64,000 bases of DNA from an uncultured Succiniclasticum sp. (GTDB taxonomy: Bacteria; Bacillota; Negativicutes; Acidaminococcales; Acidaminococcaceae), in contig CADCHY010000003.1 of the NCBI GenBank assembly GCA_902801365.1, positions 1-64,000 on the forward strand. Direction: 5' to 3'. Shown in pieces: positions 1 to 64,000 of the stretch. The notes beneath the pieces are model-generated. The model saw only the letters and a list, made by a program, of their open reading frames with translations, did no database searches and had not been told where the DNA came from. Both the position numbers and the translations under genes were made by a program. Each line of letters begins with the position of its first letter. The first letter of the stretch is position 1.

Positions 1-1802
1 TCCGTGGAAACCGTTTCCGGGTTGCAGTTGACAATGATGGTCTCAAAGCCCAGCTTCTTCAGGGACATGGCCGCATGAACGCAGCAATAGTCAAACTCGA
101 TGCCTTGGCCGATGCGGTTGGGACCGCCGCCCAGGATCATGATCTTCCGTTTATCGGAAACCGGGTTGTTGTCCGGCGCGTTATATGTGGAATAGAAGTA
201 CGCGCTGTCCTGGGTGCCGCTGACATGGACGCCGTCCCAGGCTTCCACTACGCCGATTTTTTCCCGGGCATGACGGATGTCGTCCTCGGATACTTCCAGA
301 ATTTCGCTGAGATATTTGTCGGAGAAGCCGTCCTTCTTGGCCTGCGCCAGGGCTTCTGCCGGGGGCACCGTGCCTTTGAACTGCAGCAGGGCTTCTTCCT
401 CTTCCACCAGTTCTTTCATCTGCTCTACGAAGTAATGCTTCACCCAGGTGATGTTGAAAATCTCATCTACCGTGGCGCCTTTGCGCAGGGCTTCGTACAT
501 CTGGAAGTAACGTTCGGAAGAAGGCGTGCGCAGCAGGGTCAGCAGTTCTTCTTTGCTGAGTTTGTCAAAATTCTTTACATGACCCAGGCCATAGCGCCCT
601 TTTTCCAGAGAACGGATGGCTTTCTGGAAGGCTTCCTTATAATTTTTGCCGATGCTCATGACTTCGCCCACGGCGCGCATCTGAGTCCCCAGTTTGTCGT
701 CTACGCCTTTGAACTTTTCAAAGGCCCAGCGGGCAAATTTCACAACAATATAATCTCCGTCCGGCACGTACTTGTCCAAAGTGCCGTATTTTCCGCAGGG
801 CAGGTCCTTCAGGGTCAGGCCGCTGGCCAGTTTGGCAGATACCAGCGCGATGGGGAAACCGGTGGCCTTGGATGCCAGAGCGGATGACCGGGAGGTACGG
901 GGATTGATTTCAATGACGATGATACGGCCGTCTTTCGGGTTCCGGGCAAACTGTACGTTGGTGCCGCCGATGACGCCGATATGTTCCACGATTTTATAAG
1001 CCTGGCGCTGCAGCTCCTGCTGCACGTCTTCCGGAATGGTCAGCATGGGCGCTGTGCAGAAGGAGTCGCCGGTATGCACGCCTACCGGATCTACGTTCTC
1101 GATGAAGCAGACCGTGATCATGTTGTTGTCCTTGTCCCGGACTACTTCCAGTTCCAGTTCTTCCCAGCCCAGGATGGATTCTTCCACCAGAACCTGGCCG
1201 ATGATACTGGCCTGCAGGCCACGGGCGCAGACGGTTTTCAGTTCTTCCTTATTGTAAACCAGGCCGCCGCCGGCGCCGCCCATGGTATAAGCCGGGCGCA
1301 GCACGACGGGATAGCCTAACTCATCCGCAATGGCCAGGGCTTCGTCCACGCTGTAGGAAACCTCGCTGCGGGCCATGCCGATGCCCAGTTTGTTCATGGT
1401 TTCCTTAAACTCGATGCGGTCCTCGCCTCTTTCGATAGCGTCCACCTGCACACCGATGACTTTCACACCGTATTTATCCAGCACGCCGGCTTTGTACAAT
1501 TCGGCGCACAGGTTCAGGCCGGACTGGCCGCCTAAGTTCGGCAGCAGCGCGTCCGGACGTTCTTTCGCGATAATCTGCTCCACCCGCTCCACGTTCAGCG
1601 GTTCGATATATGTTTTATCCGCCATCTCAGGGTCCGTCATGATGGTGGCCGGATTGGAATTCACCAGTACGATTTCATAGCCCAGGCTCCGCAGCGCCTT
1701 GCATGCCTGGGTACCGGAATAGTCAAACTCGCAGGCCTGGCCGATTACAATCGGGCCGGAGCCGATGATCATTACCTTATGGATGTCTGTTCTCTGTGCC
1801 AT
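1..1802 (-). CDS. carB: Carbamoyl-phosphate synthase large subunit (3' end outside window)
   Basis: Makes carbamoyl phosphate from bicarbonate, ATP and glutamine-derived ammonia for pyrimidine and arginine synthesis. The visible ~600 N-terminal residues (family length ~1070) begin MAQRTDIHKVMIIGSGPIVIGQ and carry the first ATP-grasp half (VLVNSNPATIMTDPE, RPAYTMGGAGGG, EINPRTSRSSALASKATG). The start of the second half is also present (KIMILGGGPNRIGQGIEFDY). The C-terminal synthetase and allosteric regions lie left of base 1. ATG at 1800-1802 follows GGGGAGAG. The usual partner carA is not directly upstream; ilvN with its own terminator lies there. Identity is certain; completeness of the 3' end is unknown. 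Confidence 0.97.
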   Translation of the reverse strand, partial: MAQRTDIHKVMIIGSGPIVIGQACEFDYSGTQACKALRSLGYEIVLVNSNPATIMTDPEMADKTYIEPLNVERVEQIIAKERPDALLPNLGGQSGLNLCAELYKAGVLDKYGVKVIGVQVDAIERGEDRIEFKETMNKLGIGMARSEVSYSVDEALAIADELGYPVVLRPAYTMGGAGGGLVYNKEELKTVCARGLQASIIGQVLVEESILGWEELELEVVRDKDNNMITVCFIENVDPVGVHTGDSFCTAPMLTIPEDVQQELQRQAYKIVEHIGVIGGTNVQFARNPKDGRIIVIEINPRTSRSSALASKATGFPIALVSAKLASGLTLKDLPCGKYGTLDKYVPDGDYIVVKFARWAFEKFKGVDDKLGTQMRAVGEVMSIGKNYKEAFQKAIRSLEKGRYGLGHVKNFDKLSKEELLTLLRTPSSERYFQMYEALRKGATVDEIFNITWVKHYFVEQMKELVEEEEALLQFKGTVPPAEALAQAKKDGFSDKYLSEILEVSEDDIRHAREKIGVVEAWDGVHVSGTQDSAYFYSTYNAPDNNPVSDKRKIMILGGGPNRIGQGIEFDYCCVHAAMSLKKLGFETIIVNCNPETVST

Positions 1803-1823
1803 AGTTCTCTCCCCTGCATAAAA

Positions 1824-1859
1824 ATCAGCCGTATAAGAAGCATTTGTACCTTATACAGC
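1824..1859 (-). promoter_or_regulatory. Stem-loop in the carB leader
   Basis: On the minus strand GCTGTATAAG pairs with CTTATACGGC (9 of 10 pairs) around a 12-nt loop. TGATTTTTATG follows, about 20 nt before the carB start codon. It resembles a weak terminator or attenuator in the 5' leader. No PyrR-type binding sequence was recognised, so the regulatory role is inference. Confidence 0.4.
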
Positions 1860-1951
1860 CGTAAACCAATGTGACTGAATAAAAAGGACCTTCGATTATT
1901 TTGTTGCGTTTCCCGTTTTACTCTAACAGATATTTTACCATATTTACCCCT

Positions 1952-1989
1952 AAAAAAAAAGTGCGGCAACGTTGCAACCGCACTTTTTT
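1952..1989 (-). terminator. Intrinsic terminator after ilvBN
   Basis: An inverted repeat AAAAAGTGCGG / CCGCACTTTTTT lies 17 nt after the ilvN stop codon. It has A and T runs on both sides. On the minus strand the stem ends in a long T tract, as expected for Rho-independent termination. It separates ilvBN from carB. Confidence 0.85.
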
Positions 1990-2005
1990 GACTCGCACTG
2001 TTAAA

Positions 2006-2494
2006 TTATTTGATGCCTTCCTTGCATTTCGTCAGGGCCACGGTCCCGGAACGGGTGATTTCCACGATTTTAATATGGTTGATGCTGTCCAGGAATATCT
2101 GGGAACGCTCCGGCGTATCGCAAATCTGGATGGTCATCATGTTGTTGCCCATATCAATGATCGTTGCGTTCATGACCGCGCAGTTATCAATAATATCCCT
2201 GCGATTATCTCTTGTGTATTTCACCTTGATCAGCATCAGTTCGCGGCAGACCGCTTCCTTTTCGTCAAACGTCTTGACCTTGATTACATCAATTTTTTTA
2301 TTCAGCTGTTTTTCAATCTGCTCCTGGGTATGGTCGTCCCCCGTACTCACAATGGTCATGTTGGAAATGGCATTGTCTTCCGTTTCGCCTACTGCCAGAG
2401 AATCAATGTTGAAGCAACGTCTCCAGAACAAACCGGAAACTTTACAGAGAACACCGGACTGGTTTTTTACTAATACGTTATAAATTCGTTTCAT
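2006..2494 (-). CDS. ilvN: Acetolactate synthase small (regulatory) subunit
   Basis: Regulatory subunit of acetohydroxyacid synthase, the first common step of branched-chain amino acid synthesis; in this family it confers valine feedback inhibition. The 162-residue protein starts with an ACT domain (MKRIYNVLVKNQSGVLCKVSGLF, then NIDSLAVGETED) and has the usual C-terminal half (RDIIDNCAVMNATIIDMG). Length matches the family. The ATG lies 1 nt beyond the ilvB stop and its ribosome site GAGGTGG is inside the ilvB end, so translation is probably coupled. A terminator follows. Confidence 0.95.
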   Translation of the reverse strand: MKRIYNVLVKNQSGVLCKVSGLFWRRCFNIDSLAVGETEDNAISNMTIVSTGDDHTQEQIEKQLNKKIDVIKVKTFDEKEAVCRELMLIKVKYTRDNRRDIIDNCAVMNATIIDMGNNMMTIQICDTPERSQIFLDSINHIKIVEITRSGTVALTKCKEGIK

Positions 2495-2495
2495 G

Positions 2496-4127
2496 TCAGG
2501 CCACCTCGTTCGGATCTACATCGCACTGGAGTAAAACAGATTCGTCGTTTTCCAGGAACTCCTTGATGGTTTCAGCCATCTTCGCTTCATCATTAAGATG
2601 CAGGAACTTCATCCCGTACGCCGCAGCGATGGATTCCAGTTCCGGGCTTCCCGTAAGGTCGATAACGGAAAATCTGTCTTTGTAAGTGAAATGCTGATAC
2701 TGGCGCACCAGGCCCAGCACGTTGTTGCGGATTACAGCGATTTTTACCGGCACGTTATACTGGCGCATGGTCCCCAGTTCCATCATGCACATCTGGAAAC
2801 CGCCGTCACCGCACACAGCAACGACCTGCCGGGACGGATCGCCCAGCTTGGCACCCATGGCCGCCGGTACGGAATAGCCCATGCAGCCCATGCCGCCGGT
2901 AGTAAAGAAGCGGCCATCCCTGATGATGCAGTTTGCGCAGGACCAGAGCTGGTTCTGCCCCACGTCCGCCACGTATACCGCATTTTTATCCATGGCATCG
3001 GATAAGGCATGGATAAAGTATGTCGGGTCTACGGTCCCCGGCGTGATCACCAGGTCCGCTTTGGCCTTCTTGGCTTCTTCCGCTTCTTTCCGGTAGCCTG
3101 CCAGACAGTCCAGCCATTCCTGGGTAGCCGGGCGGATATCTTCCTTGTCCAATTCCGTAAACACATTCTTCAGGTCGCCTACCAGCGGAATGGTCGGCCC
3201 TGCGTTCTTCCCAATTTCTGCCGGATCCACGTCGATATGCACAAGTATCTTATTGGTGCTGATTTCATCCGGACGGGCAATGGAGCGGTCCGCCACCCGG
3301 GCGCCGGCCATCAGGATCATATCGGCCTGGTTCATGGCCCGGTTGCCGTAGGCCTGGCCGTTGTTGCCTACCATGCCGAAAAACATGGGGTGTTCCGTGG
3401 GCATGGTTCCCAGACCCATCATGGTGGAAACAACGGGAATCCGGTGTTTTTCCGCAAAGGCGCGGATCACATCTGCCGCACCGCTTAAATGGGCGCCGCC
3501 ACCGGTACAGATCAGGGGACGTTTGGCCTTTTTCAGTTCCCGCACTACCTTGTCAATTTGTTTTATGTTTCCCTTGACTGTCGGTTTGTAAGACGCCATG
3601 GAAACATTGTCCGGATATTCAAATTTATTAACTTTCTGGTTCTGTATATCAATGGGGAAATCAATCAGCACAGGCCCCTTCCGCCCCGTGCTGGCAATAT
3701 AAAAGGCTTCCTTCACAATATGAGGAATATCCTCCGCGTTGCGGACGATGTAACTGTATTTTACAAAAGACTCACAGGCGCCGGAAATATCGGCTTCCTG
3801 GAACACATCGCTGCCCATCAGGCGGCTGTCTACCTGGCCGGTGATGACAACCAGCGGGATGCTGTCCGCATAAGCCGTGGCAATACCGGTAATAACGTTG
3901 GTAGCGCCGGGACCGCTGGTAACTGCCACCACGCCGACCTTTCCCGTCAGGCGCGCATAGCCGCTGGCCGCATGACCCGCATGCTGTTCATGGCGTACCA
4001 GCACCGTTTTGATATTGGAATTCAGGATGCTGTTATAAAAAGGACAGATAGCCACCCCCGGATATCCAAATACAAACTCCGTGTTTTCCATTTCCAGACA
4101 CTTTACAATTGCGTCCGCTCCGTTCAT
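2496..4127 (-). CDS. ilvB: Acetolactate synthase large (catalytic) subunit
   Basis: ThDP-dependent enzyme condensing pyruvate into acetolactate (or with 2-oxobutyrate). Its 543 residues show the three family domains. The N-terminal PYR domain has FGYPG and the catalytic glutamate in LVRHEQHAGHAASGYAR. The central domain has VVSTMMGLGTMP. The C-terminal domain has the ThDP motif VCGDGGFQM with NNVLGLVRQ. It is slightly shorter than typical (~560-570). GAGGG precedes the ATG by 6 nt. ilvN follows directly. Upstream are an extended -10 promoter and a palindrome; no T-box or leader peptide was seen. Biosynthetic IlvB rather than catabolic AlsS is supported by the ilvN partner. Confidence 0.95.
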   Translation of the reverse strand: MNGADAIVKCLEMENTEFVFGYPGVAICPFYNSILNSNIKTVLVRHEQHAGHAASGYARLTGKVGVVAVTSGPGATNVITGIATAYADSIPLVVITGQVDSRLMGSDVFQEADISGACESFVKYSYIVRNAEDIPHIVKEAFYIASTGRKGPVLIDFPIDIQNQKVNKFEYPDNVSMASYKPTVKGNIKQIDKVVRELKKAKRPLICTGGGAHLSGAADVIRAFAEKHRIPVVSTMMGLGTMPTEHPMFFGMVGNNGQAYGNRAMNQADMILMAGARVADRSIARPDEISTNKILVHIDVDPAEIGKNAGPTIPLVGDLKNVFTELDKEDIRPATQEWLDCLAGYRKEAEEAKKAKADLVITPGTVDPTYFIHALSDAMDKNAVYVADVGQNQLWSCANCIIRDGRFFTTGGMGCMGYSVPAAMGAKLGDPSRQVVAVCGDGGFQMCMMELGTMRQYNVPVKIAVIRNNVLGLVRQYQHFTYKDRFSVIDLTGSPELESIAAAYGMKFLHLNDEAKMAETIKEFLENDESVLLQCDVDPNEVA

Positions 4128-4175
4128 GTTTTTCCCTCACTTTAACCCAAAATATCTTATGCCTGCGGCATATTG

Positions 4176-4209
4176 AAATTATGATAGCATAATTTAATAA
4201 TTATTGCAC
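4176..4209 (-). promoter_or_regulatory. Promoter of ilvBN overlapped by a perfect palindrome
   Basis: On the minus strand an extended -10 (TGC then TATCAT, plus-strand 4181-4186) lies about 55 nt upstream of the ilvB start. The hexamer at 17-nt spacing (GTGCAA) is a poor -35. The -10 lies inside the perfect inverted repeat AAATTATG-ATAG-CATAATTT (4176-4195), which has the form of a dimeric repressor operator. The promoter is reasonable; the operator role is inferred. Confidence 0.55.
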
Positions 4210-4295
4210 GAAAGCTTTACGATTTTTATAATTTTTTTGATATTTTTATTAAATCTGTATCAAATATTATACTTTTATTAAATATTATCTTTTAT

Positions 4296-4307
4296 TGAAG
4301 CGCTTCA
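4296..4307. promoter_or_regulatory. Palindrome TGAAGCGCTTCA resembling a LacI/CcpA-family operator
   Basis: A perfect 12-bp palindrome in the gap between the CcdA-TlpA stop and ilvB. LacI-family sites, including CcpA cre boxes (TGAAAGCGCTTTCA), have the same core with one more base per half. It lies ~110 bp upstream of the ilvB -10. It could be a real operator or chance. Confidence 0.3.
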
Positions 4308-4333
4308 CACCGCCAGACCCATTCAGACAGTCA

Positions 4334-5593
4334 TTATTCCGCAGTCTTGAGAACTTGTTGGATTATTTTTTCAAGGTTTTCCGCCGAAAGAGCTCCCTGC
4401 ACCCGGCCGATCACGTTTCCCCTGCGGTCGATCAGGTATGTGGTGGGAATGGCACGGATGCCGTATGCTTCGAATAGCTTGCCTCCCTTGTCCATTAGAA
4501 CAGGATAGCTGTAGCCGTTTTTTTCCATGAACGCTTTGATACCGGCCTCGTCTTTCTCGCTGCCCAGTTTCGGCGCGGCTACGCCTAACACGATCACCGA
4601 GTCCTTTCCTTCCCTGGAAGAACGTTCATACAATTTCTGGATGTCCGGCATTTCAGCCCGGCAGGGCGGACACCAGGTCGCCCAGAAATTCAGGAAAATA
4701 ATCTTACCCTTATAATCGTTCAGAGTGTGCTTCTTTCCATATTGGTCTTTTAACGTAAACGGGATCGCAGCGACAGCGGGTTGGGCTTGGTTCTCACGTT
4801 GCGCAGCGTTTTGGGTTTGCGTATCCTTTTGCGTAGCATCATCTGTCTGCTGTGTGCTTTGTGTTGCGTTTTGCTGCGGCGCAGCAGTACCGGTGCCATC
4901 CAGTTTCCCGCTAAACAGCAAGAGACCCAGCACAATCATCAGGACGCCGCCCGCCTTCACCGTAAACGCCATGATCCCTTTATGCCTTTTCACCAGATTC
5001 AGTACGGTTTCCGAAAACAGTCCCAACAAAATAAACGGAATCACAAATCCTAATGTGTAAAGCAAAATCATCACCATCCCTTTTTCCGGCTCCGCCGCCG
5101 CCAGAATCAAAACACTGCTTAACATGGGCCCCACGCAGGGAGTCCAGGCAAAGCTGAAAACAAAACCGAAGACAAATGCCATGACAGGGGATGCCGCCAT
5201 TGTTTCAAACCGGAACGGCAGCCTCCGTTCTTTCGCCAGGAAGCCCCACTCCCCCAGCAGGCCGGACTGGTACAGTCCGAACAGGATCATGAGGAACCCG
5301 CCGGTGCGCGTGATCAGTTTCTGCTGTCCGATCAGCGCGTTGCCCGCTGCGGAAGCACCCAGACCCAGAAGGAAAAACGCCACGCTGATGCCCAGGACAA
5401 AAAACAAGGTGTTTATCATGACCCTGCCCCGGTCAAAGCGCAGGGAACCGTCCGCTTCCCGTTCCGCCGTCCCGCCGGACAAATAGCCGAAATACACCGG
5501 CAGCAGCGGCAGCACGCAGGGAGAAAAGAAACTGAAGAGTCCCTGCAGGAAAACGGCAATGGCCGAAATATCAGGAGTCAAAATATCTTTCAT
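4334..5593 (-). CDS. CcdA-type thiol transporter fused to a TlpA/ResA-like thioredoxin
   Basis: The membrane half moves reducing equivalents across the cytoplasmic membrane and the outer half uses them to reduce periplasmic disulfides. Residues ~1-235 form a multi-helix CcdA/DsbD domain with the two membrane cysteines in FSPCVLPLLP and WTPCVGPML. A Gln/Thr-rich linker follows (~240-275). The C-terminal ~145 residues are a TlpA-like thioredoxin fold with active site WCPPC, then IPTTYLIDRRGNVIG. An upstream TTG at 5605 is also in frame, but ATG 5591-5593 is preferred because GAGG precedes it by 6 nt. The fusion resembles DsbD in function. The substrates are unknown; cytochrome c maturation is only a family association. 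Confidence 0.88.
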   Translation of the reverse strand: MKDILTPDISAIAVFLQGLFSFFSPCVLPLLPVYFGYLSGGTAEREADGSLRFDRGRVMINTLFFVLGISVAFFLLGLGASAAGNALIGQQKLITRTGGFLMILFGLYQSGLLGEWGFLAKERRLPFRFETMAASPVMAFVFGFVFSFAWTPCVGPMLSSVLILAAAEPEKGMVMILLYTLGFVIPFILLGLFSETVLNLVKRHKGIMAFTVKAGGVLMIVLGLLLFSGKLDGTGTAAPQQNATQSTQQTDDATQKDTQTQNAAQRENQAQPAVAAIPFTLKDQYGKKHTLNDYKGKIIFLNFWATWCPPCRAEMPDIQKLYERSSREGKDSVIVLGVAAPKLGSEKDEAGIKAFMEKNGYSYPVLMDKGGKLFEAYGIRAIPTTYLIDRRGNVIGRVQGALSAENLEKIIQQVLKTAE

Positions 5594-5618
5594 GAAAAAC
5601 CTCAATCAATGTTTCCGG

Positions 5619-6533
5619 TCACTTCATGACCCGGTTATTCCACACTTTTCCGCAACAGCCACCCTTATAAAAGACTCCCGGCAACAGGCAGCCGGCCGCC
5701 AGGCCGAACATCATTCCGGGATACCGGGGCTTGCACCAGTGCACCAGCCGCAAAGTCAACGGCATTGTCATATTAAAAGCCAGAACCAGAAGCACGGATG
5801 CAACCAGACCAGACAATTGCAACGCAATAAAACTTAAAAGGAAAATAAAAAGGATGGTATTCCGATAACCTGCTCTGTCGCAGATGATGCCGCCCAATGC
5901 TTTCCCAGCCGCAAAGACGCAAGGGAAAAGCATAACATACGGACTGGCGGCGCCGCCGCTGCCAAACCCGCGCAGCACAATACAGCCTAGCAACAGAACA
6001 AGGCAGATGCCGGTAATCCACTGTCGGGGAACGGTTTGCACTGCAATGGCTTCCGGAATTTCCGTTCGCCACAAACGCTGCGTCACCGCAGCGCACAGTA
6101 CAGCACAGGCAAACAAAAACGGATATGCGCCTACAATGCAGTTTAATCCAAGGGCCAGCCCTACTGCGCCGCTGGAAACAAAAATTCCCAGTTCCTTGTA
6201 GGTCGTGTAACGCCGCAGCACCAGACTGCCTGCCGCCACATGGAACACGCTGTTGCCAATACCCAGCAGCAGCGTTTGCGCTTTGATGCCCAGTGCGGCT
6301 TGCGTACCCATCCCTAAGGTCACAAGGATAAACGGGAACGCGTAGCGTATCCAGTTTTCTTTTTTGTCAAAAATCCAGCCCGTCAGCCACTGGGTACCAA
6401 AGGCAATGGCGTTATACAGACCGAAATAATAAACTATAGGTGCCAGCGACGGTTCCTGCACGGCATAAGCTGCCATGGCCGCCGCACAGATGCCGTCCAC
6501 CAGAAAATGCAATGCCGTAAAGATTACTAACAA
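5619..6533 (-). CDS. MFS-like membrane transporter, substrate unknown
   Basis: A 304-residue hydrophobic protein with about ten predicted membrane spans and short basic loops (WIFDKKENWIRYAF, RRYTTYKELG, CDRAGYRNTI), consistent with a short major-facilitator carrier. It has no soluble domain. The start is TTG (6531-6533) behind GCGAGG at 7-nt spacing; no usable ATG lies upstream. It is co-directional with the CcdA-TlpA gene, whose start lies 26 nt beyond this stop, so the two may be cotranscribed. At ~300 residues it is shorter than typical 12-helix carriers (~400) yet shows no frameshift. No specific substrate can be assigned. Confidence 0.6.
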   Translation of the reverse strand: MLVIFTALHFLVDGICAAAMAAYAVQEPSLAPIVYYFGLYNAIAFGTQWLTGWIFDKKENWIRYAFPFILVTLGMGTQAALGIKAQTLLLGIGNSVFHVAAGSLVLRRYTTYKELGIFVSSGAVGLALGLNCIVGAYPFLFACAVLCAAVTQRLWRTEIPEAIAVQTVPRQWITGICLVLLLGCIVLRGFGSGGAASPYVMLFPCVFAAGKALGGIICDRAGYRNTILFIFLLSFIALQLSGLVASVLLVLAFNMTMPLTLRLVHWCKPRYPGMMFGLAAGCLLPGVFYKGGCCGKVWNNRVMK

Positions 6534-6643
6534 ATTCTGCCTCGCTTAGCTGTAAACATTTTCAGAAAGAAACAACTACAACTTCAGACAATCACTATTC
6601 TAATGAGATGAGGAAAACAAACACACCTGCGTCGGAAGTAAAC

Positions 6644-7177
6644 TTATAATTTTTTTAATACCTGCTTTCCTGCTTCAAGTGTCAATTCATAAACACCTTC
6701 TACCGATTCGATTGTCGAATTCGTATCAATAATTTTCGGGCCAAAGCGGGTTTCCTGGAAACGGTACAGACAGAAGTCCACAGCTACCAGAAGCTCCGCT
6801 TTCTCTCTTCCTTCCGGAAGCTGTAAGACAAATTCCCGGCTGTCTGACTTCGTTTTTAAATCCTGAACAGAATATCCTCCTCCGCCTGCAATCTTCTTCA
6901 CATCACTGTCAATCCATTCATACACTTTGTATTCCCACTCACAGGGGCCAGGCAGGGTCACCTGCAAAAGATACGTGTCCTTCGTTTCTTCTGCCTTTTT
7001 CAGTGTGAAGCCAGGTTCACGCATTTTATAAATCTTCGTCACCGGAATCGGATCTAATTCAGGCCGGTGCGGTCTCCGGTACGGATTCCCCGGGTCGATT
7101 ACATCCGCATGGACAACAGGAAAGAACGATACCAGTGACAAAACGACAGTCAGTAAACCTAACAATAATGCACGCAT
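6644..7177 (-). CDS. Secreted protein of unknown function
   Basis: 177 residues starting with a clear Sec signal peptide (MRALLLGLLTVVLSLVSFF, probable cleavage after VHA). A Pro/Arg-rich stretch (DPGNPYRRPHRPELDPIPV) and a mixed beta-type region follow. Only two cysteines are present (CEWEYKVYEW, VDFCLYRF), which could form a disulfide. No family was recognised. GGAGGAAGG precedes the ATG. It probably resides in the periplasm. It is followed by the MFS-like gene after a 110-nt gap without a clear terminator. Confidence 0.7.
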   Translation of the reverse strand: MRALLLGLLTVVLSLVSFFPVVHADVIDPGNPYRRPHRPELDPIPVTKIYKMREPGFTLKKAEETKDTYLLQVTLPGPCEWEYKVYEWIDSDVKKIAGGGGYSVQDLKTKSDSREFVLQLPEGREKAELLVAVDFCLYRFQETRFGPKIIDTNSTIESVEGVYELTLEAGKQVLKKL

Positions 7178-7213
7178 AGCCTTCCTCCATAATTTTATCT
7201 TTATATTGCAATC

Positions 7214-8443
7214 CTACTGCGCTTCCCGCTTCAGAATTTCCGCCAGCACTTCGATGCCTGCACAGATGTCTTCTGTTTTGGCAAATTCTTCCGGGTTGTG
7301 GCTGATCCCGCCCTTGCAGGGAATGAACAGCATGGTTGTCGGACAGATGCCCGGCATATGCATGGCGTCGTGCCCGGCGCCGCTGTTCATGTGCAGGAAG
7401 GATTTCTTCTGTTCTTTGCAGATTGCTTCCGACTGGGCCGCCATTTTTTCATCCAACGCCACCGGCGTATCGGATGTCAGCATTTCTTCTTTGATTTCCA
7501 CACCGTCGGTCCGGGCCGTGCCCTGGGCCGCCTGCCGGATTTCTTTCAGGGTGCGCTGAATGCTTGCCGTATCCACACCCCGCACATCCACCCAGAGGGT
7601 AACCTTGCCGGGAACCACGTTAATGGAGCCCGGATCTACTTCCACGATACCGACAGTTCCTACCGTTCCGTTATCTTTTTCGTTGATTGCCGCTGTTTCC
7701 ACTGCCAGCACCAGCTTGGCCGCGCTGACCAGCGCATCCTTCCGGTAACCCATGGGAGTAGCGCCGGAATGATCGGCCATGCCTTTTATGTGTAGTTTAA
7801 AACGGGTGGGCGCCGCGATGTTATGGACAATGCCAATCTGGTGTTTCGTTTCTTCCAGCACCTTACCCTGTTCAATGTGCATTTCCGCAAAGCATTTGAA
7901 CGCACCAGGTTTCAGCAAGGCCTTTTCATAAGCTTCCAGATCGCCGCCCCACTCTTTCACAGCTTCCTTAAAAGTAATATCGTCCTTGCGACAGGCATCG
8001 GCAAACTTCTCCGGCTCAGCTTTGCCTGTAATCAGTTTGCTGCCAATGGTCGCAAAGCCGAAACGACTGGATTCTTCCGCCCGGAACACGATTACCTCGA
8101 TACTGCGCCGCAACGTTTCATCCGCCAGCATGTGCAACGCTTCCAGCGCCCCCACTACCCCACACATTCCGTCATAGGCGCCGCCGTGAATCACCGTATC
8201 CAGGTGGGAGCCGCAGGCTACAGGGGGAATGTTCGGATCAAGTCCAGGACGACGCAGGAACAGGTTCCCCAGCACATCCTCCCGCGCTTCCAAATTCAGA
8301 TACTCAATCTGTTTCAGCAGCCACATCTGGGCCGCTTTGTCCGTACTTGTATACGCCAGACGGGTAATTCCTGCATCAGTTCTGCCAAATTTTGCCAGAC
8401 CACCAATCAGTTCTTCCACACGTTTTTTGTTTACAGGCAACAT
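7214..8443 (-). CDS. Zn-dependent amidase, allantoate amidohydrolase / N-carbamoyl-L-amino acid hydrolase family
   Basis: An M20-superfamily binuclear zinc hydrolase that cleaves N-carbamoyl amino acids or ureido compounds. Metal-ligand motifs are visible: GSHLDTVIHGGAYDG (His and bridging Asp), FRAEESSRFG (Glu pair), MHIEQG and the C-terminal NSGAGHDAMHMP. The lid-domain signature HSGATPMGYRKDAL is also present. Length 409 fits the family. The longer frame starting at 8467 is rejected because AAAGGAG sits 7 nt before ATG 8441-8443. It is downstream of the AbgA-like gene beyond that gene's terminator. Substrate (allantoate, N-carbamoyl amino acid, ureidosuccinate) cannot be decided from sequence. 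Confidence 0.85.
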   Translation of the reverse strand: MLPVNKKRVEELIGGLAKFGRTDAGITRLAYTSTDKAAQMWLLKQIEYLNLEAREDVLGNLFLRRPGLDPNIPPVACGSHLDTVIHGGAYDGMCGVVGALEALHMLADETLRRSIEVIVFRAEESSRFGFATIGSKLITGKAEPEKFADACRKDDITFKEAVKEWGGDLEAYEKALLKPGAFKCFAEMHIEQGKVLEETKHQIGIVHNIAAPTRFKLHIKGMADHSGATPMGYRKDALVSAAKLVLAVETAAINEKDNGTVGTVGIVEVDPGSINVVPGKVTLWVDVRGVDTASIQRTLKEIRQAAQGTARTDGVEIKEEMLTSDTPVALDEKMAAQSEAICKEQKKSFLHMNSGAGHDAMHMPGICPTTMLFIPCKGGISHNPEEFAKTEDICAGIEVLAEILKREAQ

Positions 8444-8572
8444 ATGTTTTCTCCTTTTGCAATACACAACTCGAATATTATTCTCTGTTTTCTGTTTCAG
8501 CCTGAAAGCACCGGCTTTGCCGTTTCATACACAAATCACTGTATCAGGTATCATTTATATCTTCATTATGAC

Positions 8573-8621
8573 AAAAAAAGCTGCAGTTGTAAACATCGTC
8601 CGATGCTGTACAATTGCAGCT
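8573..8621 (-). terminator. Intrinsic terminator after the AbgA-like hydrolase gene
   Basis: AGCTGCAATTGTA and TACAACTGCAGCT form a 13-bp stem with one mismatch around a 16-nt loop. Seven T follow on the minus strand, starting 8 nt after the hydrolase stop. It separates this gene from the downstream AllC-like gene. Confidence 0.85.
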
Positions 8622-8628
8622 GATTGTT

Positions 8629-9927
8629 TTAAGCGCTGTATTTCACAGCCAGTTCTGTCAGGGTTGCGGCTGCCTTCCAGATCACTTCCTCATCAAAGTC
8701 AAAGTGACTGTTATGGTGTCCTGCCGCGATAGGCGTGCCGTACATCATGTAAGCCGCTTTGCCGCCGCGCTTCTGTACCCGGTCCATAAAGTAAGTGCAG
8801 TCTTCACTGCCGCCCATATCCACATAGGTCAGTACGTTGGCGTAGCCGCATTTTTCTTTCACCAGCGCAGCAATTTCTTCCGCCAGTTCCTTGTTGTAAA
8901 CGCTGGCAGGAGCGCCACCTGCCAGGGAAATGTCGACTTTCACATCGTACATATCCGCTGCGGCCTGCAGCATACGCCGGGCTTCTTTGACCATGAATTC
9001 ATTGATTACTGTGTTACCGCCCCGGGTCTCAATTTTCATGGACGCAATATCCGGTACAACGTTCCGCCCGGTTCCCGCGTTAAGCACGCCTACATTGATG
9101 CGGCTGGAGCCCTGGCTGTGCCGGGAGATTGTACTTAAACTGATTGCTGCCTGGGCAGCTGCCAGCAAGGCGTTCTTCCCCTCTTCCGGCGCCGCTCCCG
9201 CATGGGCGGAAACGCCGTGGAACTCTGCGTCCATCTTCGTCGTGGCCAGGAAGCCGTCGGTCATGGTGACCAGCGTATCCGCCTGGGTGCATTTGAAACC
9301 AATGTGTCCCCCGAACAGGAAATCCACATCGTCCACCACGCCGGCATCTACCATGGCCAGCGCGCCCCGCACACCTTCCTCCGCAGGCTGGAAGATCAGT
9401 TTAATACGTCCGTTCAGTGCGTCCATATTTTCTTTTAACAGTTTCGCCACGGCGAGGCCGATAGTCACATGCCCGTCGTGCCCGCAGGCATGCATGGCTT
9501 TCGCATGGGTGGAACAAAAGCCTTCGGCCGCGGGACGGTGTCCCTCTCCTTTTTCCTCTTCCACATCGTTGCAGTCCATGTCAAAACGGAAGGCAACCGT
9601 CTTGCCGGGTCTGCCGGTATCCAAAATGCCTACCACACCGGTTTTGCCGCCGGCCATCTTTTCCACCAGCACAGGGTCCGCGCCTTCTGTGATGGCACGT
9701 TTCATATATGCTTCCAGTTCCTTAACGGATGGACGCCCCATCATGGATTTTTCCGCCACCACTTCAGCGCCAAAATGCACTTCGTAGCCCAGTGCTTTCA
9801 GTTCATTGATTATCAGGGAAGCCGTGCGGAACTCCGTCCAGCCTGTTTCCGGATGGGTGTGGAGATCACGCCGCCTGGCAATCAATTCCGGTTTTAATGC
9901 TTCTGCCTGTTTCCAAATTGTTTCCAT
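8629..9927 (-). CDS. M20 amidohydrolase, AbgA-like (p-aminobenzoyl-glutamate hydrolase subunit A family)
   Basis: Zinc amidase releasing an amino acid from an N-acyl or aminobenzoyl conjugate. Its 432 residues have M20D motifs: RRDLHTHPETGWTEFRT near the N-terminus, FRFDMDCNDVEE, HACGHDGHV, IFQPAEEGVRGA with the catalytic Glu pair, and a C-terminal GHHNSHFDFDE. The insertion between the N-terminal HTHP and the FRFDMD strand (SMMGRPSVKELEAYMKRA) and the length resemble AbgA (~436) more than IAA-amino acid hydrolases (~390). It lies 120 nt downstream of the DcuC-type carrier. AbgA normally pairs with AbgB, which is not beside it, so the true substrate is open. Confidence 0.8.
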   Translation of the reverse strand: METIWKQAEALKPELIARRRDLHTHPETGWTEFRTASLIINELKALGYEVHFGAEVVAEKSMMGRPSVKELEAYMKRAITEGADPVLVEKMAGGKTGVVGILDTGRPGKTVAFRFDMDCNDVEEEKGEGHRPAAEGFCSTHAKAMHACGHDGHVTIGLAVAKLLKENMDALNGRIKLIFQPAEEGVRGALAMVDAGVVDDVDFLFGGHIGFKCTQADTLVTMTDGFLATTKMDAEFHGVSAHAGAAPEEGKNALLAAAQAAISLSTISRHSQGSSRINVGVLNAGTGRNVVPDIASMKIETRGGNTVINEFMVKEARRMLQAAADMYDVKVDISLAGGAPASVYNKELAEEIAALVKEKCGYANVLTYVDMGGSEDCTYFMDRVQKRGGKAAYMMYGTPIAAGHHNSHFDFDEEVIWKAAATLTELAVKYSA

Positions 9928-10047
9928 AATATCAGCCGTTCCTTTTCTTTAAACTGTCAGTGCCAATAATTATATGTTCCGCGTACCCGCACTGTACGGA
10001 TACGCGGAAACTTATCAACTTTAAAATATTAATATTCTTTAATCAAA

Positions 10048-11295
10048 TCAGAATGCCAGGAACATCATGCCGATGATCATAGCGAAGACCATGGGGATCG
10101 CATTGCGGCGGGTTACTTCCATGGGGCTGATGCCTGCGATACCAGCTACGATGATGGTTGCGCCGGCAATCGGGGACATGGTACGGCCCAACGTGCCGCC
10201 CAGGGTCGCCATGGAACCCATCTGCACGATGGACATGCCGAAATCAGCAGCATGGGGAGTAACTGCTTCGTTGAAGGCAAAGGTTGCAGCGTCGCCGGAA
10301 CCGGTGATCAGGCCCAGCAGGAAGGGACCTACGGAGGCGCAGATTTTAACGATGGAGGGGTTGTTGGTCATGGCAGCGATGAAAGCCTTGACCAGACCCA
10401 TGGCATTCATACCGGCTACGAACACACCTGCCGCCAGGATGATACCGATGATGTCGCCATAAGCTTTGCCCATGCCGTCAAAGAAAGACTTGGTCAGCGC
10501 CGCCGGGTTGGTCCGGGTCACGATGCAGGTCAGGATCGCACCGATGACCATAGCCTGCGCTACGCCCATCTTGAACATGGGAACCATCTTGGTAGCGCCT
10601 AAAATCAGGATTGCGATAGGAACTACGGGCATCAGAGCGTAGAGCGGATTTACCTTAAATTCCGTATCCAGTTCCAGACCTTCCACAACATGACCTTTAT
10701 TTTCTTTCAGGAAATAAGCAATTGCAGTTAAAACTACAGCGCCTACAATCAGGGAAGCAATATTGGCTTTGTAATGGAAAGCGATGACGTCCATTACATT
10801 TACACCGGCAATCTTAGCTACAAACGGGTTATGGGCCAGGCCCGGGTTCAGCATGGAACCGTAGGTGCCGCACTTAACGGCAGCCGCAGCCATAGCCGGA
10901 TGCACACCGGCGCCCATCAGAATGGGAATAAAGATGGCGCCTGCCGCCGCTGCCGTTCCTGCCGCACTTGGCAGCGCCACGTTAACGGCATAGGTCCCAA
11001 AGATTACACCGGGAATCAGCAGCCAGTTTACTTTTAACAGCAGTTTTGCCAGGGCATTGATCAGGTGTTTATCGCAGCCTGTAAAACGCATGGCCAGCGC
11101 AAAACCCATACTGGAGCAGGCGGAAGAAATCATGCCACTGCCCATGCCTTTGGCAAAAGCGTCCAATGCTTTCATGGGAGCCCCCGACGCCAGGCACATG
11201 ACGATACCGGCACAAACCAACACCATTCTGGCCTCATAGCGCTTTACCAGCAGGAACAGCGCTGCCAAAACAATAAGACAACCTAAGATTAACAT
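10048..11295 (-). CDS. dcuC: DcuC-family C4-dicarboxylate carrier
   Basis: An inner-membrane carrier of the anaerobic C4-dicarboxylate uptake/exchange family (succinate, fumarate, aspartate in characterised members). 415 residues with about 12 spans. Family-like segments include SACSSMGFALAMRFTGCDKHLI, ALPSAAGTAAAAGAIFIPI and ITGSGDAATFAFNEAVTPHA near the C-terminus. It is somewhat shorter than E. coli DcuC (~460). It is the first gene after a good promoter and precedes two amide hydrolases. In this context it may import an acyl-amino acid or dicarboxylic amide rather than simple succinate. Confidence 0.8.
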   Translation of the reverse strand: MLILGCLIVLAALFLLVKRYEARMVLVCAGIVMCLASGAPMKALDAFAKGMGSGMISSACSSMGFALAMRFTGCDKHLINALAKLLLKVNWLLIPGVIFGTYAVNVALPSAAGTAAAAGAIFIPILMGAGVHPAMAAAAVKCGTYGSMLNPGLAHNPFVAKIAGVNVMDVIAFHYKANIASLIVGAVVLTAIAYFLKENKGHVVEGLELDTEFKVNPLYALMPVVPIAILILGATKMVPMFKMGVAQAMVIGAILTCIVTRTNPAALTKSFFDGMGKAYGDIIGIILAAGVFVAGMNAMGLVKAFIAAMTNNPSIVKICASVGPFLLGLITGSGDAATFAFNEAVTPHAADFGMSIVQMGSMATLGGTLGRTMSPIAGATIIVAGIAGISPMEVTRRNAIPMVFAMIIGMMFLAF

Positions 11296-11406
11296 AACAT
11301 AACCCCCTTTGCCGGTATTGTTATAACAGCAACAACTCCGGCTTCACTTAAATAATCAGGCAATGCGCCTATAAAAAAGGCATATTCACCTATATTATTA
11401 GTTTAC

Positions 11407-11435
11407 AGTATATCACTGCCAAAAAAACTTCACAA
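11407..11435 (-). promoter_or_regulatory. Sigma-70 promoter of the dcuC operon
   Basis: Minus-strand -35 TTGTGA (11430-11435), 17-nt spacer, -10 TATACT (11407-11412), with TGA just before the -10 as an extended element. It lies ~110 nt upstream of dcuC. The transcript leader contains the small GC hairpin AGGC-GCATT-GCCT. Confidence 0.75.
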
Positions 11436-11507
11436 TATTTTAAGTGCAGAAATACTGTATACACGATAAAGCACTGCCAGAGTGTTACACTGCAAACATT
11501 TCAAAAA

Positions 11508-11537
11508 GAAAAACGGAAAAGCATAATGCTTTTCCGT
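11508..11537 (-). terminator. Intrinsic terminator after the CapA-like gene
   Basis: ACGGAAAAGCAT pairs perfectly with ATGCTTTTCCGT and is followed by five T on the minus strand. It begins 20 nt after the stop codon. It isolates the CapA-like gene from dcuC. Confidence 0.9.
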
Positions 11538-11556
11538 CCTTCAAAAATGAATTCCT

Positions 11557-12873
11557 CTAAATTACAATCTTTCCTTTTCCGTCCGCAATCTGAATCGTCG
11601 TTCCGTATTCTTTGGACAAATCCGCAATATCTGCCAGAATCTGTTCTCCATATTTCGCGTCCGCCAGTTCCGGACGTCCCCGCAGACTTCTGCCGTTCTT
11701 AAAACCAAGACTCAGGGGTTGCAGATCCACTTCCCGGATCGCGCCTTCCGTCACCGTAAAGGAAGTCAGAGCCGACTCGAACACAAAATGATCTACGGCC
11801 AGGCCCCGGGTCCCGTTAGCGCTGCGGGAATCCAGACCGTCTGCTACCGTGTTGTCCGGTCCCAGGTCATACAGATCGTAAAATTCTGTAGGTTGGCGTT
11901 CCACAGAATCGTTCTGGAAAATAAAATCGCCCAGACTGTAGAATACAGGCTTATCCTTGTAAATCTCAATGCCGCGCCAGATATGGGGGCCGTGTCCGAT
12001 ATAGGCCGTTGCCCCGGCATCAATACACAGTTTTGCGAAATCGCGGCAGAAGTCCGCCGGCCGGTTCTTAGCCATCCCTTTACGTTCATGACTGTGGTGG
12101 CTGACAAATACAAAGTCTGCCTGCCGTTTTGCTTCTTCGATGGAACGGACAATCCGGTCCGCATCCTTTTTGTTCATCGTGGTGACGGTGCCGGGCTTCT
12201 CGCCGCGGGCCGTGGCTTCAAAGCGGATTTTTCCGATCAGGTAACCGCCGGTCAGCGGTTTGTTGAACCCTTCTTTTTCCAGCAGCATACGGTCGGCATT
12301 CACTTCGGTCTGGTCAACAATTTTTCGAAGGGTGTCCAGTTCTTTCGATCTGACTTTGTGGACCGTCTGGTACCGTAGCACATTGGCGCCGGGCCTGCCC
12401 AGCACATCCCTGCGAGGATTGGACGCCATTCCCCACTCGTTCATAGTGGAAGTAACGCCGATAATCGCCACCCGCCCCTGGGGCAGATCCAGGTACCGGG
12501 GCTGGGCCGCTTCTTCCAGATTGATCCCGCAGCCGGCATGTACAACACCGGCAGCGTCCAGATGCTTTTTGGTAGTGAGGATGCCCCCCAGATTCCAGTC
12601 GATGGTATGGTTATTGGCCCAGGTATAGAGGTTGAATCCAAGATACTGCAGATCCTGCAGCACGGCCGGACGGGCGCAGGCCCAGGTACCGCCGCTGACA
12701 GGAGCGGGGAACACTTCAAAATCATGAAGCAGGATCTCAAAATTGGTAAAACGCACATCAAAACGTTCCAGATAGTTTTTCAGCGCTGCCAGCTTTGCGT
12801 CCCGGGGCAGCCGCTGCGTAATAAACGAATCCCCTGCCAGCACCATCGAAACTGTTTTTTTCATTTTTTGCAT
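11557..12873 (-). CDS. CapA/PgsA-family metallophosphatase-fold protein
   Basis: 438 residues of the CapA (poly-gamma-glutamate synthesis) family, a calcineurin-like fold. Metal-ligand motifs appear in order: MVLAGDSFI (first Asp), ANNHTIDWN (Asn-His), VFVSHHSHERKG (His residues) and YIGHGPHIWRGIEIY (Gly-His). Unlike membrane-bound CapA it has no N-terminal anchor or signal, so it should be cytoplasmic. It may instead act as a phosphoesterase or amidase. AGGAGGGG precedes the ATG. No capBC/pgsBC genes are nearby, so a role in polyglutamate synthesis is unlikely. Confidence 0.82.
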   Translation of the reverse strand: MQKMKKTVSMVLAGDSFITQRLPRDAKLAALKNYLERFDVRFTNFEILLHDFEVFPAPVSGGTWACARPAVLQDLQYLGFNLYTWANNHTIDWNLGGILTTKKHLDAAGVVHAGCGINLEEAAQPRYLDLPQGRVAIIGVTSTMNEWGMASNPRRDVLGRPGANVLRYQTVHKVRSKELDTLRKIVDQTEVNADRMLLEKEGFNKPLTGGYLIGKIRFEATARGEKPGTVTTMNKKDADRIVRSIEEAKRQADFVFVSHHSHERKGMAKNRPADFCRDFAKLCIDAGATAYIGHGPHIWRGIEIYKDKPVFYSLGDFIFQNDSVERQPTEFYDLYDLGPDNTVADGLDSRSANGTRGLAVDHFVFESALTSFTVTEGAIREVDLQPLSLGFKNGRSLRGRPELADAKYGEQILADIADLSKEYGTTIQIADGKGKIVI

Positions 12874-12913
12874 GATATCCCCTCCTCTTAATCATTAAAA
12901 AACAATTAATATA

Positions 12914-14356
12914 TTATCCCTTCTGTTTTGTCAGCAACACTACCGTTTCCACATGATGGGTTCTGCTGAACATGTCACAGGGCTGCACTTTACGGATTGC
13001 AAAACCGTGCTCCCTCATATAAGCCAGATCCCGCGCCAGTGTCGCCGGATTGCAGGAAACATAGACCACGCGTTCCGGTTTTACTTTTGCAATCGCTGCC
13101 AGGACCCGCTCTTCGCACCCGGCACGGGGCGGATCCAGGACCACCACATCGGGATGCAGACCTCCCGCAGCCAGTTTCGGCATTTCCACTGCCGCGTCCC
13201 CTAACAGGAAATCCGCATTTTCAATATGGTTTGCCTGGGCATTCTTTTTGGCATCCCGTATAGCGGACGGGACAATTTCGATCCCCAGAACCTGCTTCGC
13301 CTTTTGTGCCATGAAAAGCGTAATGGTACCGGTGCCGCAATACAAATCCACTACGGTTTCCGTCCCGTGCAAACCCGCAAATTCCAATGCAGTGTTGTAT
13401 AATTTTTCCGCCTGCTCACTGTTGACCTGGAAAAATGACTGGGCCGAAATATTGAATTTCAGGGCGCCGATTTTATCTTTAATAGTGAGACTGCCTGCAA
13501 TCAGCCGGGTTTTCTCCCCTAAGATTACATTAGTAGTCCGTTTGTTCACGTTCTGCACTACGCTTTTCACGCCGGGAATCGCAGCTTTCAGCATCTTAAC
13601 CAATTCTTTAAGATGCGGCACGTTTTCCTGTGCCGTCACAAGACAGACCATAATCTCCCCGGTGTGTACGCCCACTCTTCCCATGATGTGACGGACCGTA
13701 CCGCTCCCCTTGTCTTCATCATACGGCATAATTTTGTATTGTTTCATCCATGTCCGTACGACGGCGGCGATCTCATTGTTCTTCTGCTTCTGGATACAGC
13801 AGTCCGTTACATTGATTACCCGGTGTGTATTCAGGGCAAAGCAACCGATTTGCAGTCGGCCGCTTTTTCCCGCTACGGGAAACTGCATTTTATTACGATA
13901 ATATAGCGGATGTTCAGAACTGATTACCGGCATTACTTTGACATCGTGAAGATGCCCAATCCGTTCCAATGCCGCTTTTACCTGCTCCCGCTTTTCCTTC
14001 AGTTCCGCCTCATAAGAAAGATGCTGCAGCTGACAGCCTCCGCAGGCTTCGTACACAGGGCAGGCAGGAACGACTCTGTCGGGAGAGGGGTTCAGAATCT
14101 CCTTCAGCTCCCCGATAATAAAACTCTTTTTTATTATCGCGGCAGTCGCTGTAACTTTTTCGCCCGGCAACGCTCCCGGTACAAACACCGCGATATCCCT
14201 GAACCGTCCTACACCTTCCCCGGCGCTTCCCAGTCCCGTAATTTCCAGTTCCATCTCCTGTCCTTTCAGCACAGGGGAAACTGCCCGGAACTTTGCAGGA
14301 TCTTTGCTGTCTGATTTATTTTTATCAGGATTTTTCTTCATCATGGCTCTTGTCAT
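12914..14356 (-). CDS. rlmD: 23S rRNA (uracil-C5)-methyltransferase, RumA/TrmA family
   Basis: SAM-dependent methylation of a uridine in 23S rRNA (or tRNA in related members). A short charged N-terminal tail and a TRAM domain (~30-90: GQEMELEITGLGSAGEGVGRF) come first. The iron-sulfur cysteines follow (VPACPVYEACGGCQLQHL). The methyltransferase domain carries VDLYCGTGTITLFMA, VVLDPPRAGCEE and the catalytic Cys in VYVSCNPATLARDL. Length 480 fits. Two in-frame ATGs near the start are possible (14356 or 14342-14344); neither has a strong ribosome site. RlmCD-type dual specificity, common in Firmicutes, cannot be excluded. Confidence 0.93.
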   Translation of the reverse strand: MTRAMMKKNPDKNKSDSKDPAKFRAVSPVLKGQEMELEITGLGSAGEGVGRFRDIAVFVPGALPGEKVTATAAIIKKSFIIGELKEILNPSPDRVVPACPVYEACGGCQLQHLSYEAELKEKREQVKAALERIGHLHDVKVMPVISSEHPLYYRNKMQFPVAGKSGRLQIGCFALNTHRVINVTDCCIQKQKNNEIAAVVRTWMKQYKIMPYDEDKGSGTVRHIMGRVGVHTGEIMVCLVTAQENVPHLKELVKMLKAAIPGVKSVVQNVNKRTTNVILGEKTRLIAGSLTIKDKIGALKFNISAQSFFQVNSEQAEKLYNTALEFAGLHGTETVVDLYCGTGTITLFMAQKAKQVLGIEIVPSAIRDAKKNAQANHIENADFLLGDAAVEMPKLAAGGLHPDVVVLDPPRAGCEERVLAAIAKVKPERVVYVSCNPATLARDLAYMREHGFAIRKVQPCDMFSRTHHVETVVLLTKQKG

Positions 14357-14395
14357 TACATTATCTCATTTCATCAATGTTTTCGTAAGAAACAT

Positions 14396-14425
14396 AAAAA
14401 AGTTGCGGATTTGCATCCGCAACTT
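14396..14425 (-). terminator. Intrinsic terminator after the Fur/PerR gene
   Basis: AAGTTGCGGAT and ATCCGCAACTT form an 11-bp stem followed by TTTTTTATG on the minus strand, about 95 nt after the stop codon. Confidence 0.9.
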
Positions 14426-14519
14426 AATCATACCCTACTTGTTTTTGTTTGTAAACAGACACATAAATATCAGGAAAATTAATTTCTTTACCAGCATATT
14501 TTACATCATAATTACCGGA

Positions 14520-14984
14520 TTATAATTTTTTGCTGATTTTATCAGGTTTCCTGCCTTCTGCTTTGGCCTGCTCCACTTCCCGTTTTTTCGCTTCCAGTTC
14601 TTCAATCTGGCATTCCGGGCAGACTCCCTGGAACACGATATTATGGTTTTCCATACGGTACCCCGTCATCTGCGCGATTTTATCATCTAAATCCTGGAAA
14701 TAATCCAGGTCGTCCACATTCATAAACCTGTGGCATTTCACGCACTGCACATGATAATGCTTCGTCAGCATATGATCATACCGGTCTGCGGAACTGGGAA
14801 CCGATACACGGTGCAGCAGCCCGCTGTCCACTAATGAATTAAGATTCCTGTATACAGTGCCCTTGCTGATATCCGGATAATCCAGCACTATACGGTTGTA
14901 AACTTCTTCTGCCGTAGGATGGTTGCTCAACGAACGTACTGCAGAAATGACCAGCTGGCGCTGAATGGTATTTCTCTTTTGCAC
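14520..14984 (-). CDS. Fur-family metal-dependent repressor, PerR-like
   Basis: A DNA-binding regulator of metal or peroxide response. The N-terminal winged helix includes RNTIQRQLVISAVRSL, HPTAEEVYNRI and ISKGTVYRNLNSLVDSGLL. The C-terminal dimerisation domain contains YDHMLTKHYHVQCVKCHRFMNV and VFQGVCPECQ, so the structural-zinc CxxC pairs are both present. A charged tail (EAKKREVEQAKAEG) follows. In-frame TTG (15002) and ATG (14990) precede, but GGAGGT abuts that ATG. The GTG at 14982-14984 has ideal 7-nt spacing and is preferred. PerR rather than Fur is suggested by the domain arrangement; this is not certain. Confidence 0.88.
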   Translation of the reverse strand: MQKRNTIQRQLVISAVRSLSNHPTAEEVYNRIVLDYPDISKGTVYRNLNSLVDSGLLHRVSVPSSADRYDHMLTKHYHVQCVKCHRFMNVDDLDYFQDLDDKIAQMTGYRMENHNIVFQGVCPECQIEELEAKKREVEQAKAEGRKPDKISKKL

Positions 14985-15085
14985 AGCCATACCTCCAATC
15001 AATACTTGTTACTAAAAAGGCTTTTTTTTACAAAATACAAAAAATATAGCAAATTAATCGTTTTATTTTTTTCTTTCTAAATATG

Positions 15086-15113
15086 ATTTTACCATATTTT
15101 TTTGTTTTGTAAA
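15086..15113 (-). promoter_or_regulatory. Promoter of the Fur/PerR gene
   Basis: Minus-strand -35 TTTACA (15108-15113), 16-nt spacer, -10 TAAAAT (15086-15091) preceded by TGG. It is in a very A+T-rich leader ~90 nt before the start. No clear PerR box was found. Confidence 0.65.
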
Positions 15114-15159
15114 GGCTGTTCTCATTTCAAAGAAAAAATAAATAAGATTTTTTACTATT

Positions 15160-16380
15160 TTAAAGTTTGTTCACAGTCCAGAATACACGGATTGGAAGAT
15201 TGGATGCGCCCGGCGGCGACCAGATAAACTCCGCATCTTTTCTTTTATGGTTCGGCGCATGGAGAAAAACGTCATCAACCTCATCTCCTTTGCCAAAAAA
15301 TATCTTTTTGCCGGGAATACTGATAATGTCTGTTTTTTCCTCCGAAAGCATGAGTCCTGCTCCGTAAAACTCCCCGCCCCAGGGATTGATTCCCATGCGG
15401 ATGGGATGTTCGCCAGCAACACTATAGATAAGATGATAAACAACACCGTAATTACCATGGTTTACTGTCTGCATGCCGGTTATCCTGTCTGTCCCTTTCA
15501 AGAAATAAAGATCGTCCGAGCCTGCCAGACACAAGGCCCTGACCTGATACCATTTCATCTGTATCGGTTTTTTGATAATATAAGTCAGATCTGCATTACG
15601 GTAAGTTCCCCGCAGCGGATGTTCGTCCATAGGTAAAACAGTTCCATCCTTCGAGAATTTCGCAACATCTTCCTCCGGATCACACATCATGATCACAATT
15701 TCAACCGGATGATTCGCATGGAAATCAAACATGCCGGTAAGCAGTTGTTCCGGTTTCAGGCGAGTACCAGCGTGTTGCATATTACGCCCCTGTGACAGAA
15801 CTTCCAGATATTCCCCTTTTGCCAGCGTGGTCAGCGGCAAATCGGAAACTTTTTGATAAAAGCTGTAATCCGGCAGTTCTTTGTTCTTTTCGTTGCTGTT
15901 CCTGCGTTTGTCACGTTTTTCTTTCAGTTCATTTTTGTGAGCTTTTTTCAATAATTCCTTGTAATCGTTAAAGTATCGCCTCTGTCCCTTTTGCGCGGAA
16001 ATGTAATACTGTTTATCCGGATCTCCGATTCCCCGGCATCCCCAGGTAATGGTGGTCAGTTTATTAACAGGTCGCATCAGCACAGCGAGTTTCTTGGTGT
16101 TTCCGGTTCCGTTTACGTGATGGAAAAACACCCTGCCTTCCCCTTCTACAATGTCCTTATATAAAATCCCGTTTTCATAGACCATCTCCGGGCTGTCAGA
16201 AAAGAGCAGCGTGGGACCGTTTTGCAGTACCCGGACATCCACATCCTGATACTTTTCCGGTACCTTCCGGTATCCCCCCGCTTCTGCGGATGAGGGAGCA
16301 AAAACGCCTCCCAGCATGCCGACACCTGCCAGCACTGCCGCAATGCGCGACGGCAATTTAAAAAACGAAAGCCAGTTCAT
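15160..16380 (-). CDS. Secreted protein of unknown function
   Basis: 406 residues from the preferred ATG 16378-16380, which has AGGA 6 nt upstream; the frame is open to 16440 without a better site. The N-terminus is a signal peptide (LPSRIAAVLAGVGMLGGVFA, likely cut after AEA). The mature protein has a highly basic insert around residues 150-175 (KKAHKNELKEKRDKRRNSNEKNK), with beta-rich segments on either side. Tryptophan/glycine patches occur near the end (INPWGGEFYGAGL, IWSPPGASNLPIRVFWTVN). Few cysteines. No known family recognised. Export to the periplasm or surface is likely. Confidence 0.7.
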   Translation of the reverse strand: MNWLSFFKLPSRIAAVLAGVGMLGGVFAPSSAEAGGYRKVPEKYQDVDVRVLQNGPTLLFSDSPEMVYENGILYKDIVEGEGRVFFHHVNGTGNTKKLAVLMRPVNKLTTITWGCRGIGDPDKQYYISAQKGQRRYFNDYKELLKKAHKNELKEKRDKRRNSNEKNKELPDYSFYQKVSDLPLTTLAKGEYLEVLSQGRNMQHAGTRLKPEQLLTGMFDFHANHPVEIVIMMCDPEEDVAKFSKDGTVLPMDEHPLRGTYRNADLTYIIKKPIQMKWYQVRALCLAGSDDLYFLKGTDRITGMQTVNHGNYGVVYHLIYSVAGEHPIRMGINPWGGEFYGAGLMLSEEKTDIISIPGKKIFFGKGDEVDDVFLHAPNHKRKDAEFIWSPPGASNLPIRVFWTVNKL

Positions 16381-16513
16381 TATTGTTCCTATCCTCCGGA
16401 AAAAGAAATACGGATGGACGATTCTGCCGTGCATCCGCATAAAGAATTATCAAAAAGCACTCAATCTGTTTTTACAACCGATATTCCAGGCCATAATAAC
16501 ACGTGCCTGTTAA

Positions 16514-17158
16514 TTATTTCAGGCTGTTCCGGTAATCTTCCATAAATTTAGCCAGCCCTTTGTCAGTCAGCTCATGTTTGATCAGCTCACGAAGAACCTT
16601 TGTAGGAATCGTAGCGATATCCGCTCCGGCCAGCATCATCCTGTCAACGTGTTCCATATTGCGCACGCTGGCAGCAATGATTTCCGTCTTGAATTGGTAG
16701 TTGCGGAATACTTTTACCATATCCTCCACCAGCTTTGAACCATCCTGTCCGATATCATCCAGACGTCCGATAAACGGGCTCACATAAGATGCGCCTGCCC
16801 GGGCTGCCAGCAACGCCTGCCCCAGGCTGAACACCAGTGTTACATTCGTTTTAATCCCTTCCGCCGCCAGAATCTTGACTGCCTTTAGTCCTTCCGTGAT
16901 GCAGGGGATTTTCACAACCACGTTATCCGCGATTTTTACCAATTTCCTGGCCTCTTTTACCATGCCTTCGCAGTCCTGGCTGATAACCTCGGCGCTTACA
17001 GGTCCGGGAATCAGCGCGCAGATTTCAGGAATCACCTCCGCCTGGGTGCGTCCGGACTTGGCGATCAGCGACGGGTTGGTAGTCACGCCGTACACGATGC
17101 CCATGTCTGCAAACTCCCTGATTTCTTCTACGTTAGCCGTATCCATAAAAATTTTCAT
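16514..17158 (-). CDS. fsa: Transaldolase-like fructose-6-phosphate aldolase
   Basis: A class I Schiff-base aldolase of the small transaldolase (MipB/TalC/Fsa) family. It interconverts fructose 6-phosphate with dihydroxyacetone and glyceraldehyde 3-phosphate, or acts as transaldolase. 214 residues, the family length. Motifs: [13 protein letters not shown] with the catalytic Asp, [13 protein letters not shown], the Schiff-base Lys in [53 protein letters not shown] precedes the ATG. The annotation transaldolase is equally common. No other pentose-phosphate genes are adjacent. Confidence 0.93.
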
Positions 17159-17191
17159 AGTCCACGCCTCTCTCTTTAATAATAATATTCA

Positions 17192-17407
17192 CTAAAACAA
17201 CGTCAGCTGATCATCATCCGTAGGCAGCAACAGATCCAATTTCGGCTTTTTCCGGTTTTCATTGGTGACCCAGTTGCCACACTTCGGGCAGTTCATCTCC
17301 ATATCAGGAAGGGCCCAGGCAAGATGTGTCCCGCACTTCGGGCAAATAAATTCCACCTGCATGCCCGGCCGTATTTCTTTATCTTTCTGCCTTTCTGCTT
17401 TTTTCAA
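17192..17407 (-). CDS. Small zinc-ribbon protein
   Basis: 71 residues with two CxxC knuckles (FICPKCGTHLAW and MNCPKCGNWV), forming one four-Cys zinc ribbon. A basic N-terminus and an acidic tail (LLPTDDDQLTLF) flank it. The start is TTG 17405-17407 with GGGGAGG at 7-nt spacing; the frame extends to 17479 but no ribosome site supports that. It has its own promoter. Possible nucleic-acid or protein binding; no function can be named. Confidence 0.7.
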   Translation of the reverse strand: MKKAERQKDKEIRPGMQVEFICPKCGTHLAWALPDMEMNCPKCGNWVTNENRKKPKLDLLLPTDDDQLTLF

Positions 17408-17437
17408 GAAAATGCCTCCCCTTTTCTTTTCAAATCT

Positions 17438-17466
17438 ATTATACAATACTTTTGTTTCATGGTAAA
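17438..17466 (-). promoter_or_regulatory. Promoter of the zinc-ribbon gene
   Basis: Minus-strand -35 TTTACC (17461-17466), 17-nt spacer, -10 TATAAT (17438-17443) immediately preceded by TTG. The transcript leader would be ~25 nt. Confidence 0.7.
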
Positions 17467-17583
17467 ATAAAAATAACAAAATAGTATGGAAACACGGAGT
17501 TAATGAATTTGAGCGATGATCGGTCGTGCAGACAGAAAAATCACTGACTCTATATTCTTACGTTACGAGGAGGATAATTGATT

Positions 17584-17895
17584 ATGTTAGATTTACCCAA
17601 AGAGTTTTCCCTTTCAGGTTTTCTGGAAGAAACTGAGGAAGACGGAACAGTACTGTACGTGATGGACTTTCCGGATGATGTGTATATTACTGTCACCGAT
17701 GACAACGGAAGAACACCGGTACGCGCCAAACAGAACCTGGTACTGGCCTGCTACGACGGCGACGGCCGTTACCTCTGGGGAAGCGAGTTCAGGACCTTCA
17801 TGGAACTGCAAAAGCTCTGCCAGGACAATCCTGCAGGCTCTCCGGAGCTGCTGCAGGCGTTAAAGGACGCTTCCAAAACACTGAAGGAAACGTAA
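17584..17895 (+). CDS. Small acidic protein of unknown function
   Basis: 103 residues, acidic overall, with an N-terminal beta-type stretch (GTVLYVMDFPDDVYITVTDDNGRTPV) and a helical C-terminus. One of few plus-strand genes here. GAGGAGG lies 9-10 nt before the ATG; a TTG at 17578 with 4-nt spacing is the alternative. Flanked by a divergent zinc-ribbon gene and its own strong terminator, so it is a single-gene unit. No family recognised. Confidence 0.65.
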   Translation: MLDLPKEFSLSGFLEETEEDGTVLYVMDFPDDVYITVTDDNGRTPVRAKQNLVLACYDGDGRYLWGSEFRTFMELQKLCQDNPAGSPELLQALKDASKTLKET

Positions 17896-17939
17896 TAGCG
17901 CATCCCGTTTCATTTGCTAGTTTTCACAACGGAAAAACC

Positions 17940-17977
17940 AAATCCGCCGAATTCGAAAATCCGGCGGATTTTTTTAC
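17940..17977 (+). terminator. Intrinsic terminator of the small acidic protein gene
   Basis: AAATCCGCCG pairs with CGGCGGATTT around a 12-nt loop and runs into seven T. It begins 45 nt after the stop codon. Confidence 0.9.
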
Positions 17978-18015
17978 TGCAATTTTGCAACATTAATCAT
18001 TCCCGGCAATGAATT

Positions 18016-19263
18016 CTATTCTTCCATCAGTCCCAGGTGTTCAAACAGATGGAACAGCAGGCTCAACAGGATGGCTACCAGCGTAGCCAGCACCATGCCC
18101 TGTACCGTGATGGTGCCAAAGGTCAGCTTGGCGCCGGAGAGACCGACAATCATAACCACGGCCGTCATGGTCAGGTTACGGGATTTGCTGTAATCCACCT
18201 GCTGCTCTACCAGAAGGCGGAATCCGGATGCGGCAATGACGCCGAACAGCAACATGCAGACGCCCCCCATGACCGGAGAAGGAATCCCGTGGATCAGCTG
18301 GCTTAACTTACCGATAAAGGATAACAGGATGGCAAACACCGCAGCGCCGCCGATGACCCAGACGCTGTACACTTTGGTAATCGCCATGACACCGATATTT
18401 TCACCATACGTTGTATTCGGGGTTGCTCCGCACAGACCGGACAGAATATTGGAGCAGCCGTCCGCGAACAGGGAACGGTCCAGACCGGGTTCCTTCATCA
18501 GGTCCCGTCCCACAATGTTCCCTGTTACCATCAGGTGCCCGATGTGTTCGGTCAGCACGACCAGCGCCGCCGGCGCAATAATCGCAATGGCATCCATATT
18601 AAAGGTCGGTGTGGAAAACTGGGGAACGGCGAACCAGGGCGCATTGATTACAGGAGTTAGGTCCACCATGCCCAGGAAAAAGGCCAGTACATAGCCGCAG
18701 ATAACCCCGAACAGGATCGGGATAATGGCCATAAAGCCTTTGAATGCAACGGAGCCGATAACGGTGACCAGCAAAGTAAATACAGAGACCATTACGTTGT
18801 TCATTTCAATTTTATCCCCCACAAGCCCTGCCATGGAAGCAGCGGTCGGCGCCAGTTCAAGGCCAATGATAGAAACAATAGCCCCCATCGCAGCAGGAGG
18901 GAAAATGAAGTCGATCCATTTAGTTCCCATCATTTTAACAATAAATGAGAACAGTACGAACAACAGGCCGAATACGATGAAGCCGGACTGGGCATCCGAA
19001 TAGGGATGTGTCGCCATGATCAGAAGCACAGGAGAGATGAAAGCAAAGCTGGAGCCCAAATAGGAAGGAATCTTTCCTTTCGTAAGAAAGATATACAACA
19101 ACGTTCCTACGCCGTTCATGAAAAGGCAGGTGTTAGGATTTAATTTGAACAGAAACGGTACGAGCACCGTCGCGCCGAACATGGCAAACAAATGCTGCAG
19201 GCTCAGCGGAATATTCATCAGCAACGGCACGCGCTCTTCAACCTGGATAACTTTTTGAGCCAT
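18016..19263 (-). CDS. uraA: Uracil:H+ symporter, NCS2 family
   Basis: Takes up uracil (possibly xanthine) across the inner membrane. 415 residues, about 14 spans. NCS2/UraA hallmarks: LSLQHLFAMFGATVLVPFL near the N-terminus, FAFISPVLL, and the substrate-binding helix regions ALVVLTEHIGHLMVTGNIVGRD and LCGATPNTTYGENIGVMA. The conserved Glu residues are in LTEHIGH and TYGENIG, as in UraA. AGGAGG precedes the ATG. The gene lies 65 nt after sepF with a terminator hairpin in between, an arrangement that may attenuate its expression. Confidence 0.92.
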   Translation of the reverse strand: MAQKVIQVEERVPLLMNIPLSLQHLFAMFGATVLVPFLFKLNPNTCLFMNGVGTLLYIFLTKGKIPSYLGSSFAFISPVLLIMATHPYSDAQSGFIVFGLLFVLFSFIVKMMGTKWIDFIFPPAAMGAIVSIIGLELAPTAASMAGLVGDKIEMNNVMVSVFTLLVTVIGSVAFKGFMAIIPILFGVICGYVLAFFLGMVDLTPVINAPWFAVPQFSTPTFNMDAIAIIAPAALVVLTEHIGHLMVTGNIVGRDLMKEPGLDRSLFADGCSNILSGLCGATPNTTYGENIGVMAITKVYSVWVIGGAAVFAILLSFIGKLSQLIHGIPSPVMGGVCMLLFGVIAASGFRLLVEQQVDYSKSRNLTMTAVVMIVGLSGAKLTFGTITVQGMVLATLVAILLSLLFHLFEHLGLMEE

Positions 19264-19286
19264 AGTATTACCTCCTGATTATTATC

Positions 19287-19318
19287 GTAAAAAACGGCTG
19301 CCATTAAGACAGCCGTTT
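19287..19318 (-). terminator. Terminator or attenuator between sepF and uraA
   Basis: AAACGGCTG / CAGCCGTTT stem with a 9-nt loop and a T tract on the minus strand. It ends only ~24 nt before the uraA start. There is essentially no room for a separate uraA promoter after it, so uraA transcripts must pass through the hairpin. Confidence 0.8.
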
Positions 19319-19328
19319 GTTTTTAAGT

Positions 19329-19682
19329 TTACCTTCCCAGCCAGGAAGTCTTCTTCGCAGCCTGTTTCTCTACATCCACCCGGGCCGGCGCATACATCAT
19401 GATGCTGTCGCTGACCTTGGAAATGCTGGCGTTTACAATATAACTTACGCCGCACATATAATCAAAAATACGGATGCGGGTTTCTTTGTCTACTTCCGAA
19501 AAATCCAGCATGACAGCGCTGCCTTCCATCAGCTTGTCCGCATAGGAAACCGCGTCTTCATAGGTATGAGGAGTACGCACCAGGATATCCAGCTGCCCGG
19601 GCCGCACAACATACGGACCTGCATACGTATCGGCAGGTTCTTCATTATTGAACAGTTTCATCGCGGAATTTTTAAAATCCAT
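19329..19682 (-). CDS. sepF: Cell division protein SepF
   Basis: FtsZ-binding protein that helps anchor and order the division ring. 117 residues. The conserved SepF core is clear: DILVRTPHTYEDAVSYADKLMEGSAVMLDFSEVDKETRIRIFDYMCGVSYIVNASISKVSDSIMMYAP. The N-terminal part is short (~25 residues before the core), shorter than B. subtilis SepF (~150 aa). An amphipathic membrane helix at the N-terminus (MDFKNSAMKLF) is plausible. GGAGG lies 10 nt before the ATG. It has its own promoter and is not in a ylm cluster. Confidence 0.9.
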   Translation of the reverse strand: MDFKNSAMKLFNNEEPADTYAGPYVVRPGQLDILVRTPHTYEDAVSYADKLMEGSAVMLDFSEVDKETRIRIFDYMCGVSYIVNASISKVSDSIMMYAPARVDVEKQAAKKTSWLGR

Positions 19683-19745
19683 AATGCGAAAGCCTCCATC
19701 CCAACTGATTTAAAGAACAATCAAAAAACTTCTCTATACCTATAT

Positions 19746-19773
19746 ATTGTAGCAGATTCAGAAAAAAACACAA
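19746..19773 (-). promoter_or_regulatory. Promoter of sepF (and probably uraA)
   Basis: Minus-strand -35 TTGTGT (19768-19773), 16-nt spacer, -10 TACAAT (19746-19751) with an extended TGC. It sits ~65 nt before the sepF start and is the nearest visible promoter for uraA as well. Confidence 0.75.
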
Positions 19774-19891
19774 TATATTTTCTTAAAAATTGTGCCGAAA
19801 AAACAGGTTTTTTTCAGGTTTTTTGTATAAAACACAGGATTTACGGATCTGAACACTGGATTCTTTACAAAAAGCAGGACGTATTGCCGTC

Positions 19892-21727
19892 TTATTTATC
19901 GGCAGCAGCGGCATTTTTGGCGCGGCCGCGGATACGGCTGCGCTCTACCCGGTCCAGTATCCGTTTCCGCATGCGGATGTTTTTCGGAGTTACTTCTACC
20001 AGTTCATCATCTTTGATATGTTCCAGAGCCTGTTCCAGCGAGAAGAAAATCGGAGGAACCAGGCGAATCGCGTCATCGCTTCCGGAAGCGCGCATATTGG
20101 AAACGTGTTTCTTTTTACAGGGATTGACGTCCATATCGTCTTCTCGGGAGTTTTCACCGATCACTTCCCCCTGGTATACATTCTGTCCCGGTATGATATA
20201 CATGGTGCCCCGTTCCTGGCAGTTGCCGATGCCGTAGGCACAGGTCTCACCGTTTTCAAAAGCCACCAGGCTGCCGCGGGTTCGGCCCGGGATAGGTCCT
20301 TTGTAATAATCATATCCGGCATACACATGGTTCATAACACCGTTGCCTTTGGTATCAGTCAGGAACTGGTTACGGAACCCGATCAGGCCTCTGGCGGGTA
20401 CCTTAAACTCCAGCCGCATGTAACCGGCCATCTCGTGCATGTTCACCAGTTCCGCTTTGCGGGTTCCCAGGTTTTCCATCACAACGCCCATAAAATCCTG
20501 GGGCACGTCAATGGTCAGCGCTTCCATGGGTTCCATGGTATGCCCGTCTTTATCCTTACGCAGTATGACCTTGGGCTTTCCTACCTGCAATTCAAAGCCT
20601 TCCCGTCGCATGGTCTCGATTAAAATGGACAGATGCAGCTCGCCGCGTCCTTTTACGATGAAAGTATCGGTATTCTCCGTTTCTTCCACCCGCATGGCTA
20701 CGTTGGTCTGAATCTCCTTCATCAGACGGTCCCGGAGATGACGGCTGGTTACATACTCACCCTCTTTACCCGCAAAGGGGCTGTCGTTAACCAGGAATTC
20801 CATAGACAGGGTGGGCTCGTCGATTTTGATGCCGGCCAGCGCTTCCGGCTGCTCCGGATCCGCAATGGTATCCCCGATTTCCACATTGCTCAGGCCGATC
20901 AGCGCCACGATATCGCCGGCCTGTACCTCTGCGGTCTCTACACGTTTAAGGCCCTGGTATGAGTAAAGGCGCCCGATTCTTTCAATGGAAACCTTCTCTT
21001 CATGCATCAGTGCGATCTGCTGTCCGTTTTTAATTGTGCCCCGCACTATGCGGCCTACCACAATGCGGCCCACATAGGAATCATAGTCCAGAGTGTTGGC
21101 CAGCATCTGCAAAGGCTGGTCCGTTTCCACATCCGGCGCGGGAATGGTATCCAGAATAACCTGGAACAATGGTTCCAGATTATCGCTTTCATCATCCATG
21201 GACAATTTGGCAAAACCGGAACGGGCAGATGTGTACACCACCGGAAACTCCAGCTGTTCGTCATCGGCTTCCAGTTCGATGAACAGATCCAATACTTCGT
21301 CCACAACTTCCGTAGCGCGCTGGTCCGGACGGTCAATCTTATTGATGACTACAATGGGTTTCAGATGTTTCTCCAACGCCTTGCGCAGTACGTATTTCGT
21401 CTGAGGCATGGGGCCTTCATAGGCATCTACCAGCAGGAGCACGCCGTCCACCATGGTAAGCACCCGCTCCACTTCCCCCCCGAAGTCCGCATGGCCCGGC
21501 GTGTCAAGAATGTTGATTTTCGTCCCCTTATGCATAACGGAAGTGTTTTTGGACAAGATCGTAATGCCGCGTTCCCGTTCCAGATCGTTGGAATCCATCA
21601 CGCGTTCCGCCACCTTTTCGTTCTCACGGAAAATATGGCTTTGTTTCAGCATTGCGTCTACCAAAGTGGTTTTGCCATGATCGACATGGGCGATGATGGC
21701 AATGTTCCGGATATCATTTCTGATCAT
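19892..21727 (-). CDS. typA: Ribosome-associated GTPase TypA/BipA
   Basis: A translational GTPase that binds the ribosome and helps 50S assembly, especially in the cold or under stress. 611 residues. G domain: [51 protein letters not shown]. Then the EF-Tu-like domain 2 and the BipA C-terminal domain ([55 protein letters not shown]). An in-frame TTG at 21748 exists; ATG 21725-21727 with GAGGAG upstream gives the family N-terminus. Single-gene unit with its own promoter. Confidence 0.96.
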
Positions 21728-21770
21728 AGTTAAAAATCTCCTCTGCAATCTCTCAGTCTGACATAAACAG

Positions 21771-21799
21771 AATATACCGGCTTAGTCCGCCGGAAACAA
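21771..21799 (-). promoter_or_regulatory. Promoter of typA with a palindromic spacer
   Basis: Minus-strand -35 TTGTTT (21794-21799), 17-nt spacer, -10 TATATT (21771-21776). The whole spacer is an inverted repeat, CCGGC-GGACTAA-GCCGG. Confidence 0.7.
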
Positions 21800-21819
21800 C
21801 CTGAATAACAGTTTTATCC

Positions 21820-21853
21820 AAAAGAATGAGGATGCTTATCAGAGCATCCTCAT
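21820..21853 (-). terminator. Terminator of the dctPQM operon
   Basis: ATGAGGATGCT pairs perfectly with AGCATCCTCAT around 6 nt, followed on the minus strand by TCTTTT. It is ~115 nt after the dctM stop. The T tract is weak, but no better candidate lies between the operon and typA. Confidence 0.65.
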
Positions 21854-21967
21854 CTATGACTTTACTATTATATTCGTTTTGTTTTTCAGTGTCAACAGCA
21901 AACCTTTGAATCGTACTCCGCCAGACCGGATTTTCCCACTACAATAGTGTCAGATTCTCACGGCACC

Positions 21968-23245
21968 TTATTTTACAACGCTGGGAAGCCAGGTCGCCAG
22001 TCCGGGGACGAAGCAGAGGATCAGCATTTCAATACCCATAACGACCGCATAAGGGATAACGCCTTTGACAATCTGTGTCATCTTGCTGTCCGGGCTGACA
22101 CCCTGCAGCACGAACAGGTTCATGCCTACCGGCGGCGTGATCAGAGCCATTTCCATGTTGATCTGCAGGATTACGTTGAACCAGATGGGATCAAAGCCCA
22201 GCTGCAGGATGATAGGATACAGGATAGGTACCGTAATAAAGATGATGGAAACGGTTTCCAGTATGCAGCCCAGGAACAGCAGCAGGCAGTTGATCATGAT
22301 GAAGAATATCCAGCGGCTGAACTGCATTTGCGTTACCATCAGGGTCAGTGCCTGGGGGACCTGCAGAATCGTCAGCACGAAGCCGAACAGCGTGGCGCCG
22401 ATCATGATGCAGAAAATCATGGAAGACGTCTTCACCGTGCCCAGCAGAATATTCGGCAAATGTTTCAGGGACAGGGTCTTGTAAATGCAGAACGTAATAA
22501 AGAGAGAATACACGGTGCCCACAGCTGCCGCTTCCGTCGGAGTGAAGGCGCCGGTGTAGATGCCGCCCACGACAATGACCGGCAGCAGCAGACCCCAGAT
22601 GGAGCTTTTCAACGCATCGATCCGTTCCTGCCAGGAAGCTTTCGGTTCCAGCGGCAGGTTACGGGACTTGTAAACCACAACGCCGATAAAGAAGATCGTC
22701 AGCATGAAACCGGGGATAACGCCGGACATGAACAGCTGGCCGATGGATTCACCGGTGATGGCGCCGTAGAGGATCATGGGGATGGAAGGCGGGATCAGGA
22801 TACCCAGGGTACCCCCGGCGGCAACCGCGCCCAGCACCACCGTCCGCTCATAATTCCGTTTCAGCATCTCCGGAATGGCAATGGCGCCGATGGTAACCGC
22901 GCAGGCCGCGGAAGAACCGGTGATAGCAGCAAAGATGCCGCAGGCCACGATGGTCGCCGCGCCTAAGCCGCCGGGCAGATGCCGCAGCCATTTGTTGCCC
23001 AGTTCGAACAGGTCGTTGCCTACTTTGCCCTCCAGCAGGATCTGGCTCATCAGTACGTACAACGGCACAGCGCAAAGTACAAAATCATCCAGGGATTTAT
23101 AGGCCAGCAACGGTATCTGGTTCAGGGTGCCGTCCCCTCCCATGAAGAGAAGCATTCCCACCAGACCGCCTGTTCCCAGGGCAAAGCCGACCGGCAGACC
23201 GGTAGCCAGAAGCACCAGCAGCATTACGGTAAACAAAATAATCAT
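21968..23245 (-). CDS. dctM: TRAP transporter large membrane subunit (DctM family)
   Basis: The transport channel of a tripartite ATP-independent periplasmic transporter, driven by an ion gradient. 425 residues, ~12 spans. Family segments: GLPVGFALGTGGLVGM, ITGSSAACAVTIGAIAIPEMLKRNYER, GTLGILIPPSIPMILYG, GAFTPTEAAAVGTVYSL and LITPPVGMNLFVLQG. Its ATG overlaps the dctQ stop as ATGA, so translation is coupled. The substrate depends on DctP; the T-box upstream suggests an amino-acid-linked compound. Confidence 0.93.
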   Translation of the reverse strand: MIILFTVMLLVLLATGLPVGFALGTGGLVGMLLFMGGDGTLNQIPLLAYKSLDDFVLCAVPLYVLMSQILLEGKVGNDLFELGNKWLRHLPGGLGAATIVACGIFAAITGSSAACAVTIGAIAIPEMLKRNYERTVVLGAVAAGGTLGILIPPSIPMILYGAITGESIGQLFMSGVIPGFMLTIFFIGVVVYKSRNLPLEPKASWQERIDALKSSIWGLLLPVIVVGGIYTGAFTPTEAAAVGTVYSLFITFCIYKTLSLKHLPNILLGTVKTSSMIFCIMIGATLFGFVLTILQVPQALTLMVTQMQFSRWIFFIMINCLLLFLGCILETVSIIFITVPILYPIILQLGFDPIWFNVILQINMEMALITPPVGMNLFVLQGVSPDSKMTQIVKGVIPYAVVMGIEMLILCFVPGLATWLPSVVK

Positions 23246-23784
23246 TTTGCCACCTCCCCTGCCGCCGCAGCCGGATCATAGTCCGGGTCGCCCAGCTTCA
23301 CCAGGTTTTCCAGGAACGTCCGGATAAAATGCAGGAACATCAGGCCGAAGCCGATAGGCAGCGACGACTGCGGGATCCACAGCGGGGTACGCAGCGTGGT
23401 AGGCGCTATCATGCCGTGTTCCATGGACATGGCCACCATACCGATGGCATAAACCGTTACGACACCGCAGAAAACCATGCCAATGAACGAGGTGATCACG
23501 TTCAGTATCTCATTGGTCCGCTTGCTTAAATGGGACAGCAGGATATCCACTTTTATGTGCTTATTTGCCACAAACGTTACCGCCATTCCCAAAAATCCTG
23601 CTATCGTCACACAGTAGGTGGATATTTCCACCACCCACTCCGTGGGACTGTTAAACACGCCCCTCATAATTACTTCATAGACAACAGAAAACGCAGGTAT
23701 GAACAGCAGCAGGCCGGCAATAATGCCCACCACCCGGGTCAGTCCCATTAAAAATCTTCTGTAAACAGCTAAAAAACTTTTCAC
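23242..23784 (-). CDS. dctQ: TRAP transporter small membrane subunit (DctQ family)
   Basis: Four-helix partner of DctM. 180 residues with spans around GIIAGLLLFIPAFSVVYEV, EISTYCVTIAGFLGMAVTFV, ITSFIGMVFCGVVTVYAIGMVAM and IGFGLMFLHFIRTFLENL. Typical DctQ sequences NSPTEWVVEIS and NKHIKVDILLSHL are present. The start is GTG 23782-23784 with GGGAG at 6-nt spacing; an upstream TTG has no site. It lies 18 nt after dctP and overlaps dctM by 4 nt. Confidence 0.9.
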   Translation of the reverse strand: MKSFLAVYRRFLMGLTRVVGIIAGLLLFIPAFSVVYEVIMRGVFNSPTEWVVEISTYCVTIAGFLGMAVTFVANKHIKVDILLSHLSKRTNEILNVITSFIGMVFCGVVTVYAIGMVAMSMEHGMIAPTTLRTPLWIPQSSLPIGFGLMFLHFIRTFLENLVKLGDPDYDPAAAAGEVAK

Positions 23785-23802
23785 AACAGTCTCCCACAAC
23801 AG

Positions 23803-24834
23803 TTATTTTGTGCACAGCTCCAGAATCTTTTTGCCCTGTTCGCCGGCATGTTTGGTAAAGATATCCCATACCGGTTTGGTGGCTGCCTGCCAGTTTTTGA
23901 TTTCATTTTCAGGAACTACATACACTTCCATGCCTTTGGCTTTCAGATCTTCCAAGCCCTTCAGGTCTTCTGCCTTGGCGTTCTTACGCAGGGTGTCACG
24001 GACTTCCTTGGCCGCTTCCATGAATGCTTTCTGCTGCGGTTCGCTCATCTTGGCAAAAGATTTGTCATTCATGGCTACGATGAATTCCGGAGACGCATGG
24101 TTGGTGATGGTCAGGTATTTGGTAACTTCATACATCTTGCGGTCGCGCATGGCGGAAGTGCCGGAAGACTGTCCGTCGATGGTGCCGCGCTGCAGGGCCA
24201 TGTATACTTCGCCGGCACCCATGGTAACCGGGGAAGCGCCCAGGGCTTTAATGGTTTCGGAAGCCAGCTCGCTGTAGCCGCGGATCTTCAGGCCTTTGAA
24301 ATCTTCCGGTTTTTTGATGGGTTTCTTGTTGTTGGCATACTGAACGAAACCGTAGTCAGCCCAGTAAACAACTTTAACGTGTTTCTTTGCCAGTTCTTCT
24401 TCCAGAATCTTGCCCATGCCGCCGTCGATTGCAGCGTCAACTTTCTCGTATCCGGGGAACACGAACGGAACGTCAAATACTTCCATGGCCGGGATGATGG
24501 TAGCCCAGCGGCCGACCGTGTTCAGGCCCATATCCACGCCGCCGGTCATGATGGCGTCGTTCATGGTTTTATCATTATATAACTGGCCTGCCGGGAAAGA
24601 GGTGATTACTACTTCACCTTTGGTTTTATCCTTAACTTTTGCAATAAAGCTTTCTACGCCCTTAGCAAGCGGATGATTGGCCGGTAACGCATATGCTAAT
24701 TTATATTCCACTTTTTTGCCCGCCGCCGGAGCCGCCGCTTTTTTATCGCCGCCGCCTCCGCAGCCTGCCATGCAGATTGTCGCCAATGCCAATGTCGCTA
24801 CTGCCGCCGCTTTAAACCATTTTACAGATTTCAT
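23803..24834 (-). CDS. dctP: TRAP transporter substrate-binding lipoprotein (DctP family)
   Basis: The extracytoplasmic receptor that delivers the ligand to DctQM. 343 residues. A lipoprotein signal ends in the lipobox MAGC, then a GGGGDKKAAAPAAGKK linker. The DctP fold follows: YKLAYALPANHPLAKGVESFIAKVKDKTKGEVVITSFPAGQLYNDKTMNDAIMTGGVDMGL. The ligand-binding Arg region is FKGLKIRGYSELASETIKALGASPVTMGAGEVYMALQRGTIDGQ, as in carboxylate-binding members. GGAGGAG precedes ATG 24832-24834. A 230-nt T-box leader controls this first gene of dctPQM. Confidence 0.93.
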   Translation of the reverse strand: MKSVKWFKAAAVATLALATICMAGCGGGGDKKAAAPAAGKKVEYKLAYALPANHPLAKGVESFIAKVKDKTKGEVVITSFPAGQLYNDKTMNDAIMTGGVDMGLNTVGRWATIIPAMEVFDVPFVFPGYEKVDAAIDGGMGKILEEELAKKHVKVVYWADYGFVQYANNKKPIKKPEDFKGLKIRGYSELASETIKALGASPVTMGAGEVYMALQRGTIDGQSSGTSAMRDRKMYEVTKYLTITNHASPEFIVAMNDKSFAKMSEPQQKAFMEAAKEVRDTLRKNAKAEDLKGLEDLKAKGMEVYVVPENEIKNWQAATKPVWDIFTKHAGEQGKKILELCTK

Positions 24835-24867
24835 AATTTCTCCTCCACTCCTCATTTGAATAAAATT

Positions 24868-25089
24868 TAAAATAAAAAGCCCCTGTCGGAAAAATCCGGC
24901 AGGGGCGTTATTAACGCGGTACCACCCTACATTATACTCCTGGCCTGTAACGCCGCCGCAGCGCTTTATCCTAAAGGTTTAACCGTTCAGATAAAGAGTT
25001 CCCAGGCGAGAGGTTTCAACGCTTCCACCGGCTTGCACCAGCCGCCGGCTCTCTGCAGTCCGCAATCAGAACCATTCCTGTTCATAACT
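24868..25089 (-). promoter_or_regulatory. T-box riboswitch upstream of dctPQM, possibly leucine-specific
   Basis: The minus-strand leader contains the universal T-box AGGGTGGTACCGCG (24915-24928). It precedes a strong terminator, GCCCCTG..CAGGGGC plus T tract (24868-24906). Upstream, Stem I spans about 24997-25089: basal AGTT/AACT, a kink-turn-like ATGAA, then CAGG/CCTG and GGTT/AACC. The conserved AGAGAG lies at 25049-25054, below a CCGGC/GCCGG distal helix. In the internal loop between CCTG and AACC, the best specifier is CTC (25008-25010), followed by a purine. CTC would mean leucine. ACC (Thr) is a less likely reading. Uncharged tRNA would stabilise the antiterminator and switch on the transporter. 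The element is certain; the amino acid is inference. Confidence 0.92.
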
Positions 25090-25108
25090 TCTGTTTGAAA
25101 TTAAATCA

Positions 25109-25137
25109 AGTATAGCAAGGCGGTTTTTAAATGTCAA
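25109..25137 (-). promoter_or_regulatory. Near-consensus promoter of the T-box/dctPQM operon
   Basis: Minus-strand TTGACA (25132-25137), 17-nt spacer, TATACT (25109-25114) with extended TGC. The predicted start is near 25102, giving a ~270-nt leader before dctP. Confidence 0.88.
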
Positions 25138-25199
25138 TCACTTTTTTCACATTTTGTTTACATTTAACGTGCGAAACATCAATACTTTGCAGAGAAAAA

Positions 25200-26807
25200 T
25201 CAAATGTTCCCCAGCATATCGTCCATATAACGGCGGACCTTTTCCAGTTTCTTCCGCAACTGATCCGCTTTGGCGCTGTCCCGGAGGGCAATCTGTTCAA
25301 TCTTGTTACGGTACTGCATATAATTCCGTTCCACGGCGGAAATCGAATCCTGCAGTTCCGCCACTTCCGGCGTCGTCTCAACCTCAGGCGCCGCTTCGAT
25401 CACATAATCCGTACCGTCTATGACAATACTGTCTCCGAACTTGGGAATATAGGTTGCCGTTCCCATCTGCATCTGAAGGGCCTTGGACATTTCTGTAGCC
25501 GCGTCAAATTCACCGTGGGTCACGAAGAAAATTTTGGGCTTCTGCGGCATTTTCTTGTACCATTCTATGAGCTGGTCTTTATCCGCGTGGGCGGAGAAGC
25601 CCGTCATGTTGACGATCTGCGCGGCTACATGGATGGTCTCACCCATAATTTTAACTTTTTTTACTCCGTCAATCAGATTCCGGCCCATGGTTCCTTCCGC
25701 CTGATAGCCGGCAAAGACCACCGAGCATTCCGGGCGCCACAGATTATGCTTCAGATGATGCAGGATACGGCCCGCGTCCGCCATGCCGCTGGCAGACAGA
25801 ATAATCTTCGGGCCTTCCATGCCGTTGATCATGCGCGACTCTTCCGCCGTCGGCGTAAAATGCACATTTTTCATGGCAAACAGCCGGTCCCCCTGGAACT
25901 CCACCAGCGCCCTTGTCTCCGCGTCATACTCTTCTTTATTGGCCAGCGTGATTCCCGTTGCCTTGGTAGCCAGCGGGCTGTCAACATAAATCGGCACATC
26001 CGGAATTTTCCCTTCCTGCGTCAGCTTCTGGAAATAATACAGCAGGACCTGGGTACGCCCCACCGCAAAGGCAGGGATGACCACGTTGCCACCCCGTTCT
26101 ACGGTTTCATTGATAATCTTGGCCAGTTCCGCTTCTTTATCGTAAGCTTTATGCTTCCGGTTCCCGTACGTGGATTCCGTTACAATAAAGTCCGCACCTT
26201 CAAGGACAGAAGGATCTTCCACGATAGGCTGCTTCGGCTGCCCCACGTCACCGGAAAAAATCATGGCCGTCTTTTTTCCGTTTTCTTCTATTTCCAGACG
26301 TACAACCGCGCTGCCCAGGATATGGCCCGCAACCCGGAGCTTTGCCGTAATCCCGGGAACCACTTCGAAAGGTTCCTCAAAATTATGAACATAAAAAGAC
26401 TGCAGCGCCGTATAGGCATCGTCTACCGTAAACAGCGGAAGTACCTGGGACTTTCCTGCCCGCAGGCCTTTGCGGTTGGCATATTCCGCATCGGATTCCT
26501 GGATGTGCGCGCTGTCGGGCAGCAGGATCGTGCAGAGCTGCTGCGTGGATTTTGTGCAGTGAACACGGCCTTTAAATCCCTCTTTCACCAGACGCGGGAT
26601 CAGACCGCTGTGATCCACATGGGCATGGGTCAGGACCATGGCGTCAATTTCCCCGGGGTTGAAGGCAAAGGGCTTTTCATTAAAATCTTTGACGGATTTG
26701 GAACCCTGGAACATGCCGCAGTCCACCAGTATCTTCTTTCCGTTTGCTTCCAATAAATAACAGGATCCTGTTACAGTCCGGGCCGCGCCTAAAAAAGTCA
26801 GCTTCAT
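25200..26807 (-). CDS. Metallo-beta-lactamase/beta-CASP RNase (CPSF-like)
   Basis: A predicted zinc-dependent RNA nuclease of the YsiH/CPSF-73-like beta-CASP group, probably in RNA processing. 535 residues. Motifs: LGAARTVTGSCYLLE, VLTHAHVDHSGLIPRL (HxHxDH), AGHILGSAVVRLEI, FSGDVGQPKQPI, then the beta-CASP domain (VTESTYGNRKH, VIPAFAVGRTQVLLYYF, IILSASGMADAGRILHHL). The C-terminal MBL return is GFSAHADKDQLIEW and THGEFDAATEM. A coiled-coil-like tail of ~70 residues follows (LQDSISAVERNYMQYRNKI...LRKKLEKVRRYMDDM), absent in the shortest homologues. GGAGG precedes ATG 26805-26807. Confidence 0.9.
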   Translation of the reverse strand: MKLTFLGAARTVTGSCYLLEANGKKILVDCGMFQGSKSVKDFNEKPFAFNPGEIDAMVLTHAHVDHSGLIPRLVKEGFKGRVHCTKSTQQLCTILLPDSAHIQESDAEYANRKGLRAGKSQVLPLFTVDDAYTALQSFYVHNFEEPFEVVPGITAKLRVAGHILGSAVVRLEIEENGKKTAMIFSGDVGQPKQPIVEDPSVLEGADFIVTESTYGNRKHKAYDKEAELAKIINETVERGGNVVIPAFAVGRTQVLLYYFQKLTQEGKIPDVPIYVDSPLATKATGITLANKEEYDAETRALVEFQGDRLFAMKNVHFTPTAEESRMINGMEGPKIILSASGMADAGRILHHLKHNLWRPECSVVFAGYQAEGTMGRNLIDGVKKVKIMGETIHVAAQIVNMTGFSAHADKDQLIEWYKKMPQKPKIFFVTHGEFDAATEMSKALQMQMGTATYIPKFGDSIVIDGTDYVIEAAPEVETTPEVAELQDSISAVERNYMQYRNKIEQIALRDSAKADQLRKKLEKVRRYMDDMLGNI

Positions 26808-26996
26808 AAATACAACCTCCTGAACAGCACACAACGTTTATAAAATACGGATTTCCCTTTCACTGTCCTGCGGCAAGCTGAACATCTTGCCTGAACGATA
26901 TGGGAACACTGATTCAATAAGTTTCCACAAACTTCGCCAATTATGTTATTCTCTGTTAAAAGCATTTTTCCTGCAAAAAAGCTTTTAATAATTCCG

Positions 26997-28217
26997 TTAA
27001 TTCCGGAAAAAATCTGTGAACTGTTTCCACCAGGCTGATGGGCAGCAGTAACTGCATTTTCCGCAATTATCTATTCGTGTTTCCCCAAAATAATGCAAAA
27101 TGTAATTACGCAGGCACCCGTCAGACCGACAAAAGTCCCACATTACCGCGAGAAGCTGCAGCGCCCGTTCCGGCTGATCCTGCTGCCGGGCCAGGGCTTT
27201 GCCAATATTCAGGTCTTCCCTGCTGTAAAACAGGGTGCACCGCGCATCCGCTCCGTTGCGCCCCGCCCTCCCCGCTTCCTGATAATATTCTTCCAGACTC
27301 TGGGGCATATTGTAATTGATGACGAACGCGATATCGCCCTTATCGACGCCCATGCCGTACGCGCTGGTAGCAACTATGATTTGCACCTGGCCGTTAATAA
27401 ACGCAGCCTGCGTTGCTGTCCGCTCCCCCACAGACAATCCGGCATGGTAGCGCGCGACATCATAACCATGCTGCCGCAGCAACCGGAAACAGCGTTCCAC
27501 ATTCTGATGGGTAGAACAATAAATGATGCCGCTTTTTCCTTTTACCTGCTCCAGTTCATCCAGCAGCGCCCGGTCTTTATCTGCCGGGGATTTTTTGGCA
27601 AAAAACAGATTGGGGCGGTCAAAGCTGCGGGTAATCACCACCGGGTCCGCAAGACCCAGGCTGCTGATTATATCCTGCCGTACCGCGGGTGTAGCCGTGG
27701 CGGTAAAGGCCGCATACAAAGGCCGCTTCGGCAGCCGTTCCACGAACGCCCGGATTTGCAGATAAGAAGGACGGAAATCGTGTCCCCACTGGGATACGCA
27801 ATGGGCTTCGTCCACCACCACAAAATCCGGCGGGCTCTTTAAGGCAAAACGGATAAACCGTTCATTCTGCAGCCGTTCCGGTGAAAGGTAGACCAGTTTA
27901 TAAACACCGGTATGAATATCATACATGACCTCGTTATACGTATGCTTACTCATACCGCTGTTGATACAGACGGCTGGAATATTATTCTGCTGCAGGTGGG
28001 CCACCTGGTCTTCCATCAGGGATATCAGCGGTGAAATGACGTACGTCAGCCCCGCCTGCATCAAAGCAGGCACCTGGAAGCAGACAGACTTGCCTGCGCC
28101 GGTCGGCAATATGGCAAGGCTGTCCCTGCCGCTGAGGATTGCGTCCACTACTCCCTTCTGCCCGGGACGGAAACTGTCATAGCCGAACCATTCTTTCAGT
28201 ATTGTTTCTGATTGCAA
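26997..28217 (-). CDS. Short RecQ-family ATP-dependent DNA helicase
   Basis: A 3'-5' helicase acting in recombination and fork repair. ~406 residues. Motifs: FRPGQKGVVDAIL, Walker A LPTGAGKS, VISPLISLMEDQV, DEAH box VVDEAHCVSQWGHDFRP, TATATPAVRQDI, QIIVATSAYGMGVDKGDI, QEAGRAGRNG. The RQC zinc cysteines are present (CRSDGCLRNYILHYFG, CGKCSYCC). The protein stops there and lacks the winged-helix and HRDC domains of full RecQ (~600 aa). TTG 28215-28217 with GGGGG at 7 nt is preferred, since the frame to 28277 runs into the palindromic element. It is probably cotranscribed with nth. Confidence 0.9.
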   Translation of the reverse strand: MQSETILKEWFGYDSFRPGQKGVVDAILSGRDSLAILPTGAGKSVCFQVPALMQAGLTYVISPLISLMEDQVAHLQQNNIPAVCINSGMSKHTYNEVMYDIHTGVYKLVYLSPERLQNERFIRFALKSPPDFVVVDEAHCVSQWGHDFRPSYLQIRAFVERLPKRPLYAAFTATATPAVRQDIISSLGLADPVVITRSFDRPNLFFAKKSPADKDRALLDELEQVKGKSGIIYCSTHQNVERCFRLLRQHGYDVARYHAGLSVGERTATQAAFINGQVQIIVATSAYGMGVDKGDIAFVINYNMPQSLEEYYQEAGRAGRNGADARCTLFYSREDLNIGKALARQQDQPERALQLLAVMWDFCRSDGCLRNYILHYFGETRIDNCGKCSYCCPSAWWKQFTDFFRN

Positions 28218-28259
28218 ATAAGCACCCCCAGAATATTTAATTAAAAATTGATAAAAAGA

Positions 28260-28443
28260 TAATATAGCCACTGGCATGACGACGCAAAACCGTTCGCGTT
28301 TGCTATTTCATGGATTCATTTGCCTGTGGCTTCGAAACTCGGGCTTCGCCCTCAGACAGTCTCGCCACGACGGCAAATTTCACCTCATGAAATTTCGCAA
28401 ACACTCACGATGTTTTGCTTACGTCTTGCCAGTTACCATATTA
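28260..28443. repeat. 184-nt imperfect palindromic element between nth and recQ
   Basis: The gap folds into one long interrupted hairpin. Arms pair from the outside inwards: TAATAT, ACTGGCA, GACG, GCAAAAC, GTTTGC, ATTTCATG, ATTTGCC, GTGGC. The apex is GGGC-TTC-GCCC (28341-28351). The right arm is ~10 nt longer through bulges. The ends carry TA on each side, as MITE-like elements with TA target duplications do. It contains no plausible gene. It starts one base before the nth stop codon and ends before the recQ ribosome site. An RNA copy would form a stable hairpin. No second copy was noticed in the window. Confidence 0.75.
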
Positions 28444-29097
28444 CTATTTATCTTTTACTTCTTCTTTACAATTCTTCTCTTTGAACGGGCACAACTGTAA
28501 ACACACGCATTCGTCGCATAATGGTTTGCGCGCTTTACAGGTGAGACGTCCGTGCCAGATGAACCAGTGGTGGGAATCCGCCCACTTGGTTTTGGGTATC
28601 AGTTTCTGCAGATCCAGTTCCGTGGCTTCCGGCGTTTTTGCGTTCGAAAGTCCCAGACGGTGGGACGTGCGGAACACATGGGTGTCCACCGCAATGGCCG
28701 GAATTTTGTAAACCACACTGGCAATCACATCCGCCGTTTTGCGTCCTACTCCCGGCAGTTTCATCAAAGTAGGAATGTCTTTGGGAATCTCACCACCGAA
28801 TTCTTCCGTCAGCATGTGGCACATGCCCAGCAGGTTTTTGGCTTTGGCCCGGTACAGACCGCAGTCACGGATTTCCTCTTCCAGTTGTTCCTGGGTCAGC
28901 GCCCCCATTTTTTCCGGCGTGTTCAGCCGCGGGAAAATGCGGGCTGTAATTTTGTTGATCCGTTCGTCCGTACATTGGGCTGACATGATGACGGCGCACA
29001 GTAATTCAAAGGGAGAATTGTAATGCAGCGCTGTACCGATCCCATTGTACCGTTTTTCCAGCGCGGCAATGATTTCCTGTTTGTCTTTTTTACGCAT
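28444..29097 (-). CDS. nth: Endonuclease III
   Basis: A DNA glycosylase/AP lyase removing oxidised pyrimidines. 217 residues. It has the helix-hairpin-helix LMKLPGVGRKTADVI, with catalytic Lys in the GRKTAD segment and catalytic Asp in AVDTHVFR. The C-terminal 4Fe-4S loop is CKARKPLCDECVCLQLC (C-x6-C-x2-C-x5-C type). ATG 29095-29097 has GAGG 8 nt upstream; the frame is open to 29142, overlapping the terminator of the preceding gene, so the longer form is rejected. It is followed by the palindromic element, then recQ. Confidence 0.95.
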   Translation of the reverse strand: MRKKDKQEIIAALEKRYNGIGTALHYNSPFELLCAVIMSAQCTDERINKITARIFPRLNTPEKMGALTQEQLEEEIRDCGLYRAKAKNLLGMCHMLTEEFGGEIPKDIPTLMKLPGVGRKTADVIASVVYKIPAIAVDTHVFRTSHRLGLSNAKTPEATELDLQKLIPKTKWADSHHWFIWHGRLTCKARKPLCDECVCLQLCPFKEKNCKEEVKDK

Positions 29098-29113
29098 TTC
29101 ATGCACCTCGTTG

Positions 29114-29151
29114 TAAAAAAAGCAGCCCTCAGTACAGACCAAGAGCTGCTT
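29114..29151 (-). terminator. Intrinsic terminator after the DUF711 gene
   Basis: AAGCAGC pairs with GCTGCTT around an 18-nt interior that also pairs partly. The minus strand then has seven T. It begins 8 nt after the stop codon and just upstream of nth. Confidence 0.8.
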
Positions 29152-29158
29152 CGTTTTA

Positions 29159-30523
29159 TCAGTTCGTCAGGCTGCGCACCGGAGCCGGAATACGGCCTCC
29201 CCGCGCAATAAAGGTGTCTGCCTTAAATTTGCTGACTGCCATAATGGGCGCATGTCCCAAAAGACCGCCGAACTCCACTTTATCACCCACGCCTTTGCCC
29301 GGAACGGGAATGACGCGCACCGCCGTGGTCTTGTTGTTGATCATTCCAATCGCAGATTCGTCCGCAATAATCGCCGCAATGGTTTCTGCGGAAGTATCGC
29401 CGGGGATAGCAATCATATCCAGACCGACGGAGCAGACGCAGGTCATGGCTTCCAGCTTTTCCAGGCACAGGCTGCCGCGTTCTACCGCCGCAATCATGCC
29501 CGCGTCCTCGCTGACAGGAATAAACGCGCCGGACAGGCCGCCCACATAGCTGGACGCCATCAGTCCGCCCTTTTTTACCGCATCATTCAGCATGGCAAGG
29601 GTTGCCGTGGTACCGGGACCGCCGCAGCTTTCCAGACCTATCTCTTCCAAAATGTGCGCTACCGAATCGCCGACTGCCGGTGTGGGCGCCAGCGACAGGT
29701 CGATGATGCCGAACTGTGTGTTCAGCCGTTTCGCCGCTTCCTGGGCCACCAACTGCCCAACCCGGGTAATTTTAAAAGCGGTACGTTTGATCACTTCCGC
29801 CACTGCACCGATGTCCTGCCCACGGACTGCTTCCAGCGCATGTTTCACCACGCCGGGTCCGCTGACGCCGACACTGACTACGGATTCCGGTTCTGTTACC
29901 CCATGGAAAGCGCCGGCCATAAAGGGATTATCGTTTACCGCATTGCAGAACACCACCAGCTTCGCACAGCCGATAGCATCGTTAGCTGCCGTCTTTTCCG
30001 CCGTTTCTTTCACCACGCGGCCCATCTCCGCCACCGCGTCCATGTTGATGCCGGCCTTGGTTGAACCGACGTTGACAGAAGAGCAGACCACTTCCGTTGT
30101 GGCCAGCGCTTCCGGAATAGAGGCAATCAGATTACGGTCACCTTTTGTATAGCCTTTGTCTACCAGCGCACTGAAGCCACCGATAAAATTTACCCCCACT
30201 TCATGGGCCGCTTTGTCCAGCGCTTTTGCCAGGGGTACATAATCCGCCGTATCGCAGCTTTCACCCACTATGGAGATCGGCGTTACGGAAATGCGCTTAT
30301 TGATAATCGGCACACCCAGGTCTGACTCAATATCTTCCCCGGTCTGTACCAGCTTTTCCGCTTTTTTGGTAATTTTATCATAGATTTTATCCGCACAGAC
30401 TTTCACATCCGGATGTCCGCAGTCCCGCAGGCTGATGCCCATAGTAATAGTACGCACATCCAGATTGTGATGTGTGATCATCTGCGTGGTTTCCAGTACA
30501 TCATTAAAGGTTAACACTGACAT
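29159..30523 (-). CDS. DUF711 / UPF0210 family protein
   Basis: A conserved 454-residue cytoplasmic protein often annotated PFL family. Family-typical segments: [108 protein letters not shown], and a Gly-rich C-terminus with [15 protein letters not shown]. No catalytic role is established for the family. It directly follows an ACT-domain gene (14-nt gap), the arrangement seen in many Firmicutes, suggesting a ligand-sensing pair. Confidence 0.92.
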
Positions 30524-30537
30524 GACGATCCCCCCGT

Positions 30538-30807
30538 TTAAATCTGATGCATGGCAGTGAAGATATCTTCACTCTGCACACGAATCTCCAGGCCGATTTC
30601 TTTCGACAGCCTGTCCAGATGTTCTTTCAGTGTCTTAATGCTCATTTTGGAATCCGTCATATCCGCAATCAGTACCATATTGAAGAAACCGTCCATAATA
30701 TTCTGGTTAATATTCAGGACGTTGACCTGATTATTGGCAAGTATATTCGTAACTTTGGCGATAATGCCAACCTTATCCTGTCCTACTACAGTAACAACAA
30801 TGCGCAT
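30538..30807 (-). CDS. ACT domain protein (UPF0237 family)
   Basis: An 89-residue stand-alone ACT domain that likely binds an amino acid or other small ligand. Sequence [50 protein letters not shown] has the glycine turn DKVGIIA and the beta-alpha-beta pattern. AGGGG precedes ATG 30805-30807; the frame is open to 30837 without a better site. First gene of a two-gene operon with DUF711. Confidence 0.92.
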
Positions 30808-30897
30808 TGTTATTCCCCTCTCCTTTGCTCTCCGCAAAATTAAAATTGAGGAAACGTAATGACTCCGTTTCCTTTAAGGCTTTCCGCCGTAATGTTT

Positions 30898-30926
30898 ATT
30901 TTACCACACTTTTTCTGAGATGTGCA
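30898..30926 (-). promoter_or_regulatory. Promoter of the ACT-DUF711 operon
   Basis: Minus-strand -35 TGCACA (30921-30926), 17-nt spacer, -10 TAAAAT (30898-30903) with extended TGG. Downstream, the leader carries a perfect GGAAACG/CGTTTCC hairpin (30850-30873) about 45 nt before the ACT start. Its role is unknown. Confidence 0.65.
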
Positions 30927-31003
30927 GAATACAGGAAAAACTTTTAAAAAACTATAGCACTTTTAATATTGCTATGGGAAATTTACAACGGGTACAGCAT
31001 TCT

Positions 31004-31663
31004 TTAAACCCGTTTCTGCAAAAATGCAAAGACTTCAGCAGGCACCTCTATGATCGTTCCGGCATGCTGCTCTTCCAGAAATCTTCTTCCCTTAAAGCCC
31101 CAGGCCACACTGATGCAGGGAATGCCCGCATTGGCTGCCGCTTCCAGATCCACTTCCGAATCGCCCACGTAAACGGCGTTCGAACTGTCAGCCTGCAGGT
31201 TTTTCATAGCCTCCCAGATCAGATCGGGCGCGGGCTTTTTGGCAACGCCCTGGCGTTCCCCGGACACGGAAGCAAAGATACCCGGAAAATATTCGGGAAT
31301 CAGTTCCTGCACCGCAAAATCCGGTTTGTTGGAAACCACGCCCAGAGAATAACCCTGTTGTACCAGTTCCTGTAACATCTCCATGATGCCGGGATACGGA
31401 CCCGTATGGTCTTTGCAATGGACTTTATAATAAATATCAAAATCCTGCCGCACCTTCTCCAGCGCAGCTTCGATCTGTCCGTCCGGCACAGCCCGTTCGA
31501 TCAGCTTACGCGCGCCATTGCCCACGAACCGGCGGATCTCATCAATCGTCCGCTCCGGAAAACCGTTGACACGCAATGCGTAATTGGTTCCCTCCGCCAA
31601 ATCCGCCAGCGTATCCAGCAGCGTGCCGTCCAAATCAAAAATGATTGCTTTATATCGTTTCAT
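31004..31663 (-). CDS. gph: HAD-family phosphatase, phosphoglycolate phosphatase-like
   Basis: A hydrolase for small phosphate esters (2-phosphoglycolate or similar). 219 residues. HAD motifs: I AIIFDLDGTLLDTL, II GVVSNKP, III Lys in VAKKPAPDL, IV VYVGDSEVDLEAAANAG. The helical cap lies between motifs I and II, so it is subclass I. The start is ATG 31661-31663, overlapping the PTS IIA stop as ATGA; the frame is open upstream inside that gene, but coupling makes this start likely. Specificity among Gph, PpaX and beta-PGM-like members is not resolved. Confidence 0.85.
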   Translation of the reverse strand: MKRYKAIIFDLDGTLLDTLADLAEGTNYALRVNGFPERTIDEIRRFVGNGARKLIERAVPDGQIEAALEKVRQDFDIYYKVHCKDHTGPYPGIMEMLQELVQQGYSLGVVSNKPDFAVQELIPEYFPGIFASVSGERQGVAKKPAPDLIWEAMKNLQADSSNAVYVGDSEVDLEAAANAGIPCISVAWGFKGRRFLEEQHAGTIIEVPAEVFAFLQKRV

Positions 31664-32136
31664 AAAATTTCCACCGCATCTTCCAGCGCTTTTACGTTTC
31701 CCGCTTTCAACAGCGCCACCTCTTTGCCCTCCGGCAGATCGGTAAACACACAAAGGCATGCATCGGAGGGAGTGTTGGCTTTCACATAAGCCGTGTCAAA
31801 TGTCATCAGCTTATCGCCTTTCTTCACTTCCTGCCCGTTTTCCACAAATACGGTAAAGCCATTTCCTTTCAGATTTACCGTATCAATGCCGATGTGCAGC
31901 ATATATTCTGTACCGTCTTTTGCGGTGAGTCCCATGGCGTGCTTCGTTTCAAAAACAAAATTCACCGTGCTGTCAGCTGGCGCGAATACTTCTCCGTCAG
32001 CCGGCCGGACCATGAAGCCGTCTCCGTTCATCTTTTCCGCAAACGCTTCGTCCGGTGTTTCTGTTATGGAACAAAGCTTTCCCGTAAACGGACTTGCAAA
32101 CGTATCTTTCTTTTTCCCAAATATAGAACCAAACAT
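31660..32136 (-). CDS. PTS glucose-type IIA protein (EIIA-Glc/Crr-like)
   Basis: A phosphocarrier of the sugar phosphotransferase system. 158 residues. The catalytic histidine lies in EYMLHIGIDTVNLKGNGF (His81) and its partner in FETKHAMGL (His66). The N-terminal part includes ASPFTGKLCSITETPDEAF and DGFMVRPADGEVFAPADS. It is slightly shorter than E. coli Crr (169). No IIB or IIC gene is adjacent; the neighbours are a HAD phosphatase (ATGA overlap downstream) and DUF2905 upstream. It may serve a distant permease or act in regulation. Confidence 0.93.
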   Translation of the reverse strand: MFGSIFGKKKDTFASPFTGKLCSITETPDEAFAEKMNGDGFMVRPADGEVFAPADSTVNFVFETKHAMGLTAKDGTEYMLHIGIDTVNLKGNGFTVFVENGQEVKKGDKLMTFDTAYVKANTPSDACLCVFTDLPEGKEVALLKAGNVKALEDAVEIL

Positions 32137-32175
32137 AACCGAAATCCTTTCATTACGTAATGTAGTGTTTAACTA

Positions 32176-32388
32176 TCAACGGAACAGATGCGCCAGCACG
32201 CTTAACACAATACTGATGACGATACAGCTCACCCAGGGAAAATAGAAACTGCCATGCTTTCCTTCCATATGGATATCTCCCGGCAGGTTGCCAAAAGGAA
32301 ATATCTTGCTGCCAAAATGAATGACCACGCCCGCAATGATTAAAACGATTCCCAGCTGGATCAGCATTTTCCCCAAACCGTCAGACAT
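32176..32388 (-). CDS. DUF2905 small membrane protein
   Basis: 70 residues with two membrane helices (LIQLGIVLIIAGVVIHFG and WVSCIVISIVLSVLAHLF). The linking segment FPFGNLPGDIHMEGKHGSFYFP is typical of DUF2905. AAGGAAGG precedes the ATG. It probably heads a DUF2905-PTS IIA-gph operon from its own promoter. Function unknown. Confidence 0.9.
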   Translation of the reverse strand: MSDGLGKMLIQLGIVLIIAGVVIHFGSKIFPFGNLPGDIHMEGKHGSFYFPWVSCIVISIVLSVLAHLFR

Positions 32389-32431
32389 GTTGCACCTTCC
32401 TTAAAAATATAGTAGCATTTCTTTTCGTTTT

Positions 32432-32460
32432 ATTATAAAATATATAGCAGTAAAAACCAA
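32432..32460 (-). promoter_or_regulatory. Promoter of the DUF2905 operon
   Basis: Minus-strand -35 TTGGTT (32455-32460), 17-nt spacer, -10 TATAAT (32432-32437). The intergenic A+T-rich gap is shared with the divergent tautomerase gene. Confidence 0.7.
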
Positions 32461-32514
32461 CTGTTTTTTCACAGATTCCATATGTCATTTCAATTTCGAG
32501 AGGAGATTTTTATT

Positions 32515-32952
32515 ATGCCTTATGTAAACATCAAAATTACAAAAGAAGGTAACGTCACTCCGGAACAGAAACGCCAGCTGATTGAAGGCGCTACCAAACT
32601 GCTGGCCGATGTGCTGCACAAAAACACCAAAACTCTGGTTGTAACCATCGATGAAGTAGATATGGATAACTGGGGTATCGGCGGCGTGCCCGTAACGGAA
32701 CTCCGTAAGATCGCTAAAGAAAAAGCAGCGGCGGAAGCCAAAGCTGCCGAAGCTGCAGCTAAAGAAAAAGCCAAGGCAAAAAAGAAAGCGGAAAAAGAAA
32801 TGGCCAAAGCCGCCAAGGCAGAAGAAAAAGCAAAAAAGGAAGCCGAAAAAGTTGCCGCCAAAGCCGCTGAAGCTGCAGCTAAAGAAGAAGCAAAAACAAA
32901 AAAGGCCGAAGAAAAAGCAGCTAAAAAAGAGAAAAAATCAAAGAAAAAATAA
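32515..32952 (+). CDS. 4-oxalocrotonate tautomerase-family protein with a long Lys/Ala-rich tail
   Basis: Residues 1-62 are a 4-OT-type tautomerase: PYVNIKITKEG with the catalytic Pro2, then a KRQLIEGATKLLADVL helix and VVTIDEVDMDNWGIGGVPV. Such proteins normally end there. Here ~82 more residues follow (64-145), made almost only of Ala, Lys and Glu in a heptad-like pattern. The tail contains a repeated DNA unit (GCTGAAGCTGCAGCTAAAGAA-like at 32745 and 32867). It predicts one long charged helix or a histone-like nucleic-acid-binding tail. GAGGAG precedes ATG 32515. A strong terminator follows. Confidence 0.88.
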   Translation: MPYVNIKITKEGNVTPEQKRQLIEGATKLLADVLHKNTKTLVVTIDEVDMDNWGIGGVPVTELRKIAKEKAAAEAKAAEAAAKEKAKAKKKAEKEMAKAAKAEEKAKKEAEKVAAKAAEAAAKEEAKTKKAEEKAAKKEKKSKKK

Positions 32953-32962
32953 TTCAACAAAT

Positions 32963-32988
32963 AACGCCTGCCATCCGGCAGGCGTTTT
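32963..32988 (+). terminator. Intrinsic terminator between the tautomerase and nitrogenase-like genes
   Basis: AACGCCTGCC-ATCC-GGCAGGCGTT perfect stem followed by TTTG. It lies 10 nt after the tautomerase stop. The T tract is short, so readthrough is possible. Confidence 0.8.
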
Positions 32989-33042
32989 GCAACAATGAAC
33001 GCCCTGCTGCCGAAGCAAACAATAATTCAAAGGCAAAAGATA

Positions 33043-34395
33043 ATGGAAAAAGTTACCACAAGCAAACATACTCATAAACATAATAACAAATTAGCAACAA
33101 AATGGCTGTTTACCAAAAACCGTTCCTGCAGTTGCACCATGCCCGGTGTGTGGCGTGCGGTCAGTTTCTGCGACGGCTGCGCGGTCATCTTCCACAGCCC
33201 ATTAGGTTGCGCCCATGTGGCGATGCTGATGGATCTGGGCGCCCAATACCGGATCATCGGCGACCACCAAAATGAAAATCTGGATGCCGTGCCCCTTATC
33301 GCTTCTAACCTGCAGGAAAAGGACACCATCTTCGGCGGTGTGGAAAAACTGCGGGGCTGCATCAACCACGTTATGAAAACCTGGCAACCCAAATGTCTGA
33401 TCATTGCCACATCCTGCGTAGCGGGCGTCATCGGGGACGACGTGGAACAGGAAGCCGAAGATGCGGAAGCAGAATATCACATCCCTGTCCTCTGCGTTCC
33501 CTATGGTGGTTTTCTGGGCGGTGAATATTCCGACGGCTATTTCCAGACAGTGCGGCTGATTATGGATCGCTTCATCCAACCGCAGCCGAAAGTTCCGAAC
33601 CGGGTCCTGCTGTTTGGCGACCAGATGGGACCCTGTGGCCAGTACGCCCGGGAGGTAAAACGGCTGCTTTCGTATTTTGATTTGGAAGTAAAATGGCAGT
33701 TCCCAGGCTACGTTCCTTTTGAGGAGTGGAGTGAACTGTCCACGGCTTCCCTACTTATTCCGCTGAATTACGCAGGACAGACACAGGGCGGTCTGGAAAA
33801 GACAGCTGCCTCATGGGCGGAACAGTTTGGCACCCCTTCCATCCGGGATGTTTACCCCGTAGGCTGGCACAACACCTGCGCGTGGCTGCGTAAGATTGCG
33901 GAATTTGTGAAAGACGAAGTAAAAGGCGAAGCCGTGATCCGGCAGGAAGAAGAACGGCTGAAGGGGTACGTAAAATCCATTTTACCCGTGACCCAAAACA
34001 AAAAAGCGGTGCTGGGCATCGGCCGCGGCCCCCGCTGGTACAACCCGGCAGAAACATTAAATACCATACAGCGGATGCAGATGAACCTGTCGGCTGTGAT
34101 CCTGTACGATAAACTGATGGACGAAGAAAGAGATGCTGTCATCGCCGCTGTGGAAGACTGGAAAAAGGCGGCGCAGTTTCCGGACATTCCGCTTATCACC
34201 AACGGCGATTATACAGACTGTCTGGAACAGGCAGACGTGCTGCTGACCACAGACGAACTGCCCGGCAATCCGGTGAAGCAGTTCTTCATCCCCATGGTTC
34301 CCCTGGCCGGAACCGATGGCGAGCTCATTGTGATGCGTACCATTTACCGGTTACTGTGCCGGTACGGAAACAAAGGAGGGATTGCGTATGCGTGA
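33043..34395 (+). CDS. Nitrogenase component 1-like protein (NifD/NifE-type half)
   Basis: 450 residues of the oxidoreductase/nitrogenase component 1 family, which holds iron-sulfur or complex metal clusters and takes electrons from a NifH-like Fe protein. Cluster-type cysteines are Cys56 in HSPLGCAHVA and Cys125 in IATSCVAGVIGDDV, with additional Cys29/31/43/46 (CSC, FCDGC). The NifD/E signature EKDTIFGGVEKL is present. C-terminal Rossmann-like segments follow (VPNRVLLFGDQMGPCGQYAREVKRLL). ATG 33043 is chosen with weak AAAGG upstream; the frame opens at 32995. It overlaps the next gene by 8 nt. No NifH, NifB or BchL-like gene is in the window, so the substrate is unknown. True nitrogen fixation is not supported. 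Confidence 0.88.
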   Translation: MEKVTTSKHTHKHNNKLATKWLFTKNRSCSCTMPGVWRAVSFCDGCAVIFHSPLGCAHVAMLMDLGAQYRIIGDHQNENLDAVPLIASNLQEKDTIFGGVEKLRGCINHVMKTWQPKCLIIATSCVAGVIGDDVEQEAEDAEAEYHIPVLCVPYGGFLGGEYSDGYFQTVRLIMDRFIQPQPKVPNRVLLFGDQMGPCGQYAREVKRLLSYFDLEVKWQFPGYVPFEEWSELSTASLLIPLNYAGQTQGGLEKTAASWAEQFGTPSIRDVYPVGWHNTCAWLRKIAEFVKDEVKGEAVIRQEEERLKGYVKSILPVTQNKKAVLGIGRGPRWYNPAETLNTIQRMQMNLSAVILYDKLMDEERDAVIAAVEDWKKAAQFPDIPLITNGDYTDCLEQADVLLTTDELPGNPVKQFFIPMVPLAGTDGELIVMRTIYRLLCRYGNKGGIAYA

Positions 34396-35677
34396 CAACG
34401 ACTTCAAAACCTCCTGCCATCATATGTCCACCTGCGCCCTCACCGGCGCCTCTGCGTTTTTCGATGCCATCCCCGGCAGTTTCATGCTGATCAACGGACC
34501 TCTCTGGTGTTATTTTTACGCCATGAAATATGTAGAGGATTACGATGCCTCCGCTCTGCGGCGTTTCCACTGCACCCAGCCGGAAGGCAACGCGCTGGTC
34601 TACGGAACAGAAAAAGACCTGCTGGCCGGTCTGGATTTTGTAAAAGCAAACTTTACGCCGGAACGTATCTTTATCCTCAATAACTGCAGCGTCAGTCTGG
34701 TTGGCGACGACATCGCGGGCATCGCAGCCAGAGCGGAACTCCCCTGTCCCGTTTACGCCGCGGACTGCGGCGGCATAGCCGGAGATTTTGCGGAAGGATA
34801 TGAAATCGCGTTGCTGCGGACGATTGCGGAAGTGAAAAAGAACGCAAAAGACAAAAGTGATTTAGCTTCACCTTCCGTGAACTTATTAGGCCTTTCCCCT
34901 ACTTACTTCCGGGGTGAGGAAGACATAAAAGAAATCCGCCGCATTCTGGAAACGGCGGGGTATCATATCAACGCCATTCCCGGCGGCGGTTCGGCCTGGG
35001 ACGAAATCATGGAACTGCCCCAGGCAGATTTGAATCTTGTACTGCGAGACGAACTTGCCTTGAAAGCAGCCAAAGAACTGGAATCAGAATTCGGCACGCC
35101 GTATCTTTCCGCCGGCATGCCGTATGGAATTCAAGGAACCCTGGCATGGTTAGAAAAAATCAACACTGTCCTGCCTGCCACAAATCTGAAAACCGTCCGG
35201 CAGGAAGCGGAAACCGTCAACGCCCGTTTACAGTTCCGCAGCAGCAACATGCAGTCGCTGTGGGGGCCCCTGTGGTTCGACAACATTCTCATTGCCGCAC
35301 CGCCCTCGGAAGCGGCAGGCATTGCGGAAGCCGTACGGGGCGAGTGGGCCGACACAGGCAACCTGGTGATCCATTTTACAGAGGACACACCTCTGCGTCC
35401 CAAAGCTGCTAATAAAATCTGTGTGACAGGCAAAGACGATGCAGCCATGAAAGAAACCTTTGAAAACTGGACGGGTGGTCTTGTAATCGGCTCTTCTCTC
35501 GAGACAAGCCGTTTCGTACGTTTAAAAAAGCCTTTTGTTAATTGCAACATCGTACTGCCTTCGTACCACGAAATCATCGCCACCGACTCTCCACTCTGCG
35601 GAATCCGCGGCGCCTCTTACCTGTTCGAAAGAATCTGGAACGCAAAATTAAACAGCTGCATGGAAGAGGTAAAATAA
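34388..35677 (+). CDS. Nitrogenase component 1-like protein (NifK/NifN-type half)
   Basis: The second subunit of the same putative complex, 429 residues. Potential cluster cysteines: Cys10 and Cys16 (SCHHMSTCALTGA), Cys41 in INGPLWCYFYA, Cys62 and Cys100 in LNNCSVSLVGDDIAGIA. The family motif VYGTEKDLLAGL aligns with the region before the GDD motif. The Rossmann-like part has VNLLGLSPTYFRGEEDIKEIRRILETAGYHI. ATG 34388 has GGAGGG at 7 nt and overlaps the upstream stop; translational coupling implies an obligate pair. A strong terminator closes the operon. Related characterised systems include CfbD, BchNB and methylthio-alkane reductase; assignment to any is not possible here. Confidence 0.87.
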   Translation: MRDNDFKTSCHHMSTCALTGASAFFDAIPGSFMLINGPLWCYFYAMKYVEDYDASALRRFHCTQPEGNALVYGTEKDLLAGLDFVKANFTPERIFILNNCSVSLVGDDIAGIAARAELPCPVYAADCGGIAGDFAEGYEIALLRTIAEVKKNAKDKSDLASPSVNLLGLSPTYFRGEEDIKEIRRILETAGYHINAIPGGGSAWDEIMELPQADLNLVLRDELALKAAKELESEFGTPYLSAGMPYGIQGTLAWLEKINTVLPATNLKTVRQEAETVNARLQFRSSNMQSLWGPLWFDNILIAAPPSEAAGIAEAVRGEWADTGNLVIHFTEDTPLRPKAANKICVTGKDDAAMKETFENWTGGLVIGSSLETSRFVRLKKPFVNCNIVLPSYHEIIATDSPLCGIRGASYLFERIWNAKLNSCMEEVK

Positions 35678-35679
35678 AC

Positions 35680-35713
35680 GAATCCGGTCACTTTAGTGAC
35701 CGGATTTTTTTCG
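35680..35713 (+). terminator. Intrinsic terminator of the nitrogenase-like operon
   Basis: AATCCGGTCACT-TT-AGTGACCGGATT perfect stem followed by TTTTTTC, just after the stop codon. Confidence 0.93.
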
Positions 35714-35859
35714 TAACTTCAGTGGTGGTGCGGTTTCTGAACCTGCTTTCTGTTAATAATATAGATGAATTTGTATGTCTTGTTTCTCGCTGGTATTTCA
35801 TACGTTCATTTTAGCGGGTTGTACGAGAAAGCTGCCACTACGCCCTTCCGCCAAAATCA

Positions 35860-36081
35860 TCAGTTTAACCGGAACATCAAAGCAACAGGATGCCCTTTTT
35901 TCTGCAACTCTTTTTTGTATTGCGCGACCCTGTCAATTCCCAGATTGTCGCTTACACCGCAATGGATGTCATTGGTGTGCAGTATGATGATTTCCTTTTC
36001 CCCTGCAAAACCGGTAAGAGGCAGCAGGAATAACAAAAGAAATGTAAGAATAACGCTATATTGATTTCTCAGGCCAAACAT
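35860..36081 (-). pseudogene. N-terminal fragment of a 5'-nucleotidase/UshA-like exported phosphoesterase
   Basis: 73 codons: a signal peptide (SVILTFLLLFLLPLTGFAG), then EKEIIILHTNDIHCGVSDNLGIDRVAQYKKELQKKG, the first metal-binding motif (HTNDIH) of the 5'-nucleotidase family. Homology breaks off at about PVAL, just before the expected DxGD motif, and a stop follows. The family is normally >500 residues. The next ~180 bp towards the nitrogenase-like terminator hold no recognisable continuation. It is a remnant of a deleted gene, unlikely to be active. Confidence 0.75.
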
Positions 36082-36169
36082 AGGATGCCCCTTCCGATTA
36101 TTAAAAAACCTCCTGCAAACCAGAAATATTTAACCTGCTTCAAACGGTTCCTGCAGAAACATGAAAAGC

Positions 36170-36859
36170 CTATCTTTGCCGTTTGGGAACATCAGAATCT
36201 TCACACATAATAGGAAACAGCAGCTCCGCTACATGCACCGCCTGTTTTCCTTCCGGCAGTCCCTGCACCAGTCCGGAAAGACAGGAGTTACAGTAACAGG
36301 CCACCCGCTCCGTTGTAAAACGATGGCAGTAATTCTTAAGGTATGCGTCGATTTCTTCCGGAGATTTCGGCTGCATATCTTTTTTGATTTCCGCAAAACG
36401 CAGCGGCGCTATCGTAAAATTATCGGGACGTATGGGACCGAGTAAAAAGCTGCCGTCAAAGTTGATTTCTTCTTCTGTACCGGGAAGCTCCACGATTTCC
36501 ACATTCATTTTGCGGAGCACGCTGCGCACCGCTGCCTTTTCCGCTTCTCTCGCCTTGGCACGGTAACAGTCCTGCAGCGTGATGCGTTCTCCTTTGTAAT
36601 CCGGGAACGGAAAGTCCGGCAGGCTGTCGAAGAATTCATACAGGCTGATCAGCTTTGCGGCCGGCCGGTTCTCCCCGATAATGATACTGCAGGTCTCACA
36701 AACGGTAATTACGGTATCGTTCCAACCCGACAACGCTTTATGCCCCGGACGGCAGCAACCGACCACACGTACTCCTTTCGTGGTCATAAAGCTTTTTATC
36801 TTTTCAGAAGTTTCCGGACGCAGTTTTGTAAAATTACAGCTGGGAAAATAGTATTTCAT
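36170..36859 (-). CDS. Cysteine-rich (CCG-type) protein, possible iron-sulfur or thiol redox protein
   Basis: 229 residues. It begins MKYYFPSCNFTKLRP and has cysteine clusters GCCRPGHK, TVCETCSIIIGE and, near the C-terminus, HRFTTERVACYCNSCLSGL. The PSCNFT...GCCRPGH...CETC order resembles the cysteine-rich CCG domain of heterodisulfide reductase HdrB and GlpC, but only loosely. GGAGG lies 9 nt before ATG 36857-36859. It is 21 nt downstream of the SLH porin gene and probably cotranscribed. No signal peptide, so cytoplasmic. Confidence 0.65.
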   Translation of the reverse strand: MKYYFPSCNFTKLRPETSEKIKSFMTTKGVRVVGCCRPGHKALSGWNDTVITVCETCSIIIGENRPAAKLISLYEFFDSLPDFPFPDYKGERITLQDCYRAKAREAEKAAVRSVLRKMNVEIVELPGTEEEINFDGSFLLGPIRPDNFTIAPLRFAEIKKDMQPKSPEEIDAYLKNYCHRFTTERVACYCNSCLSGLVQGLPEGKQAVHVAELLFPIMCEDSDVPKRQR

Positions 36860-36880
36860 AAACATCTTCCTCCCGTAAAA

Positions 36881-38164
36881 TCAAAACGTGATGGTTAAAT
36901 CCGACCACAGGATTTTTGTTTTCGCGTCATCTCCGTCAATTTCGCCCTTCATGGGTCTGGTATCATAATAGGTAACACCTACTACCATATTTTTCGCAAC
37001 TGTCAGTTCACCGCCAACAGACCAGCCTTTAAATCCGGATTTAAAATCCGTATAACCGTCAATCGTGTGCAGCAGGTAGGTAGAACGCCCCTGCCGGTAG
37101 TAATTGGCCTCCAGACCCCAGGTACCGGGTTTCTTCTCCTCAGCGCCTTTGTAAGACAGGCCGACCACAAACCCGTTATCGTCAACCGGCTTTCCTCCGG
37201 CCAGCCTGTCCCGGTTCCCCTTCAGATACATAGCATTAAGACCCAGGTCTTCCGTAAAGTTGAAATCTAATCCGGCGTACCAGATGCCAAGCCTGTCCTT
37301 TCCGTTATATGCAGCTTTTCCGTCCCTGTCCAGTTTCGTGCTCAGATAACCTAGTTTTCCGTTTACGAATCCGTCCGTCTTTGTTCCGACTTCTGCATTC
37401 CAGAACGTTTTTGAGAATCTCTCCCCTTCAGCCGGTACAGTTTCGTCATCATTTAACTCAGTCAGTTTTCCGAAAGCGCCGCTGACATAGAATTTGTCTC
37501 CGTAAGAAGCTTTCAGCGCATCATACTCCCCGTCATAAATATAGCCTTCCGCAAAGACATTATCATCCCTGCCGGCTGATACGTTAAGACCGCCAAGCCT
37601 GCCTTCCACTTTTGCAATGTTAAAAGAAGTTTCTTCATTACCGGCATAATCATGGAACTGCTGCCGGTTCTCAATGCGGCCGATATATTTCCAGTTGTCA
37701 TTTATGTTTCCTGTCATATACAGACGGGTACGCAGCTCGTTTTCAAAGCTCTTTTCATGTTCCGTAACATTGCGGTTGGCTTTTGCGTAATAGTAATATG
37801 CTTCACCGGTAACTGTTACATTATCGGCTTTTTTCTCCAGCGATGCCACGCGTACACCCAGCGCATCCAGTTCCTCTGCGAACTCTGCAGCAAGCCTGTC
37901 AACGTTGGCGCCTTTTGCCAGAGCTTTGGCAACAACCTGCGCCATTTCATACCGGGTCATCAGGCGGCTACCCCGGAAGGTTCCGTCCCCATATCCTTCG
38001 ATAACTCCCGCAGCAGCCAGTTTTTCAACACTCCCGTAGGCCCAGTGTCCGGCCGGCACATCAGTAAAAGGGTTCTCCGCATACGTAACTGTGGACAGGA
38101 CAGACTGCATCATGATAAGTGAAGCCGCTGTGAGCAATGCTTTGAAGGGTAAAATCCGTTTCAT
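36881..38164 (-). CDS. SLH-domain outer-membrane porin (OmpM-like)
   Basis: 427 residues: signal peptide, one SLH domain (NPFTDVPAGHWAYGSVEKLAAAGVIEGYGDGTFRGSRLMTRYEMAQVVAKAL), a short coiled coil (~85-112, FAEELDALGVRVASLEKKAD), and a ~310-residue beta-barrel of alternating strands. The last residue is an aromatic Phe in DLTITF, as for Omp85-inserted porins. In Negativicutes such proteins tether the outer membrane to polyamine-modified peptidoglycan and form pores. It is strong evidence for a diderm Firmicute. Gene order: lrgA, lrgB, this gene, then the Cys-rich protein. Confidence 0.93.
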   Translation of the reverse strand: MKRILPFKALLTAASLIMMQSVLSTVTYAENPFTDVPAGHWAYGSVEKLAAAGVIEGYGDGTFRGSRLMTRYEMAQVVAKALAKGANVDRLAAEFAEELDALGVRVASLEKKADNVTVTGEAYYYYAKANRNVTEHEKSFENELRTRLYMTGNINDNWKYIGRIENRQQFHDYAGNEETSFNIAKVEGRLGGLNVSAGRDDNVFAEGYIYDGEYDALKASYGDKFYVSGAFGKLTELNDDETVPAEGERFSKTFWNAEVGTKTDGFVNGKLGYLSTKLDRDGKAAYNGKDRLGIWYAGLDFNFTEDLGLNAMYLKGNRDRLAGGKPVDDNGFVVGLSYKGAEEKKPGTWGLEANYYRQGRSTYLLHTIDGYTDFKSGFKGWSVGGELTVAKNMVVGVTYYDTRPMKGEIDGDDAKTKILWSDLTITF

Positions 38165-38219
38165 AATAGTTCTTGTTCTCCTTTGTCCATTTTTTATGTT
38201 TCAATGACTCGCGGTAACC

Positions 38220-38912
38220 TTACAACAGCGTTGCAAATACCGAAGCCGCGGCTACTGTCAGAATTCCTGCCAGCGCGATGGAGAGCGAACTCATGGCGCC
38301 TTCCACTTCGCCCATCTCCAGTGCTTTTACCGTCCCCAGAGCATGACTGGAGCAACCGATAGCAATACCCTTGGCAACCGGCTCCTGAATTCCGAAAACG
38401 TTACAGACCGTTTCCGCAAATATGTTTCCAAGGATACCTGAGATAACGATGGAAGCCACTGTAATCGCCACATAACCGCCCAGTTCCTCCGCTACGCCAA
38501 TGCCGATGGGCGTGGTGATGGATTTGGGCAGCATGGTCACATAGGACGCCCGGTTCAGACCGAAAAACCGGGCAAAGGCCAGCACTGACAGCATGGTAAT
38601 AATTACGCTGGACGTGATACCGAACATAACTGCCTTAAAATTCTTCTTCAGCGTATCCAACTGCCGGTACAGCGGAACCGCCAGACAGACGGTAGCCGGC
38701 GTCATCAGGTAACTGATGTATTTTGCGCTGTTGTTGTACGCCTGGTATTCAATCCCGAAAAGACGCAGGAATAAAACGGTAAAAACGATGGCAAACAGCA
38801 TCGGGTTCATCAGCGGATGTTTGATTTTCTGCTTCAGAACCGTGCCGGCGCCGTAAAAGAACAACGTGATGAATATGCCAAAAAAAGTTGATGTTTCCCA
38901 GAATACTTTCAT
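38220..38912 (-). CDS. lrgB: LrgB/CidB-family membrane protein
   Basis: The partner of LrgA, linked in other bacteria to murein hydrolase control, programmed lysis and, in some, pyruvate or glycolate transport. 230 residues, ~8 spans. The family signature is FFGLNRASYVTMLPKSITTPIGIGVAEELGG, with ISGILGNIFAETVCNVFGIQEPVAKGIAIGCSSHALGTVKALEMGEVEGAMSSL. It starts 3 nt after the lrgA stop. Confidence 0.93.
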   Translation of the reverse strand: MKVFWETSTFFGIFITLFFYGAGTVLKQKIKHPLMNPMLFAIVFTVLFLRLFGIEYQAYNNSAKYISYLMTPATVCLAVPLYRQLDTLKKNFKAVMFGITSSVIITMLSVLAFARFFGLNRASYVTMLPKSITTPIGIGVAEELGGYVAITVASIVISGILGNIFAETVCNVFGIQEPVAKGIAIGCSSHALGTVKALEMGEVEGAMSSLSIALAGILTVAAASVFATLL

Positions 38913-38915
38913 GTA

Positions 38916-39275
38916 TCAGGTTTCCTTTTCTTTTTGATTTTGTAAAACCCATTGTGTAATCCGCCCCGTGGCAACCATGACAATCAGCGTGACGGCGATA
39001 ATAATGGTGACATAGGCGGTCAGGGACGCGCGCAATTCGTCCCAGACATCGATCAGACCTACGGCCGAAGGAATAAACAGCAACGGCATAATGAAAATCA
39101 GAAAATCCGACACTTCCCTGATGTCATCAATCCGCAGCACGTTCCGCTCCAGCAAAAAGAACAGGAGCATTATTCCGTAAATACTGGCAGGTATCGGAAA
39201 CGGGATCAGCGTATGCAGAACTTCACCAAGGAACGAGAGAAATATGATGATGGTAAACTGTTTAAATAGTTTCAA
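38916..39275 (-). CDS. lrgA: LrgA/CidA-family holin-like protein
   Basis: 119 residues with four spans. Family-like segments: FLGEVLHTLIPFPIPASIYGIMLLFFLLERNVLRIDDIREVSDFLIFIMPLLFIPSAVGLID. The start codon is TTG 39273-39275 with AGGAG at 9-nt spacing. It precedes lrgB by 3 nt; both are likely from one promoter in the A+T-rich gap after the tRNA. Confidence 0.92.
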   Translation of the reverse strand: MKLFKQFTIIIFLSFLGEVLHTLIPFPIPASIYGIMLLFFLLERNVLRIDDIREVSDFLIFIMPLLFIPSAVGLIDVWDELRASLTAYVTIIIAVTLIVMVATGRITQWVLQNQKEKET

Positions 39276-39410
39276 AGCAGATAACTCCTGTGTAGCAATT
39301 AATTAAAGAGGATATTCACGTAAAAACAACAGTAATATACACATAATCCTACATAATAATTTTACTTTAAGCTGATAATACAAAACAAGTGTATCACAGT
39401 TTTATAAGTA

Positions 39411-39439
39411 AAAAAAGCCCTGCAAATCAATTTGCAGGG
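39411..39439 (-). terminator. Terminator of tRNA-Arg
   Basis: CCCTGCAAAT and ATTTGCAGGG form a perfect stem, followed by CTTTTTTTAC on the minus strand, ~10 nt after the CCA end. Confidence 0.92.
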
Positions 39440-39449
39440 TAATTATCTC

Positions 39450-39524
39450 TGGTGCGCCTGAGACGAATCGAACGTCCGCACCCGGTTCCGGAGACCGGTG
39501 CTCTATCCACTGAGCTACAGGCGC
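39450..39524 (-). tRNA. tRNA-Arg(CCG)
   Basis: A full cloverleaf on the minus strand. Acceptor GCGCCTG/CAGGCGC, D arm GCTC/GAGC, anticodon stem CCGGT/ACCGG with loop CTCCGGA (anticodon CCG, reads CGG). The T arm has loop TTCGATT, the discriminator is A, and CCA is encoded. It has its own promoter and terminator. Confidence 0.96.
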
Positions 39525-39547
39525 AATTCATAAATTGTACGAAAAAT

Positions 39548-39576
39548 ATTGTAGCACAGTTTACGTTTTTTCGCAA
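39548..39576 (-). promoter_or_regulatory. Promoter of tRNA-Arg
   Basis: Minus-strand -35 TTGCGA (39571-39576), 17-nt spacer, -10 TACAAT (39548-39553) with extended TGC, 24 nt before the tRNA. Confidence 0.85.
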
Positions 39577-39621
39577 ATTTTTTTCAAATTTATCAGGAAA
39601 CCTGATTTAATCCTTGTTTCC

Positions 39622-39650
39622 TTTACATTCAGGTTTTTTAAGAGTAAAAT
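39622..39650 (+). promoter_or_regulatory. Promoter of hydG
   Basis: Plus-strand -35 TTTACA (39622-39627), 17-nt spacer, -10 TAAAAT (39645-39650). The leader of ~95 nt is A+T rich with no recognised riboswitch. Confidence 0.6.
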
Positions 39651-39753
39651 GTAATATAAGCTTTTTAAATACGGTTTAAAAGGCATATGTTATGTTTTAC
39701 AAATACAATGATTATGGAATTAATACCGACTGCAAGAAAGAAGGAACCCTATC

Positions 39754-41193
39754 ATGTACAATCCCAAGTCATTACTGGCCGATGAGTTTATCGACCACCA
39801 GGAAATCCTGGATACGCTGGCCTATGCCGACGCTAACAAAGATAACAAAGAATTGATTGAAAGCCTTTTGGAAAAGGCCCGTCCCCGCTGGATTAACGGA
39901 CAGTTGAACTGTACCGGCCTTACCCATCGGGAAGCTTCCGTCCTGCTGTCCTGTGAAGACCCCGCATTAAACGAAAAAATGTTCAAACTGGCGGAAGAAA
40001 TCAAGAAGGCGTTTTACGGCAACCGCATCGTTCTTTTCGCTCCGCTGTACCTTTCCAATTACTGCATTAACGGCTGCGTATACTGCCCGTACCACAGCAT
40101 CAACAAGAACATTCCCCGTAAAAAGCTGAACCAGGAAGAAGTAAAACGGCAGGTAATCGCACTGCAGGATATGGGACACAAGCGCCTTGCACTGGAAGCT
40201 GGTGAAGATCCGTTCCATAACCCCATCGAATACATTCTGGAATGTATCAAAACGATATATTCCATCAAGCACAAAAACGGGGCGATCCGCCGCGTCAATG
40301 TGAATATTGCGGCCACCACCGTGGAGAATTACCGCAAGCTGAAGGAAGCCGGCATCGGTACCTACATCCTGTTCCAGGAAACGTACCACAAGGAAAGCTA
40401 CCTGAAGCTCCATCCCTTCGGCCCCAAGCATGATTACAACTATCATACGGAAGCTATGGACCGGGCCATGGAAGGCGGCATCGACGATGTCGGCCTGGGT
40501 GTATTGTTCGGACTGGAACTGTACCGTTATGAATTTGCAGGTCTGCTGATGCACGCGGAACATCTGGAAGCAGTGCACGGTGTAGGTCCCCACACCATCA
40601 GCGTGCCCCGCATCAAAAAGGCGGATGATATCGATCCCTCAGTATTCGACAACGGTATCTCAGATGATATTTTTGCCAAACTGATTGCCCTGATCCGGAT
40701 CAGCGTGCCCTACACCGGCATGATCATCTCCACCCGGGAAAGCCAGGAAGTCCGCGCGAGAGCATTGCATCTGGGTATCTCCCAAATCTCCGGCGCGTCC
40801 CGGACCTCCGTAGGCGGTTACGACGAGCCGGAAAGGCCCCATGATACGGAACAGTTCGACGTATCTGACCAGCGTACGCTGGACGAGGTCATCGCCTGGC
40901 TCATGGATATGGGCTTTATTCCTTCCTTCTGCACCGCCTGTTACCGCGCGGGCCGCACCGGCGACCGTTTCATGAGCCTGTGCAAGACGGGGCAGATCCA
41001 GAATTGCTGCCATCCCAATGCGCTGATGACACTGAAAGAGTTTTTGGTTGATTATGCTTCGGAAGAAACGCGCCGCAAGGGCGAAGCTATGATTATGTCT
41101 GAAATCCCCACCATCCCCAATGAAAAAGTCCGTTCCGCCCTTGTAAAATATCTGGAACGCATCGAAGGCGGAGAACGGGATTTCAGGTTCTGA
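39754..41193 (+). CDS. hydG: [FeFe]-hydrogenase maturase HydG
   Basis: Radical-SAM tyrosine lyase that makes CO and cyanide for the hydrogenase H-cluster. 479 residues. The SAM cluster cysteines are Cys104, Cys108 and Cys111 (YCINGCVYCPYHS). The barrel includes RKKLNQEEVKRQVIALQDMGHKRLALEAGEDP, and the C-terminal auxiliary-cluster region is FCTACYRAGRTGDRFMSLCKTGQIQNCCHPNALMTLKEFL, diagnostic for HydG over ThiH. AAGAAGGAA precedes the ATG. hydE, hydF and a hydrogenase are not in the window. Single-gene unit. Confidence 0.96.
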   Translation: MYNPKSLLADEFIDHQEILDTLAYADANKDNKELIESLLEKARPRWINGQLNCTGLTHREASVLLSCEDPALNEKMFKLAEEIKKAFYGNRIVLFAPLYLSNYCINGCVYCPYHSINKNIPRKKLNQEEVKRQVIALQDMGHKRLALEAGEDPFHNPIEYILECIKTIYSIKHKNGAIRRVNVNIAATTVENYRKLKEAGIGTYILFQETYHKESYLKLHPFGPKHDYNYHTEAMDRAMEGGIDDVGLGVLFGLELYRYEFAGLLMHAEHLEAVHGVGPHTISVPRIKKADDIDPSVFDNGISDDIFAKLIALIRISVPYTGMIISTRESQEVRARALHLGISQISGASRTSVGGYDEPERPHDTEQFDVSDQRTLDEVIAWLMDMGFIPSFCTACYRAGRTGDRFMSLCKTGQIQNCCHPNALMTLKEFLVDYASEETRRKGEAMIMSEIPTIPNEKVRSALVKYLERIEGGERDFRF

Positions 41194-41268
41194 TACTGTT
41201 CTATATTATTTTATACCCGGTCACGTAATTTTTCGCGACCGGGTTATTTGTAACAAAAAGGAATTGTC

Positions 41269-43119
41269 ATGTGGCAGTACATTAAGCGTTATGCGCACTT
41301 CGCTATTATCGCCGCGCTGTTCATGGGCGGCGAGGTACTGATGGATTTAATACAGCCGGGACTGATGCGCCGCATCGTGGACGACGGTGTGCTGGGCCTG
41401 AACAATAACGGCGTGGGTAACATGGAACTGATCTGGCATCTGGGTGTCCGGATGATTGGCATGGTACTCATCGGCTGCTGTTTCGGTTCCCTGAACAATG
41501 TGTTCGTCAACATGGCCAGCCAGAACATGGGTAACGACCTGCGCAAGGATACTTTCCGGAAGATCATGACCTTTTCCTTTCCCCAGATTGAAAGCTTTGG
41601 CGCCGGTTCCCTCATCACTCGCATCACCAACGACGTGACCCAGGTGGAACGCCTCATCGCCCAGTTTGTACGGGGCATGGTCCGCACAGTGCTGATGACC
41701 ATCGGCAGCCTGTACTTTATGTACACCCTCAGTCCGGATTTTGCCTTTATCGTGCTGTGCGCCCTGCCTTTCATCATCGGCACCATGGCTTTCTGCCTGC
41801 GTAAGGTGAACCCGCTATTTGCCCTGCAGCAGGAAAAGCTGGACGTTGTGAACGACGTGCTGCAGGAAGACATTTCCGCTATCCGCGTCATCAAGGCCTG
41901 TGTGCGGGAAACCTACGAAAAACTCCGTTTCGGCAAAGCCAACGGCGATTTGATCAAAACCCAGCTGAAGGTCCTGCTGACCCTTGCCTTTATGGGCCCC
42001 GTGGTCAACATGCTGATGAACCTGACCATCGCGGCCATACTCTGGTATGGCGCCAGAGATGTACTGGAAGGAACCGCTTCCCCCGGCAGCATCATGGCGG
42101 CTATCACCTACACAACACAGCTGTTAATGGGCATCATGATGCTGATGATGCTGTTCCAGAACATCTCCCGGGGTTTCATTTCCTGGAAACGACTGGCAGC
42201 GGTACTGCATCTGCAGCCGGAGATTCAGGACGGAAGATATGCAGAAAGCGCAGCCGGAAACGGCCTCATTGAATTCCGTGATGTTTCCTTTGCCTATCCC
42301 GGCAGCAACAAAAATGTTTTGGAGCATATTAACCTCGCCATTAAACCCGGCGAAACCGTTGCCATCATGGGTTCCACCGGCAGCGGTAAAACCACGCTGA
42401 TCAATCTCATCCCCCGTTTTTATGACGTAACGGAAGGCAGCGTCTGCATCGACGGCGTGGACGTGCGGGATTACAAAGTCAGTTCCCTTCGGAGCAAGGT
42501 CGCTGTCGCGCTGCAGAAAAGCGAACTGTTCAGTACTTCCATCAAAGAAAACATTGCCTGGGGCAACCCGGACGCTGCAGATGAGAAAATCGAAAACGCA
42601 GCCCGTATCGCCCAGGCCCATGAATTTATCGCGCCGCTGGAACAGGGCTATGATACTGTCGTGGCCGAACGGGGCATGAGCCTATCCGGCGGGCAGAAGC
42701 AGCGTGTTGCCCTTGCCCGGGCCGTGTTGAAAGAATCTCCCATTATGATCTTCGACGACGCTACCAGCGCGCTGGATCTGAAAACAGAAGCCAGCTTTTA
42801 CAACGAGCTGGCAAAAACAAGTCCCCACAGCACAAAAATCATCGTGGCGCAACGCATCGCTTCCGTACGCCGCGCCAACCGTATTTTAATACTGGAAAAT
42901 GGAACGGTCGTTGCGGAAGGAACGCATAAGGAACTGTTAAAGAACTGCGCTATATATCAGGACATTTATCAGTCCCAGGTCGGCGATATCGTCCCGGATG
43001 AAAACAAAAGCGAAAAGGAACCGGCAGCGCAGACAACACACAAAACTGCATCGCCGGAAACTGAAAATACGGTAACTCACTCTTCCCGGACCGGAGAGGA
43101 GGTGGGCACGCATGAGTAA
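41269..43119 (+). CDS. ABC exporter half-transporter (first subunit of a heterodimer)
   Basis: 616 residues: a six-helix permease domain (~1-300), then an ATPase. Walker A GSTGSGKTTLINL, Q-loop VALQKSELFSTSI, signature LSGGQKQRVALARA, Walker B PIMIFDDATSALD. The residue after Walker B is Asp rather than the catalytic Glu (IMIFDDATSA). This is typical of the degenerate-site subunit in heterodimeric exporters such as BmrCD/LmrCD/TM287-288. The C-terminal tail (~50 residues) is hydrophilic. It overlaps the next gene by 8 nt. The substrate is unknown; drug or lipid export is inferred. Confidence 0.92.
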   Translation: MWQYIKRYAHFAIIAALFMGGEVLMDLIQPGLMRRIVDDGVLGLNNNGVGNMELIWHLGVRMIGMVLIGCCFGSLNNVFVNMASQNMGNDLRKDTFRKIMTFSFPQIESFGAGSLITRITNDVTQVERLIAQFVRGMVRTVLMTIGSLYFMYTLSPDFAFIVLCALPFIIGTMAFCLRKVNPLFALQQEKLDVVNDVLQEDISAIRVIKACVRETYEKLRFGKANGDLIKTQLKVLLTLAFMGPVVNMLMNLTIAAILWYGARDVLEGTASPGSIMAAITYTTQLLMGIMMLMMLFQNISRGFISWKRLAAVLHLQPEIQDGRYAESAAGNGLIEFRDVSFAYPGSNKNVLEHINLAIKPGETVAIMGSTGSGKTTLINLIPRFYDVTEGSVCIDGVDVRDYKVSSLRSKVAVALQKSELFSTSIKENIAWGNPDAADEKIENAARIAQAHEFIAPLEQGYDTVVAERGMSLSGGQKQRVALARAVLKESPIMIFDDATSALDLKTEASFYNELAKTSPHSTKIIVAQRIASVRRANRILILENGTVVAEGTHKELLKNCAIYQDIYQSQVGDIVPDENKSEKEPAAQTTHKTASPETENTVTHSSRTGEEVGTHE

Positions 43120-44926
43120 AGAAATGAAAACTCAGGCTCCTCAGCCGGGCATCGGTCCCCGCCGCGGCAACCGGTTTGCGGAAACGGAATACGCCAAAGA
43201 CATAGGCTGGACCTTAAAACGCATCGCTTCCTACTTCGTAAAAGAGAAAAAGCTGGTTTTCGGTATGCTGGCAGCAGTACTGGGCGGTACCCTTGCGGGT
43301 ATCTACGCTCCCATGCTCCAGAGCAACGCGGTGGATATCATTGCCGGACAACGTAACGGCAATCTGAAAACGACACTGGTCTTCATGCTGGCGACCTATC
43401 TGGCGGTGAGCCTCATGCGGCTTGCTCAGGGTGTCTGCAGCGCGAACCTGAGCCTGCGCATCGTAAAACAGTTCCGGGAGGAACTGTTCGGAAAAGTCAT
43501 TGATCTGCCTGTCAAATACACGGACACCCATTCTCACGGCGATGTAATGAGCCGCATGACCAACGACGTGGAAAACATCTCCACCACTGTTTCCCAGGCC
43601 CTGCCCTCTTTGTTCAGCGGCGTGCTGACCATCATCGGCACGGCGGCCATCATGCTGTGGTACTGCTGGCAGCTGGCGCTGTTAAGCTGCGGCACCATCT
43701 TCCTGACGGTCATCGTCACCCGTCTGTTATCTTCCTTTGTCCGTAAATACTCCAAAGAACGGCAGACCCTGCTGGGAAGTATGAACGGCACCGTGGAAGA
43801 AATCGTCAACGGTTACCGTACCGTGGTAGCCTATAACCGGCAGGACGAGTCCGCGGAAAAATTCTGCGACGTTTCCGACAAACTCACAAAAGCGGGCATC
43901 CGCACCGAAGTGTGCAGCGGTATCATGGGTCCGGTCATGAACTGCATCGGCAACATAGGTTTTGTCATTATCGCTGCTTTCGGCGGATACTTTGCCATCC
44001 ACGGCATGATTTCCGTAGGCGTCATCTCCGCTTTTATCGTCTATGCCAAACAGTTCAGCCGGCCTATCAATGAAATCGCCCAGATTTACGGTCAGCTACA
44101 GTCCGCCATCGCCGGCGCGGAGCGTGTCTTTCAGGTGCTGGATGAGACCAGCGAAGATCTGTACGGCCTGATATGGGAAGACCAGGAACATGTTTCTGTC
44201 CGTTTCGAAGATGTGGAATTCGGTTACGTGCAGGGCAAACCGGTGCTGAAAGATTTCAACCTCACCATCCCCGCAGGCAAAAAGGTGGCGCTGGTGGGTT
44301 CCACCGGCAGCGGTAAGTCCACCGTGGTCAACCTGCTGATGCGCTACTACGATGCTGACAAAGGCGCCATCTGGATCAACGAGCAGAACGTGGAAGAAAT
44401 CACCCGGGACAGCCTGCGCAAGCATGTGGCCATCGTACTGCAGGACACGGTCCTGTTCTCTGATACCATCCACCATAATCTGCAGTACGCCAACGAAAAA
44501 GCTACGGCAGAAGAAATCAAAAAGGCAGCGGAAATGAGCCGCTGCCATGAAATGATCGAACTGCTGCCTCAGGGCTATGAAACCCTGCTGACCGGCGCCG
44601 GGGAAAACATCAGTCAGGGTCAGAGGCAGTTGCTGGCCATTGCCCGGGCTTTTGTGGCCAATCCCCGCATCCTGATTCTGGATGAAGCCACATCCAACGT
44701 AGATACCCGTACGGAAAAAGCCATTCAGGACGCCATGCTGGAAGTCATGAAAGGACGTACCAGCATCGTCATCGCCCACCGACTGTCCACCATCCGGGAC
44801 GCAGACCTGATTGTGGTACTCGACCAGGGGCGCATTGTGGAACAGGGCAGTCACGATGAACTGCTGGCTCGAAAGCAGAAGTATTACGATTTGTACATGA
44901 CGCAGTATGCAGGGTTTGCGACATGA
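43112..44926 (+). CDS. ABC exporter half-transporter (second subunit, catalytic site)
   Basis: 604 residues with a Gln/Pro/Arg-rich N-terminal extension, six-helix permease and ATPase. Walker A GSTGSGKSTVVNLLM, Q-loop IVLQDTVLFSDTI, signature ISQGQRQLLAIARA (S in place of the usual first residue, Q before GQ), Walker B RILILDEATSNVD with catalytic Glu, switch His IAHRLSTI. GGAGG is 9 nt before the ATG. It forms a functional pair with the preceding gene and converges on topB with only a 16-nt gap. Confidence 0.93.
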   Translation: MSKEMKTQAPQPGIGPRRGNRFAETEYAKDIGWTLKRIASYFVKEKKLVFGMLAAVLGGTLAGIYAPMLQSNAVDIIAGQRNGNLKTTLVFMLATYLAVSLMRLAQGVCSANLSLRIVKQFREELFGKVIDLPVKYTDTHSHGDVMSRMTNDVENISTTVSQALPSLFSGVLTIIGTAAIMLWYCWQLALLSCGTIFLTVIVTRLLSSFVRKYSKERQTLLGSMNGTVEEIVNGYRTVVAYNRQDESAEKFCDVSDKLTKAGIRTEVCSGIMGPVMNCIGNIGFVIIAAFGGYFAIHGMISVGVISAFIVYAKQFSRPINEIAQIYGQLQSAIAGAERVFQVLDETSEDLYGLIWEDQEHVSVRFEDVEFGYVQGKPVLKDFNLTIPAGKKVALVGSTGSGKSTVVNLLMRYYDADKGAIWINEQNVEEITRDSLRKHVAIVLQDTVLFSDTIHHNLQYANEKATAEEIKKAAEMSRCHEMIELLPQGYETLLTGAGENISQGQRQLLAIARAFVANPRILILDEATSNVDTRTEKAIQDAMLEVMKGRTSIVIAHRLSTIRDADLIVVLDQGRIVEQGSHDELLARKQKYYDLYMTQYAGFAT

Positions 44927-44942
44927 CACGGCACCAACTTCT

Positions 44943-47273
44943 TCAAATCTTCGGTCTTCCTTTGTTGTCTTTATATATTGTCTTACACTGGGGACAGGCC
45001 CAGAAAAATCCGTACCGGCTTTTCTTTTTTTCTAAGATTACATTGTCTTTCGGGCAGTGTTCAATAACCGGGTTCCCTGCTTTGTCCACTGCATAGAAGA
45101 CAGTTTTCTTTGTAACCGGCGATACACAGTTTTTGTCGTCACAGACATAGAAATGCTGTTTTGTTTTGGCAGAATAATGGCAGTTCAGCGTCTCTTTACC
45201 ACACACGGGGCAGGTAAATGTCTTCGCCGGCGCCGCATCCTGCTGCTTTATCACCGGCTGCCCGTTTTTATCTGCGTCATAGTAGACCGGTTTACCCGTA
45301 ACCGGGGACACGCAGGTCGGATTGTCGCAGACAAAGAACGCTTTCTTTGTTTTCCTTGAAAAATGCTTCCCCAGGCTGCCCGTTTTGCAGAGGGGACATT
45401 TTACCAGTTTATAGCCGGGAAACTGATGTCCTTCCGCGTAAGTGATATTCCTGTCGATAGTATTGTAAATATCCTGTTTGAACTGTTCAACAGACCCTTC
45501 CCCTGCCGCAATCTCCGCCAGGGCAAATTCCATTTCTGCCGTGGTGTCCGGTTTCGTAAGGGACACGTCCACATTATCAATGAGCTGGAATCCGAGTTCT
45601 GTCGGTACCAGTTCTTTTTTTATCTTTTCCATAAAAGGCATCTGGGTCTGTTTATTGCCGCGAATCCCCTGCAGTTCGGAAATGATGGTATCGCGGGTGG
45701 CCGGCGTGCCGATTCCTTTTACTTCTTTTAATTTCTCCCGGTTGGGATTTTTCGGATCCATGAAACGGTAAATATTGGCCATAGCTGCCAGCAGCGTACC
45801 TTCCGTAAACCGTTTGGGAGGTTTCGTTTCTTTTTCCAGCAGGTCCACCGCATCCGGTTTTCCCAGATTTTCGTTTTTGACCAGGTTGGGAAGGGAAAGG
45901 TTTTCCTCTTCCGTATCGGTTTCGGAAGTATCTTTCTTTTTACTCTGACCCGCAAACACCGCTTTGAAGCCCGGTTTTAAGACCACCTTGCCGCTGCCCC
46001 GGAACAGTTCATCCACCAGCATAATCTCAAAGCTGATGGTTTCAAATTCGCAGGGCGGATAGAATTGCATCACGTACCGTTCCGCGATCATGGTAAAGAT
46101 TTTTTCTTCCGTGGCGCTTAGCTGCTGCGGAATCTCCCCTGTAGGAATAATAGCATGATGGGCTGTCACCTTTTTATCGTTCCATGCTCTGGAAAACAGC
46201 CTGGGGTCTGCCTGCTCCGCGCCCCTTACATTGCGCGCCGTCAATTGTTTCAGGATGCGGAATGCGTCCTTATGCTGGGCTTTTGGGATATAGTTGCAAT
46301 CCGAGCGGGGATAGGAAACAAACTTTTTCTCATACAACGACTGCACCGTAGACAGCGCCAGCTTTGGGGAAATGCCAAAACGGGCATTGGCTTCCACCTG
46401 CAGTGTGTCCAGGGAGTACGGCAGGGGCGGCGCTTCCGTCCCTTTTTTCCGCGTCACCTTCTGCACAATCCCATCGGCCGGCAGCACCTTTTGCCGCACG
46501 GCTTCCGCAATCTGTTTGTCTAACAGACGGCCGTCTTCGTCTAGAGCAATCTTCTTTTCATCAGGCTGCCATAACGCAGTGAACCGTGTTCCCTCTTTTG
46601 TGAAAACAGCTTTCAGTTCATAATACTTGCGAACGACGAAATCCCGTATTTCCTTTTCCCGGTTGACAACCAGCGCAAGTGTAGGTACTTTTACCCGCCC
46701 GATATTCCAGACGGCTCCCGGCGAGAACTTCGACGCATTCGTAGTATAACAACGGGTCAGGTTAATCCCTACCAGCCAGTCTGCCTGTTCCCGCGCCAGA
46801 CCCGCCGCGTACAGGTTTTCATAGTTTGCATTGTCTTCAATGCTTTCAAACGCCCGCTTCATGCTCACGTCATCCTTGGCGTTAATCAGAAGCCGCCGCA
46901 CCTTACCACGGTAATTACAGTAATGCAAAATTTCGTCAATCAGAAGCTGGCCTTCCCTGTCCGGGTCGCCTGCATGGATGACTTCATCCGCTGTATTTAA
47001 AAGGCCGGCCACCACCTTGAACTGGGCACTGGAACGGGCAATCACCTCATGCTGCCAGATTGCCGGAAAAATCCGGTAATTGGTCCATCTGGCATACCGT
47101 TTGTCGTAGCTTTCAGGCGTCGCCAGTTCCAATAGATGCCCTACCGCCCAGGAAACAATAATATCTTCTTTCCGGTAAAAGCCCGTGCCTTTTTTATACT
47201 CTCCTGATGGCCAGAGATAGTCCGCAATGGCTTTGGCAATGTCCGGTTTTTCTGCAATGTAGAGTGTTTGCAT
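44943..47273 (-). CDS. topB: DNA topoisomerase III
   Basis: A type IA topoisomerase that decatenates single-stranded DNA. 776 residues. TOPRIM motifs: LYIAEKPDIAKAIA and VIHAGDPDREGQLLIDEIL. Active-site tyrosine in KKFVSYPRSDCNYIPK. The domain linker VNIGRVKVPTLALVV-like segment (WNIGRVKVPTLALVVNREKEI) is present. The C-terminus has three related Cys-rich units (KCPLCKTGSLGKHF, CPVCGKETLNCHYSAKTKQHFYVC, WACPQC) suggestive of topoisomerase zinc ribbons. GAGAGG precedes the ATG. Longer than E. coli TopB (653) because of the tail. Confidence 0.95.
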   Translation of the reverse strand: MQTLYIAEKPDIAKAIADYLWPSGEYKKGTGFYRKEDIIVSWAVGHLLELATPESYDKRYARWTNYRIFPAIWQHEVIARSSAQFKVVAGLLNTADEVIHAGDPDREGQLLIDEILHYCNYRGKVRRLLINAKDDVSMKRAFESIEDNANYENLYAAGLAREQADWLVGINLTRCYTTNASKFSPGAVWNIGRVKVPTLALVVNREKEIRDFVVRKYYELKAVFTKEGTRFTALWQPDEKKIALDEDGRLLDKQIAEAVRQKVLPADGIVQKVTRKKGTEAPPLPYSLDTLQVEANARFGISPKLALSTVQSLYEKKFVSYPRSDCNYIPKAQHKDAFRILKQLTARNVRGAEQADPRLFSRAWNDKKVTAHHAIIPTGEIPQQLSATEEKIFTMIAERYVMQFYPPCEFETISFEIMLVDELFRGSGKVVLKPGFKAVFAGQSKKKDTSETDTEEENLSLPNLVKNENLGKPDAVDLLEKETKPPKRFTEGTLLAAMANIYRFMDPKNPNREKLKEVKGIGTPATRDTIISELQGIRGNKQTQMPFMEKIKKELVPTELGFQLIDNVDVSLTKPDTTAEMEFALAEIAAGEGSVEQFKQDIYNTIDRNITYAEGHQFPGYKLVKCPLCKTGSLGKHFSRKTKKAFFVCDNPTCVSPVTGKPVYYDADKNGQPVIKQQDAAPAKTFTCPVCGKETLNCHYSAKTKQHFYVCDDKNCVSPVTKKTVFYAVDKAGNPVIEHCPKDNVILEKKKSRYGFFWACPQCKTIYKDNKGRPKI

Positions 47274-47421
47274 AGGTTCTGGAACCTCTCTTAATATCCT
47301 GTATCTTTATCAATCAAAACCACTTCCATGTCCGTGTGATTCATCTTGCTCCGGCAACTGTTTTTGAATCATGTTCCGGATATATCGTGGCAACGGTCAA
47401 ACTTAAGCCGCATCTTACTGA

Positions 47422-48246
47422 TTATTTCTGACAGTGGGGACAGTACACACTCCCCCGCCCGCCTACTTTGATTTGTTTTAACTCTGTACCGCATTTTTGA
47501 CAGGGCAGCCCTTTCCTTCCGTACACCTGCAGAAACTCTTTGTTGTTTCCCATCTGCCCGTCCGCATCCTGATAATTCCGGAAAGTGGTTCCGCGATGGC
47601 GAAGTCCCTGGGCAATCACCCGATTGACCGCTTCATATAACGCATGAATCTGCTTCAACGTCAATTTATCCGTATAACGCGTTGGCCGGATTCCTGCCAC
47701 TGCCAGTGCTTCATCCGCATAAATGTTTCCCATGCCTGCTATTTTATGCTGGTCCAGGATGAAACACTTTACCATCTGATGGCTCTTCTTCAGTTTTTCT
47801 TTCAGATAGGCTTCCGTGAATCCCGGGGACAAAGGTTCCGGACCTAAACCGGCATATCCCCCGTCTTCCCAGGAATCGCTGCCGCCGCACAGGCAAACCG
47901 TTCCAAAGGTGCGGATGTCGGTAAACCATAAGTCCACCCCACCCGAAAGGGAAAAACGGATTTTCGCATAAGGCGGTTCCGGCGCATCGCCGGGTAATAC
48001 CAGAAGGGCCCCGGTCATCCGCAAATGGGCCAGTATATAGCGTCCGTTATCCAGCAGCAGCGTCAGGTATTTGCCCCTGCGCCGCACATCTGTAACTGTC
48101 CGGCCTTCTACACCCATAATAAAATCCGGCACAGCCGGATGGTGTATCATACGGGGCAGCCGTACTTCCGTTTTCAAAATTGTTTTGCCTTTTATATGGG
48201 GAAGCAGAGATATCCTTACCTGCTCCACTTCCGGTAATTCCGGCAT
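47422..48246 (-). CDS. mutM: Formamidopyrimidine-DNA glycosylase
   Basis: Excises 8-oxoguanine and ring-opened purines. 274 residues. The N-terminus MPELPEVEQVR has catalytic Pro2 and Glu3. Central H2TH region: KCFILDQHKIAGMGNIYADEALAVAGIRPTR. The C-terminal zinc finger is CQKCGTELKQIKVGGRGSVYCPHCQ, with the Arg in GGRGS. AAGGAGG precedes the ATG. Downstream are topB and upstream a DUF805 gene, all on the minus strand. Confidence 0.96.
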   Translation of the reverse strand: MPELPEVEQVRISLLPHIKGKTILKTEVRLPRMIHHPAVPDFIMGVEGRTVTDVRRRGKYLTLLLDNGRYILAHLRMTGALLVLPGDAPEPPYAKIRFSLSGGVDLWFTDIRTFGTVCLCGGSDSWEDGGYAGLGPEPLSPGFTEAYLKEKLKKSHQMVKCFILDQHKIAGMGNIYADEALAVAGIRPTRYTDKLTLKQIHALYEAVNRVIAQGLRHRGTTFRNYQDADGQMGNNKEFLQVYGRKGLPCQKCGTELKQIKVGGRGSVYCPHCQK

Positions 48247-48333
48247 GACTTTTCCTCCTTATTTCACAATATACAGAATAATCGTCGTTTCAAATTCTTA
48301 AATGAATATATCTCCTGCACGCGCCTCATTCCA

Positions 48334-48804
48334 TCATTTCTTCGGGTCTTTGTGTTTAGCCCGCAGGCTTTCCGCAATATCTTCCATCCTTTCGTAGTCG
48401 TCACGAATGGGATCGGCCCCGTACCGGTTCGGACCAACGGTACCCCGTTTGCATGCCAGGTATAACCCCCAGGCAATGTTAATGTACGGAACGGCGCCTA
48501 ACAGAAGCCACCAGCCGCTTTTATCAAGGTCATGACAGCGGCGTACCCCCAGCGAAAAGCCCATAAATATAGCAAGTATGATCAGCAGCGAATGTAAAAC
48601 CACATGCAGCCATAACAAATCTTTGTGCAGATACTCCTGCGCCGGCTTAAATCCGCCTGCGAACACATAAAATAATACGATGGCAAGTATCACGGGCAGG
48701 AAAATCGCCAACAGGGAGCGCAAAATATACGGTTTACGGTTCAGTCTTCCGCTGAAGGAAAAAAAGTTCCTGTAAAGATTACCGAAAAAGCCGGGTTGAT
48801 TCAT
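48334..48804 (-). CDS. DUF805 membrane protein
   Basis: 156 residues with four membrane segments. DUF805 hallmarks: FFSFSGRLNRKPYILRSLL at the N-terminus and VRRCHDLDKSGWWLLLGAVPYINIAWGLYLACKRGTVGPNRYGADP. The C-terminus is charged (DDYERMEDIAESLRAKHKDPKK). GAAGGA precedes the ATG. Function unknown. Confidence 0.92.
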   Translation of the reverse strand: MNQPGFFGNLYRNFFSFSGRLNRKPYILRSLLAIFLPVILAIVLFYVFAGGFKPAQEYLHKDLLWLHVVLHSLLIILAIFMGFSLGVRRCHDLDKSGWWLLLGAVPYINIAWGLYLACKRGTVGPNRYGADPIRDDYERMEDIAESLRAKHKDPKK

Positions 48805-48844
48805 ATGATCGTTCCTTCTTTGCCTGAAAATGATCTGGGTGTTC

Positions 48845-49197
48845 TCATGCCGTCTGCCGTTTCACCATGGCGGCAAAAAGGCCGCCCTGATTCACCAGTT
48901 CTTCAAAGGTGCCGCTTCCGCATCATCAAACTGTTGGGCGGAGATGGCATCTTTCTGTTTCAGAAGCAAAAACCGCTTGTACTGTTTTTCCTTACTTTGT
49001 TTCTCGGCCTGCGCGCTGAGGATGTTTGCCTCCGCCTGCTGGATCTGCAACGGCAGATCTTCGTTTTCAATCACAAACAGGGTATCGCCTTTACGGACAA
49101 AACTGCTCTTGGGCGTAAGACAGGAGATTATGCGCCCGTCAGACAGCGTCACGGCCACCGGCATCTGGAACGCGTTTTCTAAAACAACAATCAGCTA
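48845..49197 (-). pseudogene. Deletion scar: HlyD-type membrane-fusion protein fragment joined to the tail of an ABC ATPase
   Basis: In one frame (49197-48892) the sequence reads LIVVLENAFQMPVAVTLSDGRIIS..SSFVRKGDTLFVIENEDLPLQIQQAEANILSAQAEKQSKEKQYKRFLLLKQKDAISAQQFDDAE. This is the lipoyl-like domain and start of the coiled coil of an HlyD-family adaptor, and it lacks both ends. In another frame (48915-48845) it reads GTFEELVNQGGLFAAMVKRQTA then stop, the typical C-terminus of an ABC exporter ATPase. The frames meet near 48915. An exporter operon has evidently been lost, leaving these two ends. The broader gap 48805-49251 holds nothing else. Confidence 0.75.
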
Positions 49198-49251
49198 ATC
49201 TGGAGTTTAACTTTGGACTAGCTGTTTCTTTGTCACTTTTTATATACTGCA

Positions 49252-49470
49252 TTATCCTGTTACATAAATCTCGTATTCATGATTGAAAACTACAGTGCTT
49301 CCCGGTCTTACCTTTTTGCGTTTTTCTTTTAAAATGACTCCGTCCATGGTCACATGCCCCTGCTCTATCTCATAGGAGGCCTGTCCGCCGCTTTCTACAA
49401 CGCCAGTCAGTTTCAAGAGCGCAACTGCCGGAATAAATTCTGTATCAATTTCTATTGTGATTTTTTTCAT
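49252..49470 (-). CDS. Small S4-like RNA-binding domain protein
   Basis: 72 residues consisting of one S4-like fold: KKITIEIDTEFIPAVALLKLTGVVESGGQASYEIEQGHVTMDGVILKEKRKKVRPGSTVVF. The SGGQA...I..G.V..DG...R.K..PG pattern matches YbcJ/RlbA-like proteins. GGAGG lies 7 nt before the ATG. It is 22 nt after the amidohydrolase gene and likely cotranscribed. Confidence 0.88.
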   Translation of the reverse strand: MKKITIEIDTEFIPAVALLKLTGVVESGGQASYEIEQGHVTMDGVILKEKRKKVRPGSTVVFNHEYEIYVTG

Positions 49471-49492
49471 ATGCTCTCCTCCGCCTCAGCCA

Positions 49493-50383
49493 TCAGCTGT
49501 CTGTCACAATCTTAATTTTTTTAATCCTGCTGTACACCCGGAGCGCATTATCATAGTAAAACTCGTCCCAGTGTATTTCCGGGACAATCCTGCCCAGGTT
49601 GCGGATATTATCCGGGATATTGATAAGCGGCCAGTCGCTTCCGTACATAATCTTGTCCCATATTCCGTGATAATTCAGCCACATGCGCACATATCTCTGA
49701 AAGTCTTCAATTTCCTGCTCCCTCTCCGGCGTCAGGCGGTGCTCCCATAAACCGGAAAAATCCATGAAAACATTCTCGTTTTTGCTGGCTACCTCAAAGG
49801 CATCCACAATCCACGGATTACCCATATGACAGATTACAAAGCGTACATCCGTGTGCCGGCAAGCAGCTTCGTCTACCGTCAGCGGATGGGAATAACGCAG
49901 CCTGCCGTGATGATTTGCGGTTTCCCCGCTGTGCATGGCCACGGGCACATCATAGGCTTTTGCCAGTTCAAACAGTAGGTCATGACGCGGGTCATACAGG
50001 TATACATTCTGGTAACCCATATAAAACTTTATGCCCAGACAATGCGGGTCACGCTGCAAATAATATTCAAACTCCATAGCAGTTTTTTCGGCATTGTCCG
50101 GGGTTATCTCTTCGCTTTGCACACCCAGGCAGTAACCCACGTTATCCGGCTGATTATATGGCTGCACACAAAAAGGATCTTCCCCAAGATTGATAAGACG
50201 GGGCGTCACTCCGCCAAAACGGCAGGGCGCATCGTAACTGTTGCCCATGGCGACAGAAAACGCAATCTGGTTTGCTTCGCAAATTTCCTGCCAGCCCTGA
50301 CGGGAATTTTCATGATCCGCCAGTCTGGCCAGTTCATCAAAACCATCGATTTTAAAGTAATGCATATGCGCGTCAATAATCAT
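49493..50383 (-). CDS. TIM-barrel amidohydrolase-2 family protein
   Basis: A metal-dependent hydrolase or decarboxylase of the amidohydrolase 2 (COG2159-like) group. 296 residues. Metal-ligand motifs: MIIDAHMHYF at the start, PVAMHSGETANHHG, VRFVICHMGNPWI, and a late Asp in IMYGSDWPLINI. ATG 50381-50383 is chosen because the family starts at the IDAHxH strand; a GTG at 50416 is also in frame. Ribosome site is weak for either. Substrate unknown. Confidence 0.8.
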   Translation of the reverse strand: MIIDAHMHYFKIDGFDELARLADHENSRQGWQEICEANQIAFSVAMGNSYDAPCRFGGVTPRLINLGEDPFCVQPYNQPDNVGYCLGVQSEEITPDNAEKTAMEFEYYLQRDPHCLGIKFYMGYQNVYLYDPRHDLLFELAKAYDVPVAMHSGETANHHGRLRYSHPLTVDEAACRHTDVRFVICHMGNPWIVDAFEVASKNENVFMDFSGLWEHRLTPEREQEIEDFQRYVRMWLNYHGIWDKIMYGSDWPLINIPDNIRNLGRIVPEIHWDEFYYDNALRVYSRIKKIKIVTDS

Positions 50384-50422
50384 TTTATCATACTTTCTGC
50401 AGTCTGCCCGCTCCACCGCTTT

Positions 50423-50824
50423 CTAGTTGTTACTGCCTGAAATGAAGCACAGGGTATACTCGCCATATTCGCAGAACATCAGGTCAAAAACAAAGAAGAA
50501 GGGAGCAAGTCCTTCGGGGCCTTCCAATTCCTCCCTCAGCTTTGCATTATTGTTAAAGACGGTCACACGGACCGGCAAACCAAACAGGCTTTCCGTTTTT
50601 GCAGCAATGGCTTCCCAGCAACACTCGCCGCTTACATTTTTTAATGTTTCCTCAAAACCTTCCTCTGCCGGAACCAGTTTTGCCTTTCTGTTTTTTATTT
50701 CATAAAAGTCATAGAACTCTTTCAAATAATCTTCTTCATACAAAGGTTTGACTGCGACCTCATATCGCATAGAAAGGTCATCCAGCAGTTTCAGTTTTGC
50801 TTTCCAGTCCTTATCGGCAATCAT
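50423..50824 (-). CDS. Hypothetical protein
   Basis: 133 residues from ATG 50822-50824 (GGAGGG at 8 nt; the frame runs up to 50908 without a better site). N-terminal helix DKDWKAKLKLLDDLSMRYEVAV, then KEFYDFYEIKNRKAKLVPAEEGFEETL and a hydrophobic C-terminal strand region LAPFFFVFDLMFCEYGEYTLCFISG. No family recognised. Cytoplasmic. Likely in one unit with the 50928-51368 gene. Confidence 0.7.
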   Translation of the reverse strand: MIADKDWKAKLKLLDDLSMRYEVAVKPLYEEDYLKEFYDFYEIKNRKAKLVPAEEGFEETLKNVSGECCWEAIAAKTESLFGLPVRVTVFNNNAKLREELEGPEGLAPFFFVFDLMFCEYGEYTLCFISGSNN

Positions 50825-50927
50825 GTCGCAATCCCTCCTCTGATTTTTCGTAAAGCAACAGAAAAAACGGCAAAATGATGACCGCCTCCTGTAATTCCCG
50901 GTTTTCACGGTTACCCAACGAAATTAG

Positions 50928-51368
50928 TCAGTATAAAGGCGGTGAGATTTTTTCCGGCCTTAATCCTGTGTGGGGATCCACATAATATTCCAGGGTAGTA
51001 TCACGGTTGCCTCTACAAATCCTGTTGATGATTTCGTCTACATTGTCTTTATCTTCCACAACCAGTACAACCGGATGCTCTGCGCCGTAATTCAGCCGGA
51101 TTTTAAAAACCGGAAGGCCGATGCCGCACCCGCCTCCCCGGATACGGATGGCGGAAGGCTGGCTGCGGACACTTTTTATCTGTGAGAACGGAAGGTAACG
51201 CCCCTCAAAATAAACCGCTTTCTCTGAAAAGTCGTAGCCTTCAATTATCACGGAACTTTCACGATCTTTTTTTACGTCCTCGATCTCGCTTCCCGCGACA
51301 ACACATTTCCATGTATGACCGCTGTCAATCGCATCAAAGAATCTCTTAATTCCCGACAACGTAATCAT
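50928..51368 (-). CDS. Hypothetical protein
   Basis: 146 residues, predicted mostly beta (IIEGYDFSEKAVYFEGRYLPFSQIKSVRSQPSAIRIRGGG), with a conserved-looking Gly-rich turn GGGCGIGLPVFKI. It has a PH-like feel, but this is speculative. AAGGATG precedes the ATG. It is 103 nt upstream of the next hypothetical gene on the minus strand. No signal peptide. Confidence 0.65.
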   Translation of the reverse strand: MITLSGIKRFFDAIDSGHTWKCVVAGSEIEDVKKDRESSVIIEGYDFSEKAVYFEGRYLPFSQIKSVRSQPSAIRIRGGGCGIGLPVFKIRLNYGAEHPVVLVVEDKDNVDEIINRICRGNRDTTLEYYVDPHTGLRPEKISPPLY

Positions 51369-51397
51369 GATGCTTCATCCTTATTAAATGCCGTGTT

Positions 51398-51910
51398 TTA
51401 CATATAACTCACAGTCTGTTCCAGGCGTTTCCGGTCCGTATGTTTGGGAAGCGGCCCAATACCTTCCGTTGCATATCCCAGATCCATCAGCATCAGGATT
51501 TCTTCGTTCTCCGGCAGACCGAGCGCTTCCGCAAGTTTTTCCGGATCAAAGAAATTCAGCCAGCAGCTGTCCACCCCTTCGTCCGCGGCAGCAAGAATCA
51601 TATGCGTCGCTACAATCGTTGCGTCTTCCGCGCCGGAATTACACTTGCCTCCCGGATAGGTAAAGACGTTGTTCTTATCGTAGGCGACGACAAACACGGT
51701 GGGCGCACCGTAACGGCATGGCGTTGCCGCGTCAATTTTGGCAAGGGCCTCATCGGACCGGATTACATAGATATGCTGCTCCTGCAGGTTCTTTGCCGTT
51801 GGAGCCAGCCTCCCCGCTTCCAGAATTGCTTGCAACTTATCGTCTTCCACCTGTTTGCCATTGAATTTCTTGCAGGAATAACGGTTTTTAACAACTTCTT
51901 TAAATTCCAT
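51398..51910 (-). CDS. Nitroreductase-family FMN oxidoreductase
   Basis: NAD(P)H-dependent flavin enzyme reducing nitro or quinone-type compounds. 170 residues, the short family form. Motifs: FKEVVKNRYSCKKFNGKQVEDDKLQAILEAGRLAPTAKNLQEQHIYVI (FMN phosphate and ring binding), ATHMILAAADEGVDSCWLNFFDPEKLAEALGLPENEEILMLMDLGYA. It has an extended -10 promoter just upstream. It lies 29 nt before the 51368 gene's start, so these may share a transcript. Substrate unknown. Confidence 0.9.
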   Translation of the reverse strand: MEFKEVVKNRYSCKKFNGKQVEDDKLQAILEAGRLAPTAKNLQEQHIYVIRSDEALAKIDAATPCRYGAPTVFVVAYDKNNVFTYPGGKCNSGAEDATIVATHMILAAADEGVDSCWLNFFDPEKLAEALGLPENEEILMLMDLGYATEGIGPLPKHTDRKRLEQTVSYM

Positions 51911-51965
51911 TTTTACACTCCTGTCTAATATAGCATTATAATCTCGTGGACTTGAACTTTATATT

Positions 51966-51971
51966 ATTATA
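51966..51971 (-). promoter_or_regulatory. Extended -10 promoter of the nitroreductase gene
   Basis: Minus-strand TGG-TATAAT about 55 nt before the start. No good -35 lies 16-18 nt upstream; that region is the terminator of the esterase gene. Confidence 0.55.
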
Positions 51972-51973
51972 CC

Positions 51974-52004
51974 AAAAAAAGAGGTGACCATGCCAGCCAC
52001 CCCT
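51974..52004 (-). terminator. Terminator of the carboxylesterase gene
   Basis: AGGGGTGGC pairs with GTCACCTCT (two wobbles) around TGGCATG, followed by seven T on the minus strand. It lies ~70 nt after the esterase stop. Confidence 0.8.
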
Positions 52005-52074
52005 GATTTAATTATTCATTTGTTGCAATAGCACATGTAGTTTACTTAAAGCTTGTCTATATTACCGACAGAGC

Positions 52075-53715
52075 TTAGGACTTCTGCTCGCGCGCGGCGA
52101 CGATATCTAAAAGGTAGCAGGGGGTAAAGAACTTGTCCATGAACTGGTAGTAGCCGAGCAAGGGAAGGACGGCCTTATACTGGTCGGCCAACAGGCCCTG
52201 TTCGATACGCATTTCACCCGGCCCGGCGATGACCATGACGTTCTGGTCGTCAGCCGAGTACTCCTTCCATTCGACCTTGTCTGTCGACGGGTTGCCGCAG
52301 CGCGCGAAATTAGTCCACATCTGCTGAACGGCCGTGAAAATCTCATCGGAGATGTTCGTGCCGTTAAAGGGGCTGCCCGTTCCGACGCCGCGAAGGTTGA
52401 ACACGAATATGAGTTCCACGGAATGTGCTGCTCCAATCTCCGCAATGCTGCCCGGGTAAGACCAGTAGTAGCAGAACGTCTTGTTGAAGGCACTCTGCGC
52501 GTCGAGCTGTTGTAGCATGGGGACTCTGAACATGAGATCATTTATGAACTCCGTCTCAATAAGTCCCGGCTCCTGGGACCTGCAGACCCGCCAGAATTCC
52601 TCGTAATACTTCCTATCCTCTTCCTTTAGGCAGTGGGCTGCGTCCCCTACGGCGCGCTGGGCGAATATCTTTTGCTCTTCCAGGGTCAGGCCCGGGCCCT
52701 CGCCCATGAACAGCCTGGCCTCGTCGGCCGTGCTGCCTGCCATGATAGATATGTGCTTTGCGTAGCCTTTCCGGTACAGCTCGATGGGCGCCTCGGGGAG
52801 CACCTCTGTTCCGTAGTAGGGACAGGACGTGAAATTGCCGACCGCTCCGACATACGCCTCCTGGAGCTCCTCTTCGGTCAGCGCCATGATATCGTCCATG
52901 GTCTTGCAGCCGGTATACTCGAGCAGCGCCTTAGTCTTGCCCTGCGCGGCTTCGCAGTCGACCGGGAAGGCCAGGGTGGCCGAGCCGCTCTGGGCGATGA
53001 CCTTCTGGAAATACCGGTTCGCCTCCTTCATGACCGGCAGAATGGAGACCGAGCCGCCGCCGGCGCTTTGCCCGAAGATGGTTACGTTGTCGGGGTCGCC
53101 GCCGAAAGCGGCGATGTTCTCGTGCACCCACCTGAGCGCCATAGCCTGGTCCAGCAGGCCGTTGCAGGGCGCCGTCTTGAAGTTTTCGCCACCGGGCACC
53201 GACGAGAAGTCCATGAAGCCGTACATGTTCAGGCGATAGTTGATATTCACCATGATGATGTCACTATGCGCCTGGACGAGGTTAGCTCCGCTGTAGGAAA
53301 TCTGCGAGCCCGAGCCGACGACGTACGCCCCGCCGTGGATCCAGACCATCACCGGCTTCTTCCTGGTCTTGTCGTCGGCGTTAACCCAGATGTTCAGGTA
53401 GAGGCAGTCCTCGGAAACCCGCTTCTGTACGCAATCCTCATAGCCTAGTGAGCCGAAAGCACCCTTTCCGTAGTACCTGGCCTCGAAGACCCGGTCGCTC
53501 GCATCCACGTACTCCGGCGCCTTGAAGCGGCGCTTGCCCACGGGCGGCTTCGCGTAGGGGATGCCCAGCCACGACGCGACCCCGTGCTCCTCGGTTCCGA
53601 CGAATATGCCGTTCACACACTTCACGGCATGGACCTCGTCGTAGCCTCCCGTGATTTCGCTGTTCAAGTACTCGTACGGCTCGTAACTGATCAGATCCTT
53701 GAATTCTCTTTTCAT
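52075..53715 (-). CDS. Type-B carboxylesterase/lipase family protein, probably acquired
   Basis: An alpha/beta hydrolase of carboxylic esters, 546 residues. Motifs: EDCLYLNIWV (102-111), oxyanion-hole VMVWIHGGAYVVGSG, nucleophile elbow GQSAGGGS with Ser217, and a late catalytic His candidate in GAAHSVELIF. No signal peptide, so cytoplasmic. The coding sequence is visibly richer in G+C than its neighbours and prefers GAG/AAG and C/G-ending codons. Surrounding genes use GAA/AAA. AAAGGAA precedes the ATG. It stands alone between the comM hairpin and its own terminator. Horizontal acquisition is inferred from composition. Confidence 0.9.
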   Translation of the reverse strand: MKREFKDLISYEPYEYLNSEITGGYDEVHAVKCVNGIFVGTEEHGVASWLGIPYAKPPVGKRRFKAPEYVDASDRVFEARYYGKGAFGSLGYEDCVQKRVSEDCLYLNIWVNADDKTRKKPVMVWIHGGAYVVGSGSQISYSGANLVQAHSDIIMVNINYRLNMYGFMDFSSVPGGENFKTAPCNGLLDQAMALRWVHENIAAFGGDPDNVTIFGQSAGGGSVSILPVMKEANRYFQKVIAQSGSATLAFPVDCEAAQGKTKALLEYTGCKTMDDIMALTEEELQEAYVGAVGNFTSCPYYGTEVLPEAPIELYRKGYAKHISIMAGSTADEARLFMGEGPGLTLEEQKIFAQRAVGDAAHCLKEEDRKYYEEFWRVCRSQEPGLIETEFINDLMFRVPMLQQLDAQSAFNKTFCYYWSYPGSIAEIGAAHSVELIFVFNLRGVGTGSPFNGTNISDEIFTAVQQMWTNFARCGNPSTDKVEWKEYSADDQNVMVIAGPGEMRIEQGLLADQYKAVLPLLGYYQFMDKFFTPCYLLDIVAAREQKS

Positions 53716-53757
53716 GTCTCGAATTCCTTTCTTTCCCTATAATAGGAAATACTTTGT

Positions 53758-53783
53758 CACCGGACGCTTTTACACGCCCGGTG
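53758..53783 (-). terminator. Hairpin after comM, possible weak terminator
   Basis: CACCGG/CCGGTG arms (with a CGC/GCG extension) around a short loop, 35 nt after the comM stop. No T tract follows, so efficiency is doubtful. Confidence 0.4.
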
Positions 53784-53818
53784 AGGAGATTAAAACCTAA
53801 ACACTGCTAAGATACCGT

Positions 53819-55336
53819 TCACTGATTCACCTGTGTCCTCAACTGAATCGCCTCTGCAATATTTGACGGAAGAATGACATCACTTGCTTCCAAATCCGCA
53901 ATGGTACGGGCCACTTTCAGGATCCGGTCGTAGCTGCGGGCGCTGAGCCCCAGCTTGCAAAAGGCATTTTCCATCAACGTGTTGCAGGCCGCATCCAGTT
54001 TGCAGAACCGTTCCACCTGCCTGTGATTCATGGCGGCGTTACAGAAAACGCCGTACCGTTTTAACCGTTTCAGCTGAATATTTCGGGCTGTACAGACACG
54101 TGCACGAATCTGCGCTGATGTTTCTTCTGTCTCCGTGGTTCGCAGGTCTTCATATTTAACCCGGGGCACATGGATCTGCAGGTCAATGCGGTCGGACAAC
54201 GGACCGGATATTTTTCGCCGATACCGTTCAATCTCAAAGGGACGGCAGGTACATTCTTTTGTCCCGTCGCCAAGATAACCGCAGGGACAAGGATTCTGCG
54301 CACAACACAGAAGAAACGAAGCGGGAAAAATATAAGAACCATGCACCCGGTTAATTGTCACAAAATGATCTTCCAGCGGCTGGCGCAGCACTTCCAGCGC
54401 AGCCTTGGAAAACTCTGGAAACTCATCCAAAAACAGCACTCCATTGTGGCTCAGCGTCACCTCCCCCGGAACGGGAACCGAACCACCGCCAATCAGGGCG
54501 CTTAAGGTGATTGTATGGTGGGGACTGCGGAACGGCCGCCGGTTGATTAGGTTCGATTTGTTATTCAGCAGACCCGCAATGCTGTAGATTTTCGTAACCT
54601 CCAGCGCCTCTTCTTTGGTCATGGGCGGCAAAATGGTAGGCAGTCTCCGGGCCAGCATGGTCTTCCCGCTGCCGGGAGAACCTGTCAGCAGGATATTATG
54701 GCCGCCTGCCGCCGCAATTTCCAATGCCCGCTTCACCACTTTCTGTCCGTGAACGTCGGAAAAATCAATGTCGCCATTCTCCGGTTCTGTGAGTTCCAGT
54801 TCCTTATGCTGCAGCGGTTCCAGACAGGGGCGCAGCAAATGGGTCACCAGCTGCTTTAAATGCACCGGCGTGTAGATTGCGATACCGTCTACCAGCCGCC
54901 CTTCTTCCCCATTTCCCTGCGGAATGAAAACTTCGGGCGTTTGCCGACGACGGGCGTCCAACACCATGGGAAGAACCCCGTTTACTTCTCTGATTGCTCC
55001 CTCAAGGGAAAGTTCCCCGATAAACACCTTATCCTGAACTTTATCCTGAGGCAGCACTCCGAGAGAGACCAGAATTCCAACTGCGATGGGCAGGTCCAGC
55101 CCGCTTCCGTCCTTGCGCAAATTGGCCGGCGCCAGATTCACCGTGATCCGGTTCTGCGGAAAAGGAAAGCCTGAATTCTTCAGCGCCGTCCGCACCCGCT
55201 CCCTGGATTCGCGAATCGCCATGTCCGGCAGGCCTACGATTTCAAAAGCAGGCAGACCCCGTTCAATGTCCACCTCCACAACCACTCCCGCACCGTTTAA
55301 TCCAACCGGCGTTTCGCCTGACACTCTTGCGTACAA
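53819..55336 (-). CDS. comM: ComM/YifB-family Mg-chelatase-like AAA+ ATPase
   Basis: Hexameric helicase-like ATPase aiding branch migration during natural transformation in studied bacteria. 505 residues. N-terminal Lon-like domain: ARVSGETPVGLNGAGVVVEVDIERGLPAFEIVGLPDMAIRESRERVRTAL, ITVNLAPANLRKDGSGLDLPIAVGIL. The AAA core has Walker A LTGSPGSGKTMLARRLP, Walker B GVLFLDEFPEF, and zinc-type cysteines CCAQNPCPCGYLGDGTKECTC. C-terminal Mg-chelatase part: RSYDRILKVARTIADLE. Downstream of yraN. Confidence 0.94.
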   Translation of the reverse strand: MYARVSGETPVGLNGAGVVVEVDIERGLPAFEIVGLPDMAIRESRERVRTALKNSGFPFPQNRITVNLAPANLRKDGSGLDLPIAVGILVSLGVLPQDKVQDKVFIGELSLEGAIREVNGVLPMVLDARRRQTPEVFIPQGNGEEGRLVDGIAIYTPVHLKQLVTHLLRPCLEPLQHKELELTEPENGDIDFSDVHGQKVVKRALEIAAAGGHNILLTGSPGSGKTMLARRLPTILPPMTKEEALEVTKIYSIAGLLNNKSNLINRRPFRSPHHTITLSALIGGGSVPVPGEVTLSHNGVLFLDEFPEFSKAALEVLRQPLEDHFVTINRVHGSYIFPASFLLCCAQNPCPCGYLGDGTKECTCRPFEIERYRRKISGPLSDRIDLQIHVPRVKYEDLRTTETEETSAQIRARVCTARNIQLKRLKRYGVFCNAAMNHRQVERFCKLDAACNTLMENAFCKLGLSARSYDRILKVARTIADLEASDVILPSNIAEAIQLRTQVNQ

Positions 55337-55429
55337 ATACCATCACGCTCCTTTTCAATCATAAATAAGGGTATAACTAATTCGCCTCTTTTGAATACTA
55401 TGATCATCATTAAAAACTCTCGTCTGCTT

Positions 55430-55864
55430 TTAAAAACATCTCTGAAGCCAGCGGATTTTTGCTGTTGCGCCCACGACCCACACTTCAATGACATCAAAGC
55501 AGAGATCTGAATAATACTGTTCCTGTTCCTGCAACCAGATCAGCGCTGTTTTGCGTAATTTTTGCTGCTTTGTATAGGTGACCGCAGCACCGGGAGTACC
55601 GTACTCCATTCCTGTCCGGGTCTTCACTTCCACAAAATGCACACTGTTTCCCCACTGTGCCGAAGCAGCATCGCTCATTTTCTGAAACGCATCATCAAAA
55701 CACATTTCATTCTCAAAACCATCCGGGGCCGGTTTTACCGCAACCAGGTCCAATTCTCCCCAACGGCTGTGATAGTTTCGCCCCACAACTTGCAGACCTT
55801 TCCGTTCCAGAAATTCTGCGGCTATCTCTTCACCCCGTCTGCCGATTTCCTTTTTGCTTAAAAT
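55430..55864 (-). CDS. yraN: YraN family protein (UPF0102), apparently with a non-standard start
   Basis: An endonuclease-like fold protein of unknown role. The conserved N-terminus is encoded only upstream of the first standard start codon. Codons 55858-55787 give SKKEIGRRGEEIAAEFLERKGLQVV, then GRNYHSRWGELDLVAV and HFVEVKTRTGMEYG. The first GTG (55786) would delete the family's GxxGE..A motif. In this frame the only preceding codons after the rnhB TGA (55868-55870) are ATC, ATT and TTA. ATT 55862-55864 lies 8 nt from GGAGG, an ideal spacing. AUU start or TGA readthrough from rnhB are the options. C-terminus at 55430 is normal. Confidence 0.82.
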   Translation of the reverse strand: MLSKKEIGRRGEEIAAEFLERKGLQVVGRNYHSRWGELDLVAVKPAPDGFENEMCFDDAFQKMSDAASAQWGNSVHFVEVKTRTGMEYGTPGAAVTYTKQQKLRKTALIWLQEQEQYYSDLCFDVIEVWVVGATAKIRWLQRCF

Positions 55865-55867
55865 GAT

Positions 55868-56722
55868 TCACGCCTCCAAATCTTCCAGCAACGCTTTCAA
55901 GCCCGCGTCTTCCTTTCCGTTTTCCGGTTCGAACAGATAATTGTCCCGCTCTTCCACCGGTGGAAGATTCATACTGCGGATTGGTTCGTAACTGCGGCGG
56001 TGGATCTTCGTGGCGCCGAACTGGCGGATTGCGTCCATGTGCAACTGACTGCCGTACCCTTTGTTCTGGGCCAGTCCGTATTGTGGATAAACCAAAGCCA
56101 GTTCCTGCATGAGGCGGTCACGGGTTACCTTGGCCACAACGGAAGCCGCGGCAATGGAAGCGCTCAGGGCATCGCCGTGGATGATGGGAACGGTCTCAAT
56201 GCCTTCCACATGAGGGTGCATGGCATCCACCAGCGCCACCTGGGGACGCACCCGCATCTGCCGTAAAATCTGCTCCATGCCTTCCTGGGTTGCGCGGTAT
56301 ATATTCTCCTTATCAATGTTGGAAATACTGACAACATTGACAAGCACGGCAACCGCCTTTTCCAGAATTTCCGGATACAGCGATTCGCGTTTTGCTTCGC
56401 TCAACTTTTTGCTGTCGTTCAGGCCGGCGATAAACACGTCCTCCGGCAAAATGACCCCAGCGATGACCAGCGGGCCGGCCAGCGGGCCCCGGCCTGCTTC
56501 GTCCACGCCCACTATATATTGGATGCCGGGCAATGCCATATATTCTTTTTCATAATTCAGCATGTTGGCAAAACGCTGGCGTTCCTGTTTTTCCTTTTCC
56601 CGTTTTTTATCATACGCTGCCAGCAGTTTCTGCACACCGGCGCGTTCGTCCTTCTTCAGTTCAGCCAGCTGCTCTTCTGTAGGATTCCCGGCTAATATGG
56701 TTTTGATTTCTGCTAATTTCAT
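55868..56722 (-). CDS. rnhB: Ribonuclease HII
   Basis: Cleaves RNA in RNA-DNA hybrids and single misincorporated ribonucleotides. 284 residues. An N-terminal helical extension (~70 residues, KLAEIKTILAGNPTEEQLAELKKDERAGVQKLLAAYDKK) precedes the catalytic domain. That domain carries VGVDEAGRGPLAGPLVIAGVIL (first Asp-Glu), LNDSKKLSEAKRE, and VALVDAMHP. Later: HGDALSASIAAASVVAKVTRDRLM. GGAGGAAAA precedes ATG 56720-56722; an in-frame ATG at 56764 is upstream of the site. Its stop is immediately followed, in the same frame, by yraN. Confidence 0.95.
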   Translation of the reverse strand: MKLAEIKTILAGNPTEEQLAELKKDERAGVQKLLAAYDKKREKEKQERQRFANMLNYEKEYMALPGIQYIVGVDEAGRGPLAGPLVIAGVILPEDVFIAGLNDSKKLSEAKRESLYPEILEKAVAVLVNVVSISNIDKENIYRATQEGMEQILRQMRVRPQVALVDAMHPHVEGIETVPIIHGDALSASIAAASVVAKVTRDRLMQELALVYPQYGLAQNKGYGSQLHMDAIRQFGATKIHRRSYEPIRSMNLPPVEERDNYLFEPENGKEDAGLKALLEDLEA

Positions 56723-56848
56723 AGGCTTTTCCTCCCCGGATGAAACCTGTCTGCATTGCTTCATCCTGTTTCTTTTTCAGGTAAGAAATACTTATTTCTT
56801 AAATTGTACCGCCTGCCCTGCCCTTTTGGCAACCTTATTTCCGCCAAT

Positions 56849-56877
56849 AAAAAAGCCGGCCCTGAGCCGGCATTTTT
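56849..56877 (-). terminator. Terminator of rbgA
   Basis: GCCGGC-TCAG-GGCCGGC stem followed by six T on the minus strand, ~45 nt after the rbgA stop. It splits rnhB-yraN from the lepB-rbgA unit. Confidence 0.9.
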
Positions 56878-56916
56878 ATTTGGTTCTTGCAGATTATTAT
56901 CTGCTGCAGGTAACGT

Positions 56917-57780
56917 TTACACTGGTTCATCCAATGTGAAGCGTCCCATCTTCGCGGTTTTAAATTCATAAAGTACCATCTGCTCCACTTTGTTCATGTC
57001 CAGAACTCCGCCGGCTTTCACACAGCCCCGGGCGGCGCCGATTTTTTCCATAACGGTTTCCGCCGTATCTTCCGGGTCCAGTGTGATATGGTAAAACATA
57101 GCCAGCTGCTGCGGATATTTCTCCAGCATTTCCTGAAGCAGCAGGACCAGCGCGTCCCTGCGGTCATAGATGTCATCTTTTACCGCTCCGGTCAGGGCCA
57201 GATGCAGTCCTGTTTCCGGATCCTCAAACTTAGGCCATAGTACACCGGGAGTGTCCAGCAGCTGCAAACCCTTGGCGATGTTCACCCACTGCTTCTGTTT
57301 CGTCACGCCGGGACGGTCGGAAGCAATGGCTTTTACCTGCCCCGCCAGCCGGTTGATCAGCGTGGATTTCCCCACGTTGGGCACGCCCACGATCATGAGC
57401 CGGACGTCACGGTTCTTCACGCCTTTTTTCAGCCACTTCTCCGTTATGGGTCTTGCGGCTTCTTTCACCAGGCTGATCATCTGCTTGACGCCTTTACCTG
57501 TATGACAGTCAATGGAACAGACCGGCACACCCTCCTGTTTCAGCTTCTGCAGCCAGGCTTCGGTCTTGACCGGGTCGGCCATATCCATTTTGTTCAGCGC
57601 AATAACACGGGGCTTACTCCCCGCCATCTGGCGCAGCATGGGGTTGATGCTGGAACCGGGAATGCGTGCATCCAGCAGCTCCACCACCACGTCCACCAAA
57701 CCCAGCTGTCCCTCCATCATCCGCCGGGCTTTGGTCATATGTCCCGGGAACCATTGAATTTTAAAATCCTTTACATCCAT
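56917..57780 (-). CDS. rbgA: Ribosome biogenesis GTPase RbgA (YlqF)
   Basis: A circularly permuted GTPase for late 50S assembly. 287 residues. Motif order G4 VIALNKMDMADP, G5 CSIDCHTGKG, G1 IVGVPNVGKSTLINRLAG, G2/G3 GVTKQKQWV and LLDTPGVLWPKFEDP, confirming permutation. N-terminal IQWFPGHMTKARRMMEGQLGLVDVVVELLDARIPGSS is characteristic. GAGG lies 5 nt before ATG 57778-57780, which starts 7 nt after the lepB stop. Confidence 0.96.
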   Translation of the reverse strand: MDVKDFKIQWFPGHMTKARRMMEGQLGLVDVVVELLDARIPGSSINPMLRQMAGSKPRVIALNKMDMADPVKTEAWLQKLKQEGVPVCSIDCHTGKGVKQMISLVKEAARPITEKWLKKGVKNRDVRLMIVGVPNVGKSTLINRLAGQVKAIASDRPGVTKQKQWVNIAKGLQLLDTPGVLWPKFEDPETGLHLALTGAVKDDIYDRRDALVLLLQEMLEKYPQQLAMFYHITLDPEDTAETVMEKIGAARGCVKAGGVLDMNKVEQMVLYEFKTAKMGRFTLDEPV

Positions 57781-57787
57781 AACGACC

Positions 57788-58339
57788 TCACGGCAGTTTA
57801 CGGAACCTTTCAAAAGGCCAGAACACAACGGCAGCCTTGCCTTTTACCAGACGCAGCGGCACAAAGTCCACATCCGCGAAGCGGCTGTCTTCCGAATTGT
57901 TCCGGTTGTCGCCCAGCACGAAGATGTGATCCTTGGGCACCAGGCTCTTGCGGTAATTGGAATGGTTCAGACCTTTCGAATCTTCCTTCCATGTGTAGGG
58001 CTCGTCGATCTTCTTCCCGTTGATCAGCACGGCACCGTCACGCATTTCCACCGTGTCGCCGCCTACCGCGATGACGCGTTTGATAAAATCGCGGCTCTCG
58101 TCTTTCGGATAACGGAACACGACGATTTCATTCCGCTTCGGATCGTCCAGAAAATACCCGAATTTGTTTACGATCAGCCGTTCCTGATTGAACAGCGTCG
58201 GATACATGGAAGTCCCTTCCACTTTATAAGGTTCAAAAATAAAAGTTCGGATACAAAAGGCCAGCGCTACCGCGACGATGATAGACACGAGCCAGTCGTT
58301 CAGCGAATCCTGAAAGGATCCTCCGGATTTATCGCTCAT
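57788..58339 (-). CDS. lepB: Signal peptidase I
   Basis: Removes signal peptides from exported preproteins. 183 residues. One N-terminal membrane helix (WLVSIIVAVALAFCIRTFIF) leads into catalytic Ser in VEGTSMYPTL and catalytic Lys in RDFIKRVIAVGGDTVEM. The C-terminal box is FVLGDNRNNSEDSR. GAGGGG precedes ATG 58337-58339. Cotranscribed with rbgA. Single-helix type is typical of Firmicutes. Confidence 0.96.
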   Translation of the reverse strand: MSDKSGGSFQDSLNDWLVSIIVAVALAFCIRTFIFEPYKVEGTSMYPTLFNQERLIVNKFGYFLDDPKRNEIVVFRYPKDESRDFIKRVIAVGGDTVEMRDGAVLINGKKIDEPYTWKEDSKGLNHSNYRKSLVPKDHIFVLGDNRNNSEDSRFADVDFVPLRLVKGKAAVVFWPFERFRKLP

Positions 58340-58476
58340 ACAGTTTACCCCTCTCACTATGCAAATCGATCCAGATACTGTCAGGAAATCCCAATCAGGC
58401 TGAAGTACAAACCGCCTGCTTAAACCGGCACTTCCCTAAGCAGTGAACCGAACGGTTTCCTGTTATTCACTGATAA

Positions 58477-58507
58477 CAAAAAAGAGGACTGCCTTTGCAG
58501 CCCCCTT
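58477..58507 (-). terminator. Terminator of rplS
   Basis: AGGGGGCTGC-AAAG-GCAGTCCTCT (wobbles included) followed by TTTTTTG on the minus strand, 12 nt past the stop codon. Confidence 0.85.
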
Positions 58508-58518
58508 TATGCACCAGA

Positions 58519-58860
58519 TTAGCGGCGTTCACGGATACGAGCAGCTTTACCGGTAAGGTTACGCAGATAGTACAGCTTCGCTCTGCGAACAACACCCTTG
58601 CGCGCTACTACGATCTTCTCCAGACGCGGGCTGTGTACCGGGAACGTTCTTTCTACGCCTACACCGTAGGAGATACGGCGGACGGTGAACATTTCGCGGA
58701 CACCGGAACCACTCCGGGAAATTACAACGCCTTCAAATAACTGTACGCGTTCACGTGTACCTTCAACAACCTTAACATAAACTTTAACGGTGTCGCCGGC
58801 ACGGAACTCGGGGATATCAGAACGTAACTGTTCTTTATCCAGTGCTTCAATGATGTTCAT
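58519..58860 (-). CDS. rplS: 50S ribosomal protein L19
   Basis: A large-subunit ribosomal protein near the 30S interface. 113 residues, family length. Conserved blocks: [110 protein letters not shown] precedes the ATG. Own strong promoter and terminator. Confidence 0.98.
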
Positions 58861-58936
58861 GTTTTCCTCCTAAATCATAGACGTTCATGCGACTTACGAA
58901 TGCTGCACAGCGGACCGTCCGTTTTACACGTGTAGT

Positions 58937-58965
58937 ATTTTACCACACAAGTAATTACGTTGCAA
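58937..58965 (-). promoter_or_regulatory. Promoter of rplS
   Basis: Minus-strand -35 TTGCAA (58960-58965), 17-nt spacer, -10 TAAAAT (58937-58942) with extended TGG. Located ~70 nt before rplS, after the trmD stop. Confidence 0.82.
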
Positions 58966-59005
58966 GCTTTTTTTATAAAACTTACAACTATTTCTTACAA
59001 TAAAA

Positions 59006-59734
59006 TTATAATTCTTCCTTGATTTCTTCCAGCAGCTTCTTATCCTGCTTATCCGGCTCTTCCGGCAGCATATCCGGACGCAACAGATACGTAGCCTTCA
59101 ACGCCTGTTTCCGCCGCCACCGGGCAATCAGTTTGTGATTGCCGCTGCGCAGTACTTCCGGCACTTCCATGCCTTCAAACTCCACCGGGCGGGTGTATTG
59201 GGGATATTCCAGCAACCCGCTGGAAAAGGAATCCTCTTCCGCGCTGGCCAGCTTTCCCAGCACGCCGGGCACAAACCGGCTTACCGCATCCATGATCATC
59301 AGGGCGGGCATTTCGCCCCCTGTCAGGACAAAATCTCCGATACTGATCTTTAAATCCACCCAATGATAGATGCGTTCGTCAAAGCCTTCATAATGCCCGC
59401 AGACAAAGATCAGGCCCATTTCGTTTTTCGCCCACTCTTCCGCCAGAGACTGTTTAAACGTGCATCCTCCCGGGCTCATGGCAATGACAGGAGCTCCCGG
59501 CGCTTTGGCCTTAGCCACTCTGATGGCTTCCACCACCGGTTCCGGTTTCAGCACCATTCCCACGCCGCCCCCAAAAGGCGCGTCGTCCACCGAATGATGC
59601 CGATCCAGGGAAAAATCCCGCGGGTTGATGCATTCCATCTGAAGGATGCCTGTATCCATGGCGCGCTTCAGCATGCTGTGGCCTGCCGCGGCTTCAATCT
59701 GTTCCGGGAACAGGGTGACAAAGATAAATTTCAT
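59006..59734 (-). CDS. trmD: tRNA (guanine-N1-)-methyltransferase
   Basis: Methylates G37 of certain tRNAs to prevent frameshifting. 242 residues. The SPOUT knot is visible: DAPFGGGVGMVLKPEPVVEA, VIAMSPGGCTFKQSLAEEW, LIFVCGHYEGFDERIYHWVDLKISIGDFVLTGGE. The catalytic Asp is in the SIGDFVLTGGEMPALMIMDAVSR region. The C-terminal domain has EYPQYTRPVEFEGMEVPEVLRSGNH. GAGGAAGAG precedes the ATG. It follows rimM by 52 nt in the usual order. Confidence 0.97.
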   Translation of the reverse strand: MKFIFVTLFPEQIEAAAGHSMLKRAMDTGILQMECINPRDFSLDRHHSVDDAPFGGGVGMVLKPEPVVEAIRVAKAKAPGAPVIAMSPGGCTFKQSLAEEWAKNEMGLIFVCGHYEGFDERIYHWVDLKISIGDFVLTGGEMPALMIMDAVSRFVPGVLGKLASAEEDSFSSGLLEYPQYTRPVEFEGMEVPEVLRSGNHKLIARWRRKQALKATYLLRPDMLPEEPDKQDKKLLEEIKEEL

Positions 59735-59786
59735 CGTATCTCTTCCTCATTGCTGATGCCCCGCGCGGGCATTTCACAAAGAACGG

Positions 59787-60293
59787 TCAGCGTATTTCTT
59801 CCTCGTCCCATTCCGGCAGGCGGACAACGATCCGCCGGTTTGGCAGATCGATCTCCCGGATGTTCTCGGGAATGTTTGCAACCAGGATATCCCTACCTTC
59901 CGGAGGCTGGATTACATATACATCCCTGCTGCCGGTTTGCAGCACGTCTTTGAATACGCCAATCTGTTTTCCCTCTTCATCCACTACCGGCAGACCGATT
60001 AAGTCGCCCACATAATAACGGCCTTCCGGAAGCTCCGGCATATCTTCCCGGTACACGGACACTTTCTGACCCCGCAGTTTTTCCGCCTCCTCTATGGAGG
60101 TAATTTCTTTCACGGTAACCAGCATGATGTTTTTATGAGGCCGGGCCTTTACGATCTGCAGCCGCCGTTCGTCGGGCAGAAGCAGATAGTCCATGTCCAT
60201 GAACAGTTGCGTGTTGGACGTTAACGGCATAATACGTAAATCGCCCCGCACACCGTGCGGAGCGACTATCTGGCCTAATACAACTTTTTGCAT
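59787..60293 (-). CDS. rimM: 16S rRNA processing protein RimM
   Basis: A 30S maturation factor binding S19. 168 residues. N-terminal: VVLGQIVAPHGVRGDLRIMPLTSNTQLFMDMDYLLL; C-terminal PRC barrel: RYYVGDLIGLPVVDEEGKQIGVFKDVLQTGSRDVYVIQPPEGRDILVANIPENIREIDLPNRRIVVRLPE. ATG 60291-60293 is chosen; GTG 60305 overlaps the ylqD stop (ATGTGA). The ribosome site is weak in both cases. Confidence 0.96.
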   Translation of the reverse strand: MQKVVLGQIVAPHGVRGDLRIMPLTSNTQLFMDMDYLLLPDERRLQIVKARPHKNIMLVTVKEITSIEEAEKLRGQKVSVYREDMPELPEGRYYVGDLIGLPVVDEEGKQIGVFKDVLQTGSRDVYVIQPPEGRDILVANIPENIREIDLPNRRIVVRLPEWDEEEIR

Positions 60294-60301
60294 TGCGTTT
60301 C

Positions 60302-60712
60302 TCACATACGGAAAGCGATGATCTTTCCGTCTTCCGTTAAAATTTCCGCACCCATCAGCGCCTGCAGGTTATCGCCGATTTTGACTTCAACCATGCGTTC
60401 CATCGGGGTTCCATAGCCGATTTCCGCGCCAAGCTGCAGATTGTTCGCCTGCTTCAGCTGTTCTTCCGCTTCCGCTTTCGCATCGGTGCGTTTTCTGCGT
60501 TCCACTTCAATCTGCTCGCGCAAACGGGGAGCTGCGGAAAGATCGTTGGCAGCCTGATTCATTACCTGTTTCGCCTGGAAATCAAACTGATTCAGGTCTG
60601 CTTCCATTTGTTTTATCGTGTTTTGGAGATCTCCAATTATTTTCAGTTTCAAATCTTCTGTAACTTTTGCCTTAATCGCAACGGGAACACGAATCCACAT
60701 AGAATCTGCCAT
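60302..60712 (-). CDS. ylqD: YlqD family protein
   Basis: 136 residues. A short beta start (WIRVPVAIKAKVTED) leads into a long coiled coil (LKLKIIGDLQNTIKQMEADLNQFDFQAKQVMNQAAND, RLREQIEVERRKRTDAKAEAEEQLKQ), then a small beta domain (VEVKIGDNLQALMGAEILTEDGKIIAF). It sits between khpA and rimM as in other Firmicutes. Function unknown. GGTGG precedes ATG 60710-60712. Confidence 0.93.
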   Translation of the reverse strand: MADSMWIRVPVAIKAKVTEDLKLKIIGDLQNTIKQMEADLNQFDFQAKQVMNQAANDLSAAPRLREQIEVERRKRTDAKAEAEEQLKQANNLQLGAEIGYGTPMERMVEVKIGDNLQALMGAEILTEDGKIIAFRM

Positions 60713-60744
60713 AATTACCACCTTTACGTACCAGCTATTAATCT

Positions 60745-60975
60745 TTACTCAACGATCTCTACGATAACTTTCACATTCTCACGGGTTGCAACCGCCTTCA
60801 TAACGGAGCGGATCGCTTTCGCTATGCGGCCCTGTTTGCCGATTACTTTACCCATATCATCAGGGGCAACATGGAGGCGGAGTACAGTTGTTGTACCGGT
60901 TGTTTCCTCCTCCACTGTCACTGCCGACGGATTGCTAACCAGAGATTTGGCCATAACTTCTACCAATTCCTTCAT
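60745..60975 (-). CDS. khpA: KH-domain RNA-binding protein KhpA (YlqC)
   Basis: 76 residues with one type-II KH domain. RNA-binding GxxG loop: DDMGKVIGKQGRIAKAIRSVMKAVA. It works with KhpB in RNA binding and cell-shape control in other Firmicutes. GGGGG precedes ATG 60973-60975. It is 19 nt after rpsP. Confidence 0.95.
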   Translation of the reverse strand: MKELVEVMAKSLVSNPSAVTVEEETTGTTTVLRLHVAPDDMGKVIGKQGRIAKAIRSVMKAVATRENVKVIVEIVE

Positions 60976-60994
60976 GCAAATCACGCCCCCTTAA

Positions 60995-61267
60995 TTACTT
61001 CGCGTTTTTAGCTTCCGCAAATTTCTTCATGATGCCCTGTTTGCTGAACAGGTTCTTCACGGTATCGGTCGGCTGTGCGCCATTGCCCAGCCATTCCAGA
61101 GCTTTTTCCTCGTCAATCTTTACGTTTGCAGGAGTCGCGACAGGATCGTAATAGCCGATGCTTTCGATGAACTTGCCGTCACGCGGGGAACGCGCGTCAG
61201 CTACAACTACACGGTAGAACGGAACTTTCTTAGCGCCCATACGTTTTAAACGAATCTTTACTGCCAT
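60995..61267 (-). CDS. rpsP: 30S ribosomal protein S16
   Basis: 90 residues. [42 protein letters not shown] is unmistakable, followed by [38 protein letters not shown] precedes the ATG. First ribosomal gene after ffh; the 118-nt gap to ffh may hold a weak promoter but none is clear. Confidence 0.98.
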
Positions 61268-61385
61268 TTCAGTTTCACCTCCTTATCATGGAATTCATAC
61301 TTCTGACTAATTACCTGGTATAGTGGAAGACCGTTCCAATCAGGAACCCTTCCCTCAGGCTTCGGAACCGTACAGTTCCTTTTGC

Positions 61386-62735
61386 CTATTTATGCATAAA
61401 GGGAAGCATTTTGCCACCCTTTGAAGCAAACTTGGCCATGCCCTGCATCTTCTTCATCAGTTTCCTGCTGTCGTCGAAGTTCTTCAGCAGGCGGTTCACA
61501 TCCTGAACCTTCATGCCGCTGCCTGCGGCAATACGCTTGCGGCGGCTGCCGTTGATAATCTCCGGTTTCTGCCGTTCCTTCGGCGTCATGGAGCGGATAA
61601 TCGCTTCCACTCTGGCGAATTCTTTTTCATCCACGTTGGCTTCCTTCAGCTTCTGGCTGATACCGCCCATGCCGGGGATCATACCCAGGATAGTATCCAG
61701 GGAACCCAGCTTCTTTATCTGCTGCATTTGCTCCAGGAACTGCTCAAGGGTAAACTCGTCTTTCTTGATCTTCTTTTCCGCCTCCAGCACTTTGGCCAGA
61801 TCGGTGGTATCTTTGATCTTATCAATCAGGGACAGGATATCGCCCATGCCCAGGATACGGGAAGCCATACGGTCCGGATAAAACGGTTCCAGAGCATCCA
61901 GCTTTTCGCCCATACCTACGAATTTTACCGGACAACCGGTCACTTCCCGTACGGAAAGAACCGCGCCGCCCCGGGCGTCGCCGTCCAGCTTGGTCACCAC
62001 CAGGCCTGTCAGGCCCAAATCTTTATTGAAGGTATCCGCCACAGTCACAGCATCCTGGCCGGTCATGGCATCCACTGTCAGCAGAATCTCGTGCGGATTT
62101 ACTGTCGCCTTGATATTCTGCAGTTCTTCCATCAGCTTCTCATCAATGTGCAGGCGGCCGGCGGTATCGATGATAATCGTATCGCAGGCCAGGTGGGCCG
62201 CTTTGTCCAGCGACTGCCGGGCAATTTCCACCGGCGACACTTCGTTCCCCAGGGAAAACACCGGTACGCCAACCTGTTCGCCCAGTACCTGCAGCTGGGT
62301 GATAGCAGCCGGACGGTATACGTCGGCGGCCACCAGCAGCGGGCTCTTCTTTTTCCTCTTCAGATTGTAGGCCAGCTTGCCCACCGTAGTGGTTTTACCT
62401 GTGCCTTGCAGACCCACCAGCATGATGATGGTGGGCGGCTTATCCGCCACCGTCAGTTTGGCCTGGGTCCCGCCCAGAAGCGCCGTCAGCTCTTCGTCAA
62501 CGATCTTGATGATCTGCTGGCTGGGGCTCAGGTTCTGCTGTATCTCCGCGCCTAAGGCGCGTTCTTTGATTTTTGCGACAAAATTTTTCGCAACCTTGAA
62601 GTTTACGTCTGCCTCCAGCAACGCCATGCGTACCTGACGCAGCGGCTCCTTCAGGTCTTCTTCGGTTATTGCTTTCGTGCCGCGGAACATCTTGATCGCG
62701 TTCTGCAGCCGTTCAGACAAACTCTCAAAAGCCAT
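61386..62735 (-). CDS. ffh: Signal recognition particle protein Ffh
   Basis: GTPase that targets membrane proteins to SecYEG with 4.5S RNA. 449 residues. N domain, then G motifs GLQGTGKTTTVGKLAY, DVYRPAAITQLQVL, DTAGRLHIDEKLMEEL, VVTKLDGDARGG and a late SIVGMGE-like turn (FVGMGEKLDALEPF). The methionine-rich M domain includes MIPGMGGISQKL, MTPKERQKPEIINGSRRKRIAAGSG and ends FASKGGKMLPFMHK. It starts 5 nt after the ylxM stop. Confidence 0.98.
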   Translation of the reverse strand: MAFESLSERLQNAIKMFRGTKAITEEDLKEPLRQVRMALLEADVNFKVAKNFVAKIKERALGAEIQQNLSPSQQIIKIVDEELTALLGGTQAKLTVADKPPTIIMLVGLQGTGKTTTVGKLAYNLKRKKKSPLLVAADVYRPAAITQLQVLGEQVGVPVFSLGNEVSPVEIARQSLDKAAHLACDTIIIDTAGRLHIDEKLMEELQNIKATVNPHEILLTVDAMTGQDAVTVADTFNKDLGLTGLVVTKLDGDARGGAVLSVREVTGCPVKFVGMGEKLDALEPFYPDRMASRILGMGDILSLIDKIKDTTDLAKVLEAEKKIKKDEFTLEQFLEQMQQIKKLGSLDTILGMIPGMGGISQKLKEANVDEKEFARVEAIIRSMTPKERQKPEIINGSRRKRIAAGSGMKVQDVNRLLKNFDDSRKLMKKMQGMAKFASKGGKMLPFMHK

Positions 62736-62739
62736 TCAG

Positions 62740-63102
62740 TTACCTGCTTTCATCATTCAATTCATCCATTATTTCCCGCAAACGGGAAAGTTCTGTATCT
62801 TTATGCTTTTTTACCGCGCTGTCCAGGATCGTTGCCGCTTCGACCGTCAGCAGCCTGGTTTTCTCCATGCGCTGTAAAAAGCCCAACATGGTTTCGTAAT
62901 GCTCCAGCGTCTGCTCCACCCGCTTCAGCAAATCGTGGATGGCCTGCCGGGACACCTGCATCTCTTCGGCGACTTCCGCCAGGGAATAATCTTCACAGAA
63001 GTACAGCTCCAGGCATTGCCGCTGCTTTGCCGTCAGCAGGGCGCCGTAGATTTCGTACAGGCTGCCGAAACGGATCCTGTCTTCAAACGCGTTTGCTGCC
63101 AT
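62740..63102 (-). CDS. ylxM: YlxM-family helix-turn-helix protein
   Basis: 120 residues: a sigma-70 region-4-like HTH. AFEDRIRFGSLYEIYGALLTAKQRQCLELYFCEDYSLAEVAEEMQVSRQAIHDLLKRVEQTLEHYE is the typical YlxM/UPF0122 sequence, followed by a helical tail. It acts with the signal-recognition-particle pathway in other Firmicutes. It leads the ffh operon from a near-perfect promoter. Confidence 0.95.
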   Translation of the reverse strand: MAANAFEDRIRFGSLYEIYGALLTAKQRQCLELYFCEDYSLAEVAEEMQVSRQAIHDLLKRVEQTLEHYETMLGFLQRMEKTRLLTVEAATILDSAVKKHKDTELSRLREIMDELNDESR

Positions 63103-63137
63103 TCTGTCAACCTCATTCCCTTCTGCTCAACATGAGC

Positions 63138-63166
63138 ATTATACACGGACAAAGAAAAGCTGTCAA
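63138..63166 (-). promoter_or_regulatory. Consensus promoter of the ylxM-ffh operon
   Basis: Minus-strand TTGACA (63161-63166), 17-nt spacer, TATAAT (63138-63143): perfect hexamers. The -35 lies inside the right arm of the terminator hairpin 63156-63187. Confidence 0.93.
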
Positions 63167-63187
63167 GTATTTTTGCTTGACAGCTTT
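63156..63187 (-). terminator. Terminator of the secreted-protein gene, overlapping the ylxM -35
   Basis: AAAGCTGTCAAG and CTTGACAGCTTT pair perfectly over 12 bp around 8 nt, then TCTTTG on the minus strand and TTTAAATATTTTTTC on the plus strand. It lies ~80 nt after the upstream gene's stop. Confidence 0.75.
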
Positions 63188-63202
63188 AAATATTTTTTCT
63201 TC

Positions 63203-63254
63203 ACAGTTAATTTTGTTGTTCCGTTATCGTGAAAACTTCACCGAAATTAACTGT
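63203..63254. repeat. Inverted repeat in the 3' region of the secreted-protein gene
   Basis: ACAGTTAATTT (63203-63213) and AAATTAACTGT (63244-63254) are perfect 11-bp arms. A smaller GTGAA-AAC-TTCAC hairpin lies in the 30-nt interval. No T tract follows on the minus strand. Role unknown; perhaps transcript stabilisation. Confidence 0.5.
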
Positions 63255-63265
63255 AATCTGACGGA

Positions 63266-63739
63266 TCAGTCAAATGTAACGCCCTTTACAGCCGGGTTTT
63301 TCGTGGTTGTCAGCGTATGGTTGCTGGGAAGAACAACGTTCCGCAGGAGAATCGGCTCAAATCCGACTTTGAAAATAACGATGTTGCAGCCCTGCTTGGG
63401 ATACTCAACTTCCACAACGCCCTTATCGCTGGTCATGCCGCCCATATTGCTTTTATTGATTACATGGCATTTCCCTCCTTCCAGGCGATACTCAATGCCT
63501 GGTCCGATATAAGCGCTTGCATATTGAAGAGGCGCACCATCACAAGTTATAGTAATAGTTGCCTTTCCACCTTGTTTAACCGGTGCTGCGGGATTTACTT
63601 TTCCGGCAGAAGGCTTTTCGGTTTTCACCGTCGGTTTTCCTTTAAATACGTTGCCAACATTAAAACCTGCATCTGCGGACAATGGCAGGGATATCGCCAT
63701 CGCACAGAGAACAGCAGCCAGCACAGACAGTTTTTTCAT
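63266..63739 (-). CDS. Secreted protein of unknown function
   Basis: 157 residues. Signal peptide MKKLSVLAAVLCAMAISLPLSADA, likely cut after ADA. A Lys/Pro-rich linker (KGKPTVKTEKPSAGKVNPAAPVKQGG) leads to a beta-rich domain: KATITITCDGAPLQYASAYIGPGIEYRLEGGKCHVI, SDKGVVEVEYPKQGCNIVIFKVGFEPILLRNVVLPS, which looks like a carboxypeptidase-regulatory-like or Ig-like beta sandwich. Three cysteines (TCDG, GKCHV, QGCN). ATG 63737-63739 has GGAG 9 nt upstream; the ATG at 63748 abuts that site. No family certain. Confidence 0.72.
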   Translation of the reverse strand: MKKLSVLAAVLCAMAISLPLSADAGFNVGNVFKGKPTVKTEKPSAGKVNPAAPVKQGGKATITITCDGAPLQYASAYIGPGIEYRLEGGKCHVINKSNMGGMTSDKGVVEVEYPKQGCNIVIFKVGFEPILLRNVVLPSNHTLTTTKNPAVKGVTFD

Positions 63740-63869
63740 AGCTTTCATCTCCTTTTCCGTTAAAGTAATTCACTTTTGCGACGAACCTTTACTCTAAAGC
63801 AGGAAGAAATCTCCCCACGTTTACAAATATTATATCATCCGGTGTTTTTTCTGTACAGAAAAACAAATA

Positions 63870-64000
63870 TTAAAACCCCAGCGCCTGCATCAGTTTCAGC
63901 GCCAACGGCACTACCAGAAGACCGGGCAGATAATTCAACACTTTCAATTTGGTTACTCCCAGCAAATTAAAGCCGATGGCCAGGATCATCAGGCTGCCGG
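63870..64000 (-). CDS. C-terminal end of a DUF554 membrane protein (5' part outside window)
   Basis: The last ~43 codons of a minus-strand gene, ending in TAA at 63870-63872. The translation GSLMILAIGFNLLGVTKLKVLNYLPGLLVVPLALKLMQALGF matches the end of DUF554 (YdfK-like) proteins, which close with a GG-LILAIGLNLLGI-type helix and a final LLP helix. The start lies beyond base 64000. Function of the family is unknown. Confidence 0.75.
   Translation of the reverse strand, partial: GSLMILAIGFNLLGVTKLKVLNYLPGLLVVPLALKLMQALGF

Follow-up and report, generated by a model that had tools for sequence, protein, structure and literature searches.

The gene pair and its cluster-ligand sites

The window, the whole 64,000-nucleotide stretch of DNA analysed here, lies on contig 3 of a rumen Succiniclasticum genome (Acidaminococcaceae; 2.05 Mb, 93% complete), in agreement with the gut anaerobe supposed in the first-pass annotation. 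It holds two overlapping genes, D and K, which are found as that annotation described them and both match the same protein family:

33043-34395, plus strand: D subunit, NifD/E-like, 450 amino acids (PF00148, 8.8e-47, 160 bits)
34382-35677, plus strand: K subunit, NifK/N-like, 431 amino acids from the TTG at 34382 or 429 from the ATG at 34388

The end of D is overlapped by the start of K, both reading frames are open and the pair is intact. K matches PF00148 at 6.9e-53 (180 bits), and both subunits score far above the family cut-off of 28.6 bits. The AF2 models of D (pLDDT 86) and K (pLDDT 92) have the nitrogenase component-1 fold. Among solved folds, BchB of DPOR is closest to the K model (Z 38.3, rmsd 2.8, 405 aligned), with MarK at Z 36.9, and the D model is about equally near MarD (Z 26.4) and BchB (Z 26.1); these VIA-align lists measure closeness of fold only, and no family is excluded by them. 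In sequence, the best PDB match of D is MarD (9d9u/9fmg, 1.8e-27). By profile match and fold, D and K are members of the nitrogenase component-1 superfamily (PF00148).

To locate cluster ligands, we aligned D and K with NifD/K, VnfD/K, MarD/K and the Bch subunits, and counted residues over 40 D and 42 K homologues. The relevant positions are as follows:

33133-33135, plus strand: D Cys31, equivalent to NifD Cys62, P-cluster position (40/40 in the family)
33208-33210, plus strand: D Cys56, equivalent to NifD Cys88, P-cluster position (40/40)
33415-33417, plus strand: D Cys125, equivalent to NifD Cys154, P-cluster position (40/40)
34433-34435, plus strand: K Cys18 (Cys16 from the ATG at 34388), equivalent to NifK Cys70 (42/42)
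34508-34510, plus strand: K Cys43 (Cys41 from the ATG), equivalent to NifK Cys95 (42/42)
34685-34687, plus strand: K Cys102 (Cys100 from the ATG), equivalent to NifK Cys153 (41/42)
33766-33768, plus strand: D Asn242, at the FeMo-co ligand column of NifD Cys275 and MarD Cys270
34252-34254, plus strand: D Asp404, aligned with His429, a cluster ligand in MarD

The GDD motif and the four cysteines named earlier (D Cys56 and Cys125, K Cys41 and Cys100) are all present, although one more cysteine per triad, D Cys31 and K Cys16, had been overlooked. All six P-cluster positions are retained, which speaks against decay by loss of cluster ligands. The FeMo-co ligands, whose inspection had been proposed, present a different picture. 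At the Cys275/Cys270 column, cysteine occurs in 0 of 40 D homologues and glycine in 28, while the loop bearing NifD His442 is absent from D in the alignment. The column of MarD His429 holds histidine in 22 of 40 members, aspartate in Succiniclasticum and mostly asparagine in Dialister. Furthermore, no nifB was found in the 93%-complete genome, which carries only one DK pair and thus no second pair that could stand for NifEN. Because the six cysteines are kept, the Cys275 equivalent is lost and nifB is missing, D/K probably has a P-cluster-type site and probably lacks a FeMo-co type cofactor, as far as alignment can tell.

Placement among nitrogenase-like families

The superfamily phylogeny proposed for both proteins was built as one joint tree of 122 sequences, a quick tree with long Bch branches. 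Its references were Nif, Vnf, Mar and Bch sequences, with no CfbD, Isr or Nfa, and it was read for clades, with no claim on deep order. All D homologues group together (46 rows, SH-aLRT 100, stem 1.03), as do the K homologues in a clade of their own (47 rows, SH-aLRT 100, stem 0.78), and both clades are separate from these references and from a Sporomusa termitida plasmid pair. CfbD was compared by model score and Isr by its reported cysteine pattern (PMC11423573). With 38.5 bits against a cut-off of 268.4 for the CfbD model, and separate clades in the tree, neither comparison puts the pair within a characterised clade such as CfbD; such a placement had been named as a way in which the first reading might fail.

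Membership in nitrogenase itself (Nif/Vnf/Anf) is ruled out by Asn242 at the Cys275 column, the absent His442 segment and the lack of NifB and NifEN. More specifically, the lost FeMo-co cysteine, the missing His442 loop and the absence of nifB mean that the pair is neither a nitrogenase nor a typical methylthio-alkane reductase. Together with the separate clades, this supports the earlier proposal of an uncharacterised nitrogenase-like reductase.

Parallels exist among the known systems without FeMo-co. DPOR (BchLNB) and COR (BchXYZ) likewise combine an Fe protein with a D/K-type heteromer, BchB is the nearest solved fold to K, and the order bchL-bchH-bchB-bchN sets a CobN-family chelatase beside a nitrogenase-like reductase, and the plasmid also carries bchI/bchD at another site. 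However, the family has six cysteines at its cluster site, with cysteine where BchB has aspartate, no phototrophy genes were seen, and scores lie far below the BchB, BchN and BchZ cut-offs. DPOR/COR membership is ruled out by the separate clades of the quick tree and by 102 bits against a BchB cut-off of 490. CfbCD is also a nitrogenase-like tetrapyrrole reductase without FeMo-co, but CfbD is a homodimer without a K partner, whereas two distinct subunits are co-encoded here; these two subunits and the CfbD score exclude the pair from that family.

MarBHDK shares the six P-cluster cysteines with the present pair. Mar requires an [Fe8S9C] cluster and MarB (PMC12552129), whereas the ligand cysteine and NifB are absent here, and Mar membership is ruled out by a Cys270 column without cysteine in 40 members and by the lack of nifB. 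IsrBHDK, a group IV nitrogenase-like H-D-K system reported also from intestinal bacteria, resembles the family in these respects, but IsrD is reported to retain one of three P-cluster cysteines (PMC11423573). D keeps all three, which rules out Isr membership by this pattern, and the partner genes differ. That the pair is nevertheless a sulfur-compound reductase of the Mar or Isr kind could be argued from MarD as the closest solved sequence to D and from the histidine found at the His429 column in many family members. We consider this extremely improbable, given that the genome has no NifB/MarB, Cys270 is replaced throughout the 40 members, MarD/K fall in other clades, IsrD differs in its cysteines, and the partner genes encode a chelatase and an importer.

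The Fe protein and partner genes

The first-pass annotation described the pair as lacking an Fe-protein gene. This is correct within the window, where no NifH-like gene was found, but not genome-wide: the search for such a reductase and for conserved partners revealed one solitary NifH-like gene (H) on contig C14 (C14:13497-14318), the sole strong PF00142 match in the genome (4e-111), and, in relatives, CobN, an importer and a riboswitch. The other PF00142 match, on C15, is weak and of ParA/MinD type (3.9e-15). H contains the P-loop and the two [4Fe-4S] cysteines, Cys95 and Cys129, all conserved across the family, and it scores above the NCBI nifH cut-off (TIGR01287, 397.2 against 394.35 bits); by these sequence features, it is a NifH-like Fe-protein gene. 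It also comes close to the CfbC model (379 bits, just below the cut-off of 402), a further likeness to CfbCD. One consequence is that a gene from a genome incapable of nitrogen fixation can pass NCBI's nifH cut-off.

H, D and K are contiguous in most Succiniclasticum species, in Dialister and in Veillonella, while the window and its closest relatives (L007, L008) have DK without an adjacent H. The solitary H shares 93% identity with an S. ruminis copy that adjoins a second, divergent DK pair. Because of this identity, we infer that it probably derives from an S. ruminis-type second H-DK set and serves DK in trans.

Directly upstream of H (L005:2829-7930) lie a recombinase, a large DNA-polymerase-like ORF and an integrase. 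G003 (L109) has no such stretch at the corresponding place, so a mobile element has probably integrated beside H. In the gap that separates the integrase from H, Rfam gives a sub-threshold tmRNA match (L005:8197-8450, 26.5 bits, E 1.5e-8), and ARAGORN found no tmRNA near H.

The separation of H from DK raises the question of whether the pair is a remnant in the window's lineage that has lost its own adjacent H and either drifts or uses the solitary H inefficiently. The loss of H in the window, L007 and L008, set against its adjacency in other Succiniclasticum, and the absence of the radical SAM partner from this genome (G000) would fit such a history. It appears improbable, since both frames are open, D and K, with 77-92% identity to other species, retain all cluster cysteines and family-conserved residues, and the solitary H is itself intact, with 93-99% identity retained in G001 and G003.

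To characterise the neighbourhood, we counted same-strand genes within 9 kb in 31 H-D-K loci, the closest Succiniclasticum set excluded. CobN is the most frequent partner (21 loci), followed by Peripla_BP_2 substrate-binding proteins (20), TonB receptors (17), FecCD permeases (16), ChlI/D-like AAA proteins (14), SPASM radical SAM proteins (13), CbiZ (10), ABC ATPases (8) and CbiK (5), and at least three partners are present in 24 of the 31 loci. Outside the window's genus, 41 of 52 D genes share their contig with a CobN no more than 15 kb away. Among 250 Negativicutes genomes, 57 have both D and CobN, 5 D only, 33 CobN only and 155 neither (Fisher p 9e-27, a statistic that ignores relatedness). 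Among these partners, the chelatase is a CobN homologue of full length, accompanied by ChlI/D-like AAA proteins, as in CobNST, HmuS and BtuS. In the open PMC literature, as opposed to subscription papers, our search found no account of a link between such systems, or a cobalamin riboswitch, and a nitrogenase-like enzyme.

In Isr systems, H is directly preceded by the BciD-like radical SAM gene IsrB. A SPASM-type radical SAM gene occurs near H-D-K in some relatives; it is absent from the window's genome and thereby ruled out as an essential partner there. In S. ruminis, a large cluster on C27 (L092, L093, L157, L158) holds a single H together with two more divergent DK pairs and two more CobN genes, besides TonB receptors, CbiZ and a SPASM radical SAM gene.

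The window's genome contains the parts of the system spread over three unlinked loci (DK, H and CobN). Its CobN is split by a contig break between the end of C29 and the start of C12, and the genes after it encode ChlI/D, an ABC-2 exporter, Peripla_BP_2, FecCD and an ABC ATPase. This operon is orthologous to that of the relatives. In Dialister succinatiphilus, a CobN with 65% identity to this one directly follows D and K.

Cobalamin riboswitches (RF00174, Rfam, 95-118 bits) were found 690-1160 bases upstream of D, ahead of H, in eight loci (L097, L128, L130, L132, L133, L135, L137 and L140). At the DK, H and CobN loci of the window's genome, none was found even with permissive settings; its two cobalamin riboswitches lie by cobalamin-synthesis genes (C10) and by a C19 region that holds methylmalonyl-CoA-mutase-type genes. 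ZMP-ZTP riboswitches also occur near two H-D-K loci (L129:11259-11339 and L136:817-901).

A predicted tetrapyrrole reductase and its competing explanations

Our preferred reading is that DK would be the catalytic part of an ATP-dependent nitrogenase-like tetrapyrrole reductase, most likely acting on a corrinoid or cobalt-tetrapyrrole, to which we assign a probability of about 0.5. The Fe protein from C14, presumably in complex with DK, would deliver low-potential electrons with ATP hydrolysis. The acceptor would be a putative P-cluster-type Fe-S cluster held by the six cysteines at the D/K interface, and this cluster would reduce a substrate seated where nitrogenase holds FeMo-co, in the manner of DPOR, COR and CfbCD. 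This substrate may enter through the BtuFCD/FecCD-type importer and be handled by the CobN-ChlI/D chelatase, with corrinoid salvage, remodelling or metal exchange as possible roles. The reaction is thus a prediction, including the tetrapyrrole class, its corrinoid identity and the bond or metal reduced.

The parallels with the bchL-bchH-bchB-bchN gene set and with CfbCD suggest a tetrapyrrole reductase, and a corrinoid is favoured as its substrate because of the riboswitch, CbiZ and the CobN score, with the operon CobN reaching 971 bits against an equivalog cut-off of 822. A narrower proposal, which we put forward tentatively and would not bet on, is that a six-cysteine reductase without FeMo-co, working with CobN-ChlI/D on imported corrinoids, could carry out reductive cobalt exchange or corrin-ring reduction.

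Several observations weigh against the corrinoid reading. The three loci of the window's genome are unlinked and carry no riboswitch; 33 sampled genomes have CobN without D and 5 have D without CobN; and two Succiniclasticum assemblies (G011 and G013) contain DK with no strong H match. The need for salvage is also not obvious, as the organism has its own corrin-synthesis genes. Furthermore, FecCD/Peripla_BP_2 importers and TonB receptors are also used for heme and siderophores, and the tetrapyrrole-reducing relatives known so far have simpler [4Fe-4S] clusters, without a six-cysteine P-cluster site.

The main rival to the corrinoid reading is anaerobic use of heme or porphyrin, in which imported heme would be stripped of its iron by the CobN homologue as an HmuS-like dechelatase and H-D-K would reduce the porphyrin ring. 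The CobN-family HmuS is a proven heme dechelatase of gut anaerobes (PMC12583661) and is among the PDB matches of the operon CobN. Importers and receptors of these types are common to heme uptake, and in G003 a CbiK homologue with an N-terminal extension resembling a signal peptide stands directly before CobN. We nonetheless judge heme use unlikely: solved CobN is matched far better than HmuS, the CobN equivalog cut-off is exceeded, the B12 model gives the TonB receptor its highest score (yet below that model's cut-off), and cobalamin riboswitches and CbiZ accompany H-D-K in 8 loci and in 10 of 31, respectively.

A biosynthetic step, either in the anaerobic cobalamin pathway of the organism itself, for instance in place of the precorrin-6A reductase CbiJ, or in an F430-like nickel-tetrapyrrole pathway, would accord with DPOR, COR and CfbCD as biosynthetic ring reductases and with the riboswitch that cobalamin genes typically carry. 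It is very improbable, as DK lies beside import genes and not in a cbi operon, and the CfbD score is low. Replacement of CbiJ is unlikely because CbiJ co-occurs with DK: each of the 14 Succiniclasticum genomes has it, the window's among them, and so do many family members that lack DK.

As it stands, DK represents a distinct nitrogenase-like clade that is common among Negativicutes of the gut and rumen and whose substrate class can be tested. If correct, the corrinoid reading would add a new step to corrinoid metabolism, extend nitrogenase-like tetrapyrrole reduction beyond chlorophyll and F430, and may explain why CobN is retained in anaerobes with early-cobalt-insertion pathways.

Other genes in the window were noted alongside the pair:

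15163-16440, minus strand: 426-amino-acid protein with a possible signal peptide, no Pfam or NCBIfam match
36170-36865, minus strand: 231-amino-acid Cys-rich protein, convergent with K
32482-32952, plus strand: tautomerase of the 4-oxalocrotonate type, with a long tail rich in Lys and Ala, directly before D
39754-41193, plus strand: HydG, the radical SAM maturase of [FeFe] hydrogenase (915 bits, cut-off 312)

Other Succiniclasticum loci keep the stretch at 36170-36865 next to DK, where it shows as antisense ORFs. Pfam, NCBIfam and PDB gave no usable assignment for it: there is no Pfam match, the NCBIfam match to diclust_near_Sec is weak and partial (39.7 bits against 530), and PDB rows with low E-values span 22-24 residues with no counted domain and look like chance. 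The tautomerase is kept in five loci.
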